A stretch of 58,141 nucleotides of DNA from Candidatus Methanomethylophilaceae archaeon (GTDB lineage Archaea; Thermoplasmatota; Thermoplasmata; Methanomassiliicoccales; Methanomethylophilaceae). The position numbers and the translations under genes are program-made. Where the stretch lies: the NCBI GenBank assembly GCA_944321505.1, contig CALULN010000016.1:1-58141 (forward strand), in the 5' to 3' direction. Each line of letters opens with the position of its first letter. Position 1 is the stretch's first letter. Positions 1 through 58,141 of the stretch are shown here, piece by piece. Under the pieces are notes generated by a model. That model made no database searches. It worked only from the letters and a program-made list of their open reading frames with translations, and was not told the DNA's origin.

Positions 1-359
1 GTCGCCGAAGGGAATCCGAACTACGCCAGTGTAGATGGGGTCTTGTTCGACAAGAACAAGAAAGATCTGATAGCATATCCGGCAGGAAGCGACCGCACCT
101 CCTACGCAGTCCCCGAAGGCGTCGAATTCATCGGATACTATGCGTTTTCCGTATGCATATCCCTGGCGTCGATCGAAATACCCGCCAGCGTCACGTCCAT
201 AGGCTCTTTCGCGTTCTCTGGATGCACATCCCTGGAGTCGATAGCCGTCGCCGAAGGGAATCCGAACTACGCCAGTGTAGATGGGGTCTTGTTCGACAAG
301 AACAAGAAAGATCTGATAGCATATCCGGCAGGAAGCGACCGCACCTCCTACGCAGTCCC
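1..359 (+). repeat. Exact 113-bp intragenic direct repeat (1-113 and 247-359)
   Basis: Bases 1-113 and 247-359 are identical on direct reading, with a 246-bp period. They diverge at 114 (c) versus 360 (t). The left copy touches the window edge and may extend further. Each copy encodes the NPNYASVDGVLF module and the following residues up to SYAVP, so one repeat period is 82 codons and copy-number change would keep the reading frame. Confidence 0.95.
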
Positions 360-1017
360 TTCGAGCGTCACCTCTATTTACGACCATGCTTTTTACGGAT
401 GCACATCCCTGGAGTCAATTACAATACCTGAGGGCGTTACATCCATTGGTGGTGATGCGTTTTCTGGATGTACATCCCTGGCCTCAGTTACCATTCCAGA
501 GGGAGCGAATAACGGATTCTTGGAACTTAACTACGGAAGTTTTTATTGGAACGAGACCGACGGAAAAGCGGTTGTTTCTCTCAAGACCCTGTCTGCTAAA
601 GAGATCGACTCCCTTAGCATTGACAAGAACGGACTCACTGCAGTAGTGGTGCCTTCCGTGGAGGTAGGTGGAAAGCAGGTCAACTTGAGTTTCGTTCTGT
701 ATCTGAGTGCGTGGGGCAGCGGAGATTTTGTTCAGGGCGACAAGCTGGTCGTATTGGGTTCCGATGGTACCGTCGTAAGCATGAGAGATCTGACTGGAGA
801 ATTCAATCAGTTCATTGTGCATTATGTGGAGCCCGGGCAGACCATCGCTCTTTACCTGGCAGATGGTAAGGTCCCCGGAGGCGACAGCATAGGCGGTGAA
901 GGGTCCGCAGACGATGGCGGTAGCCCGAAGACTCCCGTCGCTCTGTACGTGGGAATCGCGGTCGCTATCATCGCGATAGCCGGAGCGGCCCTGTACCTCC
1001 TCAAGCGCGGGCAGTAA
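1..1017 (+). CDS. BspA-type leucine-rich repeat surface protein, 3' part
   Basis: Open from the left edge, so the start lies outside the window; about 338 codons are visible. Residues 1-160 are BspA/LRR_5-type repeats (SIxIPxxVTSIGxxAFxGCTSL) mixed with a module of the NPNYASVDGVLF type. A non-repeat, probably beta-rich domain follows, then a Gly/Ser/Asp linker and a C-terminal hydrophobic helix (ALYVGIAVAIIAIAGAALYL) ending in KRGQ. This topology fits an exported protein anchored by a C-terminal membrane helix with the LRR domain outside. Family members are candidate adhesins; the ligand is unknown. The first 113 bases recur exactly at 247-359, showing recent internal duplication. A second, much larger LRR gene lies at 25936-32508. 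Confidence 0.85.
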   Translation, partial: VAEGNPNYASVDGVLFDKNKKDLIAYPAGSDRTSYAVPEGVEFIGYYAFSVCISLASIEIPASVTSIGSFAFSGCTSLESIAVAEGNPNYASVDGVLFDKNKKDLIAYPAGSDRTSYAVPSSVTSIYDHAFYGCTSLESITIPEGVTSIGGDAFSGCTSLASVTIPEGANNGFLELNYGSFYWNETDGKAVVSLKTLSAKEIDSLSIDKNGLTAVVVPSVEVGGKQVNLSFVLYLSAWGSGDFVQGDKLVVLGSDGTVVSMRDLTGEFNQFIVHYVEPGQTIALYLADGKVPGGDSIGGEGSADDGGSPKTPVALYVGIAVAIIAIAGAALYLLKRGQ

Positions 1018-1100
1018 ACCTCTAAGCCGGGCTCGTGCCTGGCCTTTTATTTTCTCGATCAATCGACACCGTTATTACAATCTGGAACATGCGGTGTCCG

Positions 1101-2483
1101 ATGAGCTCGGACGAGACTGTCGTGTATCCGTGCCCCAAGTGCGGGGCGCCCGCGGAGATGATCGAAGGCAAGGACACCGTCATCCGCTGCGGTGCCTGCG
1201 GAGACACCAGGATAGTGCTCAGTCTGAGCGTCAACGGCGACATACAGACCACCGTGGAGGGCACAGGGGAGAGCTACGAGCTGGACCCGGCGGTGCGCAG
1301 GGCGCAGAAGGCTCTGGAATCCGTCCCCTCCGGGCATGTCATCGCGCTGGCGGACGCACGCAACGCCCTTGCGGCCGCGTACGCGGACTCGGGCAGGGAG
1401 GGCATCGGCGAGGATCTCGCCAAGATGTCCCTGACGGATCTCAGATCGGCGGTGTCCCGCTACGTCTCGCGCTACTGCGAGCAGGTCTCCCTCTGCGCGT
1501 TCTACGCCCAGGCCCGGGGAGGGAACGCCGACGCGGTCAGGATGTACGATGATGCATTGGCCATCCTGGGATGCATGGACGACCCGTCCGTGGCCATGCT
1601 GAAGATCAAGCGCGGGCTGCTGTGGACCAGGCCCACCGTCGATTCGTCCAGGAAGCACCTGGAGGAGGCCCTGGCCATACTGGAGCGCACCGGCACCGAC
1701 GGCCTCTCCGACGACTACGTCAGGGTGGCCGCCTACAGCGCCCTGAGGACCATCGCCCAGCAGAGCGGAGACAGGGAGGCCGCTTCAGACTATCTCGACA
1801 AGGAGCTGGAGGAGCGCCTGGACCTTTTGGATGCGGACACGACCGATGCCCGCATGTCCGAGCTGGCTGACGCCATGGGCCGTAAGGCCGAGGAGCTGGC
1901 CAACACCGGGAAGAAGGACGAGGCCCTCAAGGTGCTGAACGATGCTGCGGAGGTCACTGCCGATCGCCCCATGGCCAACGCCTACGCCGCCATGAACCTT
2001 GCAAGGTTCCAGCAGAGCACCGGCAGCGTCCCCGACGATTTCGGCGAGAGGATGGACAGGGTCATCGATGCCTTGGCCGGTGCGCCGGAGGAGAAGCGCA
2101 CCATGGAGACCCTGGCCCAGGCCCATATGTTCAGGTCCATGGCCAGGGACGCGGAGGACTACGACGGCCTGGTGGCGGACATCGGCGCCTCCTACCGCAT
2201 ACTGATGGACCTGGCGTACAAGGGAGAGGTCAACGAGATGTTCCTCATGTCCGCCGCAAGGTCGTACCTGGTACTGCTCAACATGAAGGATTCCGAGAAG
2301 GCCAAGGAGGTCCGCTCGGAGCTGGCTGAGATAGGCATATCCCAGATGGACCTGGACCGTTCCTCCCGTTCGTCCATGGGCAACGCGGGGAAGAGCACCA
2401 GGGTGGACATCGCCCCCAGGCCGGAGAAGCCCCTGCCCGGGCGCAGGCTCAAGAGGAACGTGAAGAAGTCCTCCAAGGGGTGA
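1101..2483 (+). CDS. Zinc-ribbon protein with helical (TPR-like) repeats
   Basis: About 460 aa. The N-terminus has a two-knuckle zinc ribbon (CPKC at about residues 11-14 and CGAC about 16 residues later). The rest is Ala/Leu/Glu-rich and predicted all-helical, with spacing typical of TPR or SEL1-like repeats, for example AIEERTGTDGLSDDYVRVAA-like segments around residues 190-300. The tail is basic (RRLKRNVKKSSKG). It has no signal peptide and is probably a cytoplasmic scaffold; I do not recognise a named family. ATG 1101 lies about 26 bp downstream of TTATTAC (1072-1078), which suggests a leaderless start; ATG 1089 is the alternative. The 3' end overlaps the convergent ATPase gene by 35 bp. 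Confidence 0.75.
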   Translation: MSSDETVVYPCPKCGAPAEMIEGKDTVIRCGACGDTRIVLSLSVNGDIQTTVEGTGESYELDPAVRRAQKALESVPSGHVIALADARNALAAAYADSGREGIGEDLAKMSLTDLRSAVSRYVSRYCEQVSLCAFYAQARGGNADAVRMYDDALAILGCMDDPSVAMLKIKRGLLWTRPTVDSSRKHLEEALAILERTGTDGLSDDYVRVAAYSALRTIAQQSGDREAASDYLDKELEERLDLLDADTTDARMSELADAMGRKAEELANTGKKDEALKVLNDAAEVTADRPMANAYAAMNLARFQQSTGSVPDDFGERMDRVIDALAGAPEEKRTMETLAQAHMFRSMARDAEDYDGLVADIGASYRILMDLAYKGEVNEMFLMSAARSYLVLLNMKDSEKAKEVRSELAEIGISQMDLDRSSRSSMGNAGKSTRVDIAPRPEKPLPGRRLKRNVKKSSKG

Positions 2484-3807
2484 CCTTCTCCGAGGCCAGC
2501 AGGTCGGCGAAGGCGGCGCAGAAGAGCGGATAGTGCTCCACGCCGTCGTCGGTGATCATGATGTTCCCGTTCTCGAACTTGATCCATCTGTCCACGGCCT
2601 TGCCGCTGTCCATCTCCATGAGCTTCTTCAGCGACCTTGCCCTGCGGTGCTTTCCGGACTTCACCTCGATGGCGCAGATCTCCGCGCCTATTTCTGCGAT
2701 GAAGTCCACCTCCACCTCCTTGTCCACTTCGTAGTAGTACGGCTTCAGGCTGCAGGCGGTCAGCATCTGGCACACTGAGTTCTCTGCGATGGCGCCCTCG
2801 TTCACGGACAGGTCCTTCCTCATCATCGCCCGGAGGGTGCTCTCCCCGTACATCCTGATCAGCAGGCCGGTGTCCGTCATGTACATCTTGAACATGCTGC
2901 CGCTGGCGTTCTTCGGCAGCGGGCGCTCAATGGCTCCGAGCCTCCGGCAGATCGTCACGAAGTTGGAGCCCGAGACCCAATCTATCGGCTCCCTGTACTC
3001 CCTGATCCCGCGGTTGGCGACGCCGTCGATGTCCTTGAACATCAGGCGTTTGTTCCTCTTCCCGAGCTCCGATGGTATGATCTCCAGCAATCTGAGGACA
3101 TCGCCCCTGATGCTCTCGTCGGCGTATGCGAGTATGTCCTTCCTGTATCCCTCTATTATGTCGTCCTGCGCCTCTTGGAATTTCCCGGAGTCGTCCGACT
3201 CGATGGATCTGAGGACGGGACGTGGCATTCCCCCTATGACAAGGTATCTGCGGTAATGCTCCTCGATGGCATGCAGTTCGTGGACATCGAACGGCTCTGC
3301 TGAAGACACATGGTCTCTGATGTACGCAGTCAGCTCCTCGGACATCCCCAGCGCCCAGAGGTACTCTTCGAAATCCATCGGATGCATGCGGATCTCATGC
3401 ACATATCCGACCGGGTAGCTTTTAGACGATTTCTCCTGCATCCCCAGAAGTGATCCCGAGGCGATGATATCGAGTGTGCTCTCCGCTACGAGAGTCTTCA
3501 GGGCGATCATCGCATCCGGGCTTTCCTGGATCTCATCAAGGAAGAGCAGGGATTCCCCTTTCTCTATGTTGAATCCCGAGTATCTCAGCGTGATCTTCTG
3601 GATGAGCTGTGAAGCGTTGCCCTTCCAGAACCCGTCTTCGAATGATTCCGACATCAGGTTGATTGTCAGGAAATTGGGATAATTCTCCTTCCCGAACTCT
3701 TCGATGATGTAGGTCTTGCCTACCTGCCTTGCGCCGGTGATCAGTAACGCTACATGGTCTTCGGAGTTCTTCCATTCGATGAGTTTGGATTTTATCTTGC
3801 GCTTCAC
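2449..3807 (-). CDS. AAA-type ATPase with DUF4143 domain
   Basis: 452 aa, normal for this family. The N-terminus has a Walker A motif (GARQVGKT, about residues 26-33) and a Walker B motif (LLFLDEIQE, about 87-95), giving an AAA_14-type P-loop domain. The C-terminal half is a DUF4143 domain with a predicted nuclease-like core (EVDFIAE and AIEVKSGK). Such proteins are common, often mobile, in prokaryotes; their function is unsettled. The start is GTG 3807. A TATA box (TTTATAAA, 3823-3830) lies only about 15 bp upstream, so any leader is very short. Just beyond it are three evenly spaced palindromes that look like a dedicated operator. The last codons overlap the convergent zinc-ribbon gene. Confidence 0.85.
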   Translation of the reverse strand: MKRKIKSKLIEWKNSEDHVALLITGARQVGKTYIIEEFGKENYPNFLTINLMSESFEDGFWKGNASQLIQKITLRYSGFNIEKGESLLFLDEIQESPDAMIALKTLVAESTLDIIASGSLLGMQEKSSKSYPVGYVHEIRMHPMDFEEYLWALGMSEELTAYIRDHVSSAEPFDVHELHAIEEHYRRYLVIGGMPRPVLRSIESDDSGKFQEAQDDIIEGYRKDILAYADESIRGDVLRLLEIIPSELGKRNKRLMFKDIDGVANRGIREYREPIDWVSGSNFVTICRRLGAIERPLPKNASGSMFKMYMTDTGLLIRMYGESTLRAMMRKDLSVNEGAIAENSVCQMLTACSLKPYYYEVDKEVEVDFIAEIGAEICAIEVKSGKHRRARSLKKLMEMDSGKAVDRWIKFENGNIMITDDGVEHYPLFCAAFADLLASEKVTPWRTSSRSS

Positions 3808-3822
3808 GTTGCTATATCTGCC

Positions 3823-3830
3823 TTTATAAA
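3823..3830 (-). promoter_or_regulatory. TATA box of the DUF4143 ATPase gene
   Basis: TTTATAAA is self-complementary and sits upstream of GTG 3807 on the minus strand. The adjoining BRE position (3831-3836) is overlapped by the first 24-bp palindrome, so a bound regulator could block TBP/TFB. Confidence 0.6.
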
Positions 3831-3833
3831 TGT

Positions 3834-3921
3834 CTACTTTTCCGTTTCGAAAAGTAGCAAAATTACTACTTTTCCGTTTCGAAAAATAGTGAGAATCCTA
3901 TTTTTCTCTTTCGAAAAGTAG
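3834..3921. repeat. Three 24-bp palindromes at exact 32-bp period (operator array)
   Basis: Units are at 3834-3857, 3866-3889 and 3898-3921. The consensus is CTACTTTTC, six bases, GAAAAGTAG; unit 1 has perfect 9-bp arms, units 2 and 3 carry one or two substitutions. Starts are 32 bp apart (three helical turns), with 8-bp spacers, so all units face the same side of the helix. The array abuts the TATA box of the DUF4143 ATPase gene. This layout suits cooperative binding of a dimeric regulator. It is not CRISPR: there are only three units, spacers are 8 bp and no cas gene is present. Confidence 0.85.
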
Positions 3922-3980
3922 TGACGACGTCTTGGGACGCACAACGATGCGATGCTGTATGGATTGAACAGAAATAGGAA

Positions 3981-4066
3981 TGGCGCCGAGGGAGAGATTC
4001 GAACTCCCGAGGTCAGGGACCAGTGGTTTTCGAGACCACCGCCATACCGGGCTTGGCTACCTCGGC
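3981..4066 (-). tRNA. tRNA-Ser (anticodon CGA)
   Basis: The minus strand starts GCCGAGG and ends CCTCGGC-G-CCA, giving a perfect 7-bp acceptor stem with encoded CCA. The anticodon loop CTCGAAA lies between GGTGG and CCACT, so the anticodon is CGA (reads UCG). An extended variable arm is present, as expected for serine, and the T-loop is GTTCGAATC. Length is 86 nt with CCA. A TATA-like GAAATACGA at about 4090-4098 fits its promoter. Confidence 0.95.
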
Positions 4067-4146
4067 TCGGGGGATGACTAACGGATTCTCGTATTTCTAC
4101 TTTGTTCGATGCCGATATACGCGTCCATGGAATCACAACGGATGCG

Positions 4147-4788
4147 ATGAGGCACGACTACGATGAGCTCATACTCCGCACCGTCCCCCGCTACTGGGAG
4201 TTGATCCGCACGCTGGTGGATCAGGTCCCCTTGTCCCGGGAGATGCGCGTGCTCGATGCGGGCTGCGGCACCGGTGCGGTGTCATCGGAGGTGCTCCTCC
4301 GCGAGCCGGATGCAGACATCACGCTGTTCGATGCCTCCGAGGACATGCTGTCGATCGCCCGCGGCAGGTTCGGCGGCTGCGTGTGCGTACGCGGCGACAT
4401 CCGCGACCTCCCCTTCCCTGACTCGTCCTTCGATGCCGTCCTGTGCATGCTGAGCACCCACTATCTCCGCGAGTACGAGCGGCCTGCGTTCCTGGAGGGT
4501 GTGAAGAGGGTGCTCAGGCCAGGCGGCGTCTTCGTGTACTGCGAGCACACCTTCCCGGGCGGGGATGCGGACGCGCAGGTCGTCGGAGAGTGGAGGGCTT
4601 TCCTCACTGCCAATGGCCGCACGGAAGAGGAGGCCGACGCGTACCTCTCCCGCAGGGGGAGGGTGCACTTCCCGCTGTCTCCCGAACGCCACATCGCGCT
4701 GCTGGAGGGTGCCGGATTCGCCGATGCCCGCATGGTCCTATGCTCGTATCCCCAGGCGGTGTTATCCGCCCGCAGATACCTTTTATAG
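4147..4788 (+). CDS. Class I SAM-dependent methyltransferase
   Basis: About 213 aa. It has a Rossmann methyltransferase fold with motif I VLDAGCGTGAVS, an acidic motif II at the end of beta-2 (TLFDASEDM), a motif resembling GDIRDLPFPDSSFDAVLCM and post-I RVLRPGGVFVYCEHTF, so it belongs to the UbiE/Methyltransf_11 group. The substrate cannot be told. ATG 4147 is about 27 bp downstream of GATATAC (4114-4120), suggesting a leaderless start; an upstream TTG at 4102 would add 15 residues (FDADIRVHGITTDA) and remains possible because relatives often carry such a lead-in. Its TAG stop is also the end of the purH TATA box. Confidence 0.8.
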   Translation: MRHDYDELILRTVPRYWELIRTLVDQVPLSREMRVLDAGCGTGAVSSEVLLREPDADITLFDASEDMLSIARGRFGGCVCVRGDIRDLPFPDSSFDAVLCMLSTHYLREYERPAFLEGVKRVLRPGGVFVYCEHTFPGGDADAQVVGEWRAFLTANGRTEEEADAYLSRRGRVHFPLSPERHIALLEGAGFADARMVLCSYPQAVLSARRYLL

Positions 4789-4838
4789 AATCGCATCCTA
4801 ACATGGTCACCGTGAGGACGGCGCCCGGAGTGCCGTCC
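4781..4838 (+). promoter_or_regulatory. purH promoter and leader hairpin
   Basis: TTTTATAG (4781-4788) is a TATA-like box overlapping the preceding stop codon and predicts transcription from about 4810. The leader holds a 7-bp inverted repeat, GGACGGC (4816-4822) and GCCGTCC (4832-4838), with a 9-nt loop, 17 nt before ATG 4855. Whether the hairpin regulates is unknown. Confidence 0.45.
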
Positions 4839-4854
4839 GAAGGGTGTAATCTTT

Positions 4855-6405
4855 ATGGCCACAATCAAGAGGGCACTGATCAGCGTTTCCGACAAGAGCG
4901 GGATCGTTGACTTCGCTAAGGAGCTCAGCTCGCTGGGCGTTGAGATCGTCTCCACCGGCGGCACCTACAGGCTGCTGAAGGAGAACGGCATAGCGGTCAC
5001 AGAGGTATCCGAGGTCACCGGCTTCCCGGAGATGCTGGACGGGCGCGTCAAGACGCTCCATCCCAAGATACATGCAGGTATACTCGCCAGGCGCGACGTC
5101 AAGGCGCACATGGACGCCATCGCTGAGAAGGGGATCGCCCCCATCGACATGGTGGTCATCAACCTGTACCCCTTCAAGGAGACCGTCCTGAAGGACGAGG
5201 GCGACCTGGACGCCATCGTGGAGAACATCGACATCGGCGGCCCCTCCATGATCCGCGCCGCCGCCAAGAACTACAAGTCCGTGGCGGTGCTCACCTGCCC
5301 CTGCCAGTACGGCGAGGTCCTCTCCCAGCTGAGGGAGAAGGGCGAGCTCGACGAATCCCTCCTGGCCAAGCTCATGTCGGAGGCATTCGTCGCCACCGCG
5401 GAGTACGACAGCATGATCGCCTCTCAGATGAACAGGAGGTTCGGCACCCTGTTCCCCAGGGCGTTCCCCATCCCCATCGAGAAGGTCATGGACCTGAGGT
5501 ACGGAGAGAACCCCAATCAGGCCGCCGCGTTCTACAGGGACCCGTTCACCAAGGGCCCCACCGTGGCCAAGATGGAGCAGCTCCACGGGAAGGAGCTGTC
5601 TTACAACAACATCCTCGACATGGACAAGGCCCTGGACATCGCCATGGACTTCGAGAAGCCAACCGCGGTTATCATGAAGCACACCAACCCCTGCGGTCTG
5701 GCCAGCGCCGACGACATCTACGACGCCTTCGTCACCGCATACGCCGTGGACCCCCTGTCCGCCTTCGGATGCATCATCTGCATCAACCGCCCCTGCGACA
5801 TCAGGGTCGCCCAGGAAATCGCCAAGTACTTCGTGGAGGTGGTGGTGGCTCCGTCTTTCGACGACGACGCCTTCGAGCTTCTGTGCAAGAAGAAGAACAT
5901 CCGCCTGATGAGGACCGACTGCCCCATCGGCCCATCGGAGAGGGTCAGGGAGTTCAAGATGAAGAAGGTCCAGGGCGGCATGCTGGTCCAGACCGACGAG
6001 GACGTGCCCATCGACCCCAAGAACCTCAAGGTGGTCACCAACCGCGCCCCGACGGAGGAGGAGGTCCACTCCCTGCTGTTCGCATGGAAGCTTGCCAAGC
6101 ACGTCACCTCCAACAGCGTGGTGTACGTGAAGGGCGAGCGCGCGGTGGGCATCGGCGCCGGCCAGATGAGCCGTGTGGACTCGGCGAAGATCGCCACCAT
6201 GAAGGCCAACGAGCCCACTCAGGGCTGCGTCATGGCCTCCGACGCATTCTTCCCCTTCAGGGACGGGGTGGACGAGGCCGCCAAGGCCGGTGTGACAGCC
6301 ATCATACAGCCCGGAGGCAGCATCAGGGACCAGGAGGTCATCGACGCCGCCAACGAGCATGGCATGGCCATGGTCTTCACCGGCTGCCGCGTGTTCAGGC
6401 ATTGA
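4855..6405 (+). CDS. purH: Bifunctional AICAR formyltransferase / IMP cyclohydrolase
   Basis: 516 aa, the usual PurH length. It carries out the last two steps of de novo IMP synthesis: formylation of AICAR, then ring closure. Residues 1-200 are the MGS-like IMP cyclohydrolase domain ([49 protein letters not shown]). Residues 200-516 are the AICAR transformylase ([24 protein letters not shown] near residue 273, and [12 protein letters not shown]). Many archaea use PurP/PurO instead, so a full-length PurH is worth noting but not unique. The gene has its own promoter and is followed by a hairpin terminator. Confidence 0.97.
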
Positions 6406-6414
6406 ACGCATATG

Positions 6415-6430
6415 CGGGGGATGTCCCCCG
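6415..6430 (+). terminator. Hairpin downstream of purH
   Basis: CGGGGG, ATGT, CCCCCG forms a 6-bp GC stem with a 4-nt loop, nine bases after the purH stop. No strong U-tract follows, so terminator function is a positional guess. Confidence 0.5.
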
Positions 6431-6449
6431 TTGAAACATATTCTGCTGA

Positions 6450-6817
6450 TCAGGCGCTCCCAGATGGGATGATGCGCCTGTGCAGCCTCTTCTCATTCAC
6501 GGGTCCGATCCTCTCCACACCCTTCGCGCGAATCAGGGGGATCACCGGTCTCTCCTCGTAGCTCCGCTGGTTGCAGATGAGGCCGCTGATGGAGTAGTAG
6601 ACGATGAATAGCATGACGAACGCAGGTTCGGGGTGCGGGCGAACGGCGATACGGATTCAGATGGGCCGGTCTTGACGACTTCGGAAACGGTGTCGATGCC
6701 CGCTCCTTTCTCCAGGAGGGATCCGGCGAACTTTTCTGTGAACCGAACCCGGCGTTGCTCGGGCACATGCTGTGCCTGAGGATTGAGGTGAAGGTCAGGA
6801 GGTATGATGAAGGCCAC
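6450..6817 (-). pseudogene. Frameshifted coding remnant, unknown family
   Basis: Two minus-strand reading frames look protein-like and join end to end only with a frameshift. The first runs from ATG 6817 to about 6640 and contains VRFTEKFAGSLLEKGAGIDT and VSEVVKTGPSES. The second runs from about 6633 to a TGA at 6450 and contains AFVMLFIVYYSISGLICNQR, then YEERPVIPLIRAKGVERI. Neither frame is convincing alone, since each turns into low-complexity Arg/Ser/Pro text beyond the junction. I cannot name the family. The surrounding 6406-7033 region holds no other gene I can support, except the promoter of the HipA-like gene near its right end. Confidence 0.4.
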
Positions 6818-7033
6818 GCGATGCAGATGGTAAGCCCCATCGAGGGTGGGTCAGACACATGTTCATGGGGTGCCTGTACAAGGATGGGCACAGAATCGTG
6901 TATGAGTGATGCACTTGTCGGAAGGCAGAACCCGTTTCCGGTGACAGTTCCATCCTGCGGACATTCCCTGCGGGACGTGGCAAATTAATACCTGGGTCAC
7001 TGTTCGTTACCTTGTCCCGGCGGAGGTGCGGTA

Positions 7034-8173
7034 TTGAGTTCGGCCTATGTTCTGATGCACAAGGATGTGGAGGTCGCCTCATTGGAGATGGATGATGAAG
7101 ACGGATTGATCTCCGAGGTGTTGAAGGTCCACGACATCAGGCATATGCCTGTCGGAACGGTCTACAAGGGGATGGTGGACGGGCGTGGCGTCAGGAGGTG
7201 GTGGGCGTCCCGTTCGATCCCGGCGAGTCGTTCCGGTCTCCGTGATTTCCTCGAATCCCTGGAGCTGTATGATGTCAGAGCTCTTCTGACCAGATCCATG
7301 GGCCTCAGCCTCTCCGACCAGTACTGGATATGTCCCGAAGGCTCCGGGATACATTGGAAGGATGTGAACTTCTTCGACAATCCGTTCTCGGATGACATAG
7401 GAGACATTCTGTTCGGACGCAGGGCGTCTGGGGATATCGATATGATGTCTCCGGACAACACATCCGACGGCGTCCTCAGGAAGAGATGGAAGATCATCGA
7501 TGGCAGGCGCTGTCTCATCAAAGGCGGCACCGGTCTTATGCAGGAACCATTCAATGAGTCGATGGCCTCCAGGATCATGACTGTTCTCGGCATCCCCCAT
7601 GTGGATTATGACATCATGTGGATAGAGAACCGCCCGTACAGCGTTTGCGACGATTTCATCGACCGCGATACCGAGCTCGTGAGCGCATTCCGCATCATGG
7701 CGTCGAAGAAGAGGAGGAACGACCGGTCGATCTACCAGCACTATACGGAATGCTGTCTGGATCTCGGCATAGACGTCGTGCCGTTCCTGGACAGGATGCT
7801 GATCCTCGACTACATAATGGGGAACACCGACAGGCATACCAACAATTTCGGCCTCATTAGGAACGCGGACACTCTGGAATGGCTGGGGCCGGCGCCGGTG
7901 TTCGACAGCGGAACCTCGCTGGGATGCGATCTCCTCACCAGAGAGATCCCTAGCAGGGCGGGAGTCCGCAGTAAGCCCTTCAAGGGCACTCATGCGGAGC
8001 AAATCGGGCTGGTGTCTTCCTTGGACTGGGTGGACTTCGATGCTCTGGATGCCGTGCTGCCGGAGCTGGAGGCGGTCATGGACTCCTCCGGAGGGTTCAT
8101 AGATCCCGCACGCAGGGATGCGTTGATGGGATTCATCAAATCCAGGGTGGATGATCTGCGCTCGCTCTGTTGA
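7034..8173 (+). CDS. HipA-like kinase-fold protein
   Basis: 379 aa. The C-terminal half has the HipA_C-type signature MGNTDRHTNNFGLI (about residues 261-274), followed by VFDSGTSLG, matching the catalytic and metal-binding elements of HipA-family Ser/Thr kinases. The N-terminal 150 residues are not recognisable. Known HipA proteins phosphorylate a tRNA synthetase and pair with a HipB antitoxin; no HipB-like helix-turn-helix gene is adjacent, so a toxin role is not supported. The TTG start is chosen because GGAGGTG (7022-7028) precedes it at 5-bp spacing and no ATG has a comparable site. A TATA-like TTAATA lies near 6985. Confidence 0.7.
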   Translation: MSSAYVLMHKDVEVASLEMDDEDGLISEVLKVHDIRHMPVGTVYKGMVDGRGVRRWWASRSIPASRSGLRDFLESLELYDVRALLTRSMGLSLSDQYWICPEGSGIHWKDVNFFDNPFSDDIGDILFGRRASGDIDMMSPDNTSDGVLRKRWKIIDGRRCLIKGGTGLMQEPFNESMASRIMTVLGIPHVDYDIMWIENRPYSVCDDFIDRDTELVSAFRIMASKKRRNDRSIYQHYTECCLDLGIDVVPFLDRMLILDYIMGNTDRHTNNFGLIRNADTLEWLGPAPVFDSGTSLGCDLLTREIPSRAGVRSKPFKGTHAEQIGLVSSLDWVDFDALDAVLPELEAVMDSSGGFIDPARRDALMGFIKSRVDDLRSLC

Positions 8174-8203
8174 CGATCACGGGTCCGCATATCGGCGGAT
8201 CGA

Positions 8204-8419
8204 TCACTGTCCGTCGGACCTGTCGGTGAACTCCTCCAGCTCCTCGGGGATTATGGGCAGTCCGGCGGCCTTCCTCTTCATGTGGCCTCCGGGCCCTCCC
8301 CTTTCAAGTCTGGCCTTCTCTATGCATTCCGGGTCGTCGCATACGAACGCCGCGAACACGAAGTTGGTGGATTTCTTCCCGCAGAACTGGCAGGGGTATT
8401 CGTCGAAGTTGATGGCCAT
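8204..8419 (-). CDS. Small CxxC zinc-binding protein
   Basis: 71 aa. It has CQFC near residue 10 and CDDPEC near residue 28, a four-Cys pattern that could hold one zinc or iron ion. A Gly/Arg-rich basic middle (RLERGGPGGHMKRK) and an acidic tail (PEELEEFTDRSDGQ) follow. The start at ATG 8419 is used because the frame upstream is low-complexity and overlaps the divergent gene; GGTTTAA near 8450 gives a near-leaderless promoter. It converges on the HipA-like gene and diverges from the next operon. Function unknown. Confidence 0.65.
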   Translation of the reverse strand: MAINFDEYPCQFCGKKSTNFVFAAFVCDDPECIEKARLERGGPGGHMKRKAAGLPIIPEELEEFTDRSDGQ

Positions 8420-8501
8420 GCCCGTCGGAATCGGCGGTGTCCCGCTTAAACCTATTGGGCTTCGGAGATGTATTTCTACTTGGGAATCCGATTCTGCATC
8501 C

Positions 8502-8837
8502 ATGACCACGGTCGTAGTGAAGATGAAGTTCTGCGACAAGACCCACATGATCGATGTGAATGCCAGGGACGACGGGGATCTGGATGTGCACATCGAGAGC
8601 GACTGCGAGAACGTCAAGGAATTCGCGAAGCTGCTGGGCGATAGGCTCACCATAATGGATGTGACGGAGAGGGATAGCAGCAGACTCGCCGACAATGCGA
8701 TACTGGAGCCGTTGACCCTCACCTGCCTCGCCCCTGCCGGAGTCCTGGACGCGGCTTGGCTGGAGCTGGGCATGCTGTCCAAGTCCCGCGCGAAAGAGGT
8801 CGGCAGCAACGAGGTCAGCTACGAGCTGGTGGAATGA
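8502..8837 (+). CDS. Conserved small protein, resembles DUF6951
   Basis: 111 aa. The layout is a short beta-rich N-terminus with Cys (KMKFCDKTHMIDV), a central SDCENVKEFAKLL segment, a third Cys in LTLTCLAPAGVLDAAWLELG, and a terminal MLSKSRAKEV helix. This pattern of spaced cysteines resembles a small family seen in methanogens that I recall as DUF6951; the assignment is from memory and tentative. ATG 8502 lies about 28 bp after a TATA-like GTATTTC, so it is probably leaderless. Its stop overlaps the next start (ATGA), pointing to translational coupling with the Cys-rich and HEAT-like genes. Confidence 0.6.
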   Translation: MTTVVVKMKFCDKTHMIDVNARDDGDLDVHIESDCENVKEFAKLLGDRLTIMDVTERDSSRLADNAILEPLTLTCLAPAGVLDAAWLELGMLSKSRAKEVGSNEVSYELVE

Positions 8838-9013
8838 CGCGCAACAGGTGCCTCTGGCATGCGGCTGACGGCAGGTGCGCCAACTGCAAATGCAAGCGGA
8901 TCAGGCTGGATGTGCTGAAGATCCCTGACTACGAGATGTGCGTCAAGGAGAGGGACTACGAGACCTGCGCGTTCTTCAAGGAGCGTCCAGATGTCCCGGA
9001 GCCGAAGCGATGA
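8834..9013 (+). CDS. Small Cys-rich protein
   Basis: 59 aa with six cysteines: CLWHAADGRCANCKC, then EMC and ETC. The CxxCxC cluster plus two distal cysteines suits a metal or Fe-S site. It is very basic at the N-terminus and has no membrane segment. The start ATG overlaps the upstream stop by 4 bp and its own stop overlaps the next ATG by 4 bp, so it is the middle of a tightly coupled three-gene unit. No family recognised. Confidence 0.65.
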   Translation: MTRNRCLWHAADGRCANCKCKRIRLDVLKIPDYEMCVKERDYETCAFFKERPDVPEPKR

Positions 9014-9474
9014 CCTGGCTGTCAGATCTGGAGGCCGATCTGCGGGCCAAAGAGGACCGCACCGACGCCCTGGACGAGCTTCTGCAGATATCGTTCTCCG
9101 GCGACGATGCCGAGCGGGAGCAGGCGTCGTGGTGCCTGGCCAAGATGGCGCAGAACAAGTGCCAGGACATGAGGGTCCTGTCCATACTGGTGTCCATGGC
9201 CGGCATCTCGCCGGCGGTGGACGAGAACGTGGCCTGGGGCCTCGGCGAGCTGGCGGGGGTCGGCATCGGCGACGATTCCTCCTTCGCCATCGTCAAAGGG
9301 CTCATGCGCTCCGGGTCGGATTCGCTGCGGGCCACGGCGGCATGGGCCGCCGGACGGTACCGTCACAGGATGGGGGTGTCCGATGCGGAATCCGACGGGC
9401 TGCTGGAATCATTGGCGGCGGACCCGTCCCCGCTGGTGTCCATGGCCGCCGGCTTCGCCCTGCGCGGAGAATAG
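9010..9474 (+). CDS. HEAT-like repeat protein
   Basis: 154 aa, all-helical. It shows repeats of the HEAT/PBS-lyase type, such as AEREQASWCLAKMA, DENVAWGLGELAGV, SLRATAAWAAGRYR and PLVSMAAGFALRGE, each a helix pair of about 35-40 residues. Such proteins usually bind partners or scaffold complexes. It starts at ATG 9010 inside the preceding stop (ATGA), completing the coupled trio with the two Cys-containing proteins, which are its most likely partners. Function otherwise unknown. Confidence 0.7.
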   Translation: MTWLSDLEADLRAKEDRTDALDELLQISFSGDDAEREQASWCLAKMAQNKCQDMRVLSILVSMAGISPAVDENVAWGLGELAGVGIGDDSSFAIVKGLMRSGSDSLRATAAWAAGRYRHRMGVSDAESDGLLESLAADPSPLVSMAAGFALRGE

Positions 9475-9531
9475 AGACCCTCTGCGAAGCATCGACGAAA
9501 CCGACTTGAGAATGATTCGGAGAATGAAGGA

Positions 9532-9607
9532 TGGTGGGCCCGGCCGGATTTGAACCGGCGACCTCCGCCATGTCAAGGCGACGTCATAACCCCTAGACCA
9601 CGAGCCC
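9532..9607 (-). tRNA. tRNA-Val (anticodon GAC)
   Basis: The minus strand runs GGGCTCG to CGGGCCC-A-CCA, a 7-bp acceptor stem with one G-U pair and encoded CCA. The anticodon loop TTGACAT between CGCC and GGCG gives anticodon GAC. The T-arm GCCGGTTCAAATCCGGC is complete. TTTATTAA (about 9634-9641 on this strand) is a well-placed TATA box. Confidence 0.95.
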
Positions 9608-9709
9608 GGTAGAGACCACTGATATCGTGCTTGTTAATAAAGCTATCCCGGACAGCCAGCGGGTCCGGAGCGCAATCGTATATGAACGGCGACGGTGTAC
9701 GGGCGGCAT

Positions 9710-10816
9710 ATGATAACCCTCGGGATCGAAGGGACCGCCCATACGCTGGGGGTCGGCATCGCTGACAGCGAATCCGGGATACTGGCTAACGTCCTGGACA
9801 TGTACCGGCCGCCTCAGGGCGGGCTGCATCCGAGGGAGGCCGCCAACCACCACGCCGATGTGGTGGCCCCGCTGATCGGCAGGGCGCTGGAGGAGGCGGG
9901 TCTGTCGCCGAAGGATGTGGACCTCGTGTCGTTCTCCAAGGGACCCGGGCTGGGCCCCTGCCTGAGGACGGCAGCGACCGCCGCCAGGGCGCTGTCCTGC
10001 CGTCTCGGCGTGCCAATCATCGGCGTGAACCACTGCATAGCCCACATCGAGATCGGCCGCGCCACCACCGGCTGCACCGACCCGGCGCTGCTGTACGCCT
10101 CCGGCGGCAACACCCAGATAATAGCCTTCTCCAACGGCAGGTACCGCATATTCGGTGAGACGCTGGACGTGGGCATCGGCAACATGCTGGACAAGCTGGG
10201 CAGGGAGCTGGGTCTGGGGTTCTACGCCGGCCCGGCTTTGGAGAAGCTGGCTCTGGAGGGCGACAGGCTGCTGGAGCTGCCGTACTCCGTCAAGGGGATG
10301 GATGTGGCGTTCTCAGGGATCATGACCGCCGCGCTGGCCCTCAGGAAGCGCGGATGCAGGCTGGAGGACATAGCGTACTCCGTCCAGGAGACATGCTTCG
10401 CCATGCTGGCGGAGGTGACCGAGCGCGCCATGGCCCATGTCGGCAAGGACGAGGTGCTGCTGGGAGGCGGAGTGGCTCAGAACAGCCGTCTCAAAGCGAT
10501 GATCGCGGAGATGGCGGAGGAGAGGGGTGCGGCAATGTACTGCCCCGACCGCCGCTACTGCATGGATAACGGCGCCATGATCGCCTGGCTCGGGAGCATA
10601 ATGCATCTGTCGGGTGTCCGCATGAGCATGGCGGACACGGTGGTGGAGCAGAGGTTCAGGACCGACGAGGTGGACGTCACCTGGCGGCGATCTGGCTGCC
10701 GACGATGCGGTCCAGTTCGGAGAGGAAGTCCGACTCGCGGCCGTTGGGGAACGTCGCGCCGGCGGCGATCCTGTGACCCCCACCGCTCCCGCCTGCGGCC
10801 TCCGCCGCCTGCCTGA
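9710..10816 (+). CDS. kae1: tRNA N6-threonylcarbamoyladenosine synthase Kae1, no Bud32 domain
   Basis: Catalytic subunit of the KEOPS complex, transferring threonylcarbamoyl to A37 of ANN-decoding tRNAs. Visible motifs are the metal-binding VNHCIAH (about residues 106-112), ASGGNTQI, GGGVAQNSRL (about 251) and MDNGAMIAW. Conservation ends at RTDEVDVTWR (residue 326), where many archaeal proteins continue into a fused Bud32 kinase. Here about 42 Arg/Pro/Ser-rich residues follow, encoded antisense to the DHH nuclease gene, with no kinase motif. So Bud32 must be encoded elsewhere or is lost. ATG 9710 is preferred over GTG 9695 because GTATATG (9678-9684) predicts a leaderless message. Confidence 0.92.
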   Translation: MITLGIEGTAHTLGVGIADSESGILANVLDMYRPPQGGLHPREAANHHADVVAPLIGRALEEAGLSPKDVDLVSFSKGPGLGPCLRTAATAARALSCRLGVPIIGVNHCIAHIEIGRATTGCTDPALLYASGGNTQIIAFSNGRYRIFGETLDVGIGNMLDKLGRELGLGFYAGPALEKLALEGDRLLELPYSVKGMDVAFSGIMTAALALRKRGCRLEDIAYSVQETCFAMLAEVTERAMAHVGKDEVLLGGGVAQNSRLKAMIAEMAEERGAAMYCPDRRYCMDNGAMIAWLGSIMHLSGVRMSMADTVVEQRFRTDEVDVTWRRSGCRRCGPVRRGSPTRGRWGTSRRRRSCDPHRSRLRPPPPA

Positions 10817-12026
10817 CGGCCACGGACAGGTCCACGCCCCGGTCCAGCTGGCACCACATGCCCCTGGTGCTGACGTTGGTCCTGCCGTCGTTCTGGGTGT
10901 TCAGGCCCACGGTGGGCTTCATCGGGTCGCCGAGGTACTGCATGGCGATGCCGCAGATGATCCCGGTGGATCCCATCAGGGAGCTGTCGAAGTACTGTAT
11001 GTTCTCCATCTGGGTCAGTCCCACTGAGCTGAGGGATGAGACCGCTTCAGCTATGCGGCGCCTGGATGCGTCGTTCACCTCGGCGGCCTGGAGCAGGCAG
11101 TCCCTGTCGCCCAGGAAGTATCCCACCGCCACTCCTCCCAGTCCCTCCCTCCCGCAGGAGTTCAGGATGTCCGCAAGGCTCTCCGCGTCGGTGCGGTGGT
11201 CCTTCAGCATGTAGCGGTCGCGGCAGACCTCCTTCAGCGTGGTGACGGACACCCCCTGGAGGGCCAGCTTCGCGGCTATGAGGGACGAGAGCCTGCGGCG
11301 CTCGTCATCGTCCAATTCGGACGACATCCTCCCGCCATCCACCCCGGCGTCCTGGAGCAGGGCGGACACCGCCGCCTGGTCCCCGGTGACTCCTTCGATG
11401 AACGGGTCCGTGGAGAGGTACAGTGATTTGGCCAGCGGCCCGGCGGGTATGAGGGACCCCGCCGTCTTCCTGACGAACCCCCTGCGGGATGCCTCCTCCA
11501 GCACCGGGATGTTCAATCCCGACATGCCGTTGAGGTGCTGCCTGTCTCCGGCGATGCCGGCCATGGCGATCTGGGACAGGTCCCAGTTCCTGTCGTCCAC
11601 GGTCACCGCCAGCAGCAGCGCCATGGTGGATCCGCAGGCGGAGGTCATGCCGTCGATGCCGTACAGGTGGGGGTTGGCGTAGACGATCCTGTCGCTGTTG
11701 TAGTCGGTGCGGTGGTGGTCCAGCACCACCACGTCCTTGCCCAGACCCTCCAGCTGCGGGATGTAGGACGCCCCCATGTCGGACATGAGGATGCAGTCCG
11801 CGGAGCTGGACTCCACCGCTTCGAAGGTGGTGTCGTTCAGCACCGGCAGGGTGGACACCTGGTATTCTTTCCCCAGCCTCTCGAGCATGACCGCCAGCAC
11901 GGATGCGGCGGCCACGCCGTCGGCGTCGTAGTGGGAGAACACGTGGATGAAATCGTGGCCGCGGACCTTCTCCGCGGCCGTATGAAGAACGGTAAGCAGT
12001 TTGGGGGGTAGGACATCAGCGTCCAT
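10677..12026 (-). CDS. DHH/RecJ-like single-strand nuclease (GAN type)
   Basis: 449 aa. The DHH phosphoesterase domain has VFSHYDADGVAAA (about residues 28-40), LMSDMGA and VVLDHHRTD (about 99-107). A DHHA1 domain follows with GGSGGGHRIAAGATFP near the C-terminus. Archaeal RecJ-like proteins of this form bind GINS/CMG at the replication fork or act as exonucleases. It lies 9 bp downstream of rps15, a pairing found in many archaea, and an AAAGGTG ribosome-binding site precedes ATG 12026. Its 3' end overlaps kae1 tail to tail by 140 bp, which explains the non-conserved Kae1 tail. Confidence 0.88.
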   Translation of the reverse strand: MDADVLPPKLLTVLHTAAEKVRGHDFIHVFSHYDADGVAAASVLAVMLERLGKEYQVSTLPVLNDTTFEAVESSSADCILMSDMGASYIPQLEGLGKDVVVLDHHRTDYNSDRIVYANPHLYGIDGMTSACGSTMALLLAVTVDDRNWDLSQIAMAGIAGDRQHLNGMSGLNIPVLEEASRRGFVRKTAGSLIPAGPLAKSLYLSTDPFIEGVTGDQAAVSALLQDAGVDGGRMSSELDDDERRRLSSLIAAKLALQGVSVTTLKEVCRDRYMLKDHRTDAESLADILNSCGREGLGGVAVGYFLGDRDCLLQAAEVNDASRRRIAEAVSSLSSVGLTQMENIQYFDSSLMGSTGIICGIAMQYLGDPMKPTVGLNTQNDGRTNVSTRGMWCQLDRGVDLSVAVRQAAEAAGGSGGGHRIAAGATFPNGRESDFLSELDRIVGSQIAAR

Positions 12027-12035
12027 CTGACACCT

Positions 12036-12491
12036 TTACTTCAGCATCAGCTCCGCAGTGTTGATGGAATACTTCCAATCCGCGGGAAGGACGTTGTTCC
12101 TCTTGTAGTAGCGCTCGAGCCTTCTGATCTTGGCCTCGATGAGCTGCAGTCCCCTCTTGTTGGAGATGTCCCCCTGGTTGTGCTTCAGGTGGACGTTGAG
12201 GGCGATGGCGCGCCTCATCAGGTTGGCCAGGTCCTCCGGCAGGGCGCCCGCCACGTCGTTCTCCTTCATGATGGCGGTGACGGACTTGCCGGTCGCGAGC
12301 TTTACGTCGGGGACGCCGTACTGGTCCCTGAGGGTGAGTCCGATCCTGGCGGAGCTGATTCCGTCCTTGGACATCTTGACGACGAGCTCCTCTATCTCGG
12401 TGGCTGAGAGAGGGACCCATGCGGGGTTCTCGGTGACCAGGGGGTGCTTGGAGCAGGACTTCCCCTTCCTTCTTGTGTGCATTCTTGCCAT
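12036..12491 (-). CDS. rps15: 30S ribosomal protein S15
   Basis: 151 aa archaeal/eukaryotic-type S15 (uS15). It has the N-terminal MARMHTRRKGKSCSKHP and the canonical C-terminal core (LMRRAIALNVHLKHNQGDIS, then RGLQLIEAKIRRLERYYKR). It binds helices of the small-subunit rRNA central domain. Full length. Start ATG 12491 follows GAGGAATAAATC. The leader contains two inverted repeats described separately. It is transcribed with the DHH nuclease. Confidence 0.97.
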   Translation of the reverse strand: MARMHTRRKGKSCSKHPLVTENPAWVPLSATEIEELVVKMSKDGISSARIGLTLRDQYGVPDVKLATGKSVTAIMKENDVAGALPEDLANLMRRAIALNVHLKHNQGDISNKRGLQLIEAKIRRLERYYKRNNVLPADWKYSINTAELMLK

Positions 12492-12502
12492 GATTTATTC
12501 CT

Positions 12503-12557
12503 CTGAATATTTCAGGCGGCGAGGCTGCCTCTCCGTTATCTTGTCATGATATTTAAA
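12503..12557 (-). promoter_or_regulatory. rps15 promoter and structured leader
   Basis: On the minus strand, TTTAAATATC (12548-12557) is the TATA box, predicting transcription from about 12526. Two perfect inverted repeats follow: GAGGC-A-GCCTC (12521-12531) and CTGAA-ATA-TTCAG (12503-12515). The second ends directly against the GAGG ribosome-binding site, so folding could affect initiation. Autoregulation by S15 is known in bacteria; here it is only a suggestion. Confidence 0.5.
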
Positions 12558-12571
12558 GGAGCCACCGGCGC

Positions 12572-13585
12572 CTACTCATCGCCGCGTGTGCGGACTACGG
12601 CATCGCGGGCCCAGGGCACGACAGACTTGTACTCATCCCTGCCGAAGCTCAGGTCATCCGGCAGGCTGTCGAAGAGGCGGGCCTCCATCTCCCCCTCCCC
12701 TTCCTTCTCGCCCAGCTCCGCCGCGCAGACGTCGCAGTACCCTATGTCCCTGACGGCCACCACGGATATGCGGTGCCCGGACTCCTCCAGGAACTCCCTG
12801 GCGGCAGCCTCCTGCACGGTCTCCCCCGCCTCGGTCTTGCCGCCGGGCATCTCCCAGCCGTTCCTGCGGGGATGGCGCACCATCAGGAACCTGCCGTCCG
12901 CGTCGAACGCGACGGTGTAGACAGTCCTGGGGCGCCGGACGACGATGACCATATGATCCTTCTCATATGGGTCGATGCGGCGGGAGTCCAGGATGCGCAT
13001 GCCCCTCTCCCTCAGCCTGGCCGTCGTCGCCGAGAAGACCTTCTCCGGGTCGGCTGTGACGTCCTCCGACCTGGCCTTGACGCAGACGATGCCGTACGTC
13101 GCGCCGTACCTGTCCATGTTGTCCGCCAGTATGTCGGCCTGCCCCTTCTGCGCCACGTCGGAGTACACCACATCGGCGTGGTCCAGGGCGAACGAGTACT
13201 CATCGGGGCGGGTGGCGTCTGCGAGGATCGGGACGACGTTGTCCCTGGCATCCCCCAGCGTCACCAGGTCGCGGAAGGACCTGGGGGAGAACTCCACTGC
13301 CCACACGGTGCCTTCGGGCGCGATGTCGGAGACGTGGGACACGGTGGTGCCGTTGGCGGCCCCCAGGTAAAGGACCCTGCTGTCCCTGCGGAACGGGAAC
13401 TCCCGCCCGCCGCAGGAGAGGTAGGCGCTGAGCTTGCTCCTCCGCGGGTTCCATTCCCTGTACTCGGTGCCGTTCTCGGACACCAGGCGCTCCCCGTACA
13501 CCCTGATCCCGGGACGGCGGGATGCTGTGTACAGGCGCCCCCTGTCCTCGGACACGGCGCCGTCGGTTCCGCTCAGCGGCTGCAT
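12572..13585 (-). CDS. flpA: Fibrillarin-like rRNA 2'-O-methyltransferase fused to a Nudix domain
   Basis: 337 aa in one uninterrupted frame. Residues 25-220 are archaeal fibrillarin: VYGERLVSENGTEYREWNPR, then RVLYLGAANGTTVSHVSD (SAM site, about 69-86), VWAVEFSPRSFRDL, DVVYSDVAQKGQADI, VKARSED and DPYEKDHMVIVVRR. It methylates ribose guided by C/D-box RNAs with Nop5 and L7Ae, neither in the window. Residues 223-337 are a Nudix domain with an intact box, GGKTEAGETVQEAAAREF plus LEESGH (about 245-268). Ordinary fibrillarins are about 230 aa and end where the Nudix begins. The Nudix substrate is unknown. The gene diverges from the NADP phosphatase/NAD kinase gene. Confidence 0.9.
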   Translation of the reverse strand: MQPLSGTDGAVSEDRGRLYTASRRPGIRVYGERLVSENGTEYREWNPRRSKLSAYLSCGGREFPFRRDSRVLYLGAANGTTVSHVSDIAPEGTVWAVEFSPRSFRDLVTLGDARDNVVPILADATRPDEYSFALDHADVVYSDVAQKGQADILADNMDRYGATYGIVCVKARSEDVTADPEKVFSATTARLRERGMRILDSRRIDPYEKDHMVIVVRRPRTVYTVAFDADGRFLMVRHPRRNGWEMPGGKTEAGETVQEAAAREFLEESGHRISVVAVRDIGYCDVCAAELGEKEGEGEMEARLFDSLPDDLSFGRDEYKSVVPWARDAVVRTRGDE

Positions 13586-13664
13586 GCGCCCTGATTGCGG
13601 GAGCGGTTAATGACGTTGACGCCCGGCACTAACCCATTATACCTGCAACTGATACGGACGGTCG

Positions 13665-15281
13665 ATGTTGGATGTTCTTTCCGCCATCGCGGACAGGGTC
13701 GCGGAGGCCGTCCGCCTGATACCGGATAATGTGGACAAGGGGCAGGAGATCTGCATGGGCGCCGACGGCACCCCCACCTCGCAGGTTGACAAGATCGCGG
13801 AGAACACGGTCCTGGCGTACATAGAGGGCAACGGCATACCGTTGAACGTCCTGAGCGAGGAGATAGGCTTCGTGGACAACGGGGCGGAGGACATCCTGGT
13901 TCTGGATCCGATCGACGGGACCCGCAACTGCGCCCTGGGCATCCCCTACTACACGATCTCCATGGCCGTGTCCCGCACGACCATGTCCGGCGCGACCTGT
14001 GCTCTGGTGCGCAACCTGGCCACCGGGGACCAGTACACCGCGGAGAAGGGCAGGGGGGCGTCCCTCAACGGGAGGAGGATCCATGTGAGGGACGGGTTCG
14101 ACCCGGACTCCCTCACCATGTTCATCTACATGGGCAGGTCGGCGGACCCCGCATCCTTCCGCACCGCGAAGCGGGTCAAGGCCTCCCGCTCGCTGGGGTG
14201 CGCGTCCCTGGAGATGGCGGCGGTGGCCGCCGGGAACGTGGACGGGTTCATGATGATGTCGGAGCACCGCGGCCATGCCATCAGGGTGTTCGACATCGCC
14301 GCCAGCGCGCTGATCCTGAGGGAGGCGGGAGGGGAAGTCTACGACCCGTCCGGGAACCCCCTGGACATGCCGCTGGACCTGCGGGCCAGGTCCAACTTCC
14401 TGGCCGCGTCGGACCGCAGGGTGTTCGATTGGGTCATCCACGGGGAGTCGTCATACAGCCCCTGCAGGCTCAGATACGGGATATTCGCCAACAAGAACGT
14501 CCCGAACATCCGCGAGGCGGCCGAGAGGGTGATAGCCGCCCTGGGGGACGAGTCATATCTGGTGGACACGGACCTGGCATGCATACTCGGTGTGCCGGGG
14601 GTGCCGCTGGCGGAGATGGACATCGACGTGGCCATCGTCCTCGGAGGGGACGGGACGATCCTCAGGGCGGCCCACGACACCGGCGCCCGCATCTTCGGGA
14701 TCAACGCCGGCGGCGTCGGGTTCCTGACCGCGGTGGAGCGGGAGCACATCGAAGAGGGGATATCCCGCCTCAGGCGCGGAGACTACACCGTGGACCGCAG
14801 GGCCAAGATCGCCGTCTCGGTGGACGGCGAATGGGTGTCCGATGCCGTCAACGAGGCGATGGTCCACACGGATTCGGTGGCGAAGATCCGCCAGTTCAGG
14901 GTGACGGTGGACGGTTCCCTGCTGACCGAGGTCAAGGCCGACGGGTTCATGCTGTCGACGGTCACTGGATCCACCAGCTACGCCATGAGCCTGGGGGCGC
15001 CGATAATGGACCCCAGGGTGGGGGACGCGTGGATACTGGTCCCCATAGCCGCGTTCCGGTATTCGTCGAGACCGATCATACTGCCCACCTCCGCCAGGGT
15101 GACCATAGAGGCGGTCATGCCGGACAAGGGATGCCTGCTGGTGGTGGACGGCCAGAGGGAGATCCCGGTGGAGGGAGGCAGCGTCATAGAGCTGACCCGC
15201 TCGCCCGAGTGCTTCAGGCTGATCGAGATGGGTGCGGACTTCTACCAGAAGGTCCGCGACAAGCTGGTGACCTCCCTATGA
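13665..15281 (+). CDS. Bifunctional NADP phosphatase / NAD kinase
   Basis: 538 aa. Residues 1-260 are an inositol-monophosphatase-fold phosphatase: the LSEEIG acid pair, LDPIDGTRN (about 84-92) and FDIAASALILREAGG. Residues 265-538 are an NAD kinase: IVLGGDGTILRAAH (about 324-337), VNEAMVHTD and TGSTSYAMSLGAP. A protein with the same two-domain order in Methanocaldococcus jannaschii (MJ0917) has both activities, so this enzyme probably sets the NAD/NADP balance. Start ATG 13665. The last codon overlaps the JAMM gene start (ATGA at 15278-15281). Confidence 0.93.
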   Translation: MLDVLSAIADRVAEAVRLIPDNVDKGQEICMGADGTPTSQVDKIAENTVLAYIEGNGIPLNVLSEEIGFVDNGAEDILVLDPIDGTRNCALGIPYYTISMAVSRTTMSGATCALVRNLATGDQYTAEKGRGASLNGRRIHVRDGFDPDSLTMFIYMGRSADPASFRTAKRVKASRSLGCASLEMAAVAAGNVDGFMMMSEHRGHAIRVFDIAASALILREAGGEVYDPSGNPLDMPLDLRARSNFLAASDRRVFDWVIHGESSYSPCRLRYGIFANKNVPNIREAAERVIAALGDESYLVDTDLACILGVPGVPLAEMDIDVAIVLGGDGTILRAAHDTGARIFGINAGGVGFLTAVEREHIEEGISRLRRGDYTVDRRAKIAVSVDGEWVSDAVNEAMVHTDSVAKIRQFRVTVDGSLLTEVKADGFMLSTVTGSTSYAMSLGAPIMDPRVGDAWILVPIAAFRYSSRPIILPTSARVTIEAVMPDKGCLLVVDGQREIPVEGGSVIELTRSPECFRLIEMGADFYQKVRDKLVTSL

Positions 15282-15658
15282 TGGTCCGCGCCATAGACAT
15301 CAATCTCATCGATGAGATCAACGAGTGCGCCAGGTCCGTCCATCCGGACGAGTACCTCTGCACCCTGTCCGCCGAGGACGGGGTGATAAACCAGATGGTC
15401 CTGCTGCCGGGGACGGTGTACGGGGACAGCCACAGCTTCCTGAGCATGTGGATGGCCCCCGCCAACTGCGACATCGTGGGCAGCGCCCACTCACATCCGG
15501 GATACAGCAACGAGCCGTCGGACGCCGACCTGGACTTCTTCAGCAACATGGGCGGATACCATCTCATAACGTGCATGCCGTACGACCGCGGCAGCTGGAG
15601 GCTCTACGACTCCAGGGGGGAGCCGGCGGACCTGGAGCTGGTCAGTCGTCCGTTCTGA
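15278..15658 (+). CDS. JAB1/MPN (JAMM) metalloprotease-like protein
   Basis: 126 aa single-domain MPN+ protein. The zinc signature is intact: HSHPGYSNEPSDADLDFF (about residues 71-88) gives H-x-H-P-x6-S-x2-D, and an upstream acidic residue (Glu/Asp in EDGVINQMVLLPG) can serve as the general acid/base. Archaeal relatives remove SAMP/ubiquitin-like modifiers or act in sulfur transfer. The start at ATG 15278 overlaps the NAD kinase stop by 4 bp; the adjacent ATG 15281 is equally possible. It converges with a 17-bp overlap on the phosphohexomutase-like gene. Confidence 0.85.
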   Translation: MMVRAIDINLIDEINECARSVHPDEYLCTLSAEDGVINQMVLLPGTVYGDSHSFLSMWMAPANCDIVGSAHSHPGYSNEPSDADLDFFSNMGGYHLITCMPYDRGSWRLYDSRGEPADLELVSRPF

Positions 15659-16928
15659 GGTTGATGGCCCCTTTGGTCATCTCGTTGATCCCCACCAGGT
15701 ACGCCTTGTCGCGGGCCTCGCAGGTTATCACGACGGATGCGTCGTCGGGGTCGTAGCGTATGAGGGACCATCCGGATTCGAAGGACGTCCTGATGCCGTC
15801 AGTCGTGGATACGGTGTCTCCGTCCAGGGACCGCACGCCGTCCTCGATGCCTATCCTCAGCACATCCCAGTCCGCGTTCGTCTTGATGCGCTCCTCGGAC
15901 CGCTGGTAGTCGGGGATCTCCGCCGCCAGGTCGCTGAGCTTCGCCTGCGACGCCATATCCGCCAGGCGGAGCAGTGCGAGGATGCCGTCGGGGGCCAGGG
16001 ACATGTCGTCCGAGATGACGCGTCCCACCGCGTCCGCTCCGAAGCCGGCGCCGCCCTCCCGTATCTCGTCGGAGACGGCCATTATGTTCCCGGGGGTGCG
16101 GACCACGCCTTTGACGATGTCGTCGGCCCCCATGGTGAAGTCGAGGGGGACCGCGATCCTCCGGATCCCGTAGAACGATGCGATCATGATGGGGATCTTG
16201 CTGCCCGGTATCCTGACGCCGTTCTCGTCGAAGACGTCTATCCTCCCGCCGTCGTGGCTGAGGGCGGCGCCCATGTTGCAGAGCTTCGTGTCCTTCACCG
16301 TCTTCTGCAGCGTCCTCAGGTCCGGCTCGCTCAGGATGTTCTCGGCTCCGTGGGGGACCCTGTACGACAGCATCAGGGTGTCCGCCCCGAGATCGTTGGC
16401 GGCCTTCGCCGCCAGCAGGCTGGGGCAGGGGTAGCTGCAGTCCAGAGCCAGCGCGCAGTCCAGGCCGCCGACGAGGCTCTTGAGCCTGTCGGCGTACGCC
16501 TCCGCAGTACCCTGGACGTCCACGCATCTGCCGATGCGCTCGTAGGTGGGCAGCAGCAGCCTCTCCTCCTTCGATGTGACGCCGTAGACGTCCGCCTCGC
16601 TGAAGAACGAGCCGTCGGGGCGGTGTATCTCGATTCCGCTCATGGAGTCCGGGTTGTGGGTGCCGATGGTGACGTAGCAGTCCGATTCCGCCGGGGAGAA
16701 GGGCATGGCGGGGGCGGGGACGATGCCGCTGTGCATCAGGGTCCCGCCGGCGGCCTCTATGCCCGCACGGAACGCCATGTCGATCATGGAGGTCGATGGG
16801 TGCATGTCCCTGCAGCACGACACCGTGCGGTACGAATGACCCAGCAGACGGCCGATCCTCAGCGCCGTCTCGGGGGTCATGTCCATTCCGAGGGCGTCCC
16901 TGAGTACGAGGCCTTCGTCTCCGCTCAT
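15642..16928 (-). CDS. Phosphohexomutase-family protein, catalytically degenerate
   Basis: 428 aa, the alpha-D-phosphohexomutase fold (GlmM/ManB type) over the full length. Key sites are altered. The phosphoserine loop TASHNP is IGTHNP (about residue 88), replacing Ser with Thr. The metal loop DGDADR is replaced by SHDGGR (about 222-227), losing two of three Asp ligands. The sugar-binding GGEQSGH loop is not recognisable (EIREGGAGFGADAV). The N-terminal FGTxGIRG motif is also absent. It is therefore probably not a normal mutase and may be regulatory or bind a phosphosugar. ATG 16928 lies 27 bp from GACTTAACC (16951-16959), a leaderless promoter; GTG 16943 is the alternative. Confidence 0.75.
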   Translation of the reverse strand: MSGDEGLVLRDALGMDMTPETALRIGRLLGHSYRTVSCCRDMHPSTSMIDMAFRAGIEAAGGTLMHSGIVPAPAMPFSPAESDCYVTIGTHNPDSMSGIEIHRPDGSFFSEADVYGVTSKEERLLLPTYERIGRCVDVQGTAEAYADRLKSLVGGLDCALALDCSYPCPSLLAAKAANDLGADTLMLSYRVPHGAENILSEPDLRTLQKTVKDTKLCNMGAALSHDGGRIDVFDENGVRIPGSKIPIMIASFYGIRRIAVPLDFTMGADDIVKGVVRTPGNIMAVSDEIREGGAGFGADAVGRVISDDMSLAPDGILALLRLADMASQAKLSDLAAEIPDYQRSEERIKTNADWDVLRIGIEDGVRSLDGDTVSTTDGIRTSFESGWSLIRYDPDDASVVITCEARDKAYLVGINEMTKGAINLRTDD

Positions 16929-17062
16929 GACGGTGGGATACACAGGCCCCGGTTAAGTCTTTTTTCCGGCGGGAAATCATCTCAAACGGATGTCATCGAT
17001 GTCGCGTCTTTCGTTTGATCATCATGCACCGGTGATGCTGGATTTTCCGCTTTCGCAACAAC

Positions 17063-17072
17063 CTTTAAATAA
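17063..17072 (+). promoter_or_regulatory. TATA box of the 75-aa protein gene
   Basis: CTTTAAATAA predicts transcription from about 17093, leaving a 30-nt leader with GAGGG (17112-17116) six bases before ATG 17123. It is one of the best promoter plus ribosome-site combinations in the window. Confidence 0.6.
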
Positions 17073-17122
17073 AACACATCAGAATCCCTCCGATTGCACA
17101 GAAATGTGTCAGAGGGACAGAG

Positions 17123-17350
17123 ATGGCAATGGAGAAGATCGAGTTCGGCAAGGCCAAGATCATAGCTGAGAAGAAGGGGCTGAAGCCCGGGAAGGTCAAG
17201 GGGACCGAGGGCATCCAGTTCACCAAGGGCAACAACAACAGGCTCAACGTCATCGGATGGGACGAGTTCGAGGAGCTCCTCGGCAAGAGGAACCTCGCAA
17301 TCTACGAGTCCGCCGGCTGGATGAAGATAATGAAGGCCGACCGCCAGTAG
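17123..17350 (+). CDS. Small basic protein, unknown function
   Basis: 75 aa. Lys-rich first half (FGKAKIIAEKKGLKPGKVKG), then GIQFTKGNNNRLNVIGWDEF and a helix EELLGKRNLAIYESAGWMKI ending MKADRQ. It has no signal, membrane span or Cys. A strong TATA box, a good ribosome-binding site and a stable UUCG hairpin right after the stop make it a monocistronic gene that may be highly expressed. The charge suggests nucleic-acid or ribosome binding, but no family is recognised. Confidence 0.75.
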   Translation: MAMEKIEFGKAKIIAEKKGLKPGKVKGTEGIQFTKGNNNRLNVIGWDEFEELLGKRNLAIYESAGWMKIMKADRQ

Positions 17351-17359
17351 GCGGGCACT

Positions 17360-17381
17360 TCCGGAGCCTTCGGGCTCCGGA
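17360..17381 (+). terminator. UUCG-capped hairpin after the 75-aa gene
   Basis: TCCGGAGCC, TTCG, GGCTCCGGA forms a perfect 9-bp stem with a C(UUCG)G tetraloop, nine bases after the stop. TTTATTATA follows at 17389 and doubles as the tRNA-Leu TATA box. Confidence 0.7.
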
Positions 17382-17421
17382 GCATCAGTTTATTATACCA
17401 GTACGCTTTGACGGTGGTTGG

Positions 17422-17508
17422 GCAAGGGTTACCGAGCTTGGCCAAAGGTGCTAGATTCAGGGTCTAGTCGTTAGTCGTTCGAGGGTTCAAATCCCTTCCC
17501 TTGCACCA
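17422..17508 (+). tRNA. tRNA-Leu (anticodon CAG)
   Basis: GCAAGGG pairs with CCCTTGC; A and encoded CCA follow. The anticodon stem CTAGA/TCTAG closes loop TTCAGGG, giving CAG. A long variable arm fits leucine, and the T-arm AGGGTTCAAATCCCT is intact. Length is 87 nt. TTTATTATACC (17389-17399) is centred about 27 bp upstream. Confidence 0.95.
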
Positions 17509-17611
17509 CTTCTGCCCATTCTTCCGATCTGGCTCCTTGCTGTACCTGCATTCAATCCCGCCCTTCCGGCAACGGGTCGGCTCTATATCCTCGGGCGGCG
17601 GTATCGAAGCG

Positions 17612-17791
17612 ATGACGGACGCGCCGGAAGGTGATGACTACAGGGCTCTGCGCAACCTGATCTGGATGATGGTGATAATCGCCGGCGTGGCCCTGCTGGC
17701 ATGGAAGGCCATGCATCTGATGGAGGCCCGCAGGGTCGTCTCGGAGCTGTCATACCTGCTCGTCGAAGGTGCGCTTCTTCCGTATGTATGA
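17612..17791 (+). CDS. Small single-pass membrane protein
   Basis: 59 aa from ATG 17612. A charged N-terminus (MTDAPEGDDYRALRN) is followed by one hydrophobic helix (LIWMMVIIAGVALLAWKAMH) and a short tail. No family recognised. The last 42 bases overlap the end of the convergent VTT-domain gene, and no clear ribosome-binding site is seen, so it could be spurious; the clean hydrophobic helix is the main argument for it. Confidence 0.45.
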   Translation: MTDAPEGDDYRALRNLIWMMVIIAGVALLAWKAMHLMEARRVVSELSYLLVEGALLPYV

Positions 17792-18334
17792 GGCGACGAA
17801 GCTGACGGCGAGGATGGTCAGCACCAGAGCGATCATCAGCCACTGGGCGGTGCTGCTGTTGAAGTAGCTGTAGAAGAACGCGCTCATGGACAGCACCAGG
17901 CCGTACTTCAGGATGCACCCTATCACCACGTAGAACAGCGCCCGGCGGAGGGTCCAGCTCTCGATGACGGAGATGAACGCCCCGGAATAGGGTATCATGG
18001 GGGCGATGCGGTTGACCAGCATCATCCTCTCGTCGCTGACGATCAGGAAGTCCACGTACTTCTCCATGGCGTTCCTGAGGCGCTTCGGGAGGCCGTACTT
18101 CTCAACGATGGTGTAGAGTATTGTGTTGCCCAGGCATTCGGCGACGATGGCCGCTAGGAGCAGGACCACCGCGAACCCCGGGGTCGGGTCGTAGGAGAAC
18201 CCCAGGATTATGAATATCTCCGGCAGGAACGGGAACACCGTCGCATCGATGAGGAATGCGAGGAAGACCAGCAGGACCACGCCCGCGGCCCCATAGGGGC
18301 CGAATATGTCGAACATGATCTGGGTCAGGTCCAT
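17750..18334 (-). CDS. VTT-domain (DedA/SNARE-associated-like) membrane protein
   Basis: 194 aa with about five membrane segments. The core has the VTT-type pattern: an N-terminal re-entrant helix pair (AFLIDATVFPFLPEIFIILG), an ECLGNTILYTIVEKYGLPKR segment, and NRIAPMIPYSGAFISVIESW in place of the usual RFxPxxR motif. Relatives are thought to be lipid scramblases or to support membrane homeostasis. GGAGG lies 8 bp before ATG 18334. It is 14 bp downstream of apt and probably cotranscribed. The tail is basic (SYIRKKRTFDEQV). Confidence 0.75.
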   Translation of the reverse strand: MDLTQIMFDIFGPYGAAGVVLLVFLAFLIDATVFPFLPEIFIILGFSYDPTPGFAVVLLLAAIVAECLGNTILYTIVEKYGLPKRLRNAMEKYVDFLIVSDERMMLVNRIAPMIPYSGAFISVIESWTLRRALFYVVIGCILKYGLVLSMSAFFYSYFNSSTAQWLMIALVLTILAVSFVASYIRKKRTFDEQV

Positions 18335-18348
18335 GCCGGGGCCTCCGG

Positions 18349-18873
18349 TCAGTTGCCTTCGTAGGCGATCAGGGAGCGGACGTCGTAGTCCTTCAGGCGG
18401 TCCCTGCCGTGCAGGCCCTTGAGCTCGATGACGAAGATGCAGCGGATCACGATGCCCCCCAGCCTCTCAACCATCCTGCACATGGCCTCGACGGTGCCGC
18501 CGGTGGCGATGAGGTCGTCGACGATCACCACCCTGTCCCCGGGCTTTATGGCGTCGGCGTGGACCTCCAGGGACGCGGTGCCGTACTCCAGGTCGTACTC
18601 CTCGGATATGGTCTCCCTCGGCAGCTTCCCTTTCTTCCTGAAGAGGATCAGCCCCTTCCCCTCGTTGTAGGCCAGAGGGGCCCCGAATATGAAACCTCTG
18701 GACTCCGAGCCCGCCACCAGGTCGAACTCCACGTCCTCCAGCTCCTTCATCAGGCCGTCCACCGCCAGCCTGAACCCGTCGGGATCCTGGATGATGGTGG
18801 TGATGTCTCTGAAGATGATGCCCTTGTGGGGGAAGTCCGGAATCGCGGTGACGTAGTCCTCGAGGGAGCTCAT
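18349..18873 (-). CDS. apt: Adenine phosphoribosyltransferase
   Basis: 174 aa, the usual APT length. It converts adenine plus PRPP to AMP for purine salvage. Visible motifs are IPDFPHKGIIFRDITTI, VAGSESRGFIFGAPLAY, FRKKGKLPRETISEEYDLEY and the PRPP loop VVIVDDLIATGGTVEAM. It has its own TATA box centred 28 bp before ATG 18873, so the message is probably leaderless even though DUF1634 and TauE lie upstream on the same strand. The VTT gene follows 14 bp later. With purH at 4855 the window has both de novo and salvage purine enzymes. Confidence 0.95.
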   Translation of the reverse strand: MSSLEDYVTAIPDFPHKGIIFRDITTIIQDPDGFRLAVDGLMKELEDVEFDLVAGSESRGFIFGAPLAYNEGKGLILFRKKGKLPRETISEEYDLEYGTASLEVHADAIKPGDRVVIVDDLIATGGTVEAMCRMVERLGGIVIRCIFVIELKGLHGRDRLKDYDVRSLIAYEGN

Positions 18874-18896
18874 GCTCCGCCTTATCCCGCGGGCGG

Positions 18897-18905
18897 TATA
18901 ATTCG
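18897..18905 (-). promoter_or_regulatory. TATA box of apt
   Basis: GAATTATAC on the minus strand is centred about 26-28 bp upstream of the apt ATG, the textbook archaeal distance for a leaderless transcript. Confidence 0.5.
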
Positions 18906-18914
18906 TTGTCTGTC

Positions 18915-19190
18915 CTAGAACCACCAGGCCACGGCCATTCCGGCCGCGGTCACGCAGATCAGGGCGAGGGACACCAGGAACCAGTGCCTGTCCCCTTCCA
19001 GGAGGAGGGCCGCCGAGGACACCAGGATGCTGGCGAAGGGGATCAGTATGAGTATGGTGATCCCGGCCTTCAGGATCCTCCCCGAGAGGTCCGCATCGAA
19101 TGCGCCGATGAGCCCTCCGGCCATGAGGATGGCGATCGACAGGGCGATGCCGTACTTCAGCACCGCTCCGGTGCTCCTGTCGAGGTCCAT
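18915..19190 (-). CDS. DUF1634 membrane protein
   Basis: 91 aa with three predicted membrane helices (YGIALSIAILMAGGLIGAF, AGITILILIPFASILVSSAA and FLVSLALICVTAAGMAVAWW). This size and layout match DUF1634, which regularly sits beside TauE/SafE exporters. The ATG overlaps the TauE stop by one base (TGATG), so the two are translationally coupled and probably form one transport system. Confidence 0.85.
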   Translation of the reverse strand: MDLDRSTGAVLKYGIALSIAILMAGGLIGAFDADLSGRILKAGITILILIPFASILVSSAALLLEGDRHWFLVSLALICVTAAGMAVAWWF

Positions 19191-20005
19191 CAGAGGACAC
19201 CCCCTGCTTCGAGCAGCATGGACACGGCGGATGCGACGAGGACGATGGCGAAGTACTTCTTCAGGGACGCCGTGTCGAAGTACTTCGAGATGTGGGTCCC
19301 GGCGAACATCCCTATGTATGCGCCGATGGCTACGTAGGCGGCGTACTCCAACAGGATCTGTCCGCTGAGGAGGTAGATGATGGCGCCCGAGAACGCGGTT
19401 ATGCCGATCATGTAGCTGCTGGTGGCGGTGGCCGCCTTAAGCGGCACGCCCATGTACGCGTTCATGATTGGAACCTTGATGACGCCTCCTCCCACGCCGG
19501 TCATGGAGGAGTAGGCTCCGGCGGCGATGCAGGCGATGGTCCCGCCCACTTTGTGGGACACATCGTACCCGATCCGCTCCCCCGACTTCATGTCGGTGAA
19601 CCAGAACTCGTGCTCGCCTTCGGCGGATCCGCAGTCCCTGCCGCGGCTCCTGACCATGCGGTAGGCGTTGATGAGCAGGAGCACCGAGAACACCACCATC
19701 AGGATCCAGTCCTCGATCATCACCGCCACGAACGCGCCCACGATGGCGCCGAGGGTGGTTCCCACCTCCAGGAGCAGCCCCAGCCTGACGTTCGCCACCT
19801 TCTTCTCGGCATAGTATGCGCCGGAACCGGCCGATGTGGCCACTATGCCCACCAGGCTGACGGCGGCGGCCTCGGTGGCGCTCAGTCCGAATCCGATGGT
19901 GAGGACGGGGATGAAGATGATCCCCCCGCCGATCCCGAACAGCGCTCCGAGGAGTCCGGCCAGCACGCTGACCGCGAGAAGCAGCGCTATCATCACGGGA
20001 TCCAT
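19190..20005 (-). CDS. TauE/SafE family anion permease
   Basis: 271 aa with about eight hydrophobic segments. Both family repeats are visible: LLGALFGIGGGIIFIPVLTI near the N-terminus and YSSMTGVGGGVIKVPIMNAY in the second half. A hydrophilic loop (SRGRDCGSAEGEHEFWFTDM) separates them. Members move sulfite, sulfoacetate or other small sulfur/organic anions across the membrane; the substrate here is not shown. It is coupled to DUF1634 and diverges from the ThiI-like gene 65 bp away, which may hint at sulfur metabolism, though only by position. Confidence 0.88.
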   Translation of the reverse strand: MDPVMIALLLAVSVLAGLLGALFGIGGGIIFIPVLTIGFGLSATEAAAVSLVGIVATSAGSGAYYAEKKVANVRLGLLLEVGTTLGAIVGAFVAVMIEDWILMVVFSVLLLINAYRMVRSRGRDCGSAEGEHEFWFTDMKSGERIGYDVSHKVGGTIACIAAGAYSSMTGVGGGVIKVPIMNAYMGVPLKAATATSSYMIGITAFSGAIIYLLSGQILLEYAAYVAIGAYIGMFAGTHISKYFDTASLKKYFAIVLVASAVSMLLEAGGVL

Positions 20006-20070
20006 AGCGGGCCATGTCCCTCATGGTAGATAACTGAGCCGATACGGTTATCCGTGGGAGCGGTCGTCAG

Positions 20071-20919
20071 GTGTCTGTGCAGACTGTCCTGGTGAGATAC
20101 TGTGAGATCGGGCTAAAGAGCACGCCCGTCCGCAGGAGGTTCGAGTCCCAGCTGAGGGATAACATGCTCACCATGCTGGCGGCCGACGGCGTGGAGGCGC
20201 TGGTGTCCCAGGGGGAGGCCAGGTTCTATCTGGAATCGGACGACCCCGAGGCATGCGTCCGCTCCATGCGCAAGGTCTTCGGCATAGCATCCGTCTCCGT
20301 GGCCGTCGGATGCACGTCGTCCCTGGACGACATATGCACATCCGCCGCACGCTTCACCGAGGGGAGGATCCCGGAAGGCGCGGGCTTCGCCGTCCGCGCC
20401 CGCAGGGAGGGCACCCATCCGTACACCAGCATGGAGGTGGGCCGCGAGGCAGGCTCCGCCGTTTCGGATGCGAACCCGCAGGCGCATGTGGACCTGACGT
20501 CCCCCGACTACACGCTGTACATTGAGGTGCGGAACAGCCGCGCCTACATATTCGACTCATACGTGGAATGCCCCGGCGGTCTGCCTCTGGGCACCCAGGG
20601 GAAGGTCTTCGCCCGCATATCCGGCGTGAGGGACGAGCTCTCCGCATGGATGATGATGAAGAGGGGCTGCCGCGTCGTAGCCTCCGGGGAGGACATGCCG
20701 CTGTTGAGGATGTACGACCCCTCGCTGCGGGTATCCGACAGGATGCCGTCGGACGCGCTGGGGACGGTCCACGGGTGCGGATTGGACGACCTCTCCTCCG
20801 TGGACTGGTGCGGCATCCCGGCCTATCTGCCAACGGTGGCCATGAGCGACCGCCTGGTGGGAGAGATGTACGCCCGCGTCATGAGGGCGGAGTTCCGATC
20901 CGGTTCCGGGACGTTATGA
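20071..20919 (+). CDS. ThiI-like protein (ferredoxin-like + THUMP) with degenerate PP-loop
   Basis: 282 aa. Residues 1-165 match the N-terminal ferredoxin-like and THUMP domains of tRNA 4-thiouridine synthase ThiI (VLVRYCEIGLKS, then REGTHPYTSMEVGREAGSAV and HVDLTSPDYTLYIEVR). The linker PGGLPLGTQGKVFARISG leads into where ThiI has the ATP-binding SGGxDS loop; here it reads SGVRDE (about residues 184-189). Only about 95 residues follow, without the catalytic Cys motif. It may still bind tRNA but should not adenylate it. The start is GTG 20071 or GTG 20077. Confidence 0.8.
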   Translation: MSVQTVLVRYCEIGLKSTPVRRRFESQLRDNMLTMLAADGVEALVSQGEARFYLESDDPEACVRSMRKVFGIASVSVAVGCTSSLDDICTSAARFTEGRIPEGAGFAVRARREGTHPYTSMEVGREAGSAVSDANPQAHVDLTSPDYTLYIEVRNSRAYIFDSYVECPGGLPLGTQGKVFARISGVRDELSAWMMMKRGCRVVASGEDMPLLRMYDPSLRVSDRMPSDALGTVHGCGLDDLSSVDWCGIPAYLPTVAMSDRLVGEMYARVMRAEFRSGSGTL

Positions 20920-20930
20920 GAAAACGGTGT

Positions 20931-20950
20931 GCATCCCCGCGAGGGGATGC
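20931..20950. terminator. Bidirectional hairpin between the ThiI-like gene and rpl15e
   Basis: GCATCCCC, GCGA, GGGGATGC: an 8-bp stem with a GNRA loop between two convergent genes. On the minus strand it is followed by CGTTTTCTC, so it best serves rpl15e. Confidence 0.6.
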
Positions 20951-20974
20951 GGTGAATGCGTTTGGAGGAAGGGC

Positions 20975-21598
20975 TCACTTGGCCCTTCTCTGGTTGGCCC
21001 TGACCGAGGGTCTGCACTTCTCGGCGCCGTTCCCCTTGTTGTGGAGACCGCGCCCCCTCCTCCCTGCGGAGGTCTTGCCGCGGTAGACGCGGTTCTTGTG
21101 GGTGTTGTAGCAGATCCAGTTGATCTTGGGGTCGGCCTGTATGACCGGGTGGTGCGGGTCCACGAGGATGATCTCGTACCACTCCTGCTGTCCGTCGGCT
21201 CCGACCCAGTAGGAGTTCAGGACCTCGAGGTTGGGGTATCTCTTCTGAGCCCTCTCCTCGGCCATCCTCTGGAGGCTCTTGCCGACGGTGATCTGGAGGA
21301 TACCTTTCCTCTTGGCTCTCCTTCCGCCCTTGATCTGCCTCTTCTGGAAGGATCCCTTCCTGACCCTTCCCCTGACGAGGACGTAGCCCTGCTTGGCCTT
21401 GTAGCCGAGGCTCCTGGCCCTGTCCAGCCTGGTGGGCCTCTCGATGCGGCAGAAGTTCTCCTCTCTCCTCCACATGACGCGCCTCTGCTTGTTCAGGTCC
21501 TTCAGGTAGTTGGAGGAAGGGACCTTCCAGGCATCGCCGATGTAGGAGTACATGCTCTTCCCGCTGACGCGGGTCTGCTCCTGTGTCTCTTCGGACAT
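20975..21598 (-). CDS. rpl15e: 50S ribosomal protein L15e
   Basis: 207 aa archaeal/eukaryotic L15e (eL15). Characteristic stretches are MYSYIGDAWKVPSS, RRVMWRREENFCRIERPTR, ARSLGYKAKQGYVLVRGRVR, KGGRRAKRKGIL and the C-terminal RPSVRANQRRAK. It is full length and binds large-subunit rRNA. ATG 21598 is chosen over GTG 21607 because GGTGAT precedes it at suitable spacing. It has its own TATA box and a hairpin terminator downstream. Confidence 0.97.
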   Translation of the reverse strand: MSEETQEQTRVSGKSMYSYIGDAWKVPSSNYLKDLNKQRRVMWRREENFCRIERPTRLDRARSLGYKAKQGYVLVRGRVRKGSFQKRQIKGGRRAKRKGILQITVGKSLQRMAEERAQKRYPNLEVLNSYWVGADGQQEWYEIILVDPHHPVIQADPKINWICYNTHKNRVYRGKTSAGRRGRGLHNKGNGAEKCRPSVRANQRRAK

Positions 21599-21683
21599 TC
21601 GAATCACCTTTTTCCGGATTCGCCCTGTTCGGGTACATTTCCGACGGAGTCAAAGCCCCGTGGGTGACCGCTATGGATGACTC

Positions 21684-21692
21684 CTATATAAC
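21684..21692 (-). promoter_or_regulatory. TATA box of rpl15e
   Basis: GTTATATAG on the minus strand lies between the polB stop and rpl15e, predicting a start near 21662 and a leader of about 64 nt. Confidence 0.5.
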
Positions 21693-21707
21693 GGGTGCGC
21701 ACCCGCG

Positions 21708-24104
21708 TCAGAAGAAGTCGGAGAGCTTCGTCATCTTCGGCTTGGGTTTCGGCGCCGGCGCCGGCTTCTCCGCCGCCGGCCTCTCCGGGGCGTCGAACCC
21801 TCCGTCGAACAGGGTGGCCTGCTGCGACCCCATCATCAGATCCTTCTCCGACCATCCGAACACCTCTGTGATGCGGGATGCCGTCTGGGCGATGCGCTCC
21901 GCGTAGTACCTGTAGTCGGGCTTGGCGGTGAACTCCTTGCCGATGATGTAGGGCTCCACCACCTGGGGGGTCCTGGAGGAGTCGGTGACGATCCACGAGA
22001 CCTTCATGCCGGGGATGAACTCGTACCCCATGGCGATGAGTTTCTTCGCTGTCTGCACGCTGGCCTGCCTCTCCGGGTTCTCGTAGGCGTCCAGCCCCTT
22101 GCATCCCTTGGATATCACCAGGCTGGCTGTGGGCACGTTGCCGGCGAGGACGCTCTGCACCGTCCTGCGGACGAGTGCCAGCGCCTCCTCGCTGTTCTCG
22201 TCCAGTATGTACTCGAACAGCTTCGACAGGAGGTCGCTCTGGAGGTCGAAGGAGTCGGACCTGCGTATCTCGTAGCCTCTGACCAGCAGCTCGTCGGACC
22301 TCTCCGGCCACACGATCCTGCCGACGTACCTCTTCTTCTTGCCGTGGCTGAACAGGGGCTCCAGCACCTTCTCGAACTCCAGCGTGCCCCCGTCCTTGGA
22401 GTAGCGCTCCGCCATGGCCTTCCCGAACTCCACGGTCCCCTCCAGGTTGTGGTGCGGCGACTCGATGAAGATGGAGTCGGTGTCGGAGTAGATAACCTTC
22501 TCCCCCTCCGCCTCTACCTCGGAGATTATGGTCTTGACGGTGTTCCTGGCGAAGGCCGTGATGGACGACCCGATCTGCTTGTCGGTGAACCTGTAGAACG
22601 ATGAGGCGAACACGCCGTAGAAGGTGTTCATGACCACCTTCACCGCCGCCTGGAGACCGTCGAGGTAGTCGTGCTCCGCATGGTCCTTCGCTTCGCGCAT
22701 GCGCTTCTTGATGGAGTCCCTCTCCGTCATCAGCCCCTCGAGGATCCTGGGCAGCAGGCCCACCCTCCTCTCCTTCGACATGTAGCGCACGCCGTTGGGG
22801 CTGACGATCTCCCCGTCAGGGGATATCGTGGTGAAGCAGATGTTCTTCGCTATGATCAGCGAAGGATACATGGACTTGAAGTCCAGCACGGAGACCCAGT
22901 GGTACAATCCCGGGTTCATGGTGTGGACGTACCCGCCCTCGATCTGCTCGGTGCGGGTGGCCCTACCGTTCTGGGGGACGCCGATGCCCTCCCTGTCGGC
23001 CATGCGTATGAGCAGGGAGTCCACCAGCGTCGACGTGCCGGACGTCAGAACGTCGGCGGCGGGGAGCTTCGATACCGCCGCCAGGTCCATGCCCTTCCGA
23101 ACGGTGCCCACCGCCAGGAGGATCCGCAGAGCCAGCTCCGCGTCCTTGTGGCAGTACCTGATGACCTTGGCGCTGTCCGCCGCCCACTCCTCGTCCATCT
23201 GCTTGGGGTCCACGTCCATCTTGGACTCCCCCAGGACCTGCAGGGCCACGGCGTTGAGGGTCTCCTGCTTCGGGCGCAGCTCCCTCCGGGCGGCCCACCA
23301 GGCGTCCACCACCAGCCTGCCTTTGACCCTCCAGAACTTCTCGGACACCCTCCTGGGCACCGACAGGTCCCTGCCCCAGGTGAGGGCGTCTCCCATCCGG
23401 TTGGCTGCGGCGCGCTCCATGATCTTCTTGATGTCGTAGTTGTCGATGTTGTAACCGGTGATGACGTCCGGATCCTCCTTCAGGATCAGGTCCGTGAAAG
23501 CCTGGATGATCTCCTTCTCGCTGCCGGTGGCCGCCGGGCACTCGCGTACGGTGCCGCCGTCCTTGACGACGGCGCAGATGGTGAGCAGGAATCCGTGGCG
23601 GACGCTGTTCTCTATGTCGAAGCTCAGGTACTTCAGCCCCGGGTCGAAGCTGTCTATGTTCTCGAAGGCCTGCAGTTCAAGGGTGAGGTCGGTGCGGTAC
23701 CCCAGATCGACGGGCTCCCCTGTCACGCGTATGCAGGATCCCATGTCGCTGTCGTATATGAAGCGGTCCTGGTAGGGGATGTCCGTTCCCAGGAGCTCGA
23801 ACCTGCCCTTGAGGCGGCCGGTGAAGTTGGACAGCAGCCAGGGCTTGGTGTAGGTGACCTTCAGGGCCTTGCGGACGGATCCGCGGACGAGCAGCTCCGT
23901 CTCGTCGGTGGCGGTGACGTCCTTGTCTTTGAGCATGCTCTCCGCCATGCCCTCCCCGGGGTCCAGTATGAAGAAGTAGGGGCGGAACCCGCTGACCACC
24001 ACCGTGACGGATTCCCTCTCCCTGGTCTTGCCGAACAGCTCTATGAGGACGTCGTCCCCTTCGCTGCGGTAGGATGCGGATAGGATCCTGAGGTCCCTCT
24101 GCAT
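21708..24104 (-). CDS. polB: Family B DNA polymerase
   Basis: 798 aa replicative/repair DNA polymerase with proofreading. The exonuclease domain has LSFDIEN (about 160-166), GYNIDNYDI and YCHKDAELAL. The polymerase domain has motif A VLDFKSMYPSLI (about 407-418), motif B KVVMNTFYGV (about 490), motif C YSDTDS (about 540) and KKRYVGRI. The last residues, KPKMTKLSDFF, form a PIP-box-like tail for binding the PCNA clamp. All catalytic Asp residues are present. It starts 4 bp after the YchF-type GTPase gene ends, so the two are cotranscribed. Confidence 0.97.
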   Translation of the reverse strand: MQRDLRILSASYRSEGDDVLIELFGKTRERESVTVVVSGFRPYFFILDPGEGMAESMLKDKDVTATDETELLVRGSVRKALKVTYTKPWLLSNFTGRLKGRFELLGTDIPYQDRFIYDSDMGSCIRVTGEPVDLGYRTDLTLELQAFENIDSFDPGLKYLSFDIENSVRHGFLLTICAVVKDGGTVRECPAATGSEKEIIQAFTDLILKEDPDVITGYNIDNYDIKKIMERAAANRMGDALTWGRDLSVPRRVSEKFWRVKGRLVVDAWWAARRELRPKQETLNAVALQVLGESKMDVDPKQMDEEWAADSAKVIRYCHKDAELALRILLAVGTVRKGMDLAAVSKLPAADVLTSGTSTLVDSLLIRMADREGIGVPQNGRATRTEQIEGGYVHTMNPGLYHWVSVLDFKSMYPSLIIAKNICFTTISPDGEIVSPNGVRYMSKERRVGLLPRILEGLMTERDSIKKRMREAKDHAEHDYLDGLQAAVKVVMNTFYGVFASSFYRFTDKQIGSSITAFARNTVKTIISEVEAEGEKVIYSDTDSIFIESPHHNLEGTVEFGKAMAERYSKDGGTLEFEKVLEPLFSHGKKKRYVGRIVWPERSDELLVRGYEIRRSDSFDLQSDLLSKLFEYILDENSEEALALVRRTVQSVLAGNVPTASLVISKGCKGLDAYENPERQASVQTAKKLIAMGYEFIPGMKVSWIVTDSSRTPQVVEPYIIGKEFTAKPDYRYYAERIAQTASRITEVFGWSEKDLMMGSQQATLFDGGFDAPERPAAEKPAPAPKPKPKMTKLSDFF

Positions 24105-24108
24105 GGGA

Positions 24109-25296
24109 TCACCGGTTGGCGACTATGCGTATTACGTCACCGTCCTGGAGCACGTAGTCGGCTCCGACGGTCCGTTTCGTCCTGGCGTTGATGGCGCGGA
24201 TGAACTTGTCCCCCAGTTCGGTGTGGACTTTGTAGGCCAGGTCCCTGGCGGTGGATCCGCGTGGCACCAAGAACGCGTCCGGCAGCACCCTGCCGAAATG
24301 GTCGGTGTACTTGTTCTCGTCCTCCACTGGATACACGGTGATCAGGTCCAGGAGGCCGAATGCGGCCTTCTCCAGGCAGGTCTGCACCCCGGTCCCGCCG
24401 TTCCTCTCCATGTTGGCGGACATGTACTCCAGGGCATTCCGCTGGCCGTCGTTCATGCTGGCGCCGTCCCTGACCTTGAACGTCCTGTCGCCGGGAGTGT
24501 AGTCCACCAGCCCGGATTCCGCCGCCTTCTTGAGAGCCAGCTCGGTCTCGGCCATGGTGGGCACAGCCATGTCGGTAACGCCCTCGACCAGGGCGATGTT
24601 GCCCTCGGGGGCGATGTCCGCCTTGTTCATGGCCACAATCATTGGTTTGGATACCTCGCGGATGCGGGTGGCCAGTGCCAGCATGGTCTCCTCCGTCCAT
24701 TTCGTGGGGTCCTCGGGAGGGTTCACGTCCCTGACAGCGGTCTTCACCTGCGCCTCGGTGATGTTGAGTCCCGCCAGGCGCTCGTATATTACCGTCTCGG
24801 GCTTCGCCCCGGTCATCTTCGCCGTTCTGGCTATCTTGCCGAAGCCGTTGCTGAGGATCTCGGCGATCCAGTGGTCTATCTCGCCCCTCAGGAAGGTCAC
24901 GTCCTCTCTGGGGTCGTTGTCACCGGGCTTCCCCGGGTTCCCCTCGATGTCCGTGCTGCCGCTGACGTCTATGACGTTGATCAGCGCGTCGGCCTGCCTG
25001 AGGTCGTCCAGGAACCTGTTCCCCAGGCCCTTGCCCTGCCAGGCGTCCGGAACCAGGCCGGCCACGTCCAGCAGCTCCACGGGGATCATGCGCACCCCGT
25101 CGACGCATCCGGAGTTGTGGGGGGTGCAGGTCACGCCCAGCTCCCTGCAGGGGCAGGGGGACCTGACGTATCCGACGCCCTTGTTGGCGTCGATGGTGGT
25201 GAAAGGGTAGTTGGCTATCTCAACCGGGGCCATGGTGGCCGCCCCGAAGAAGGTGGACTTGCCCACATTGGGTTTCCCGACGATGCCTATCTGCAT
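24109..25296 (-). CDS. YchF/OBG-family GTP-binding protein with TGS domain
   Basis: 395 aa. G1 is GKPNVGKSTFF (about residues 7-17), G3 LLDVAGLV, and G4 MNKAD, so GTP specificity is expected, unlike ATP-using bacterial YchF. A cysteine cluster (SPCPCRELGVTCTPHNSGC) inserted after G2 is typical of the archaeal subgroup. The C-terminus is a TGS domain (VPRGSTARDLAYKVHTELGD, ending DGDVIRIVANR). Relatives associate with ribosomes. CTTTTTTACC near 25325-25334 is a possible TATA box. polB follows directly. Confidence 0.92.
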   Translation of the reverse strand: MQIGIVGKPNVGKSTFFGAATMAPVEIANYPFTTIDANKGVGYVRSPCPCRELGVTCTPHNSGCVDGVRMIPVELLDVAGLVPDAWQGKGLGNRFLDDLRQADALINVIDVSGSTDIEGNPGKPGDNDPREDVTFLRGEIDHWIAEILSNGFGKIARTAKMTGAKPETVIYERLAGLNITEAQVKTAVRDVNPPEDPTKWTEETMLALATRIREVSKPMIVAMNKADIAPEGNIALVEGVTDMAVPTMAETELALKKAAESGLVDYTPGDRTFKVRDGASMNDGQRNALEYMSANMERNGGTGVQTCLEKAAFGLLDLITVYPVEDENKYTDHFGRVLPDAFLVPRGSTARDLAYKVHTELGDKFIRAINARTKRTVGADYVLQDGDVIRIVANR

Positions 25297-25900
25297 ATGA
25301 TCCCGACGGTGATTGCGTTCCGTCGGTAAAAAAGCTGGGTCATCTCATACTCATCCGCTGTTGAGGTACACGCATTAATCCCGTCTCCGAGTGCTTCACG
25401 ACCCATGGCGGGTCGGCTGCAAAGGGTTCCCGGACCGAATAATCCGACAGACGTCCGGTCCCGTAGGTTCCGGAGTATTCGAAAAGTGTCGATATCCGAC
25501 CGAAACCGTCCGAAGCGACAGGAGATAGCCGACGAGCCCGTTCCGGAGCCTGATGGAATGAGTCCGTCCGGAATCCATTCCGGCGGTCGCACCTCGATCA
25601 TCTCGTCAGAGTCAGGTTGAACGCGGATGGTCTGTTCCGGACAAAGGACTGATTACCCCCATGCGGTTTGATTGCACATGGCTGGCAGCGGAGGCCATAA
25701 GGCGATAGATATGAAACTGGATGGTCGTTGGAGCTACGCATTCGTCTCAGGGATCAATCGCTGCGACATCTCGCCGATGGCTCTTTATCTTCTGTCAAAA
25801 AGACATCCAGTACGGTTGCAGGTTCCGGACCTGCCGCCATGATGTGTCATTCCAGGAAGCCTCGGCGGGGGCACCGTCGAAATCGGAATAAAACAAAGGC
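25297..25900. other. About 600 bp without a supportable gene
   Basis: No frame has both a plausible start and protein-like composition. It contains the YchF promoter at its left end and four copies of GTTCCGGA (25467-25474, 25540-25547, 25634-25641 and 25822-25829). It also has a 6-bp hairpin, GCAGGT-TCCGG-ACCTGC, at 25818-25834. A non-coding RNA or a decayed gene cannot be told apart by eye. Confidence 0.5.
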
Positions 25901-25919
25901 GGGGGAGGGGACCTCCCCC
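25901..25919 (-). terminator. Terminator of the giant LRR gene
   Basis: On the minus strand GGGGGAGG, TCC, CCTCCCCC is followed by GCC and then TTTGTTTTATT. It is an 8-bp stem plus T-rich tract, 17 bp after the stop codon: the most convincing intrinsic-type terminator in the window. Confidence 0.75.
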
Positions 25920-25935
25920 TGTTTGCGTTCCCTTC

Positions 25936-28900
25936 TCACGGCCTCCTGAAGATCAGCGTGCCCATCCAGAGGATGAACATGCCCGCCGCGACTCCGCACA
26001 CGGTGAATATCGCGATGATCGCGAGATCCGTTCCGCTCTCCGGAGGCGCCTCGGGCGCCGGAGCATCGACGGAGGATACGACGTACACGGAGTTGTGGTC
26101 GGTGGCGAAGGTCACCGATGAGGAATCGTAGGACACGATCTCCATCTCCTGCGATATGCCTCCGACGCAGTAGTACACCGCGGGGACCTTCCCTTCGGAC
26201 GGCTTCCACGGCAGGGTAATCTCCATCCTTCCGCTGTAGTCGGCGCTGTCGGCGGTGACGGTGATGCGGTACGCATCTCCCTCGGCGGCGAACTCGTTGG
26301 CGATGGCCTCGATCCCTGCGGTCAGGGTCTTGCCTCCCAGAGACGAAGCGTCCTTCACCACTATCTGTCCGGAGGCGGCACCCGCTCCGGATCCCACGGA
26401 GAGGGTCACGTTCAGACTGCCCGACGGCGACTCGGGCATCTTCACGTCGGCGTATCCGGAATCGGATGATGCCTCCATTCCGTCATCCGAAGGAGTCGGG
26501 GCCTGTATCGAGGAGAACACTGCGGTGAGGACAAGGTCGCCGGTCACGGGGGCCGACATGTCGTATCTGACGCCGTCGAGGGCCCAGTACTCGAACGCGT
26601 ACGTCACATCGCCTTCCGCCGCCTTGACGGGATCGTCATAGGGCGCCGCTGCAGCGGAGCCGTGAGTCACATCGATCTCGCTTACGGTTTCGCCCTCGGA
26701 AACGAAGGTCACCGTGTGGGTGACGGGCTTCCATACGGCAGTATAGACCGCGTTGCCGCCGACGGTTACTGTGCCGCTGATGACGGTTCCGTCGGAGGTC
26801 GCCCATCCGGCGAACTCGTATCCCTCTCTGGCTGGCGGGGACGGCAGCTCGATCGTGGAGCCGTTATCGGCTTTGATCTCGCTTACGGTTTCGCCCTCGG
26901 AAACGAAGGTCACCGTCTTCTCCGTGTTTCCGTACACGAACAGGATGGACGAATCGTTGTACCACACCAGGTATCCGCTGGCGGTGGCCATGACGGAGGT
27001 GGTGGCGTACTGAGGTGCGCCCATGTTCTCCAGGTATCCGACCTTGCCGGAGGTCTGCCCCTGACAGTCCTCGTAGACGCAGATGGACTGGGTGGCTCCG
27101 TACGGCACCACGTAGATGTAGACCTTCCAGTCGTTCTCTTCGTTCGCGTAGTATGTATTGAGGACGATTCCGCCGTGGGTGAACGTTCCGGTGACGGTGT
27201 AGATCACATCGAACGTCTCCATGTCCATCACATACAGGGTGTCGCCTACGGAAACGTATCCCCTACCCATGAAGGAGGCGAGGCCGGATTTCTGACCCTG
27301 GATGGTGTTGACGATCTGGATGCTGTTCTCGAGGAAGTGGCCGTCTTCCACAGCGATGCGGACCATCGCAGGGTTGCCCACGGCCGCCGGTCTCGTCTCG
27401 CCGAAGAGCCCTTTGGTGTACGTGTTGAAGTACAGGTACCCGTCATAGACACTGATCCATCCGTCGTCCCAGTAGTGGCCGCCGACGTACGGCGTGGTGT
27501 CCATGCGGTCCGTGAGCGCTCCGGTTTCCAGATCGATGGAAGCGAGACCTCTGGCTTCTCCGTTCCTGTTGCTTGTCAGGAAATAGGCATAGCCGTTGTA
27601 GATCGCGATGTGGTCGCTGTCTTTGCCGAGATCCGGATCGTTTTCGGGGTTGGCTGCCGCGAACCAATCCGTCACGCATACGGTCTCTCCGCTGTCATCG
27701 GTCTCCAGATGCTCCAGCGCGAACCCGTTGGTGAACATGCCCAGGAACTTGCCGTCGTATTCGATCACCTTGGTGTAAGCGTTGTTGAGTTTGGCTACCG
27801 GGTTGAGGTCAGTATCCATGATCTGTTTGTTCGCCACTTCCACGATGTACCCGTTGACGTAGTACAGTTCGTCGGCGGCAGCCTCCAGTTCGATGCTCAG
27901 TGAAGAGGATATGATCTCGCTGTCCAGTTTCCCGTTCAGATCGATCCTGATGACCTTGTTTTCGTCGGAGATGTATAGGTAGTCCTCCACGATCACATGC
28001 CCGGCAGGCATGGCCTCGTAGTATCCGTCCAAACCTCCCTCGCCGCCGTACGATTCGCCGATGAAGAGCATCTTCTCCACGGTGTCGCCCGGGATGGGGA
28101 GCGGTGCATCGATCACGAACTGGTATCCGGAATGGTAGTATGTCGCAGAGACCGTGACCGTAAGGTCGGTGCCTGCGGACACAGTCTTCGATACCGAGCA
28201 CTCGCCGTCGTATTGGCCGTTGACGTACCATCCGTTGATGCGGTAGCTGTTCCCTCCGTCGTAGACGAACGTGACGTCGCTGTTGGCGGGGATGGCATCG
28301 CCGGATGCGATCTCCGTCCCGTCGACATAGGCCGAGATCTCACCCCTCGCGGAGGAGAACGAGACTATCACGGTCTCCACATCGGAGATCATCGGCGAGC
28401 TGTAGAGCACCAGATCGCTGAGGATCCCCTGCGAGAAGTCGTAGGGAGTCTCCGAACCCTCCGTGTACCATCTGGTGATGGTCTGTCCGGACCGGTTCTT
28501 CAGATCGGACAGGTCCAGATCCTCGCCGGTGACATACGTCTTTGAGCCAAGGTACCTGCCGTCGTCGATGAACTGCAGGTTGTATTCGCACGGAACGACG
28601 CCGGAGATCACACCCTCGGCATCGGCGGTGAGCACGCAGTACAGAGTGCCGCTGCCGAACGCCTTCACCGTCTCTCCGCCTATGGTCAGCGTGAGGTCCC
28701 GGATCTCGTATCCCGGACTGGGTATCACGCGGAAGTAGTACGTTTCTCCGTGCAGAGGTTCGGAGATGTTCTCGATCGTGTACTTGTCCGTTTCGGGGAG
28801 GGCGAGAACATATCTGTTCTTGGAGAACCCGTCGAGGATCAGAGTCGAGGATCCTTCGGGGATCGCGAAGGTGTAGTTCCCGTCCTCTCCCGGAGACACG

Positions 28901-31900
28901 GTTGTGTTTCCGATCTTCACGGAATACCGATCGGAATACCCTTCGCCCACTTTGATGGAGATGGTGGCGGTTCCGTCGGCTCCCGACACGTAGTCGTATT
29001 CCGCTCCGTCGTAGGGCGTAAGGAACACCGTGCCGGTGTCGGACCCGATGTAGTAATCGAAATTCTGCACCTCTTCGAGGTCTTCGAATTCCGAGGCTTT
29101 GTCCAGCGGTATCACCAGCGTGAGCACCGCAGAGCCGCACCCCACGAATGCCTGGTCGTGGAATGCATCCCTGTTGCTCATGACATAGACGGTTTCGAGG
29201 TTGGGGTTGTTGCCTATGCTTCCCTTTGAACTATAGCTGTATCCGACTGCGTTTCTGTCCAGTCCCTTTCCGAGGTAAAGCTCCGACAGCATCGGATTGT
29301 TCCTGAGCGTCACGCTGGAAGCATTATCCACTCTGAGCTCGCGGAGGACTTCGCTGCCGTTTATCGATATGCTGACTTTGATATCGTCTGATATCAGGAC
29401 CTTCTCCAGGTACTTGTTCCCGCTCACGGAGATTGAGAAGGATCCGCTCCCGTAGAAGTTGTCCCCGGAGGTCGTTCCGCTGAAGTCCAGATACTTTATA
29501 TTCTCGGTGTTGCTGAAAACAGAGGAGCCCATGATCAGCTTTTCCGGGGCGGTGAATCCCGAGATTCCGGAGTATCTGAATGCATAGTCTTCGATACTGA
29601 CGGATTCGGAATCGAAGGACAGGGTGAATTCTCCGGGGCTGAGCACGAAGGCGTACTCGGAGACGGTCTTCAATGTGGAAGGCAGTTTGACATCTCCTTC
29701 AGCCAGTGCGGCAAGGACAAGGGTGGATTTATCCGCGGTCAGCACCAGTCCGGACTCGAGGACGTAGTTCCCCTCCTCCACAACGATGCTCTCCAGCTTC
29801 TCCAGCACCCCTTCCCTGACGGCTTCGCCGGAGAATATGCTGCCCGTCAGATTCCTGTAGTCCGATGCGATCCTCAGGACTCCGTCCCATCCGGCAGGAA
29901 CGGTGTAGGACATTATGTATCTGGCAGGCTCGGGATCTCCGGACTCTTTGAGCAGGTGGACGGTTGCGTATGTGAACCCGTTTCCGTCCGTCGTCAGGAG
30001 CGAGGAGCCGGCGAATGCGCTGGTGCCGACCTCCGATAAGCCGGAATCGACATAGACCGCATCGAGGCTTGTGCAGTCCTTGAATGTGTTGTTGCCTATC
30101 TCCACGACGCCGGGTGCGTTGACGGTCACAAGGGACGTGCATCCGCTGAATGCGCTCGAAAGTTTGGTGACCGCTTCGGGGACATCGAAAGTCGTCAGGG
30201 ACGTGCATCCTTTGAATGTGCTGTTGAGGGATGTGGCCCCGGAGCCGATATCGACTTTGGTCAGGGACGAGCAGTTCTCGAACAGGCCCTGGGCGTTGCT
30301 GCCCGCAGCACCGATCTTTACTTCTGTCAGGGACGAGCAGTTCTGGAAGACCCTCCTCTCCGCTACGAATGAAGCGGGAAGCTCGGCCTTGGTCAGGGAC
30401 GTGCATCCGCGGAAGGTGTCCTGCACGGTCTCTCCCGTCGCGCCCTCGTCCACTGTAAAGGCGGCCAGATCCGAACATCCGTCGAATGTTCTGTTGCCGA
30501 ACACGGCGTACGACGGGATGTGCACAGACGTTATGCCTGTTTTGCTGAATGCGCTGCTGCCGATAGTCAGGTTGTGCCCTTCCGCAACATCTTCGGCATC
30601 GGCGAAGGTGATGGATTCGAGGCCTTTGCACTCTGCGAAGGCTTCATTGCCTATGCTGGTCAGCGTCGAAGGGAATGATATGGATTCGATGCCGGCGGGC
30701 TTGTCCGCATCCCCGGTCCCGAATGCGGATGCGCCTATCTCTTCCAGACCTTCAGGCAACGTTATGCTTGTGAGGGACACGCAGCCCTGGAACATGCCGC
30801 TGCCGATGACTTTGAATCCTGTCGGAAGATTCACTTCGGAAAGATGCTCGCAGTCGCTGAAGACATCGCTGCCCATAGTCGGAGCAGATCCTTCTTCGAA
30901 GGTGATCTTCGTCAGCATCGAGTCGGAGAACGCGGATTTCTCTATGGATGCAACCGATGACGGGAACGTCACCTCCGTCAGCCCCGTTCCTTCGAATGCG
31001 TTTTCGCCGATGGATATGATCCCTTTGAAGTCGAAGGATGTCAGATCCGCACGGTTCTGGAATGCATTCCTCCCTATGGATGTGATGCTTGCGGGAAGGT
31101 TAATCGTCCCTTCTTCGACATTCTCGTTGCCGGCATATGTGACGGTCTTTGTGTCGAGCGATATCGCCGGCCATACCGTGATGTTCGCCGGCAGGATGAC
31201 CTTTTCCGCTTTGATCGTGTTGATGCTGCCGGTGCTCACGTTATCGCCGACAGTTCTGGTGTAGGTGACGGTGAGCGTGCCGATCTTCACGTTGCCGTAG
31301 ATGCCGAACGAATTCTGCTCGCTGATCTCCACTTCGGCTATCACGCCTTTCATGTCGGTGAACGGCCTGTATCCGGTCTTGATTTCAGACTCGATGTTTA
31401 TTGTCGCAAATTCGTTGTTTGCGTACTCCCCGAAGAACCTGAACGCATAGTCGCCGATCTCGAGTTCGCCGGTGCATTCGAAAGTCACAGACTCGACGTT
31501 CGTGTATTCCAGAGGGTTCTTTTCGAAGCCGAGATACTGCCAAAGGGGCGTTCCGTTCTTGCGTTCGGTATCCAGGAGCTTCTTGTCGTACGTGGCGAAG
31601 GCGTACGGCGCGATTTTAACGACAGTCGAAGGAACGGTGACTGCGCCAGTGGGGTTGAACGCCCTCAATAGGGTAACGGGTGAACCGTTCTCGCCCTTCT
31701 CGTACAGGATTCCGTCCGTCAGCCGGAAGTTCTTGTTCCCCGAAGCCAGTGTAGCATCGATCCCGTAGAATTCGGGGAATGCGCCCTCACCTATCTTCTC
31801 CAGGGAAGCAGGCAGGGAGATCTCCTTGACAGAAATCGCGCCTTCCAGGGTAACACCGTTGAAACTTGTACCGTAGTAGCTCTGGAACGCCCCCTTGCCG

Positions 31901-32508
31901 ATTTCGGTCACTCCCTCCGGGATGGTGATGCGGCCTTCTACGACCGAGCCTTCGACACCGATGGTCTTGAGGTTCTGGCATCTGCTGAAAGCATAGTCTC
32001 CTATCGACTTAATCTGCGTGCCTTCGGCGAAAATCAGGGTTTCTAGATCAGAATTGCTGAATGCCCCGCTGCTCGAGGAGGTTGATGATTCAATCGAGGT
32101 CACCGTCTTGGGAATCGTGATGGAAGTCGATGCAGAAGATGAGAATGCGCCGCGACCTATTGTAGTGACGGTATAGGACTCATCCGTCCCGTCTCCGTCG
32201 GAATCGTAGAGGACTGTTTCGGCAATCGAAGTCACCATCGCTCCGGTCAGAGCCTTGGTGACCTTGGCGGTCCCGTCGGACCATAGTGACACGGTGTACC
32301 CTTCGTCCAGAGTTGCGGTTCCTACCTGAGTAGGGGCTTCGGCATCGACGGAAACCGATGCCGATGTCCCGGCACCGCTGTCTGCGGTGTCGGTCGCGAT
32401 AGCTCCCCCCCATCCTGCGACCAGAATGGCCGCCAGGAGGGCGGACAGCACAATCAACAGCTTGCTTTTACTAATGTTATCATCCTCCAAACCAGTTGGA
32501 TGATACAT
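25936..32508 (-). CDS. Giant BspA-like leucine-rich surface protein
   Basis: About 2,190 aa. A signal-type helix (SKSKLLIVLSALLAAILVAG) lies near the N-terminus. Residues about 50-1150 are dozens of LRR_5/BspA repeats (ITIPKTVTSI, LPASLEKIGEGAF, CSSLTEV, CTSLT). Then come beta-sandwich-like modules, a middle stretch resembling a beta-propeller (IAIYNGYAYFLTSN, YDGYLYFNTYTKG, YVSVGDTLYVMD), two Listeria-Bacteroides-type repeats (TVTFVSEGETVSEI, YEFAGWATSDG), a Ser/Pro-rich region and a C-terminal membrane helix ending RRP. It is an exported, membrane-anchored candidate adhesin. Start ATG 32508 is uncertain: GGAGG (32484-32488) lies downstream of it, before an in-frame ATT. Confidence 0.88.
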   Translation of the reverse strand: MYHPTGLEDDNISKSKLLIVLSALLAAILVAGWGGAIATDTADSGAGTSASVSVDAEAPTQVGTATLDEGYTVSLWSDGTAKVTKALTGAMVTSIAETVLYDSDGDGTDESYTVTTIGRGAFSSSASTSITIPKTVTSIESSTSSSSGAFSNSDLETLIFAEGTQIKSIGDYAFSRCQNLKTIGVEGSVVEGRITIPEGVTEIGKGAFQSYYGTSFNGVTLEGAISVKEISLPASLEKIGEGAFPEFYGIDATLASGNKNFRLTDGILYEKGENGSPVTLLRAFNPTGAVTVPSTVVKIAPYAFATYDKKLLDTERKNGTPLWQYLGFEKNPLEYTNVESVTFECTGELEIGDYAFRFFGEYANNEFATINIESEIKTGYRPFTDMKGVIAEVEISEQNSFGIYGNVKIGTLTVTYTRTVGDNVSTGSINTIKAEKVILPANITVWPAISLDTKTVTYAGNENVEEGTINLPASITSIGRNAFQNRADLTSFDFKGIISIGENAFEGTGLTEVTFPSSVASIEKSAFSDSMLTKITFEEGSAPTMGSDVFSDCEHLSEVNLPTGFKVIGSGMFQGCVSLTSITLPEGLEEIGASAFGTGDADKPAGIESISFPSTLTSIGNEAFAECKGLESITFADAEDVAEGHNLTIGSSAFSKTGITSVHIPSYAVFGNRTFDGCSDLAAFTVDEGATGETVQDTFRGCTSLTKAELPASFVAERRVFQNCSSLTEVKIGAAGSNAQGLFENCSSLTKVDIGSGATSLNSTFKGCTSLTTFDVPEAVTKLSSAFSGCTSLVTVNAPGVVEIGNNTFKDCTSLDAVYVDSGLSEVGTSAFAGSSLLTTDGNGFTYATVHLLKESGDPEPARYIMSYTVPAGWDGVLRIASDYRNLTGSIFSGEAVREGVLEKLESIVVEEGNYVLESGLVLTADKSTLVLAALAEGDVKLPSTLKTVSEYAFVLSPGEFTLSFDSESVSIEDYAFRYSGISGFTAPEKLIMGSSVFSNTENIKYLDFSGTTSGDNFYGSGSFSISVSGNKYLEKVLISDDIKVSISINGSEVLRELRVDNASSVTLRNNPMLSELYLGKGLDRNAVGYSYSSKGSIGNNPNLETVYVMSNRDAFHDQAFVGCGSAVLTLVIPLDKASEFEDLEEVQNFDYYIGSDTGTVFLTPYDGAEYDYVSGADGTATISIKVGEGYSDRYSVKIGNTTVSPGEDGNYTFAIPEGSSTLILDGFSKNRYVLALPETDKYTIENISEPLHGETYYFRVIPSPGYEIRDLTLTIGGETVKAFGSGTLYCVLTADAEGVISGVVPCEYNLQFIDDGRYLGSKTYVTGEDLDLSDLKNRSGQTITRWYTEGSETPYDFSQGILSDLVLYSSPMISDVETVIVSFSSARGEISAYVDGTEIASGDAIPANSDVTFVYDGGNSYRINGWYVNGQYDGECSVSKTVSAGTDLTVTVSATYYHSGYQFVIDAPLPIPGDTVEKMLFIGESYGGEGGLDGYYEAMPAGHVIVEDYLYISDENKVIRIDLNGKLDSEIISSSLSIELEAAADELYYVNGYIVEVANKQIMDTDLNPVAKLNNAYTKVIEYDGKFLGMFTNGFALEHLETDDSGETVCVTDWFAAANPENDPDLGKDSDHIAIYNGYAYFLTSNRNGEARGLASIDLETGALTDRMDTTPYVGGHYWDDGWISVYDGYLYFNTYTKGLFGETRPAAVGNPAMVRIAVEDGHFLENSIQIVNTIQGQKSGLASFMGRGYVSVGDTLYVMDMETFDVIYTVTGTFTHGGIVLNTYYANEENDWKVYIYVVPYGATQSICVYEDCQGQTSGKVGYLENMGAPQYATTSVMATASGYLVWYNDSSILFVYGNTEKTVTFVSEGETVSEIKADNGSTIELPSPPAREGYEFAGWATSDGTVISGTVTVGGNAVYTAVWKPVTHTVTFVSEGETVSEIDVTHGSAAAAPYDDPVKAAEGDVTYAFEYWALDGVRYDMSAPVTGDLVLTAVFSSIQAPTPSDDGMEASSDSGYADVKMPESPSGSLNVTLSVGSGAGAASGQIVVKDASSLGGKTLTAGIEAIANEFAAEGDAYRITVTADSADYSGRMEITLPWKPSEGKVPAVYYCVGGISQEMEIVSYDSSSVTFATDHNSVYVVSSVDAPAPEAPPESGTDLAIIAIFTVCGVAAGMFILWMGTLIFRRP
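26674..26916 (-). repeat. Exact 42-bp repeat in the Listeria-Bacteroides-type modules
   Basis: 26674-26715 and 26875-26916 are identical and encode TVTFVSEGETVSEI in each module. The modules are otherwise diverged, so this patch suggests recent copying or gene conversion within the gene. Confidence 0.9.
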
Positions 32509-32602
32509 CCAAATCTTTTGAGCGTTTAATGGATGCCATCGTTGGATGGGTTGGCACTTACGAAACGGGAGCACGGCCTACGCATCCGCCGGAGGAGAGT
32601 CG

Positions 32603-33385
32603 TCACAGACGGCACACGGCGTCCGACACCTCTCCAAGCTCCGACGGGCGCAGGTCCTCCGCCCTGCTGTCGGCGTACGGGACGGTGCACCCCTTCGGGA
32701 TCAGGCCGGAGACCCTCAGCGCGGTGCCGACCTTCTTCCTGCGGTGGTTGAACACCGCTTCGGTGACCCTGAAGAACGTCCTCTCGTCCAGGACCTCGAA
32801 GGGCGGGTCGCGGGGGACGATCTCCACGAGTGCGGAATCCACCTTGGGGCGCGGACGGAATCTGGATGCGGGGACTGTCTCCAGCATCCTGCAGTCCGCT
32901 CTGTAGAACAGGTTCACGGTGAGCCTGGAGTATTCAGTGGACCCGACGTCCGCGGTCATGCGCTCCGCGAACTCCTTCTGGACCATGACCACCGCCTTCC
33001 TGAACCTGCAGTCCAGGAGCTTGAATATGACGGGGGTGGACACGCTGTACGGCAGGTTGCTGACGAACACGTCGAACTCCGGGAACGGGACCTTCACGGC
33101 GTCCCCTCTGATCAGCCTGAGGCTGCCGCCGTACTCCGATTCTATGTGGTCGGCGAGGGTCTCGTCCAGTTCGATGCAGGTGACGTCGGCTCCGGTGTCG
33201 ACGAGCCTCGACGTCAGGATGCCCAGCCCGGGGCCCACCTCCAGCACCCTGTCCCCTGGGGAGATGCCGGCGTAGGCCACATGACGGTCGGCCACCCTGT
33301 CGTCGATCAGGAAGTTCTGTCCCCTGCTCTTCCTGGGGACCACGCCCGTCTCGGACATCAGGCGTCCGGTGTCGCTGCCCTTCAT
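32603..33385 (-). CDS. ksgA: 16S rRNA dimethyladenosine transferase
   Basis: 260 aa KsgA/Dim1 (RsmA), which dimethylates two adjacent adenosines near the 3' end of 16S rRNA in late 30S maturation. Motifs are KSRGQNFLIDD, VLEVGPGLGILTSRL (SAM), CIELDETLADHI, the catalytic SNLPYSVSTPVIFKLL and RPRPKVDSALVEI. The ATG overlaps the DUF655 stop by 4 bp (33382-33385). It is the last gene of the translation operon. Confidence 0.96.
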   Translation of the reverse strand: MKGSDTGRLMSETGVVPRKSRGQNFLIDDRVADRHVAYAGISPGDRVLEVGPGLGILTSRLVDTGADVTCIELDETLADHIESEYGGSLRLIRGDAVKVPFPEFDVFVSNLPYSVSTPVIFKLLDCRFRKAVVMVQKEFAERMTADVGSTEYSRLTVNLFYRADCRMLETVPASRFRPRPKVDSALVEIVPRDPPFEVLDERTFFRVTEAVFNHRRKKVGTALRVSGLIPKGCTVPYADSRAEDLRPSELGEVSDAVCRL

Positions 33386-33930
33386 TTCGAGACGAAGAGG
33401 TAGTGCCTCCTCTCCGGATCCTTGATCTCCAGGAGGATGCGTGCGACGATGGGCTTGTCGGCCCCTTTCAGCAGGGGCACCCTCTCGTCAAGGTCGGCGA
33501 AGTCCTTGAACTCCCCGCGCTTGCGCTGGTCGAGGATCTCCATCATGGTCTTCTTCCCCAGTCCGGGGAGCTCCTCCAGCAGGTGCTTCTTCAGGGAGAT
33601 CGGGCCTGCGGTGTTGTAGAAGCGGATGTATCTGGCCTGGTCGGCCTTGACTATGTCTCCGACCACGTAGTCCAGCTCAGCCAGGGCGTTGTTGGTGAGC
33701 TCCTTGGCGGTGACGCGCCTCTTGACGTGGTCGATCTGGGTGCGCAGTTCGGGGTCCTTGCCGATGTACACCCTGTCATCTATGCTGATGACGGCGTCCG
33801 CCTTGGGGACAAGCTCGAATAGCTTGAACTCCTTCTCGCCGACCGCGTAGCATATGGGCTCCTTCTTGGAGAACCCGGCGGACGGCAAGCCTGTCGGCAG
33901 ATAATCTAGGATGTAAGCGTACTCCTCCAT
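33382..33930 (-). CDS. DUF655 RNA-binding-like protein
   Basis: 182 aa, a small archaeal family found beside ksgA and rpoF. It shows an N-terminal beta-rich part (YAYILDYLPTG, FKLFELVPKADAVISIDDRV), and a helix-hairpin-helix-like region (LEELPGLGKKTMMEILDQRK, near residues 118-137). That supports nucleic-acid binding; biochemical function is not established. GGTGATTGC precedes ATG 33930, and it is coupled to ksgA by ATGA overlap. Confidence 0.9.
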   Translation of the reverse strand: MEEYAYILDYLPTGLPSAGFSKKEPICYAVGEKEFKLFELVPKADAVISIDDRVYIGKDPELRTQIDHVKRRVTAKELTNNALAELDYVVGDIVKADQARYIRFYNTAGPISLKKHLLEELPGLGKKTMMEILDQRKRGEFKDFADLDERVPLLKGADKPIVARILLEIKDPERRHYLFVSK

Positions 33931-33952
33931 GCAATCACCAGCCCCAATGCAC

Positions 33953-34276
33953 TCACTGGTATTTGGCTACTATCTCGAGGATGCTGTTGACGAGGGCCTC
34001 GTCGACGGCTATCCTCTCCTTCTGGAGGATGGCGCGTACTTCTGAAGGGTATTTGGGGAGGATGTCCGCGATCTTCACGGCCACGGGCTCGGTGATCTGC
34101 TCCAGGGCGGAGGCCTCTGCCACGATGGCCCTTGCGTCCTCTGCGCTGATCTTGATGGAAAGCGAGTGGGTCAGCGCGGAGTTCTGGATCTGGTTGAAGC
34201 CACCCTCTCCCCTCCTCTCCTTCTCGGCGGAGAGCAGGTCGCGGACCTCTGCCAGCGTTACGTACTCCTCGGACAT
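33953..34276 (-). CDS. rpoF: DNA-directed RNA polymerase subunit F (Rpb4)
   Basis: 107 aa, full length. RpoF pairs with RpoE to form the polymerase stalk. The N-terminal EYVTLAEVRDLLSAE and the HRDC-like C-terminal half (ITEPVAVKIADILPKYPSEV, then RAILQKERI) match the family. GAGGAGG lies 8-10 bp before ATG 34276. It sits between rpl21e and DUF655, the conserved archaeal order. Confidence 0.95.
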   Translation of the reverse strand: MSEEYVTLAEVRDLLSAEKERRGEGGFNQIQNSALTHSLSIKISAEDARAIVAEASALEQITEPVAVKIADILPKYPSEVRAILQKERIAVDEALVNSILEIVAKYQ

Positions 34277-34296
34277 CCTTGATTCCTCCTCGGACC

Positions 34297-34587
34297 TCAG
34301 TTGCTCTTGACGAGGTGCTCGGGGCGTGCGACGACGATCTTGGTCTTGTCGCCGTCCTTGACGCTGACCTCGAAGGCAGCTCCCCTCTGGCCGATGACCA
34401 CGCCGGTGAGGCCGTGGAACCTGGAGAAGGGCATGCCCTTGTGCACGCTGGGGTCGATGATGATGTTGACCTTCTCGCCGTTCTCGAAGCTCTGGAAGCC
34501 TCTGGTGATGGGGGAGAGACCGCGTGCCCTGGGCTTCTTCTGCAGCAGGGTGCGGGTCTTGGTGCGTGTTCCTTTGGATGCTCTCAT
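34297..34587 (-). CDS. rpl21e: 50S ribosomal protein L21e
   Basis: 96 aa (eL21), full length. Typical segments are the basic N-terminus SKGTRTKTRTLLQKKPRARG, NIIIDPSVHKGMPFSRFHGL and GVVIGQRGAAFEVSV. The ATG shares bases with the pus10 stop (34584-34587). Confidence 0.96.
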   Translation of the reverse strand: MRASKGTRTKTRTLLQKKPRARGLSPITRGFQSFENGEKVNIIIDPSVHKGMPFSRFHGLTGVVIGQRGAAFEVSVKDGDKTKIVVARPEHLVKSN

Positions 34588-35798
34588 TTCAATCCCTCGT
34601 TGATCGCTATGACGTCAAGCTCCACCACTCTGCACTGGATTCCCAGTGCGCCGGAGAAGCTGGGTACGCACCTTCCCTCATCCCCCGAGACGAACTCCTT
34701 CACGTAGGTCCCGGACTGTGTCTCCAAAGTGAGGCTGAACGTGTCGTCACCCAGGACCTCCGCTTCGACCCAGAGTATCTCCCGGTCTCTCACCAGGTCG
34801 GCCCTTCTGTGCTCGACCCTGCGGGGAGTCCTCTGGTTCAGGTGGACATTCCTGAACGATGAAGCCGCATTAATTACTTCTTCTTTATTAACTTTGCCCT
34901 CCGCCTTTACTATAACGCGATAGGTCTTGGTGGGTTCCGCGGTCTTGGTTCTCTTCACCTCGTCGCGGTCGGTGTAGGACAGGTAGAGGTACTTGGCCAG
35001 GTCCGACCGGTTGGCCTCGGCCTCCAGCCGGTCCAGGTCCACGTCCCTCCTGCGCGGCTGGCTGATCTCCAGCACGAAGGGCCTCCCCTCTCCGAGGCAG
35101 CGGGCGTCGATGTCCTCCCTGCCCATGCCGTGGAAGAAGTGCTCCTTCCCGTCGAACATGCGGAGAGCCACATCGCCGATGATCTCCTGCACGGAGGTCT
35201 GGTACATCTTGCCGGTCCCGCCGCAGCGGGGGCAGCCCTTTCCGTGGCACACCCTGCAGGGCCAGACGGTCTGGGGAATCTCCCTGCTGAGCTTGAGGTA
35301 TCTGCCTTTGATGAACACCGGGGACAGGTCCAGGCTGACCTCGGCGAAGCGGGTGTCTATGCAGGCGACGCACTGGGGCGCCTTGAACTCCACCGGGCGG
35401 TGGATCATGGGCAGCGCGGCTTTGCCGATCTCCCGGTTGAGCTCGGTCTTGATGGACTCGTAGGAGTCGAGGCCGTGCCTGTCCCAGATGGCCTTCTCCT
35501 TCTCAGCTATGGCGGGGTCCACCTTGGATCCCACCAGGAAGTTGTCCGACTCCACGCCGTTCACCTCCTCTGCCACGGCGTCGGCGAAGAGGTCCAGGTC
35601 GGCGAACAGTCCGCCGCAGAGGGAGCAGGACTCCTCGTCCACCTCCTCCGTCCCGGCGGCCTCCCTTATGAGCCTGCCCCTGACGTCGTTGGTCATGCCG
35701 GTGCCCATCTTGGCGAACATCCTGCCCAGGCACCTGTCGCAGAGGCCCTCGGCGGCCACGGCGGCCGCCAGCCCGGTATCCGGCATCCAATCCTCCAT
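34584..35798 (-). CDS. pus10: tRNA pseudouridine synthase Pus10
   Basis: 404 aa. It makes pseudouridine 54 and 55 in the T-arm of archaeal tRNA. The N-terminus has a zinc-binding THUMP-like region (CDRCLG, then CSLCGG). A second CxxC set follows (CRVCHGKGCPRCGGTGK, resembling a DnaJ zinc knuckle). The catalytic motif MGREDIDARCLGEGRPFVLE (about 223-242) carries the essential Asp. The C-terminus has LETQSGTYVKEFVSGDEGR. ATG 35798 is chosen over GTG 35807 because GAGGTG precedes it by 6 bp. It is coupled to rpl21e. Confidence 0.95.
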   Translation of the reverse strand: MEDWMPDTGLAAAVAAEGLCDRCLGRMFAKMGTGMTNDVRGRLIREAAGTEEVDEESCSLCGGLFADLDLFADAVAEEVNGVESDNFLVGSKVDPAIAEKEKAIWDRHGLDSYESIKTELNREIGKAALPMIHRPVEFKAPQCVACIDTRFAEVSLDLSPVFIKGRYLKLSREIPQTVWPCRVCHGKGCPRCGGTGKMYQTSVQEIIGDVALRMFDGKEHFFHGMGREDIDARCLGEGRPFVLEISQPRRRDVDLDRLEAEANRSDLAKYLYLSYTDRDEVKRTKTAEPTKTYRVIVKAEGKVNKEEVINAASSFRNVHLNQRTPRRVEHRRADLVRDREILWVEAEVLGDDTFSLTLETQSGTYVKEFVSGDEGRCVPSFSGALGIQCRVVELDVIAINEGLK

Positions 35799-35808
35799 GG
35801 GTGGCACC

Positions 35809-36357
35809 TCACAGGTCGAAGCCCATCTCGGCTATCCTGAGCCTTGGGCGCTGGCTTTCCAGGTAGCGGTAGACGGTGGCGTGCTCGCTGCCGTTGAGTA
35901 TGAGCTCGATGGCGTGCTTGGCCACCGGCATGCTCACGCTGCTGCCGATCAGCCCGACGGTGTTCCCGTAGACGATCATGGTGACCCCGGTGAGGTCCTC
36001 GATGATCTTCCTGGTCTTCCCCCTCTCGCCGATCAGCCTCCCCCTTATCCTGGTCAGCTGGTTGGTGCGGCTGCCCACGAACTCCTTGAGGTCCACGATC
36101 TCCAGGTACTCGTCGTCGTCGAACAGCCTGGTGGCCTGCTCCGGGGAGAAGCCCCTGCCTATGGCGCGCACCACGTCCATTATCTTCAGCGCCATCAGCG
36201 GGTCGGTGCCGTCCCTCTCGTCATGGATCAGCACCTCGCCCTCCTCGGCGTCTATGTCTATCTTGATTCCGGCGATCCTCTGGATCATCCGCTTGGTCTC
36301 GCCCTTCGGACCGATGAGCGCACCCACCCTGTCCTGCGGTATCCTGATGCTCCTCAT
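35809..36357 (-). CDS. KH-domain ribosome-assembly protein (Dim2/Pno1 homologue)
   Basis: 182 aa with two KH domains. KH1 has VGALIGPKGETKRMIQRIAG (about 11-30) with its GxxG loop; KH2 has IRGRLIGERGKTRKIIEDLT (about 103-122). Archaeal Dim2 binds the 3' end of 16S rRNA, works with aIF2-alpha/Nob1 in maturation, and its operon partner here is RIO1. Both GxxG loops are intact. The ATG overlaps the RIO1 stop by 4 bp. Confidence 0.93.
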   Translation of the reverse strand: MRSIRIPQDRVGALIGPKGETKRMIQRIAGIKIDIDAEEGEVLIHDERDGTDPLMALKIMDVVRAIGRGFSPEQATRLFDDDEYLEIVDLKEFVGSRTNQLTRIRGRLIGERGKTRKIIEDLTGVTMIVYGNTVGLIGSSVSMPVAKHAIELILNGSEHATVYRYLESQRPRLRIAEMGFDL

Positions 36358-37130
36358 TCCTCATCCTCCTCGTCGTCGCCCTCTCTGAGGGTCTCCTCCA
36401 TTATGGTCTCCGGGTCTATCACGTCCGCGCCTCTGTTGGCGAAGAACCTGTTCACGTTGACGATGTCGCGCATCAGGAACTCCTTGGCGTTGTAGAAGTC
36501 CGCGGTCATCGCCTGGCCGCAGTCGATGAGGACCGGCTCCCCCTCCCAGACCAGTATGTTGTACTCGCTCATGTCCCCGTGCACCAGGTGCGCGTCGCGG
36601 TACCCGTCTATGATGAAGGAGACCACCTCGTCGTACATCTCGGTGGGGTCGTCCAGCGACACGTCCTTCAGCTGGGGCGCCGGGCCGGTCTCGTCGCCGA
36701 TGTACTCCATCAGCAGGCAGTTCTTGCGGAACGCTATGGGCTCCGGCACCGGTATGTCGGCCTCGTAGTACCTCTGGAGGTTCCTGTACTCCTTGTTCGT
36801 CCAGGTGTAGATCATCCTGGGGCGGGTCCCTGCGGCTCCTTTGAACCTCGGATACCCCTCTATGTACTTCGACACCCTCTTGAAGGTGGATGTGCTGGTG
36901 CGGAAGATCTTCAGCGCCAGGGGCTCTCCGTCCTCGTCCGTGCAGTAGAAGACGTTGCCCTCCTTCCCGGTGGATATCGGGTGGTGGACGGTGTCGATCA
37001 GCCCGCCGGTCATGAAGTCGTAGATGACCATCAGGGTCTGGCGGTCGAACACCTCCGCGTCCGTCTGGCGCTCGTCGCCGGTCCTGTTGGTCTTCAGGGC
37101 GTCCACGTGCCTCTCCACGTGGGCGAACAT
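36354..37130 (-). CDS. rio1: RIO1-type serine/threonine kinase
   Basis: 258 aa atypical kinase acting in small-subunit maturation. The ATP loop STGKEGNVFY (about residues 39-48), LALKIFRTST with the conserved Lys, catalytic LVHGDMSEYN (about 195-204) and metal-binding LIDCGQAM are all present. The acidic tail EGDDEEDEE is common in the family. The start is ATG 37130; in the same frame no ATG, GTG or TTG precedes it back to the aIF1A stop. It lies 32 bp after the aIF1A gene and overlaps Dim2. Confidence 0.95.
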   Translation of the reverse strand: MFAHVERHVDALKTNRTGDERQTDAEVFDRQTLMVIYDFMTGGLIDTVHHPISTGKEGNVFYCTDEDGEPLALKIFRTSTSTFKRVSKYIEGYPRFKGAAGTRPRMIYTWTNKEYRNLQRYYEADIPVPEPIAFRKNCLLMEYIGDETGPAPQLKDVSLDDPTEMYDEVVSFIIDGYRDAHLVHGDMSEYNILVWEGEPVLIDCGQAMTADFYNAKEFLMRDIVNVNRFFANRGADVIDPETIMEETLREGDDEEDEE

Positions 37131-37162
37131 CTCGTCGTATGAAACCGCGCGGACACCCCCGC

Positions 37163-37492
37163 TCAGAATATGTCGAGGTTGTCGGGGATCTTCTTCCTCT
37201 TGCTGAGGTTGGTGGCCTGCGTCTTGGTGTAGCGGAACCTTATGTCGCACTTGTCCGGCTGGAAGTCCCAGACGGAGATGATCAGCAGGTCTCCCTCTCT
37301 GATCCACATCCTCTTCTTGATCTTGCCGGGGATCCTCCCCATGCGGGACACGCCGTCCTCGCACATCACCCTTATCTTGGAGGCGCCCAGGAGCTGGTCG
37401 GCTATGCCGAACATCTCGTTCTCCTTCACGTTGGGGAGGCGTACGCGGGTGACGTCCTCCTCGGGGCTCTCCATCGGCTCGTTGTCGCTCAT
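37163..37492 (-). CDS. eif1A: Translation initiation factor 1A
   Basis: 109 aa S1-like OB-fold aIF1A. Visible are RVRLPNVKENEMFGIADQLL, RMGRIPGKIKKRMWIREGDL and VWDFQPDKCDIRFRYTK. It binds the small-subunit A site during initiation. ATG 37492 is used because GGGAG lies 9-13 bp upstream; GTG 37501 would add three residues. GTTAATAGC near 37531-37539 is a possible TATA box for the whole eight-gene operon. Confidence 0.95.
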   Translation of the reverse strand: MSDNEPMESPEEDVTRVRLPNVKENEMFGIADQLLGASKIRVMCEDGVSRMGRIPGKIKKRMWIREGDLLIISVWDFQPDKCDIRFRYTKTQATNLSKRKKIPDNLDIF

Positions 37493-37628
37493 GAATGTCA
37501 CTCCCTAGGTCCGTCCGATGTTTTTGAGCGCTATTAACCGTTTCCCCGGCGCTACGGGGGCGGCCGGCATAGCCAGTGCGCCTCCGGCGCCCGTCGGACG
37601 GATGCATCGGGAGCCTTCAGAACCGGTA

Positions 37629-37704
37629 TGGTGCTCATGCCGGGATTCGAACCCGGGTGTCAGCCTCGAAAGGGCTGAATGATTGGCCGCTACACTACAT
37701 GAGC
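37629..37704 (-). tRNA. tRNA-Glu (anticodon TTC)
   Basis: GCTCATG pairs with CATGAGC; A and encoded CCA follow. The anticodon stem CAGCC/GGCTG closes loop CTTTCGA, giving TTC. T-arm CCGGGTTCGAATCCCGG is complete. The A/T-rich AATATATTAAAG at about 37727-37738 is its TATA box. Confidence 0.95.
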
Positions 37705-37753
37705 AGTGGGGCTGGTTTAACGGTGCTCCTTTAATATATTTTGCCCCGACCCC

Positions 37754-38866
37754 TCATACTCTGCGGGGATCGTAGACCTTCCTGCGGTACTCGGCGCTCT
37801 CCGACACGATGCGCGACACGGTCTTCGGGGTCACGAGCCTCACCCTCGGCAACCCCTTCGGGTACTTCTCGAGGAAGCGGTCCATGAGGTTCCTGTCGGC
37901 GCACGCGTGGGTCTGCAGGTACTCTCTGCTCCAGTTGCGCACCATGGAGAAGACGGACTCGATCCCGCCGTTGTAGAACTCGTTGGCCAGGACGGCCACG
38001 GTTATGGGGCTGTCCCCCAGCACCGCCACGTTGCTGCCGCGGACGGCGTACTCATCCCCGTTGTAGGATATGGCCAGGCCGGAGCTGTCCCTGACGAGGT
38101 CCAGGGCCTGGTAGTCCGAGTTCCCGGTGCCGATGGCCACGGTGTCGTCCATGCCGATGGCGTTCTTGCGGATGATCTCCAGCAGCGCGTAGGCCTTCTC
38201 GCTGGCGGACATCGCGGGCACATGCCTGAGGTCGTCTGCGAAGCCCATCCCCGGCACGGTCTCCAGCAGCATCCCGTCGACGGTGTCCACCAGCTTGGAG
38301 TCCTCCGGGGTCAGGTAGCGGCTGTCGGTGACGGAGTACAGCTCGTCGGACAGCCTCAGTTTGGTGATGGCGTCTGCCATCTCCCTCAGCGCCTTCGCGT
38401 CCTTCCTGTCCACCTGCACTTTGTCGAAGGAGAGGGCGCAGCAGGTGACGGACGCCAGGGGTAGGCCGGTGGCCTCCGCCAGCGCCAGCACCTCGTGCTC
38501 GTAGCAATCCGTCGCCATGAAAGAGGGCAGCTGGCTCCACAGATAGTCCACCGCTTCGGCGGCGCCGTCCATCAGCTTCACGTTCTCTCCGGAGAAGCGG
38601 TACGCGTCCTCGTCGGTGAGCCCCCCGGCGCGGAGGAACGGAACGACCGCCCGGGCTACGCTGCCGATGCCGTCCTCTCTCGAGAGGGAGTAGGTGGTCA
38701 CGGTCTCGTAGCGGCAGAGCGCGTCGTAGAGCCTCCCGCCGTCGCGGATGTAGCGCTCGCACAGGCCGCGGGTCACGTTGGTCCTGGTGACGAATCCGGT
38801 GTTGCAGCAGAGGAGCTGCTTGTCGGGCGACAGGCCCAGCTCGGCCATGTGGTCGTACTCAGGCAT
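37754..38866 (-). CDS. HAD-superfamily archaeal protein (COG4030/EhaR-like)
   Basis: 370 aa. It resembles the archaeal HAD-like group annotated as COG4030 or energy-converting hydrogenase subunit R, from memory. The HAD layout is loose: LCCNTGFVT near the start, MATDCYEHEVLALAEATGLP, and VAIGTGNSDYQALDLVRDSS as the motif IV-like region, but the usual DxDx(T/V) nucleophile is not obvious. Its role is unknown. ATG 38866 follows GGGGGAGAGAG and overlaps the upstream formyltransferase stop by 8 bp, so the two are coupled. Confidence 0.65.
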   Translation of the reverse strand: MPEYDHMAELGLSPDKQLLCCNTGFVTRTNVTRGLCERYIRDGGRLYDALCRYETVTTYSLSREDGIGSVARAVVPFLRAGGLTDEDAYRFSGENVKLMDGAAEAVDYLWSQLPSFMATDCYEHEVLALAEATGLPLASVTCCALSFDKVQVDRKDAKALREMADAITKLRLSDELYSVTDSRYLTPEDSKLVDTVDGMLLETVPGMGFADDLRHVPAMSASEKAYALLEIIRKNAIGMDDTVAIGTGNSDYQALDLVRDSSGLAISYNGDEYAVRGSNVAVLGDSPITVAVLANEFYNGGIESVFSMVRNWSREYLQTHACADRNLMDRFLEKYPKGLPRVRLVTPKTVSRIVSESAEYRRKVYDPRRV

Positions 38867-39689
38867 CTCTCTCCCCCACCGCGGCATCGACCTCGGCGGA
38901 GAGGTCGAAGGCGGTGTCCAGCGCCTTCCCGTCCACGTACAGCCGCTTGTCCCTGATCTCCACCCTGCCCTCGGCGAACTTGCGGATGGTCTCGACTATC
39001 AGGGGGAGCTCCCTCTTCGCCCCGTCCTCTCTGATCATCCTGAACAGCGGCTCGTCGGCGCCTTCGTCGCGGATGATGTCCTCCAGGCTCTTCGAGCGGA
39101 GCTTCTCCCCCATGGACTCCCAGAGGGCGTCGTAGTCCCCTCCGCGGATGGGGAACCCGCAGTAGGTCAGCGGGGCCCCCCTGTCCCATTCCGGAGTGCA
39201 CAGGTGCAGCATCGCCCCCTGCCTGTCCGCGCCCTCGCGGATCAGCTGCCAGATGACCTCCTGCCACGTCCCCTTCGGGCCGTCGGGGAGCGCCGGGTGG
39301 AGGTTCAGCATGTCGTACTCCCTGCAGGTCTCATCATCCATCCACAGCATGTACCCAGCCAGGATCCCCAGGTCGGCGCCGAAGCCGCGGGTGCGCTCCC
39401 TCAGAACCTTGCCGTACTCGTCCCTCCAGGCCTCCTGGTCCCTGTCCCACAGGTCTGGGCGGAAGCTCTTCCAGGACTCCGTGACCAGCGGTATCCCGTA
39501 CCCCCGGACCATGTCGAAGAACATCTCCCTCTGGTCCCTGCGGGGGTTGGGCTCCTCGGTGTTGTCCCAGTTGCAGAACACGAAGGAGACCTCCGCGTCC
39601 AGTCCCCTGTCTATCTCGTCCATGACCGCCTTCAGCAGGTTCCTGGATCCAGACCCCCTGCCGGTGGAGAACCATCCCAGCCTCAGCAT
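38859..39689 (-). CDS. PurN-like formyltransferase
   Basis: 276 aa, longer than PurN (about 200) by a C-terminal extension. The formyltransferase core shows WFSTGRGSGSRNLL, LGILAGYMLW, the catalytic Asn-His pair in MLNLHPALPDGPKGTW and the Asp in TPEWDRGAPLTYCG. PurN uses 10-formyl-THF to formylate GAR; whether this protein does so, or serves another formyl or methanopterin-linked reaction, is not clear. The start at ATG 39689 is 43 bp after the HAD-archease stop. The neighbours are not purine genes. Confidence 0.75.
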   Translation of the reverse strand: MLRLGWFSTGRGSGSRNLLKAVMDEIDRGLDAEVSFVFCNWDNTEEPNPRRDQREMFFDMVRGYGIPLVTESWKSFRPDLWDRDQEAWRDEYGKVLRERTRGFGADLGILAGYMLWMDDETCREYDMLNLHPALPDGPKGTWQEVIWQLIREGADRQGAMLHLCTPEWDRGAPLTYCGFPIRGGDYDALWESMGEKLRSKSLEDIIRDEGADEPLFRMIREDGAKRELPLIVETIRKFAEGRVEIRDKRLYVDGKALDTAFDLSAEVDAAVGERDA

Positions 39690-39732
39690 CCTAGCACCGC
39701 ATCCCAATCCGCGTCCGTGTATTAGTAACAGG

Positions 39733-40827
39733 TCACATGTCGAAGACCGCGGTGACCTCCGGAGGGTCCTCGGATACCGTCATCATGTGGTATGTGACCG
39801 CCTTCACCTCGCCTTTGGCGTGATGCCTCCTCGGGTCGAGGGGCTCTCCGTCGCCTTCGCCGATGACGGTATTGCCGTCGAACCTGACCCTGAACCTGCA
39901 GAACGCGAAGGACTCCGCATCCATGACGAAGAGCACCTCCGAGAGGAAGGCGTAGAGGCGCTCCACAGGGTCCTCTCCCCCGGCGACGATGTACCTGGTC
40001 TCTCTGGCCTCCACCCTGTCCGCATCCACCGTCTGGTCCGACAGGGCGTAAGCGGCGTCGGCGAAGCACATCTCCAATGTGTCCGCGGAGCAGGACACCA
40101 TGGCGTCCGCCGTGTGCTCCAGCTGCGTATACCGGTGCACGTGGGTGTATTGTCCCATCACGTCCATCACGTCTCCGGCGTGCGGCAGCGTCAGCATCCC
40201 CGGGCAGGCCGCCTGCCATCCGTCTTCGTCTACGGATCCTGACAGGACGCCGATGAAAGGGGCCCCGGAGTCGCGGGCGCACATCCAGTCCGTGAGGTTG
40301 TCCCCTATGTACAGGATCTCGCAGGGCTCCACCCCCAGTTCGCCGGCGAAGTCCTCCATGGCCGCCGGCGAGGGCTTGGAGCGGTCGTAGTCGGAGAAGT
40401 CCCTCCCCACCACGGCGTCCATTTTCTCATACGCTCCGAAGCGCCTCAGGGCGGTCTCGCCGTACTCGTGCCCTCCTCTGGTGAGCAGCCCCACCTTCAG
40501 CCCCATCGCCTTCAGGGCGTCCAGGCACTCCAGGGATCCCGGGAACGGCTCCGCCATGTCCACGTACTGCGTCTCGTAGAATGTGAAGCGGCGGTCGATC
40601 TCATCGAAGATCCCCTCCTCCTCGGCGGACCTGCCGTGTGCCCGCAGCCACTCGGATATCGGGGCCCTGCGGCGCTTGGCGGGAGGGTCCGGGCCGAACA
40701 CCTCGTCGGCAGGGATGCCGTGCTCCTCCAGGACCGCGAGGTCGGCGTTGTCCAGGCCGGCGTAGTCCACATGGGTGCGGAGGAATGTGCCGTCCAGGTC
40801 GAACCCCACGGCTCTGACTGGTCTCAT
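39733..40827 (-). CDS. HAD hydrolase fused to archease
   Basis: 364 aa in one frame. Residues 1-225 are a HAD phosphatase: GFDLDGTF (nucleophile Asp), LLTRGG, KPSPAAMEDF and YIGDNLTDW are HAD motifs I-IV with a helical cap between I and II. Residues 232-364 are archease: LEHTADAMVSCSADTLEMCF, PVERLYAFLSEVLF, VKAVTYHMMTV and the terminal VFDM, with the metal-binding Asp residues kept. Archease activates the RNA ligase RtcB, which joins 3'-phosphate and 5'-hydroxyl ends in tRNA splicing; rtcB is not in the window. GGAGGGGGC precedes ATG 40827. It diverges from tetR. Confidence 0.9.
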   Translation of the reverse strand: MRPVRAVGFDLDGTFLRTHVDYAGLDNADLAVLEEHGIPADEVFGPDPPAKRRRAPISEWLRAHGRSAEEEGIFDEIDRRFTFYETQYVDMAEPFPGSLECLDALKAMGLKVGLLTRGGHEYGETALRRFGAYEKMDAVVGRDFSDYDRSKPSPAAMEDFAGELGVEPCEILYIGDNLTDWMCARDSGAPFIGVLSGSVDEDGWQAACPGMLTLPHAGDVMDVMGQYTHVHRYTQLEHTADAMVSCSADTLEMCFADAAYALSDQTVDADRVEARETRYIVAGGEDPVERLYAFLSEVLFVMDAESFAFCRFRVRFDGNTVIGEGDGEPLDPRRHHAKGEVKAVTYHMMTVSEDPPEVTAVFDM

Positions 40828-40894
40828 GCCCCCTCCATGGCCTCCTCTCTGAAAAACGATGCGGGTCCTTTGGATAATGTTTAAGTATTGATAG

Positions 40895-40924
40895 TGAATC
40901 AGATTCATTGAATATAATTCAATG
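40895..40924. promoter_or_regulatory. Two overlapping palindromes in the tetR/HAD-archease divergent promoter
   Basis: TGAATC-A-GATTCA (40895-40907) and CATTGAAT-ATA-ATTCAATG (40906-40924) are both perfect. The second contains a TATA-like AATATAATT, and TTTAAGTA at 40880-40887 is another TATA candidate. They are placed 29-58 bp before tetR, as an autoregulatory TetR operator would be. Confidence 0.65.
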
Positions 40925-40952
40925 AACTATATTCTACAATGGAGGGAGCAGA

Positions 40953-41555
40953 ATGGGGAGCAGGCAGGAGGCCGCCGTCGAGACGCGGAGGAAGCTGTTG
41001 GAGTCCGCCAAGAGGCTGGTGTGCGAGAAGGGGCTGGCGAACACGTCGGTGGAGGAGATCACTGGATCATGCGGCGTCTCCTGCGGGACGTTCTACACCT
41101 ACTTCAAACGCAAGGAGGACATAGTGTACGCGATCAGCAAGGACATGTTCGAGTCCATACTCGAGAACGCGCAGTCCGCGGACGGCCCTCTCATGGAGAG
41201 GCTGACGTTCTTCATGTCCAGGTTCTCCGGCTACATAGAGGCCGGAGGCCTTAAGCTGTGCCAGGAGTGGGTGAGGAACACCGTCGACCCCGATCTGGTG
41301 GACGATCCGTACAGCAGGGGCAAGCTGTCCTTGGATATAGGGTCCCTGCGCCAGGTGCTGGAGGAGGGTGTCCGCAGAGGGGAGCTCTCGGCCGATGCCC
41401 CGGTGGAGCGTCTGGCGCTCATGCTGACGGATGTCCTCTACGGGCAGATGCTCTGCTGGTGCATGTCCGGCGGAGCATACAGCTTCGGGGAGCGCACAGA
41501 GGAGTTCTGCCGCTCGCATCTGGGTATGATCATGGCCCCCTTCATTGAGGGGTGA
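40953..41555 (+). CDS. TetR-family transcriptional regulator
   Basis: 200 aa. The N-terminal helix-turn-helix is clear: RRKLLESAKRLVCEKGLANT, SVEEITGSCGVSCGTFYTYF, KRKEDIVYAI (about residues 12-61). The C-terminal ligand domain has Cys and Trp residues (LCQEWVRNT, MLCWCMSGG) but no recognisable ligand signature. GGAGGGAGC precedes ATG 40953 and two palindromes lie upstream. It is the first gene of an operon with two aldo/keto reductases, so it probably represses them in response to a carbonyl compound or other effector. Confidence 0.9.
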   Translation: MGSRQEAAVETRRKLLESAKRLVCEKGLANTSVEEITGSCGVSCGTFYTYFKRKEDIVYAISKDMFESILENAQSADGPLMERLTFFMSRFSGYIEAGGLKLCQEWVRNTVDPDLVDDPYSRGKLSLDIGSLRQVLEEGVRRGELSADAPVERLALMLTDVLYGQMLCWCMSGGAYSFGERTEEFCRSHLGMIMAPFIEG

Positions 41556-41560
41556 TTCGC

Positions 41561-42421
41561 ATGGATACGTCATTCGTTCTCAACGATGGGGTGGAGATCC
41601 CCGCCATCGGATTCGGCACCTACACGATACCCGCGGACGGAAGCGCGTACAGGGCCGTGCGCGAGGCCCTGGACGCAGGGTACCGCCACATAGACACCGC
41701 GGCGGCGTACTTCAACGAGCGCGAGGTGGGGGAGGCGGTGAGGGACAGCGGTATCCCCAGGGAGGAGGTGTTCATCACTACCAAGCTCTGGCTGCAGGAC
41801 TACGGCCGCGAGGCCGCAAGGGACGGCTTGGATGCCTGCCTCCGCAGGCTCGGGACCGGGTACATCGACCTGTTCCTGATCCACCAGCCCTACGGAGACG
41901 TCCCCGGGGCCTGGAAGGCGTTGGAGGATGCCAAGCGCGACGGGCTGGTCCGCTCCATCGGCGTCAGCAACATGACGCCGGCCATCTGGAACCGGTTCGT
42001 GCCGGGGTTCGACACGTCGCCCTCCGTCAACCAGGTGGAGTTCAATCCGTATTGCCAGCAGCGCATCCTCGCAGAGGAGATGAGGGGATACGGCACTCGC
42101 ATCGAGGCATGGGCGCCGCTGGCACGGGCCCGCGGCGGCCTGCTGGAGGACCCGACGGTGCTGGGCATCGCGGAGGCCGCCGGCAGGACCCCGGCGCAGG
42201 TGGTGCTGGCGTACGAGGTCGGGGAAGGGGCGGTGGTCCTTCCCCGTTCCGTCAACGGTGCCAGGATGAGGGAGAACCTCGGTTTCCGCGACGTCCGGCT
42301 GAGCGATGCCGACAGGGCGGCCCTGCGCTCCCTGGACAGGGGTCGCGGGACCCACGATCCCGACGCGCCGGGTGTGGCCGAGTTCCTGCTGAACGCGTTC
42401 GACGTCCACGGGGGGCAGTGA
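41561..42421 (+). CDS. Aldo/keto reductase (first of pair)
   Basis: 286 aa NAD(P)H-dependent aldo/keto reductase. The catalytic tetrad is visible: Asp and Tyr in HIDTAAAYFNE, Lys in ITTKLWLQDYG and His in LFLIHQPYGD. The cofactor-side loop VLPRSVNGARMRENLGF is also present. It reduces aldehydes or ketones; substrate unknown. ATG 41561 follows GGGGTGA, five bases after the tetR stop. The next AKR begins one base after its stop. Confidence 0.92.
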   Translation: MDTSFVLNDGVEIPAIGFGTYTIPADGSAYRAVREALDAGYRHIDTAAAYFNEREVGEAVRDSGIPREEVFITTKLWLQDYGREAARDGLDACLRRLGTGYIDLFLIHQPYGDVPGAWKALEDAKRDGLVRSIGVSNMTPAIWNRFVPGFDTSPSVNQVEFNPYCQQRILAEEMRGYGTRIEAWAPLARARGGLLEDPTVLGIAEAAGRTPAQVVLAYEVGEGAVVLPRSVNGARMRENLGFRDVRLSDADRAALRSLDRGRGTHDPDAPGVAEFLLNAFDVHGGQ

Positions 42422-42422
42422 C

Positions 42423-43268
42423 ATGGAGTACAGGGTGCTGTCCAACGGAGTCAGGATGCCCATGATGGGGTTCGGGGTGTTCCAGATCCCGGACCATGCC
42501 GCCGCCAGGAAGGCGACCGCCGAAGCCCTGGCCGCAGGGTACAGGCTGATAGACACCGCCCAGGCCTACGGCAACGAGGCGGCGGTGGGGGAGGCCGTGC
42601 GGGAGAGCGGCATCCAGAAGGATGAGGTCATGGTGACCACCAAGCTGTGGATAAGCGACTTCTCCTACGACGGGGCCATCGCCGCGGCGGAGCGCTCCAT
42701 GAAGCGCCTGGGCACCGACCGCATCGACCTGCTGCTGCTCCATCAGCCCATGGGGGACTACATCGGTGCCTGGCGGGGACTGGAGAGGATGTACCGGGAC
42801 GGGAGGCTGGGAGCCATCGGCATGGCCAACTGCTACCCGCACGTGCTGGCCGATCTGTGCGAGACCTTCGAGATCCCGCCCATGGTCAACCAGGTGGAGA
42901 TGCATCCGTTCTTCCAGCAGGAGCTGAACCTCCGCACCATGGAGTCCTACGGCGTCGTCCCCGAGGCATGGGGGCCGTTCAACGAGGGGAGACACGGTCT
43001 GTTCACGGACCCGGTGCTGACGTCCATCGGCGAGGCCCACGGCAAGACCGCTGCCCAGACAGCGCTCCGCTGGAACATCCAGCGGGGAGTCGTCGTCATC
43101 CCCAAATCGGTCCACGGGGACAGAATCAGGGAGAACATCGACGTCTTCGACTTCCGGCTCTCGGAGGGGGAGATGGAGAGGATCGCCGCGATGGACACCG
43201 GCCGCAGCGAGATCGTCGACCATTTCGACCCGGAGTGGATCAGGTTCCTCCACAGCTATCGCACCTGA
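42423..43268 (+). CDS. Aldo/keto reductase (second of pair)
   Basis: 281 aa paralogue of the preceding gene with an intact tetrad (LIDTAQAYGNE, VTTKLWISDF, LLLHQPMGDY) and the cofactor loop VIPKSVHGDRIRENI. The two are clearly related but diverged, so duplication is not recent. It ends the TetR-controlled operon; a GC hairpin follows. Confidence 0.92.
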   Translation: MEYRVLSNGVRMPMMGFGVFQIPDHAAARKATAEALAAGYRLIDTAQAYGNEAAVGEAVRESGIQKDEVMVTTKLWISDFSYDGAIAAAERSMKRLGTDRIDLLLLHQPMGDYIGAWRGLERMYRDGRLGAIGMANCYPHVLADLCETFEIPPMVNQVEMHPFFQQELNLRTMESYGVVPEAWGPFNEGRHGLFTDPVLTSIGEAHGKTAAQTALRWNIQRGVVVIPKSVHGDRIRENIDVFDFRLSEGEMERIAAMDTGRSEIVDHFDPEWIRFLHSYRT

Positions 43269-43272
43269 GAGG

Positions 43273-43286
43273 GCGGGGAGCCCCGC
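43273..43286 (+). terminator. Hairpin after the AKR pair
   Basis: GCGGG, GAGC, CCCGC makes a short stem five bases after the stop and is flanked by partly complementary GAGAGG and TCCCCTC, followed by TCTTAC. Plausible operon end. Confidence 0.4.
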
Positions 43287-43331
43287 TCCCCTCTTACACG
43301 TATTAATATGCGCGACCGTGTTCCCAGGGGC

Positions 43332-44138
43332 ATGCGCATAACGATCGTAGGATGCGGCTCCATCGGTCAGAAGCTGGCCGCCGCCGCGGACGCCATGGCG
43401 GAGGTCAAGAGGATCTACCTCCTGGATATCGTGCCCGAGCACGCCGAGAAGCTGGCGGAGAGCCTGGACAAGGCGATAGTGGTGCAGTCGGTGGAGGACG
43501 AGCTCTACCACTGCGACCTGGTCATAGAGGCGGCCTCCCAGGATGCCGCCAAGCAGGTGGCCATGATGACCGTCTCCAGAGGCGTGGACCTCATGATAAT
43601 GTCCGTGGGGGCGCTGGTGGACGACGAGTACCGCACCGAGCTGTTCGACAAGGCCAAGTCCACCGGGGCCAACATCTACATCCCCTCCGGCGCCATCGCG
43701 GGCCTGGACGGGCTCAGGGCCTCCCACGTCGACGAGCTGGAGTCCGTGGAGCTCATCACCACCAAGGGCCCCCGCTCCCTGTCCGGCGTGAAGTACGTGG
43801 AGGAGAAAGGCATCGACGTGTCCAAGATCACGGAGCCCACGGTCATCTACAACGGGTCCGCCAGGGAGGCGGTGGAGGACTTCCCCCGCAACGTGAACGT
43901 GGCGGCCACCGTCAGCATCCTGGGGGTGGGCTTCGACAGGACGAAGGTCACCATCATCGTGGACCCGGCCGCCAAGAGCAACTCCCACGAGCTGAGGATC
44001 AAGGGGGCCTTCGGCGAGATGAACTGCCACACGTACAACGTCCCGTCCCCGGACAACCCCAAGACGTCCTACCTGGCGTCCCTGTCCGCCATCTCGGCGC
44101 TGAAGAGGATCATCAGGAAGGAGTGGCTGGGGATCTGA
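43332..44138 (+). CDS. nadX: L-aspartate dehydrogenase
   Basis: 268 aa. NadX oxidises aspartate to iminoaspartate, the first step of NAD synthesis in many archaea. The Rossmann N-terminus ITIVGCGSIGQKLA, IEAASQDAAKQVAMM, IYIPSGAIAGLDGLRA, TTKGPRSL and FPRNVNVAATVSILGVGFDR identify it; the last stretch separates it from DapB. ATG 43332 is about 28 bp after TATTAATA (43301-43308), so it is probably leaderless; ATG 43308 is too close to that box. It overlaps the M24 peptidase by one base. Confidence 0.93.
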   Translation: MRITIVGCGSIGQKLAAAADAMAEVKRIYLLDIVPEHAEKLAESLDKAIVVQSVEDELYHCDLVIEAASQDAAKQVAMMTVSRGVDLMIMSVGALVDDEYRTELFDKAKSTGANIYIPSGAIAGLDGLRASHVDELESVELITTKGPRSLSGVKYVEEKGIDVSKITEPTVIYNGSAREAVEDFPRNVNVAATVSILGVGFDRTKVTIIVDPAAKSNSHELRIKGAFGEMNCHTYNVPSPDNPKTSYLASLSAISALKRIIRKEWLGI

Positions 44139-45223
44139 TGCCCTCCGACAGGCCCGGCAGGATGGCCGGGAACATGGGCGACCTGGATGCGGTGGTGGTG
44201 CTCAACGCCACCGAGCCCTTCCTGGATTCCGCGTACTGGTACCTCACCGGCTGCTCGTCAGGCACCTTCGAGGGGGCCAGGGCGGCGGTGCTGTCCGACG
44301 GGTCCCTCCACGTGTTCGTGAGCGTGCTGGAGGAGGAGGCCGCCTCGGCAGGCGCCGGGGAGGTCCACGTCTATGGTACCGACAGGGAGCGGAAGGAGAT
44401 GATGGCGGAGGTGCTCCGCGGGGCCCGGAGGGTGGGGGTCAACTACCCCTGCGCCGCCTACGGGTCCGTGGAGTGGCTGAAGGGCGTCACGGACGCCGCC
44501 GTTTCGGATGCTTCCGCGGTCATAGCCGAGACCATGGCCGTCAAGGACGAAGCTGAGATATCGGAGATCTCGGCCGCCTGCGCGATATCGTCGAGGGTCG
44601 CCTCCGAGATCCCGGGGATGCTGCGGGAAGGCGTCACCGAGGCCGAGGTCGCATCGGAGATGGACATCCGCATGCTCCGCTACGGCGGCAGCGGGAACGC
44701 CTTCGAGACCATAGCCGCCTTCGGCCCGGCGTCGTCGGAGCCCCATCACCGTCCCGGTTCCTACGCGCTCAGGCGCGGGGACGCCGCACTGTTCGATTTC
44801 GGTTCCAAGCACGGGCTGTACTGCTCGGACCTGACCCGCACCGTGTTCCTGGGGGAGCCTCCGGACGTCCTCCGCCGCGCGTACGACGTGGTCCTCGAGG
44901 CCCAGCGGGCGGGGATCGCACGCATACGCGCGGGCGCTCCGGCCAAGGATGCGGACCTGGCCGCGAGGGCGGTCATCGACGCTTCGGAGTTCAAGGGGAG
45001 GTTCATCCACTCCTTCGGCCACGGCATAGGGATGAACGTCCACGAGCCCGTGTCCCTGTCACCGAAATCGGAGCAGATCCTCCGGGCGGGGAACGTGGTT
45101 TCCGCAGAGCCCGGCGTCTATCTGCCGGGCATCGGCGGCATAAGGATAGAGGACACGGTCCTCGTGACCGAGGACGGCTGCCGCATCCTCACGGATTACG
45201 ACCACTCCCTGACCGTGGTCTAG
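44138..45223 (+). CDS. M24-family Xaa-Pro aminopeptidase
   Basis: 361 aa. An N-terminal creatinase-like domain precedes the pita-bread catalytic domain. Metal ligands are all visible: Asp in LFDFGSKHGLY and CSDLTRTVF, His in HSFGHGIGMNVHE (about residue 292), Glu in SAEPGVYLPG and GGIRIEDTVLV. It removes N-terminal residues before proline from peptides in the cytoplasm. Translation is coupled to nadX (TGATG). Its last 4 bp overlap the convergent cyclophilin-like gene. Confidence 0.92.
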   Translation: MPSDRPGRMAGNMGDLDAVVVLNATEPFLDSAYWYLTGCSSGTFEGARAAVLSDGSLHVFVSVLEEEAASAGAGEVHVYGTDRERKEMMAEVLRGARRVGVNYPCAAYGSVEWLKGVTDAAVSDASAVIAETMAVKDEAEISEISAACAISSRVASEIPGMLREGVTEAEVASEMDIRMLRYGGSGNAFETIAAFGPASSEPHHRPGSYALRRGDAALFDFGSKHGLYCSDLTRTVFLGEPPDVLRRAYDVVLEAQRAGIARIRAGAPAKDADLAARAVIDASEFKGRFIHSFGHGIGMNVHEPVSLSPKSEQILRAGNVVSAEPGVYLPGIGGIRIEDTVLVTEDGCRILTDYDHSLTVV

Positions 45224-45597
45224 AACGACCGCTCCAACATTATGCGCTGGCGGTCGCCGGCGTCCTCCAGGAATGAGACGTCGCCGGACAGCTTCCCGAT
45301 CCTCACCACGGGGTACGGCGCCACGGGTCTGCTGTCGTCGCCGCTGAGAGGCGTCGGGCCGAAGAAGAAGCATACGGCGGAGACCTTGGGCCAGTAGGCT
45401 ATGTCTCCCTTCTCCAGGACGGTGACCTGCTCCCCGTCGGCGGGGCAGTCCACAGGGCACTCGCAGTAGATCATGCCGCCAAGCATGTTGGCGGTGAGCT
45501 TCCTCGGCAGGGAGAGCCAGAGGGTGTCCGGGAGTGCTCCGGGGAAGAGCTCCCCGGAGCACTCGCCGCTCCTGGCCCTGAGGGTTATGCCGCTCAT
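45220..45597 (-). CDS. Cyclophilin-like fold protein (DUF369/TM1367-type)
   Basis: 125 aa. Segments WLSLPRKLTANMLGGMIYCE, LEKGDIAYWPKVSAVCFFFG and PYPVVRIGKLSGD match the small cyclophilin-like beta-barrel family of archaea and bacteria, whose activity is not established. ATG 45597 is used; the upstream frame is antisense-like low-complexity. It starts 2 bp after the ilvC stop, so it is cotranscribed with ilvC and ilvB, although no branched-chain role is known. Confidence 0.8.
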   Translation of the reverse strand: MSGITLRARSGECSGELFPGALPDTLWLSLPRKLTANMLGGMIYCECPVDCPADGEQVTVLEKGDIAYWPKVSAVCFFFGPTPLSGDDSRPVAPYPVVRIGKLSGDVSFLEDAGDRQRIMLERSF

Positions 45598-45599
45598 GG

Positions 45600-46583
45600 T
45601 CACTTCCGCTCGAAGAGGGACCTGATCTCCTTTCCGACGGTCTCCAGCTGGAGGGCGGCCTCGTCGGCCTCCATGGCCTTCAGGTTCTTGAGGCCGTTGT
45701 TCCACTCGGCGCGCCACTCGTCCTTGAACTTGCCGGATTCGATGTCGTCCAGCACCGACCTCATGCCCTTCTTGGACTCCTCGGTGATCACGCGGTCCCT
45801 GCGGGTGAGGCCTCCGAACTCGGCGGTGTTGGAGACCACGTACCACATCTTGGCGAACCCTCCGGCGTTTATGAGGTCGGTAATAAGCTTGGTCTCGTGG
45901 AGCACCTCGAAGTAGGCCATCTCCGGCGGGTACCCTGCGTCCACGAGGGTCTGGAACCCCGCCTTGATCATGGCGGTGGTGCCTCCGCAGAGGACGGCCT
46001 GCTCGCCGAACAGGTCGGTCTTGGTCTCGAAGTCGAAGGTGGTCTCGAACACGCCGGCGCGGGTGGCGCCTATGCCCTTGGCGAGGGCGAGGGCGATGCC
46101 CTTGGCGTTCCCGGACCTGTCCGCGTGGATGCAGATCAGCGCGGGCACTCCGAATCCCTCCAGGAAGACCTCCCTGACCCCGGAGCCGGGGCCCTTGGGG
46201 GCCATCATGATGACGTCCACGTCCTCCGGGGGCTGGATGAGCCCGTAGGTGATGGCGAAGCCGTGGGCGAACTCCAGCGCCGCACCGCTCTTGAGGTTGG
46301 GTGCCACCTGCTCGGTGTAGATGTCGGACTGCACCTCGTCCGGCAGCAGCATCATGACCACGTCGGCTCCCTTCACGGCGTCCGGGATCTCGGCGACCCT
46401 GAGGCCGTCCTCCTTCACCTTGGACCATGAGGCGCCGTCCCTGCGGGCCCCCACGGTGACGTCCAGTCCGGAGTCGTGGAGGCAGAGGGCCTGGGCCCTT
46501 CCCTGCGCCCCGTATCCGAGGACCGCGATCTTCTTCCCCTTCAGCAGGCCGATGTCGGCATCCGAATCGTGATAGATGTGCAT
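45600..46583 (-). CDS. ilvC: Ketol-acid reductoisomerase
   Basis: 327 aa class I enzyme, converting acetolactate or acetohydroxybutyrate to dihydroxy acids in valine/isoleucine synthesis. The Rossmann loop IAVLGYGAQGRAQALCLHDS, DVIMMAPKGPGSGVREVF, GATRAGVFETTFDFETKTDL and HETKLITDLINAGG with Mg-binding Asp/Glu are intact. The usual GSQGHA motif reads GAQGRA. ATG 46583 follows GGGAGACTTGTC. It lies 60 bp after ilvB. Confidence 0.97.
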   Translation of the reverse strand: MHIYHDSDADIGLLKGKKIAVLGYGAQGRAQALCLHDSGLDVTVGARRDGASWSKVKEDGLRVAEIPDAVKGADVVMMLLPDEVQSDIYTEQVAPNLKSGAALEFAHGFAITYGLIQPPEDVDVIMMAPKGPGSGVREVFLEGFGVPALICIHADRSGNAKGIALALAKGIGATRAGVFETTFDFETKTDLFGEQAVLCGGTTAMIKAGFQTLVDAGYPPEMAYFEVLHETKLITDLINAGGFAKMWYVVSNTAEFGGLTRRDRVITEESKKGMRSVLDDIESGKFKDEWRAEWNNGLKNLKAMEADEAALQLETVGKEIRSLFERK

Positions 46584-46643
46584 GACAAGTCTCCCTGGGC
46601 CCGCTACAACCGCCAATGGGTTAATATGTATCGGCCGGGGCGC

Positions 46644-48323
46644 TCACGCGTCGTACCCGCATCTGCCCCTGACCAGGGACAGGGACGGGTTGGGGGGCAG
46701 CATGGGGAGCATGTCCTCCTCGGGATCCGTCCAGATGTCGATGAGGAACGGCACGTCGGAGTCGAAGGCCTGCCTCATGGCGTCGCCTATCTCTCCGGGG
46801 CGCTCCACCCTGACTCCCTTGGCGCCGAAGGACTCCGCCAGTCTGACGAAGTCGGGGTTGGATCCCGCCAGCATGGTGCTGGAGTAGCGCTTGTCCCAGA
46901 ACAGCTTCTGCCACTGCCTGACCATGCCCAGCCAGCCGTTGTTCAGCAGGCAGATGACCACGGGCAGCCTCCTCTCCACGGCAGTGGCCAATTCCTGGAT
47001 GACCATCAGCAGGCCCCCGTCGCCGGTGACGGTGACCACCTTCTTCTCCGGGCATGCGACCTTGGCCCCGATGGCCGACGGCAGGCCGAAGCCCATGGTG
47101 CCGAAGCTGCCGGACGAGATGAAGTGCCTCGGCTTCCTGATGCGCAGATGATGCATCGCCCACATCTGGTTCTGGCCCACGTCGGTGGTGACGATGGTGT
47201 CATCGTCCATGGCCCTGTTCAGCTCCGCCATCACCCTCTGCGGTGCTATGGGGGCCGTGTCGATGTCGGTGCGGCAGCGGGCGCAGGCGCTCTTGTACAT
47301 GGAGGCCTGCTCCGCCCACTCCCTCCTCGGAGAGGTGATGCCGGCCAGGTCCTCCAGCATCAGACCCAGCACCTGCTTCACATCCCCTGCCAGGTCGATG
47401 GAGGCGCAGCCGTGCTTGCCGAACTCGGTGGCGTCTATGTCCACGTGTATTATCCTGCACCCCTCGGGGACGCAGGTGTGGGGGCTGTAGGTCCTGTCGG
47501 AGAACTTGGTCCCAAGGGCGATGAGCAGGTCCGCCTGCTTAACGGCGCTGAGGGCGGATAGCCTTCCGTGCATGCCCAGCGGCCCCATGGAGAGGGGGTG
47601 GTCCCAGGGGATGCTGCCGATGCCCATCAGCGTGTTGACGACGGGTGCGCCAAGCATCTCCGCCAGGGCGGTCATCTCCCCGCAGGCGTCGGCGCCGATG
47701 ACGCCGCCTCCGGCCAGGATCACCGGCCTCCGGGCGGCGCAGACGGCGGCCAGGGCCGCCGGGTACCCGGACAGGTCGGTCGCAACGGGCTTGAGGGGAT
47801 GGTCGAAGGACAGCAGTATCTCGTCGATCTTGGAGTTCATGGAGTCCACGGGCAGGTCTATGTGCACCGGCCCGGGGCGTCCCGAGCGGGCGAGGCGCCA
47901 GCCCTCGTCCACCGCCTTGGGGAGCTGCTGCAGGTCCAGCACCCTGTAGTTGTACTTGGTGACCGGCATCATGAGGCTGAAGGCGTCCACCTCCTGGAAA
48001 GCTCCCAGACCCAGCAGTCCGGAGGCCACCTGGCCGGTCAGCACCATCATGGGCACGGAGTCGGCGTAAGCCGTAGCGACGCCGGTGACGACGTTGGTGG
48101 CGCCCGGTCCGCTGGTCACCAGGCAGAGCCCGGTCTTCCCGGATGCGCGGGCGTACCCGTCCGCCATGTGCCCGGCGCACTGCTCGTGCCTGACGAGGAC
48201 GTGGTCTATCGACGAATCCAGTATCTCGTCGTAGATGGGGATCACCGCCCCGCCCGGGTAGCCGAACATGGTCTCGGCCCCCCTGTCCTCCAGCATCTTC
48301 AGCAGCGCTCTCGAGCCCTTCAT
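46644..48323 (-). CDS. ilvB: Acetolactate synthase, large (catalytic) subunit
   Basis: 559 aa thiamine-diphosphate enzyme that condenses pyruvate into acetolactate. Visible are FGYPGGAVIPIYDEIL, the catalytic Glu in VRHEQCAGHMADGYARASG, LVTSGPGATN, and the ThDP motif GDGGLLMVIQELATAVERRL ending in LLNN. No small regulatory subunit (ilvN) is adjacent, so either it is elsewhere or the enzyme works alone. GGGAGGGCATAGCC precedes ATG 48323; GTTAAAATC at about 48357-48366 is the likely TATA box. Confidence 0.95.
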   Translation of the reverse strand: MKGSRALLKMLEDRGAETMFGYPGGAVIPIYDEILDSSIDHVLVRHEQCAGHMADGYARASGKTGLCLVTSGPGATNVVTGVATAYADSVPMMVLTGQVASGLLGLGAFQEVDAFSLMMPVTKYNYRVLDLQQLPKAVDEGWRLARSGRPGPVHIDLPVDSMNSKIDEILLSFDHPLKPVATDLSGYPAALAAVCAARRPVILAGGGVIGADACGEMTALAEMLGAPVVNTLMGIGSIPWDHPLSMGPLGMHGRLSALSAVKQADLLIALGTKFSDRTYSPHTCVPEGCRIIHVDIDATEFGKHGCASIDLAGDVKQVLGLMLEDLAGITSPRREWAEQASMYKSACARCRTDIDTAPIAPQRVMAELNRAMDDDTIVTTDVGQNQMWAMHHLRIRKPRHFISSGSFGTMGFGLPSAIGAKVACPEKKVVTVTGDGGLLMVIQELATAVERRLPVVICLLNNGWLGMVRQWQKLFWDKRYSSTMLAGSNPDFVRLAESFGAKGVRVERPGEIGDAMRQAFDSDVPFLIDIWTDPEEDMLPMLPPNPSLSLVRGRCGYDA

Positions 48324-48396
48324 GGCTATGCCCTCCCGGGAGGGGATGCAGAGGCCGATTTTAACCCTTTCAGCGTCCTCTCCCGCGCGCGCACGA

Positions 48397-48420
48397 TTAC
48401 CGTAACGTTATTTTACCGTG
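48397..48420. promoter_or_regulatory. ilvB/gap divergent region repeats
   Basis: TTACCGT occurs at 48397-48403 and 48414-48420, with palindrome TAACGTTA (48403-48410) between them. TTATTTTA (48409-48416) could be the gap TATA box. The repeats may be a shared regulator site for the divergent ilvB and gap genes. Confidence 0.35.
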
Positions 48421-48453
48421 GCGTGATATGAACGGCCACTAGAGGTGAGCCCG

Positions 48454-49461
48454 GTGAAGGTCAAGGTAGCGATCAACGGATACGGCACCATAGGCAAGCG
48501 CGTTGCGACGGCAGTAAATCAGCAGGACGACATGGAGATCGTCGGGGTCTCCAAGACCCGTCCGACCTACGAGGCCAGGGATGCGGTGCGTCAGGGCTAC
48601 CCCCTGTATGTGCCCGAGGGCGCCGTCCAGGCCTTCGCCGACGCCGGCATACAGGTGGCCGGCACGGTGGACGACATGATCGCCGCCGCGGACATCATCG
48701 TCGACTGCACGCCCGGCAACCTGTCCGAGGAGTACAAGGCGAAGTACGCCGCCGCGGGGAAGAAGGCCATCTGGCAGGGCGGCGAGGACCACAGCCTCAC
48801 CGGCATATCGTTCAACGCCGCGGCCAACTACAAGGAGTCCTGGGGCGCCCAGTTCTCCAGGGTCGTGTCCTGCAACACCACCGGACTGCTGAGGACCCTC
48901 TTCGGCATCGACCGCGAGTTCGGGGTCAGGAACGCGTACGTGACCATAATCAGGAGGTCCGCGGACCCCAACGACAGCAAGACCGGCCCCATCAACGCCA
49001 TAGAGCCGTCGGTGAAGCTGCCGACCCACCACGGGCCGGATGTCCAGAGCATCATGCCCTGGCTCAGCATCAGCACCATGGCTGTGAAGGTGCCCACCAC
49101 CCTCATGCACGTCCACACCGTCGTTGCGGAGCTGAAGGAGGCCCCCACCACCGAGCAGGTGAAGGAGGTCCTGAGGCGGTCCCCCAGGGTCAGGCTGGTC
49201 AGCAGCAGGGACGGCATCAAGTCCACCGCCCAGGCCATGGACCTGGCCAGGGAGCTGGGCAGGACCCGCGGGGACATGTTCGAGATCGTCGTCTGGGAGG
49301 ACGGCATCAAGATGGTGGGCAACACCCTGTACTACTACCAGGCCGTCAACCAGGAGAGCGACGTGATCCCGGAGAACATAGACTGCATCCGCTCCATGTG
49401 CAAGCTGGAAGAGGATCCGGCGGCATCCATCGCCAAGACCGACAGGGCGATGGGCATCTGA
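48454..49461 (+). CDS. gap: Archaeal type II glyceraldehyde-3-phosphate dehydrogenase
   Basis: 335 aa phosphorylating GAPDH of the archaeal class. It shows VKVAINGYGTIGKRVATAV, the catalytic Cys in SCNTTGLLRTL (about residue 140), and HHGPDVQSIMPWL. It interconverts glyceraldehyde-3-phosphate and 1,3-bisphosphoglycerate in gluconeogenesis/glycolysis. GTG 48454 is chosen over GTG 48445 because GAGGTGA sits five bases before it and family members start at this position. pgk, the next enzyme of the pathway, starts 9 bp after the stop. Confidence 0.95.
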   Translation: MKVKVAINGYGTIGKRVATAVNQQDDMEIVGVSKTRPTYEARDAVRQGYPLYVPEGAVQAFADAGIQVAGTVDDMIAAADIIVDCTPGNLSEEYKAKYAAAGKKAIWQGGEDHSLTGISFNAAANYKESWGAQFSRVVSCNTTGLLRTLFGIDREFGVRNAYVTIIRRSADPNDSKTGPINAIEPSVKLPTHHGPDVQSIMPWLSISTMAVKVPTTLMHVHTVVAELKEAPTTEQVKEVLRRSPRVRLVSSRDGIKSTAQAMDLARELGRTRGDMFEIVVWEDGIKMVGNTLYYYQAVNQESDVIPENIDCIRSMCKLEEDPAASIAKTDRAMGI

Positions 49462-49470
49462 GGGGATCCC

Positions 49471-50694
49471 ATGAAGGAGTTCCACACCCTGGAGGATTTC
49501 GATTTCAAGGACAGGACGGTGCTCCTGAGGGTGGACATAAACTGCCCTCTGGACAAGGAGTCCCTGGCCATCATCAACGACTCGAGGATCAGGAGGATCA
49601 TCCCCACCGTCCGCGAGCTGATGGGCAAGAGGGCCAAGGTGGTCATCCTGGCCCATCAGAGCCGCAAGGGGAAGTGGGACTTCACATCGCTGGAGGAGCA
49701 CTCCCGCAGGCTCGCCCGCCATCTCAACAGCCCCGTGCGCTACGTCGACGACGTCATGGGGGAGGAGGCCAAGAAGGCCATAGGGGAGCTGCAGCCCGGA
49801 GAGGTGCTGCTCCTGGGCAACGTCAGGGCCCTGGACTCCGAGACCGCCAAGGGCGACATGGCGTTCCACGCCGACTCCGAGCTGGTGTCCGCGCTGGCGC
49901 CCCTCATCGACTACTACGTCTGCGACGCCTTCGGCGCCGCCCACCGCTCCCAGTGCTCCCTGGTTGGGTTCGAGGCCAAAGTGCCCTCCGCATCCGGGAG
50001 GCTGATGGCCAAGGAGCTGTACGCGCTGTCCGCCGTCTTCGACGAGCCCCGCAGGCCCTCGGTGTTCATACTGGGCGGTGCGAAGTTCGGCGATGCGTCG
50101 GACATGATAGACCACGTCCTGGGCAGCGGCATGGCAGACACCGTCATACTGGTGGGCCTGGCCGGGAACGCGTTCCTGCTGGCCCGCGGCGTGGACATCG
50201 GCGAGGCGTCCGCAGCCGTCCTGAAGGAGGAGCTGACGCCGGAGAACCTGGCCGCGGCCAAGGGCATCCTGGCCAAGTACGGCCAGAGGGTCCTGCTGCC
50301 GGTGGACGTGGCGGTGGAGCGCGACGGGAAGAGGACGTCCGTGCTGATCGGCGACCTGCCCAGCGCCGAGCCGGCCCTGGACATCGGCGACGCATCCATC
50401 GAGAAGTTCAGGAAGGTCATCATGTCCTCCAGGACCTGCTTCATGTCCGGGCCCGCCGGCATGTACGAGAAGCCCGGCTTCGAGGACGGCACCTACGGGA
50501 TCATGAGCGCCATGATCGAGTCCAAGGGGCAGTCCGTCATCGGCGGCGGCCACACCGTGGGCGCCGCGGACAGGTTCGACTTCACCGACCGCTTCTCCTA
50601 CGTGAGCACCGGTGGAGGAGCGCTGGAGACCTTCCTGCTGGGGGAGCCCCTGCCCGTGGTGGAGGCCCTGAAGTACTCTTACAGGAACCTCTGA
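49471..50694 (+). CDS. pgk: 3-phosphoglycerate kinase
   Basis: 407 aa, full length. Visible are VLLRVDINCPLDKE, HQSRKGKWDFTSLEEHSRRL, LLGNVRALDSE, the hinge region VFILGGAKFGDAS, MSGPAGMYEKPGFEDGTYGI and the nucleotide site VSTGGGALETFLLG. It converts 1,3-bisphosphoglycerate to 3-phosphoglycerate with ADP and is paired with gap in an operon. It ends one base before the convergent zinc-ribbon gene. Confidence 0.97.
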   Translation: MKEFHTLEDFDFKDRTVLLRVDINCPLDKESLAIINDSRIRRIIPTVRELMGKRAKVVILAHQSRKGKWDFTSLEEHSRRLARHLNSPVRYVDDVMGEEAKKAIGELQPGEVLLLGNVRALDSETAKGDMAFHADSELVSALAPLIDYYVCDAFGAAHRSQCSLVGFEAKVPSASGRLMAKELYALSAVFDEPRRPSVFILGGAKFGDASDMIDHVLGSGMADTVILVGLAGNAFLLARGVDIGEASAAVLKEELTPENLAAAKGILAKYGQRVLLPVDVAVERDGKRTSVLIGDLPSAEPALDIGDASIEKFRKVIMSSRTCFMSGPAGMYEKPGFEDGTYGIMSAMIESKGQSVIGGGHTVGAADRFDFTDRFSYVSTGGGALETFLLGEPLPVVEALKYSYRNL

Positions 50695-50695
50695 C

Positions 50696-51088
50696 TCACT
50701 TCCTCAGGGAGCTGCCGCACTTGGGGCAGAACTCCCTCGAGGGGTCGTCGATCTCCCAGCCGCAGCGTCCGCATCTGTACAGCTGGTTGGCCATCTCGCT
50801 GCGGTCCACCACCTTCCCGCACTTGGGGCAGAACCCCGTGCCCTTCTTCAGCTTGGCGTAGCACGAGGGGCATCTGGCGAACCCCGCTTTGTACAGCATC
50901 TTCGGCGCGAAGGCCAGCAGCGACGTGTACGCCAAGGCGATAACGCCCACCGCCAGCATGCACCCCAGGGCGGCCAGCATGATCCTGCCTTCCGGATAGC
51001 TCATGTAGAAGTCGAAGTTGCGGATGATCATCACGGCGAAGGCCAGCACCGCTATGAGCGAGAAGACTGGGTAGTAGCGTACATTCAC
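50696..51088 (-). CDS. Membrane protein with double zinc ribbon
   Basis: 130 aa. Two N-terminal membrane helices (YYPVFSLIAVLAFAVMIIR, and IMLAALGCMLAVGVIALAYT) are followed by a cytoplasmic tail with two zinc-ribbon units (CPSC/CPKC and CGRC/CPKC). Such small proteins are common in archaea without known function. The GTG start at 51088 is supported by a TATA-like ATAAATAT at about 51111-51118, giving a leaderless transcript; no ATG lies nearby in frame. Confidence 0.7.
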   Translation of the reverse strand: MNVRYYPVFSLIAVLAFAVMIIRNFDFYMSYPEGRIMLAALGCMLAVGVIALAYTSLLAFAPKMLYKAGFARCPSCYAKLKKGTGFCPKCGKVVDRSEMANQLYRCGRCGWEIDDPSREFCPKCGSSLRK

Positions 51089-51144
51089 GCTCTGCCCAAT
51101 CCTCTGCTGGATATTTATCCCTGTTGAGAAAGGGGAAGGGGAGG

Positions 51145-52299
51145 TCAGAAGACCTCTTTCATGCGCTCCACGGCCTCGCAGATCCTCTCCTCGGAGCGGG
51201 TGATGGCGAACCTCACGTATCCCTCCGCGGAAGCGCCGAACCCGGTGCCGGGGGTGCAGACCACGCCGGCGTCCAGGGCCTTCTCGGCGAACTCCTCGGA
51301 CCTCATGCCGGTGTCGAACCAGACGTAGAACGTGGCCTTGGGGGCCTTGACGTCGAAGCCCATGCTCCTCAGGCCGCCGACCAGGGCGTCCCTGCGCTTC
51401 TGGAACACGTCCATGTTGGCGCGGATGGCTTCGGGGAGCTTCCCGCTCTCTTTGTACATCCCCAGGGCGGCGATGCCGGCCTGCTGGAGGAAGATGGGCG
51501 CTCCGGAGTCGATCTGGCCCTTGCACTTCTTGAGGCCGGCCACCAGGTCCTTGTTCCCGACGGCGTAGCCCAGCCTCCAGCCGGTCATGTTGAACGTCTT
51601 GGAGAAGGACCCGAACTCTATGCAGTCCTTGCCCGCCTGCAGCGCGGAGGGGGCCATGTACCCGTCGAAGCACATCTCGGAGTAGGCGTTGTCGTAGCAG
51701 AAGATGGTGCCGCGGTCCCTGCACCAGTCCTGGACCTTCTTCAGGTAGCCAACGTCGCAGGTGGCGCCGGTGGGGTTGTTGGGGTAGTTGGCGTAGAGCA
51801 TCCTGGCGTCGTCCGGGCAGTCGTCCACGTCGAGGAGCCAGTCCTTCTCCGCCTTCAGCGGCACGGACACATATTTCGCTTCATTGAACAGCGGGGCCGC
51901 TGCGGAGTACACGGGGTACCCGGGGCTGGGGGCGATGATGGTCTCTCCGGGGTTCACGAAGGCCTGGGAGATGTTGAAGATCCCCTCCTTGGAGCCGAGG
52001 GTGATGCAGACCTCGGTGTCGGGGTCCACCTCGACGCCGAACCTGACGGCGTACCAGTCAGCCACCGCCTTCCTCAGCGACGCCTCGCCTGCCGACGAGG
52101 AGTACTTCTGCCACTCGTTGACCGCTACGGCCTCCTGGGCCGCCTTCACGATGGGTTCGGGGGTGGGGAGGTCGGGGTCGCCTATGCCGAGGTCGATTAT
52201 GTCGACCCCCTGGGCCTTCTTCTCGGCCACCATCTGCTCTATCCTGACGAACAGGTAGGGCGGGAGCTTCTGGAGCCTCTCTGCGAACGTGTAATCCAT
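51145..52299 (-). CDS. dapL: LL-diaminopimelate aminotransferase (DapL type)
   Basis: 384 aa class I/II PLP aminotransferase. RLQKLPPYLFVRIEQ, IIDLGIGDPDLPTPEPIV, ITLGSKEGIFNI, ANYPNNPTGATC, YDNAYSEM and the PLP-lysine motif SFSKTFNMTGWRLGY match DapL, which makes LL-DAP directly from tetrahydrodipicolinate. Its position after dapF, lysA, lysC and dapA supports that role over other aminotransferases. ATG 52299 is 27 bp from GGATAAAG (about 52323-52330), so it has its own leaderless promoter; ATG 52311 is an alternative. Confidence 0.88.
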   Translation of the reverse strand: MDYTFAERLQKLPPYLFVRIEQMVAEKKAQGVDIIDLGIGDPDLPTPEPIVKAAQEAVAVNEWQKYSSSAGEASLRKAVADWYAVRFGVEVDPDTEVCITLGSKEGIFNISQAFVNPGETIIAPSPGYPVYSAAAPLFNEAKYVSVPLKAEKDWLLDVDDCPDDARMLYANYPNNPTGATCDVGYLKKVQDWCRDRGTIFCYDNAYSEMCFDGYMAPSALQAGKDCIEFGSFSKTFNMTGWRLGYAVGNKDLVAGLKKCKGQIDSGAPIFLQQAGIAALGMYKESGKLPEAIRANMDVFQKRRDALVGGLRSMGFDVKAPKATFYVWFDTGMRSEEFAEKALDAGVVCTPGTGFGASAEGYVRFAITRSEERICEAVERMKEVF

Positions 52300-52375
52300 G
52301 CGGGTGCGCATGCACGCGTGCGCTTTATCCGTTTCGATGGGGGCATCCCGGGGAATCCGGAATGCTGGCACATGC

Positions 52376-53230
52376 TCAGCTGCGTCTGGGGGGCAGCTGT
52401 CCGGCGTAGACGAACTCCGCCGGGCCGTCCATGTACACGTGCTCCAGCCTGCGGTCCACGGTGATCCTCAGCACCCCTCCGGGGAGCCTGACGTCGACGG
52501 GCTCGTCGAACGGAACCAGTCCGTTCAGCGCCGCCGACACCGCGGTGGCGCATGCGCCGGTGCCGCAGGCCAGGGTCCATCCCACGCCGCGCTCGAACAC
52601 CTTCACGTCGATGCCCTCGTCGGTGGCCCTGGCGAACTCCACGTTGACCTTGTTGGGGAACAGGTCCGTGCAGGACTCCAGGTACGGGCCCAGCACGTCC
52701 ATCTGCTCGTTGGTCAGCTCGTCGAAGATGACGCAGTGGGGGTTGCCCATGGACACCGCGTTGATCCTCAGCGGGATCCCGCAGACCTCCTGGGGGACGT
52801 CGATGAACCTGGCGCCTTCTCCAGCCACAGGCACGTCCGCCGGCTTCAGGATGGGGGCGCCCATGTCTATCTTCACGCTGGTGACCTTGCCGTCCGGTCC
52901 GCAGGTGCATACCGCCCTGAGGTTCCCCTTGCCGGTGCTGACCACGAAGTCCTTCCCGCTGACCAGCCCGCGGTCGTAGGCGAACTTCGCCAGGCAGCGG
53001 ATGCCGTTCCCGCACATCTCGGGCTCGGTGCCGTCGGTGTTGAATATCCTCATAGTCACGTCGCTACCCTTCTTGCCGGGGAGGACGTAGATGACTCCGT
53101 CCGCTCCGACGCCGAAGTTGCGGTCACAGATGTGGACGATCTCCTCCCTGGTGAGCCCCGGGTCCGCCCTGGTGCCGTCGAACAGCACGAAGTCGTTGCC
53201 GATGCCGTGGTACTTGAAGAACTCGTTCAT
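52376..53230 (-). CDS. dapF: Diaminopimelate epimerase
   Basis: 284 aa cofactor-free epimerase, LL-DAP to meso-DAP. The two catalytic cysteines are in EPEMCGNGIRCLAKF and LACGTGACATAV. The N-terminal YHGIGNDFVLFDG and DVTMRIFNTDGTE are typical. The ATG overlaps the lysA stop by 4 bp. Confidence 0.96.
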   Translation of the reverse strand: MNEFFKYHGIGNDFVLFDGTRADPGLTREEIVHICDRNFGVGADGVIYVLPGKKGSDVTMRIFNTDGTEPEMCGNGIRCLAKFAYDRGLVSGKDFVVSTGKGNLRAVCTCGPDGKVTSVKIDMGAPILKPADVPVAGEGARFIDVPQEVCGIPLRINAVSMGNPHCVIFDELTNEQMDVLGPYLESCTDLFPNKVNVEFARATDEGIDVKVFERGVGWTLACGTGACATAVSAALNGLVPFDEPVDVRLPGGVLRITVDRRLEHVYMDGPAEFVYAGQLPPRRS

Positions 53231-54486
53231 CTCATCAGCCTCTCGGGTATCCTCTGGTGCCTCCAGAGCTCCTCTATGCTCTCCGCCTCTCTGATGAGCT
53301 CGGCCTCCCCGTTGTTGACGAGCACCTCTGCGCACAGCGGGCGGGAGTTGTAGTTGCTGCTCATGGTGAATCCGTACGCCCCGGCGTTGTAGACGGCCAC
53401 AACATCCCCCTCCTCGGGGTCCGGCAGGGCGCGGTCGTGGGCCAGGTAGTCCCCGGTCTCGCAGATGGGGCCCACCACGTCGTACTTGGCGGTGCATGCG
53501 CGGTTGAACTTGTTGGCTATGGCCACGTAGTGGTAGGAGTCGTAGAACGCCGGGCGGATCAGGGTGTTGAACCCTGCGTCCACGCCCACGTACTTCTTGG
53601 GTCCCGCGTCCTTCACGTCCACGCATCTGGTCAGCAGGATGGTGGAGTCGCAGACTATGTACCTTCCGGGCTCCAGTGCCAGCGTCTTGATGGAGGTCTC
53701 CTCCCTGACGGTCTCGACGATCTCCTCCGCCAGCTCGTCCAGGTCGATCTCCTCCTCCTGGGCCTTGTATGGGACGCCGACGCCCCCTCCGAAGTCCAGG
53801 AACTCCAGCCGTATGCCGGTCTCCGCCTCTATGTCGTTGACCAGCCCGCACAGGACGTCCACCACCTCGGAGAAGGGCTCGGTGCTCAGGCCTCCGGAGC
53901 CTGTGTGGGCGTGGATGCCCTTCACGTCGAATCCCAGGTCCTTGGCCCTGGCGTAGACGTCGACCACCCGGTTGTAGGGTATCCCGAACTTGGCGCCCTT
54001 CCCTCCGGTCATGACCTTGGCGCTGTGGCCGGAGGCCACCCCGGGGGTTATCCTGAAGGATATGGGGATGTCGGTGGTGAGCTTCGCCAGCCTCTCCAGC
54101 TCCGATTCGGAGTCCACGTTGATCCTGCAGCCGGTCTCCAGCAGCGCCTTCAGCTCGGCATCGCTGACGTTGACCCCTGTGTACATTATCCTGTCCGCGG
54201 GGAACCCGGCCTTCAGGCAGGTGAGCACCTCTCCGATGGAGACGGCGTCGATATGGCTGCCCTCCTGGTTCAGTATGCTCAGGATGGCCAGGTTGGTGTT
54301 GGCCTTGCAGGCGTAGTGTATCTCCGTCGGCATCCTGCTGTTGAACGCCTCGTGTATCCTGCGGTAGTTGCCCCTCAGGATCTGCTCGTCGGTGACGTAC
54401 ACCGGCGTGCCGAACCTGTCGGCTATGTCGGCGGCCCGCATGCCGCCGAAGATCATCATCCCGTTGTCGTTCTCGAAGTCCCTCAC
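53227..54486 (-). CDS. lysA: Diaminopimelate decarboxylase
   Basis: 419 aa PLP enzyme, final step of lysine synthesis. Visible are FGTPVYVTDEQILRGNYRRI, the PLP-lysine YACKANTNLAILSIL (about residue 54), GIHAHTGSG, DFGGGVGVPY, EPGRYIVCDS and the active-site Cys motif PICETGDYLA. GTG 54486 forms a GTGA overlap with the lysC stop and has GGGGGGA upstream; ATG 54492 would add two residues. Confidence 0.95.
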   Translation of the reverse strand: MRDFENDNGMMIFGGMRAADIADRFGTPVYVTDEQILRGNYRRIHEAFNSRMPTEIHYACKANTNLAILSILNQEGSHIDAVSIGEVLTCLKAGFPADRIMYTGVNVSDAELKALLETGCRINVDSESELERLAKLTTDIPISFRITPGVASGHSAKVMTGGKGAKFGIPYNRVVDVYARAKDLGFDVKGIHAHTGSGGLSTEPFSEVVDVLCGLVNDIEAETGIRLEFLDFGGGVGVPYKAQEEEIDLDELAEEIVETVREETSIKTLALEPGRYIVCDSTILLTRCVDVKDAGPKKYVGVDAGFNTLIRPAFYDSYHYVAIANKFNRACTAKYDVVGPICETGDYLAHDRALPDPEEGDVVAVYNAGAYGFTMSSNYNSRPLCAEVLVNNGEAELIREAESIEELWRHQRIPERLMR

Positions 54487-55844
54487 TCGCATCCCCCCGT
54501 AATGAACCTGCTGTGCAGGCATCTGACGACCTCCAGCGCGGACTCGGTGGGCACCACGAAGTTGAGCGACACGTCCGAGGCTCCCTCGGAGATCATCTCC
54601 ACGTTGGCACCCGCGTCCTTGACGGCGCCGAACACGTCCCCTGATATGCCCAGGCGGTCCAGCAGGTCGTCGCCCACCGTGCATATCAGGGAGACGTCGC
54701 TCTTGACGTCGATGCCCTCTATCTCGTGCCTGATGGCCTCCATGGACCCCAGTATCCTGGTGACGTCGTTGTTGTGAACCAGGAACGCGATGGTCGACAG
54801 AGAGGTGGATATGGCGTAGACCGGGATGTCGGCGTCGCCGATGCGGTCCACTATCCTCGCTATGAGCTTGATCCTGTAGGCCAGCTCCCCGGACTTTACG
54901 GTGACGATGGAGAGGTCGCTCTTCATGGCCACGCTCTTCAGCCTGCTGTCGCTCTTGCGCCTGAGGTTGTGGATATGCGTCCCGAAGTTCTCTGGGTGGT
55001 ACGAGTTCTTGATCTTCACGCCGATGTGCTTCATCCTGGCGGGCTCGATGGTCCTGGGGTGCAGCACCTTCGCCCCGAAGTAGGCCAGCTCCGCCGCCTC
55101 GGAGAAGTTCATCTCCTCGATGGTGACGGCATCCGGCACAATCCTGGGGTCCGCGCTCATGAATCCGTTGACATCGGTCCATATCTCGATCATGTCGGCG
55201 TCCAGGGCGTTGCCGATGGCCGCCGCGGCGTAGTCGGAGCCGCCCCTTCCGAAGGTCAGGGGCTTCCCCTCCTCGTTGATGCCGTAGAACCCGGTGATGA
55301 CCGGTATCACGCCCGACGTCACCAGGGGCTTGACCTTCATCCCCATTCCGGACGCGGTGCGCTCCAGGTCGCAGGTCCCGTTCAGCGGCTGCCCGAAGGC
55401 GACGATGCCCGCCTGCTCGGAGGTCAGGGCCTCGGACTTGTGCCCTTTGGTGCGTATGAGGTGGGCGAGCAGCAGGCTGGAGAAGCGCTCCCCCTGGGAC
55501 GATATGCAGTCCCTGAAGTAGGGGTCGCTCCAGTTGGCCGGCTCGGAGAACACCTCGCGGAACCTGTCCATCCTCTCCTCGAACTCCTTCAGGAACGCAT
55601 CGTACCTGTCGCCCTCCAGCAGCTGCTTGGCCACGGACAGGTGGCGCTCCTCGAACTCGGCGAACACCCTCTCGGCGTGCTCGGCGCCGTCCTCAAGGGC
55701 GGCGATGAGGAAGTTGGTGATCCCCGACATGGCGGAGACAACCACCACGCGGTTGGTCTTCGCCGAGACTATGATGTCGGCGGCCCTCTCCAGGGCCTCC
55801 GCGGAGCCTACGCTGGTCCCTCCGAATTTCATCACTGTGAGCAT
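54483..55844 (-). CDS. lysC: Aspartate kinase
   Basis: 453 aa. The catalytic domain has MKFGGTSVGSAEALERAAD at the N-terminus, VVVVSAMSG and TFGRGGSDYAAAAIGNALDA. Two ACT domains fill the C-terminus (residues about 300-453), so feedback control by lysine or threonine is likely. It starts the aspartate pathway. The gene lies 9 bp after dapA; the next pathway enzymes Asd and DapB are not in the window. Confidence 0.96.
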   Translation of the reverse strand: MLTVMKFGGTSVGSAEALERAADIIVSAKTNRVVVVSAMSGITNFLIAALEDGAEHAERVFAEFEERHLSVAKQLLEGDRYDAFLKEFEERMDRFREVFSEPANWSDPYFRDCISSQGERFSSLLLAHLIRTKGHKSEALTSEQAGIVAFGQPLNGTCDLERTASGMGMKVKPLVTSGVIPVITGFYGINEEGKPLTFGRGGSDYAAAAIGNALDADMIEIWTDVNGFMSADPRIVPDAVTIEEMNFSEAAELAYFGAKVLHPRTIEPARMKHIGVKIKNSYHPENFGTHIHNLRRKSDSRLKSVAMKSDLSIVTVKSGELAYRIKLIARIVDRIGDADIPVYAISTSLSTIAFLVHNNDVTRILGSMEAIRHEIEGIDVKSDVSLICTVGDDLLDRLGISGDVFGAVKDAGANVEMISEGASDVSLNFVVPTESALEVVRCLHSRFITGGCE

Positions 55845-55853
55845 GGGACCGCC

Positions 55854-56726
55854 TCAGATGAGCCCCAGCAGGGCGATGTCCCTGTCCAGCAGCGCCCGGT
55901 TCTCCGGCGCCAGCGGTGTCAGGGGGAGCCTGGGCATCCCGTTGCCGTACCCCAGCCTCTTCATCACGTACTTGATCGGTATGGGGTTGGACTCCACGAA
56001 CAGGTCGGTGAACAGCGGCATCATCCTGTAGTGGATGGCCGATGCGTCGATGAACTTCTCCTTCAGGCAGAGGTTCACCATCTGGGACATGCTCCTGGGG
56101 CAGCAGTTGGCCGCCACGGATATCACGCCCGCCCCTCCGAGGGCGATGATGGGGAACGCCAGTCCGTCGTCGCCGGACAGGACCTCGAAGTCCTTGGGCT
56201 TCCCCTCGATGATCTTCTGGATCTGCGGGAGGTTGTTGCTGGCCTCCTTGATCCCCTTGACGTTGGGCAGCTGGGCCAGCCTCAGTGTGGTGTCGGCGGT
56301 CATGTTGCTGCCGGTCCTCCCCGGGACGTTGTAGGGCACCAGGGGTATGTTGATGGCCTCGCTGATGGTCTTGTAGTGGAGGTAGATTCCCTCCTGGGTG
56401 GGCTTGTTGTAGTAGGGGGATATGGACAGTATCCCGTCGGCTCCGAGGTCCTCCGCGCATCTGCTCAGCTTGATGGCCTCCTCGGTGCAGTTGCTCCCTG
56501 CGCCGGCCAGGATCCTCGCCTTCTTCGCCTGGTCGATGACGATGCTGATCACCCTCACGTGCTCCTCGTGGCTGAGGGTGGCGGACTCCCCGGTGGACCC
56601 GCAGGGCACCAGCGTGGTCACGCCGTTCTCCTCCTGGAAGTCCACCAGTCTCCTGAGCCCGTCCTCGTCTATGGACCCGTCCTTCTGGAAGGGGGTTATG
56701 ATGGCTGTGGCTGTTCCCTCGAACAT
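55854..56726 (-). CDS. dapA: 4-hydroxy-tetrahydrodipicolinate synthase
   Basis: 290 aa class I aldolase condensing pyruvate with aspartate semialdehyde. GTATAIITPFQKDGSIDEDG, LVPCGSTGESATLSHEEH, PYYNKPTQEGIYLHY (catalytic Tyr), NVPGRTGSNM and the Schiff-base Lys in VKGIKEASNNL are present. It starts one base after the lrp stop. Confidence 0.96.
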   Translation of the reverse strand: MFEGTATAIITPFQKDGSIDEDGLRRLVDFQEENGVTTLVPCGSTGESATLSHEEHVRVISIVIDQAKKARILAGAGSNCTEEAIKLSRCAEDLGADGILSISPYYNKPTQEGIYLHYKTISEAINIPLVPYNVPGRTGSNMTADTTLRLAQLPNVKGIKEASNNLPQIQKIIEGKPKDFEVLSGDDGLAFPIIALGGAGVISVAANCCPRSMSQMVNLCLKEKFIDASAIHYRMMPLFTDLFVESNPIPIKYVMKRLGYGNGMPRLPLTPLAPENRALLDRDIALLGLI

Positions 56727-56727
56727 G

Positions 56728-57150
56728 TCAATTCTCTCCGAAATGCTCCTTGAGTATGAGGCGCGTCCTGGTGCTGAGGATGTTGTCGTTCCGCCTGACG
56801 CGCTCTATTATGTCGTTCAGATGCTGCGACGATTCTACGTCTATTATGGCGATGACGTCCTGGTCGCCGGTGACCTCGAACACCTCCACGATGCCGTCGT
56901 AGCCGGAGAGCTCGTTGGCGATCTCCTCCGTGTCGGTGTTCACGTCTATGCGGATCTCCACCAGCGCCTTGACGTTCTTGGAGCTGGTCTTTATCGTGAA
57001 TCCGCAAATCACTCCTTCGTCCACCATCCTGTGGACCCTGCTCCTGATGGTGCCTTCGGACACGCTCAGCTTGTCGGCGATCTCAACGAAGGGGCATCTG
57101 GAATCCTTCTTCAGGATGGCGATGATGCGCTTGTCAAGGTTGTCAATCAT
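56728..57150 (-). CDS. Lrp/AsnC-family transcriptional regulator
   Basis: 140 aa. The N-terminal HTH (LDKRIIAILKKDSRCPFVEI, then ADKLSVSEGTIRSRVHRMVD) is followed by a RAM effector domain (ALVEIRIDVNTDTEEIANEL, then GIVEVFEVTGDQDVIAIIDV). GGAGG precedes ATG 57150. As first gene of the lysine operon it probably senses lysine or a related amino acid and controls the operon; LysM of Sulfolobus is a known archaeal parallel. Confidence 0.9.
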   Translation of the reverse strand: MIDNLDKRIIAILKKDSRCPFVEIADKLSVSEGTIRSRVHRMVDEGVICGFTIKTSSKNVKALVEIRIDVNTDTEEIANELSGYDGIVEVFEVTGDQDVIAIIDVESSQHLNDIIERVRRNDNILSTRTRLILKEHFGEN

Positions 57151-57174
57151 CTGGTAGCCTCCTCTCCTGGTTTT

Positions 57175-57212
57175 CGTAGATATGCTACGCGATACCTGAT
57201 GCGATATAAAAA
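57175..57212 (-). promoter_or_regulatory. Promoter and inverted repeat of the lrp-dap-lys operon
   Basis: TTTTTATATC (about 57203-57212, minus strand) is a TATA box predicting transcription near 57180. CGTAG-N5-CTACG (57175-57189) is a 15-bp inverted repeat at that predicted start, well placed for Lrp autoregulation. Confidence 0.5.
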
Positions 57213-57305
57213 TAGTTGCGAGAAACGCAGTCAGACCGCGGATTACCACAGCCGACTGACCCCCGCGCCGAAACGGATAAGCCCCTGCCTGACGGTAGGG
57301 GGTGC

Positions 57306-58141
57306 ATGGACCCCCAAGCCCTGTCCGTCGCCGCTTCCGCCGTGTCCATGGCCGTCCTCGTCCTCGCAGCAGCCATGGATGTGCGCACCAGGGAGGTCAG
57401 GGACGGGTGCTGGGCGGCGATGTTCGCCGTCGCCGCCGTCTGCATGGCGGCGGGGATGCTGGGGTCAGGGACCGCGGCATCATTGGCGGCTGCGGCATCC
57501 GTCGCCCTGGTCGCCGCGGACCTTCTGTGGGACAGGGAGGGGGGCGCCGTCGATGTGGTCCTGTATGTCGCGATCGCGCTGACAGCAGTCGCCGCGATCG
57601 TGCTGTCGGAGGGTCCCGCGAGGTATGCGTACGCCTCCTTCCCGATCGTGTACGTGCTCATGCTGGCTCTGTACTACGCCGGGGTGGTTAGGGGAGGCGC
57701 GGACGCCAAGGCCGTGATCGCAGTGGCCGCAGTGATGCCCGCATACCGCCCTCTGACCGACGCGATCCCGCTTCCCGCGGAGCCTGCGGTCTTCATGTTC
57801 CCGCCGGCGATCGCCGTGCTGGTCCTGGCGGCTTTCATGGTCGTTCTCCTGATACCCTGCTTCCTGGTCCGCAACCTGGTGCGCGGGGACAGGGCCTTCC
57901 CCCAGATGCTGATGGGGTACCGCAGAAGCCCGCCGGAGGACGGCGCGCACCTCTGGCCGTTGGACAGGGCGGAGGACGGGAAGCTGGTTCACGGCACTTC
58001 CCCCTGGGACGACGAGGATGCGTTCCGCAAGCTGCGCGAGGCAGGGGCGGACAGGATCTGGGTCACCCCAATGGTGCCTTTCGTGCTCCCTATAGCGGCC
58101 GCCTTCGCGATAGTGTGGATATGGGGCAACCCGCTGTTCCT
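57306..58141 (+). CDS. A24-family prepilin/preflagellin peptidase, 5' part
   Basis: Open from ATG 57306 to the right edge (278 codons seen, no stop). Hydrophobic segments alternate with loops. The first catalytic Asp lies in AAAMDVRTREVRDGCW (about residue 25), and the second in the GxxDxK-type motif GGADAKA (about residue 133). A large hydrophilic loop (residues about 195-260, FPQMLMGYRRSPPEDG, HGTSPWDDEDAFRKLREAGA) before the last helix resembles that of FlaK. It would cleave class III signal peptides of type IV pilin-like proteins at the inner membrane face. It diverges from the lrp operon. Confidence 0.85.
   Translation, partial: MDPQALSVAASAVSMAVLVLAAAMDVRTREVRDGCWAAMFAVAAVCMAAGMLGSGTAASLAAAASVALVAADLLWDREGGAVDVVLYVAIALTAVAAIVLSEGPARYAYASFPIVYVLMLALYYAGVVRGGADAKAVIAVAAVMPAYRPLTDAIPLPAEPAVFMFPPAIAVLVLAAFMVVLLIPCFLVRNLVRGDRAFPQMLMGYRRSPPEDGAHLWPLDRAEDGKLVHGTSPWDDEDAFRKLREAGADRIWVTPMVPFVLPIAAAFAIVWIWGNPLF

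Follow-up and report, generated by a model that had tools for sequence, protein, structure and literature searches.

The window, the whole stretch of 58,141 nucleotides that was analysed, encodes a fusion of a HAD phosphatase with archease, the activator of RtcB. The fusion is confirmed as real, maintained and narrowly distributed: a single frame carries both domains in two species, the halves differ in origin, the functional residues are intact in both halves, and both halves are under purifying selection. It is a novel combination of two known domain families, and not a new kind of system. We consider it probable that a captured HAD metabolite phosphatase was joined in frame to the genome's sole archease, giving a protein with an RtcB-activating half and a half that hydrolyses a small metabolite. 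The gene and its parts are as follows.

39733..40827, minus strand: HAD-archease fusion gene, a single frame of 364 amino acids, identified by Pfam and by the same fusion in a second genome, G117
40153..40827, minus strand: HAD phosphatase domain with C1 cap (residues 1-225), delimited by PF00702/PF13419, motifs, AlphaFold2 and Foldseek
40138..40152, minus strand: linker QYTHV (residues 226-230), from codon comparison with four unfused congeners, in an AlphaFold2 block with pLDDT 88-96
39736..40137, minus strand: archease domain (residues 231-364), from PF01951 (115 bits) and conservation

The open reading frame starts with an ATG at 40827 and ends with a stop at 39733, with 364 uninterrupted codons. 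An alternative in-frame ATG at 40908 would give a protein of 391 amino acids, but the start at 40827 is preferred because similarity to the G117 protein begins there and a GGAGG just upstream precedes it. Pfam matches are PF00702 with 75.9 bits (residues 4-185), HAD_2 with 72.2 bits (residues 9-194) and Archease (PF01951) at residues 233-363, which exceeds its cut-off of 25 bits and covers positions 1-135 of the 136 in the profile. AlphaFold2, with 66 window and locus sequences as the input alignment, predicts two confident domains (mean pLDDT 96.3, pTM 0.87): first a HAD core whose helical cap falls between motifs I and II, then an archease fold. Archease was matched once in this genome (G000), and the fusion is therefore its only copy. 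The earlier note had described both domains in one 364-residue frame, with all four HAD motifs and the archease metal-binding residues present; the open reading frame, the Pfam matches and the G117 counterpart bear out the former, and motif and conservation comparison the latter.

G117 represents a second species of the genus, with a genome that is 99% complete, and its fusion has the identical architecture without stop or frameshift. The two proteins share 76% identity over 364 residues (73% in the HAD half, 82% in the archease half). The dN/dS between them is about 0.24 for the HAD half and about 0.17 for the archease half, with 0.11-0.25 for the other genes compared, and by this codon-level measure both halves are under purifying selection. 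Since G000 is a draft assembly of 31 contigs, a sequencing or assembly error might have merged the frames of two adjacent genes, but the independent occurrence of the same uninterrupted architecture at 76% identity, and dN/dS values well under 1 across both domains, reduce the probability of such an error to a negligible level. Confinement to one assembly, which the earlier note had named as a sign against its reading, is thus not what we find.

All four other sampled genomes of the genus (G113-G116) encode a plain archease starting MRYE...HTAD. In both fused species the position of the ancestral start Met, residue 231, is occupied by His (CAC codon), and archease therefore has no start of its own there. 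Separate translation of archease from an internal start was also considered, as G000 has M221 and M224 with GGAG upstream. Such a start is unlikely, because G117 lacks an ATG at the matching place and both species have His where the ancestral Met stood.

The HAD motifs (DxDGT, T/S, K and GDxxxD) are present as D10/D12, T116, K151 and D176/D180, and these residues are 99-100% conserved in 70 relatives. In the AlphaFold2 model, helices 22-86 form a C1 cap between motifs I and II. The best HAD profile matches are phosphoglycolate-phosphatase-type families, all under their equivalog cut-offs: TIGR01449 (PGP_bact) scores 65.7 bits where 180 is needed to call a phosphoglycolate phosphatase, and PpaX (PRK13288) scores 39.7 bits where 218 is needed to call an inorganic pyrophosphatase. 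Structurally, the HAD half comes closest to 2HSZ and further C1-capped metabolite phosphatases (Foldseek). PNKP, a polynucleotide phosphatase, belongs to the uncapped C0 HADs (PMC8069645); no PNKP-family match to the fusion was found in Pfam or NCBIfam, and the modelled C1 cap sets the HAD half apart from the C0 type. Capped HADs usually act on small metabolites and PNKP-type macromolecule phosphatases are uncapped, with some exceptions, and some capped HADs act on proteins (PMC8069645). Because of this general division, the HAD half is predicted most likely to hydrolyse a small phosphorylated metabolite.

In Pyrococcus horikoshii, full activation of RtcB depends on archease residues D12, D141, the C-terminal I142, H9 and K117 (PMC3973293). 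Their equivalents in the fusion are D241, D363, M364, H238 and K342, all of which are kept, with the C-terminal carboxylate of M364 free. In the human complex the archease tip lies inside the RTCB active site, and D51, D178 and the I179 carboxylate hold a third Mn2+ on the gamma-phosphate (PMC10944509). The best structural matches of the archease half are human archease alone and in complex with RTCB (Foldseek; rmsd 1.3 Å over 140 columns with 8BTX). Because the HAD domain sits at the N-terminus, the metal-binding carboxylate stays free, and only an N-terminal fusion leaves it so. The rtcB gene, which the earlier note had proposed to locate, lies at G000:C4:46432-47736; the fusion is on contig C16, and the two genes are unlinked. 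With the activation residues and the free carboxylate kept, the archease half is predicted to be able to activate the unlinked RtcB, and most likely does so normally. In two other genomes, RtcB gives two separate profile matches (1-60 and 49-426) with about 1.3 kb between them in one 958-residue frame, an intein-like arrangement.

G019:C4:428574-431285: split-RtcB frame
G021:C26:48059-50770: split-RtcB frame

The surroundings of the fusion comprise the following genes.

37629..37704, minus strand: tRNA-Glu(TTC), at the same locus also in the unfused G113-G116
37754..38887, minus strand: conserved protein of 377 amino acids, a conserved neighbour of archease
38859..39707, minus strand: PurN-like formyltransferase gene, 26 bp downstream of the fusion, a conserved archease neighbour in the family
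40953..41555, plus strand: TetR-family regulator, located between the fusion and the nadX-like gene; G117 lacks it in this interval
43308..44138, plus strand: nadX-like gene, a conserved divergent neighbour that lies immediately upstream of archease (relatives) or of the fusion (G117)

We take the gene at 43308..44138, recognised by eye, to encode an aspartate-dehydrogenase/nadX-type protein. The order nadX-like gene, archease, PurN-like gene, 377-residue protein and tRNA-Glu is common to the unfused congeners and, largely, to other genera of the family. The PurN side was compared without G117, where the fusion lies near a contig end on its downstream side. Because this order is common to unfused relatives, the genes adjoining the fusion are the normal neighbours of archease, and by gene order the fusion sits at archease's ancestral locus. 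The neighbourhood is thus not the unusual one that had been supposed, and profiles do not confirm the adjacent HAD gene that had been proposed at 37754-38887, the 377-residue protein having no match in Pfam or NCBIfam. Across the family, this protein accompanies archease and the PurN-like gene. The interval 40953-43268 (plus strand) holds the TetR gene and two aldo/keto-reductase-like genes between the fusion and the nadX-like gene; these are not in G117, and represent either an insertion here or a loss there. Outside the order, at L216 (G455:C32), an unfused archease has a nadX-like gene as its neighbour; just downstream starts a different HAD-like gene.

Phylogenetic trees show that the HAD and archease halves do not share a history. 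The fused archeases group within their own genus (99/96). The two fused HADs form a clade (100/99), to which a standalone HAD of G090 attaches (99/95); the larger clade around them (98/95) otherwise holds standalone HADs of another genus, g10. A proline at position 46 is common to the fused HADs and the G090 protein, and the other g10 proteins are gapped there. The host genus also keeps two standalone HADs, from which the fused HADs branch apart. Throughout the order, this HAD lineage is standalone and unlinked to archease. A pre-existing HAD/archease gene pair was considered as the source of the fusion and rejected, because both genes lie far apart in complete relatives (the single-contig genomes G073, G076, G078, G031, G034, G035, G072 and G135). 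Since the HAD and archease trees differ and the archease locus is ancestral, the HAD gene entered between the nadX-like gene and archease. We propose that, in the common ancestor of the two species, within one Methanomethylophilaceae-type genus, a standalone C1-capped HAD gene, acquired by transfer or present as an old paralogue, would have been placed directly upstream of the single archease gene and then joined to it in frame.

The long stem of the fused archeases carries 0.81 changes per column, against 0.24 for RtcB on the comparable branch, and the tips beyond it are of ordinary length. Family-conserved archease positions changed in both fused species (248, 253 and 257) lie outside the known catalytic tip set. 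The long stem could reflect co-adaptation to the new domain, relaxed constraint, or a shift in archease function.

The fusion is present in two of the six genomes of the genus (G000 and G117), and 134 of the 147 genomes of the order, all of which were searched, have an archease. The earlier note had called for a search for archeases with N-terminal HAD domains; among the archeases whose frames were inspected, in the order and in further archaeal samples, no HAD-archease fusion was found beyond these two species. The longest-frame candidates elsewhere in the order are ordinary archeases that follow non-homologous open sequence. Long open frames upstream of archease in many relatives, those at L010, L044/L122, L121, L123 and L096 among them, were mostly rejected as fusions because the upstream sequence has no HAD similarity; archease mostly has its ordinary start there. 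The Arg/Glu-rich N-terminal extension in G151 (L213) looks like low-complexity sequence and is not called a domain. The survey covered archaeal samples. A phylum-wide sample gave archease in 353 of its 390 genomes, with frame lengths taken from the best-scoring matches listed, so that weaker-scoring lineages fall outside this inspection. Archease is nearly always a small stand-alone protein: in a Thermoproteota sample of 138 archeases (around G485, a Desulfurococcales genome), open frames reach at most 236 residues. In the sample around G481, an Alkanophaga genome, 2 of 142 archeases have frames longer than 273 residues (502 in G570 and 488 in G580); these matches, at G570:C9:802090-802521 and G580:C1:2146437-2146874, may lie in high-GC open frames or in fusions. 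One further fusion was found in G154, a distant genome of the same phylum, outside the order.

L214:262-1281 (G154:C24), minus strand: adenylate kinase-archease fusion, 340 amino acids, with PF00406 and ADK_lid N-terminal to archease

It is the sole PF00406 adenylate kinase match and the sole archease match in that genome. Our literature search found no description of a HAD-archease or adenylate kinase-archease fusion; most subscription literature lay outside it.

Several readings of the tether must be weighed. It has been suggested that the HAD domain strips 5'- or 3'-phosphates from RNA and thereby licenses or blocks ligation. The phosphatase is indeed physically tethered to the RtcB activator, and RtcB chemistry depends on end phosphates (PMC3973293). 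However, the fold is C1-capped, with phosphoglycolate-phosphatase-like relatives, whereas PNKP is a C0 HAD (PMC8069645); bound archease covers the RNA site and excludes RNA (PMC10944509); and the close relatives are standalone HADs across the order. We therefore regard such a role as very improbable. Of the earlier interpretation, the fusion and its intact catalytic and activating residues stand, and the preparation of a 5'-hydroxyl or removal of a 3'-phosphate finds no support; the grouping of the HAD half with metabolite phosphatases, which the note had itself held to count against it, is largely what the profiles and structures give.

It is somewhat less far-fetched, although still doubtful, that the HAD, through its tether, clears one of the products of the RtcB-archease cycle and drives activation forward in this way. 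The proposed products are the pyrophosphate left by guanylylation, the GMP left by ligation, or AMP in reactions that use ATP; the earlier note had likewise raised the recycling of a guanylylation by-product. RtcB guanylylation releases pyrophosphate, the human post-activation complex showed a single phosphate instead of pyrophosphate (PMC10944509), and ligation releases GMP (PMC3973293). The weak PpaX match and the adenylate kinase-archease fusion in G154, which points to nucleotide handling near archease, are in line with this reading. On the other hand, the PpaX score is far under its cut-off, G000 and G117 each encode a dedicated inorganic pyrophosphatase, and the close standalone HAD relatives are unlinked to archease. 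The fusion may also be accidental and neutral, the halves working independently after gene capture and loss of a stop codon, which we consider rather unlikely. Its restriction to two species, the insertion of the HAD on the promoter side of archease and the short linker fit this reading, which is largely compatible with our preferred explanation. Nevertheless, the fusion has persisted in two species whose proteins show 24% residue difference and neither of which retains the ancestral archease start codon, and archease evolved rapidly on the branch on which the fusion originated.

We thus favour capture of a metabolite phosphatase by the sole archease. The archease half would insert its metal-binding tip into the active site of the unlinked RtcB during guanylylation, and the HAD half would hydrolyse a small phosphorylated metabolite by the usual Asp-phosphoenzyme route. 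We infer activity for both halves and a small substrate for the HAD; what the linkage brings would be co-expression, or at most local clean-up, and not the processing of RNA ends. We speculate, with little confidence, that the phosphatase, through its tether, takes part in the RtcB activation cycle, clearing a phosphate by-product or sensing a phosphometabolite. If so, RNA ligation would be coupled to metabolite or nucleotide state, and the G154 fusion would follow the same logic as a second, independent example. Natural archease fusions are a direct clue to enzymes that may profit from adjoining the RtcB activation complex, and provide ready-made constructs for asking whether product removal or metabolite state limits RtcB guanylylation. 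Even if neutral, the fusion clearly exemplifies the capture of a gene in front of a conserved single-copy one, with the function-critical C-terminus preserved.

Compared with known systems, the HAD half shares the C1 cap and the four motifs with phosphoglycolate phosphatase-type HADs (TIGR01449; PDB 2HSZ, 2NYV), from which it differs in scoring under the equivalog cut-off and in being fused to archease. Its direct sisters are standalone HADs of the same archaeal family (genus g10 and G090:C71), which are about 50-59% identical but, unlike the fused HADs, are not near archease. With ordinary archeases (PF01951; P. horikoshii 4N2P, human 8BTX/8ODO/8ODP) the fusion shares the full-length domain, the RtcB-contacting tip residues and the terminal carboxylate; it differs in the N-terminal enzyme domain of 225 residues, the missing ancestral start Met and the long stem branch. 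As in the rtcB-archease operon (PMC3973293), archease is the partner of RtcB, but the two genes lie on separate contigs here, and what archease is joined to is a phosphatase. The G154 protein likewise combines an N-terminal nucleotide/phosphate enzyme with a C-terminal archease, as sole copy of both, although its enzyme domain is unrelated and the event, outside the order, is independent. This separate fusion hints that archease repeatedly gains nucleotide/phosphate enzymes.
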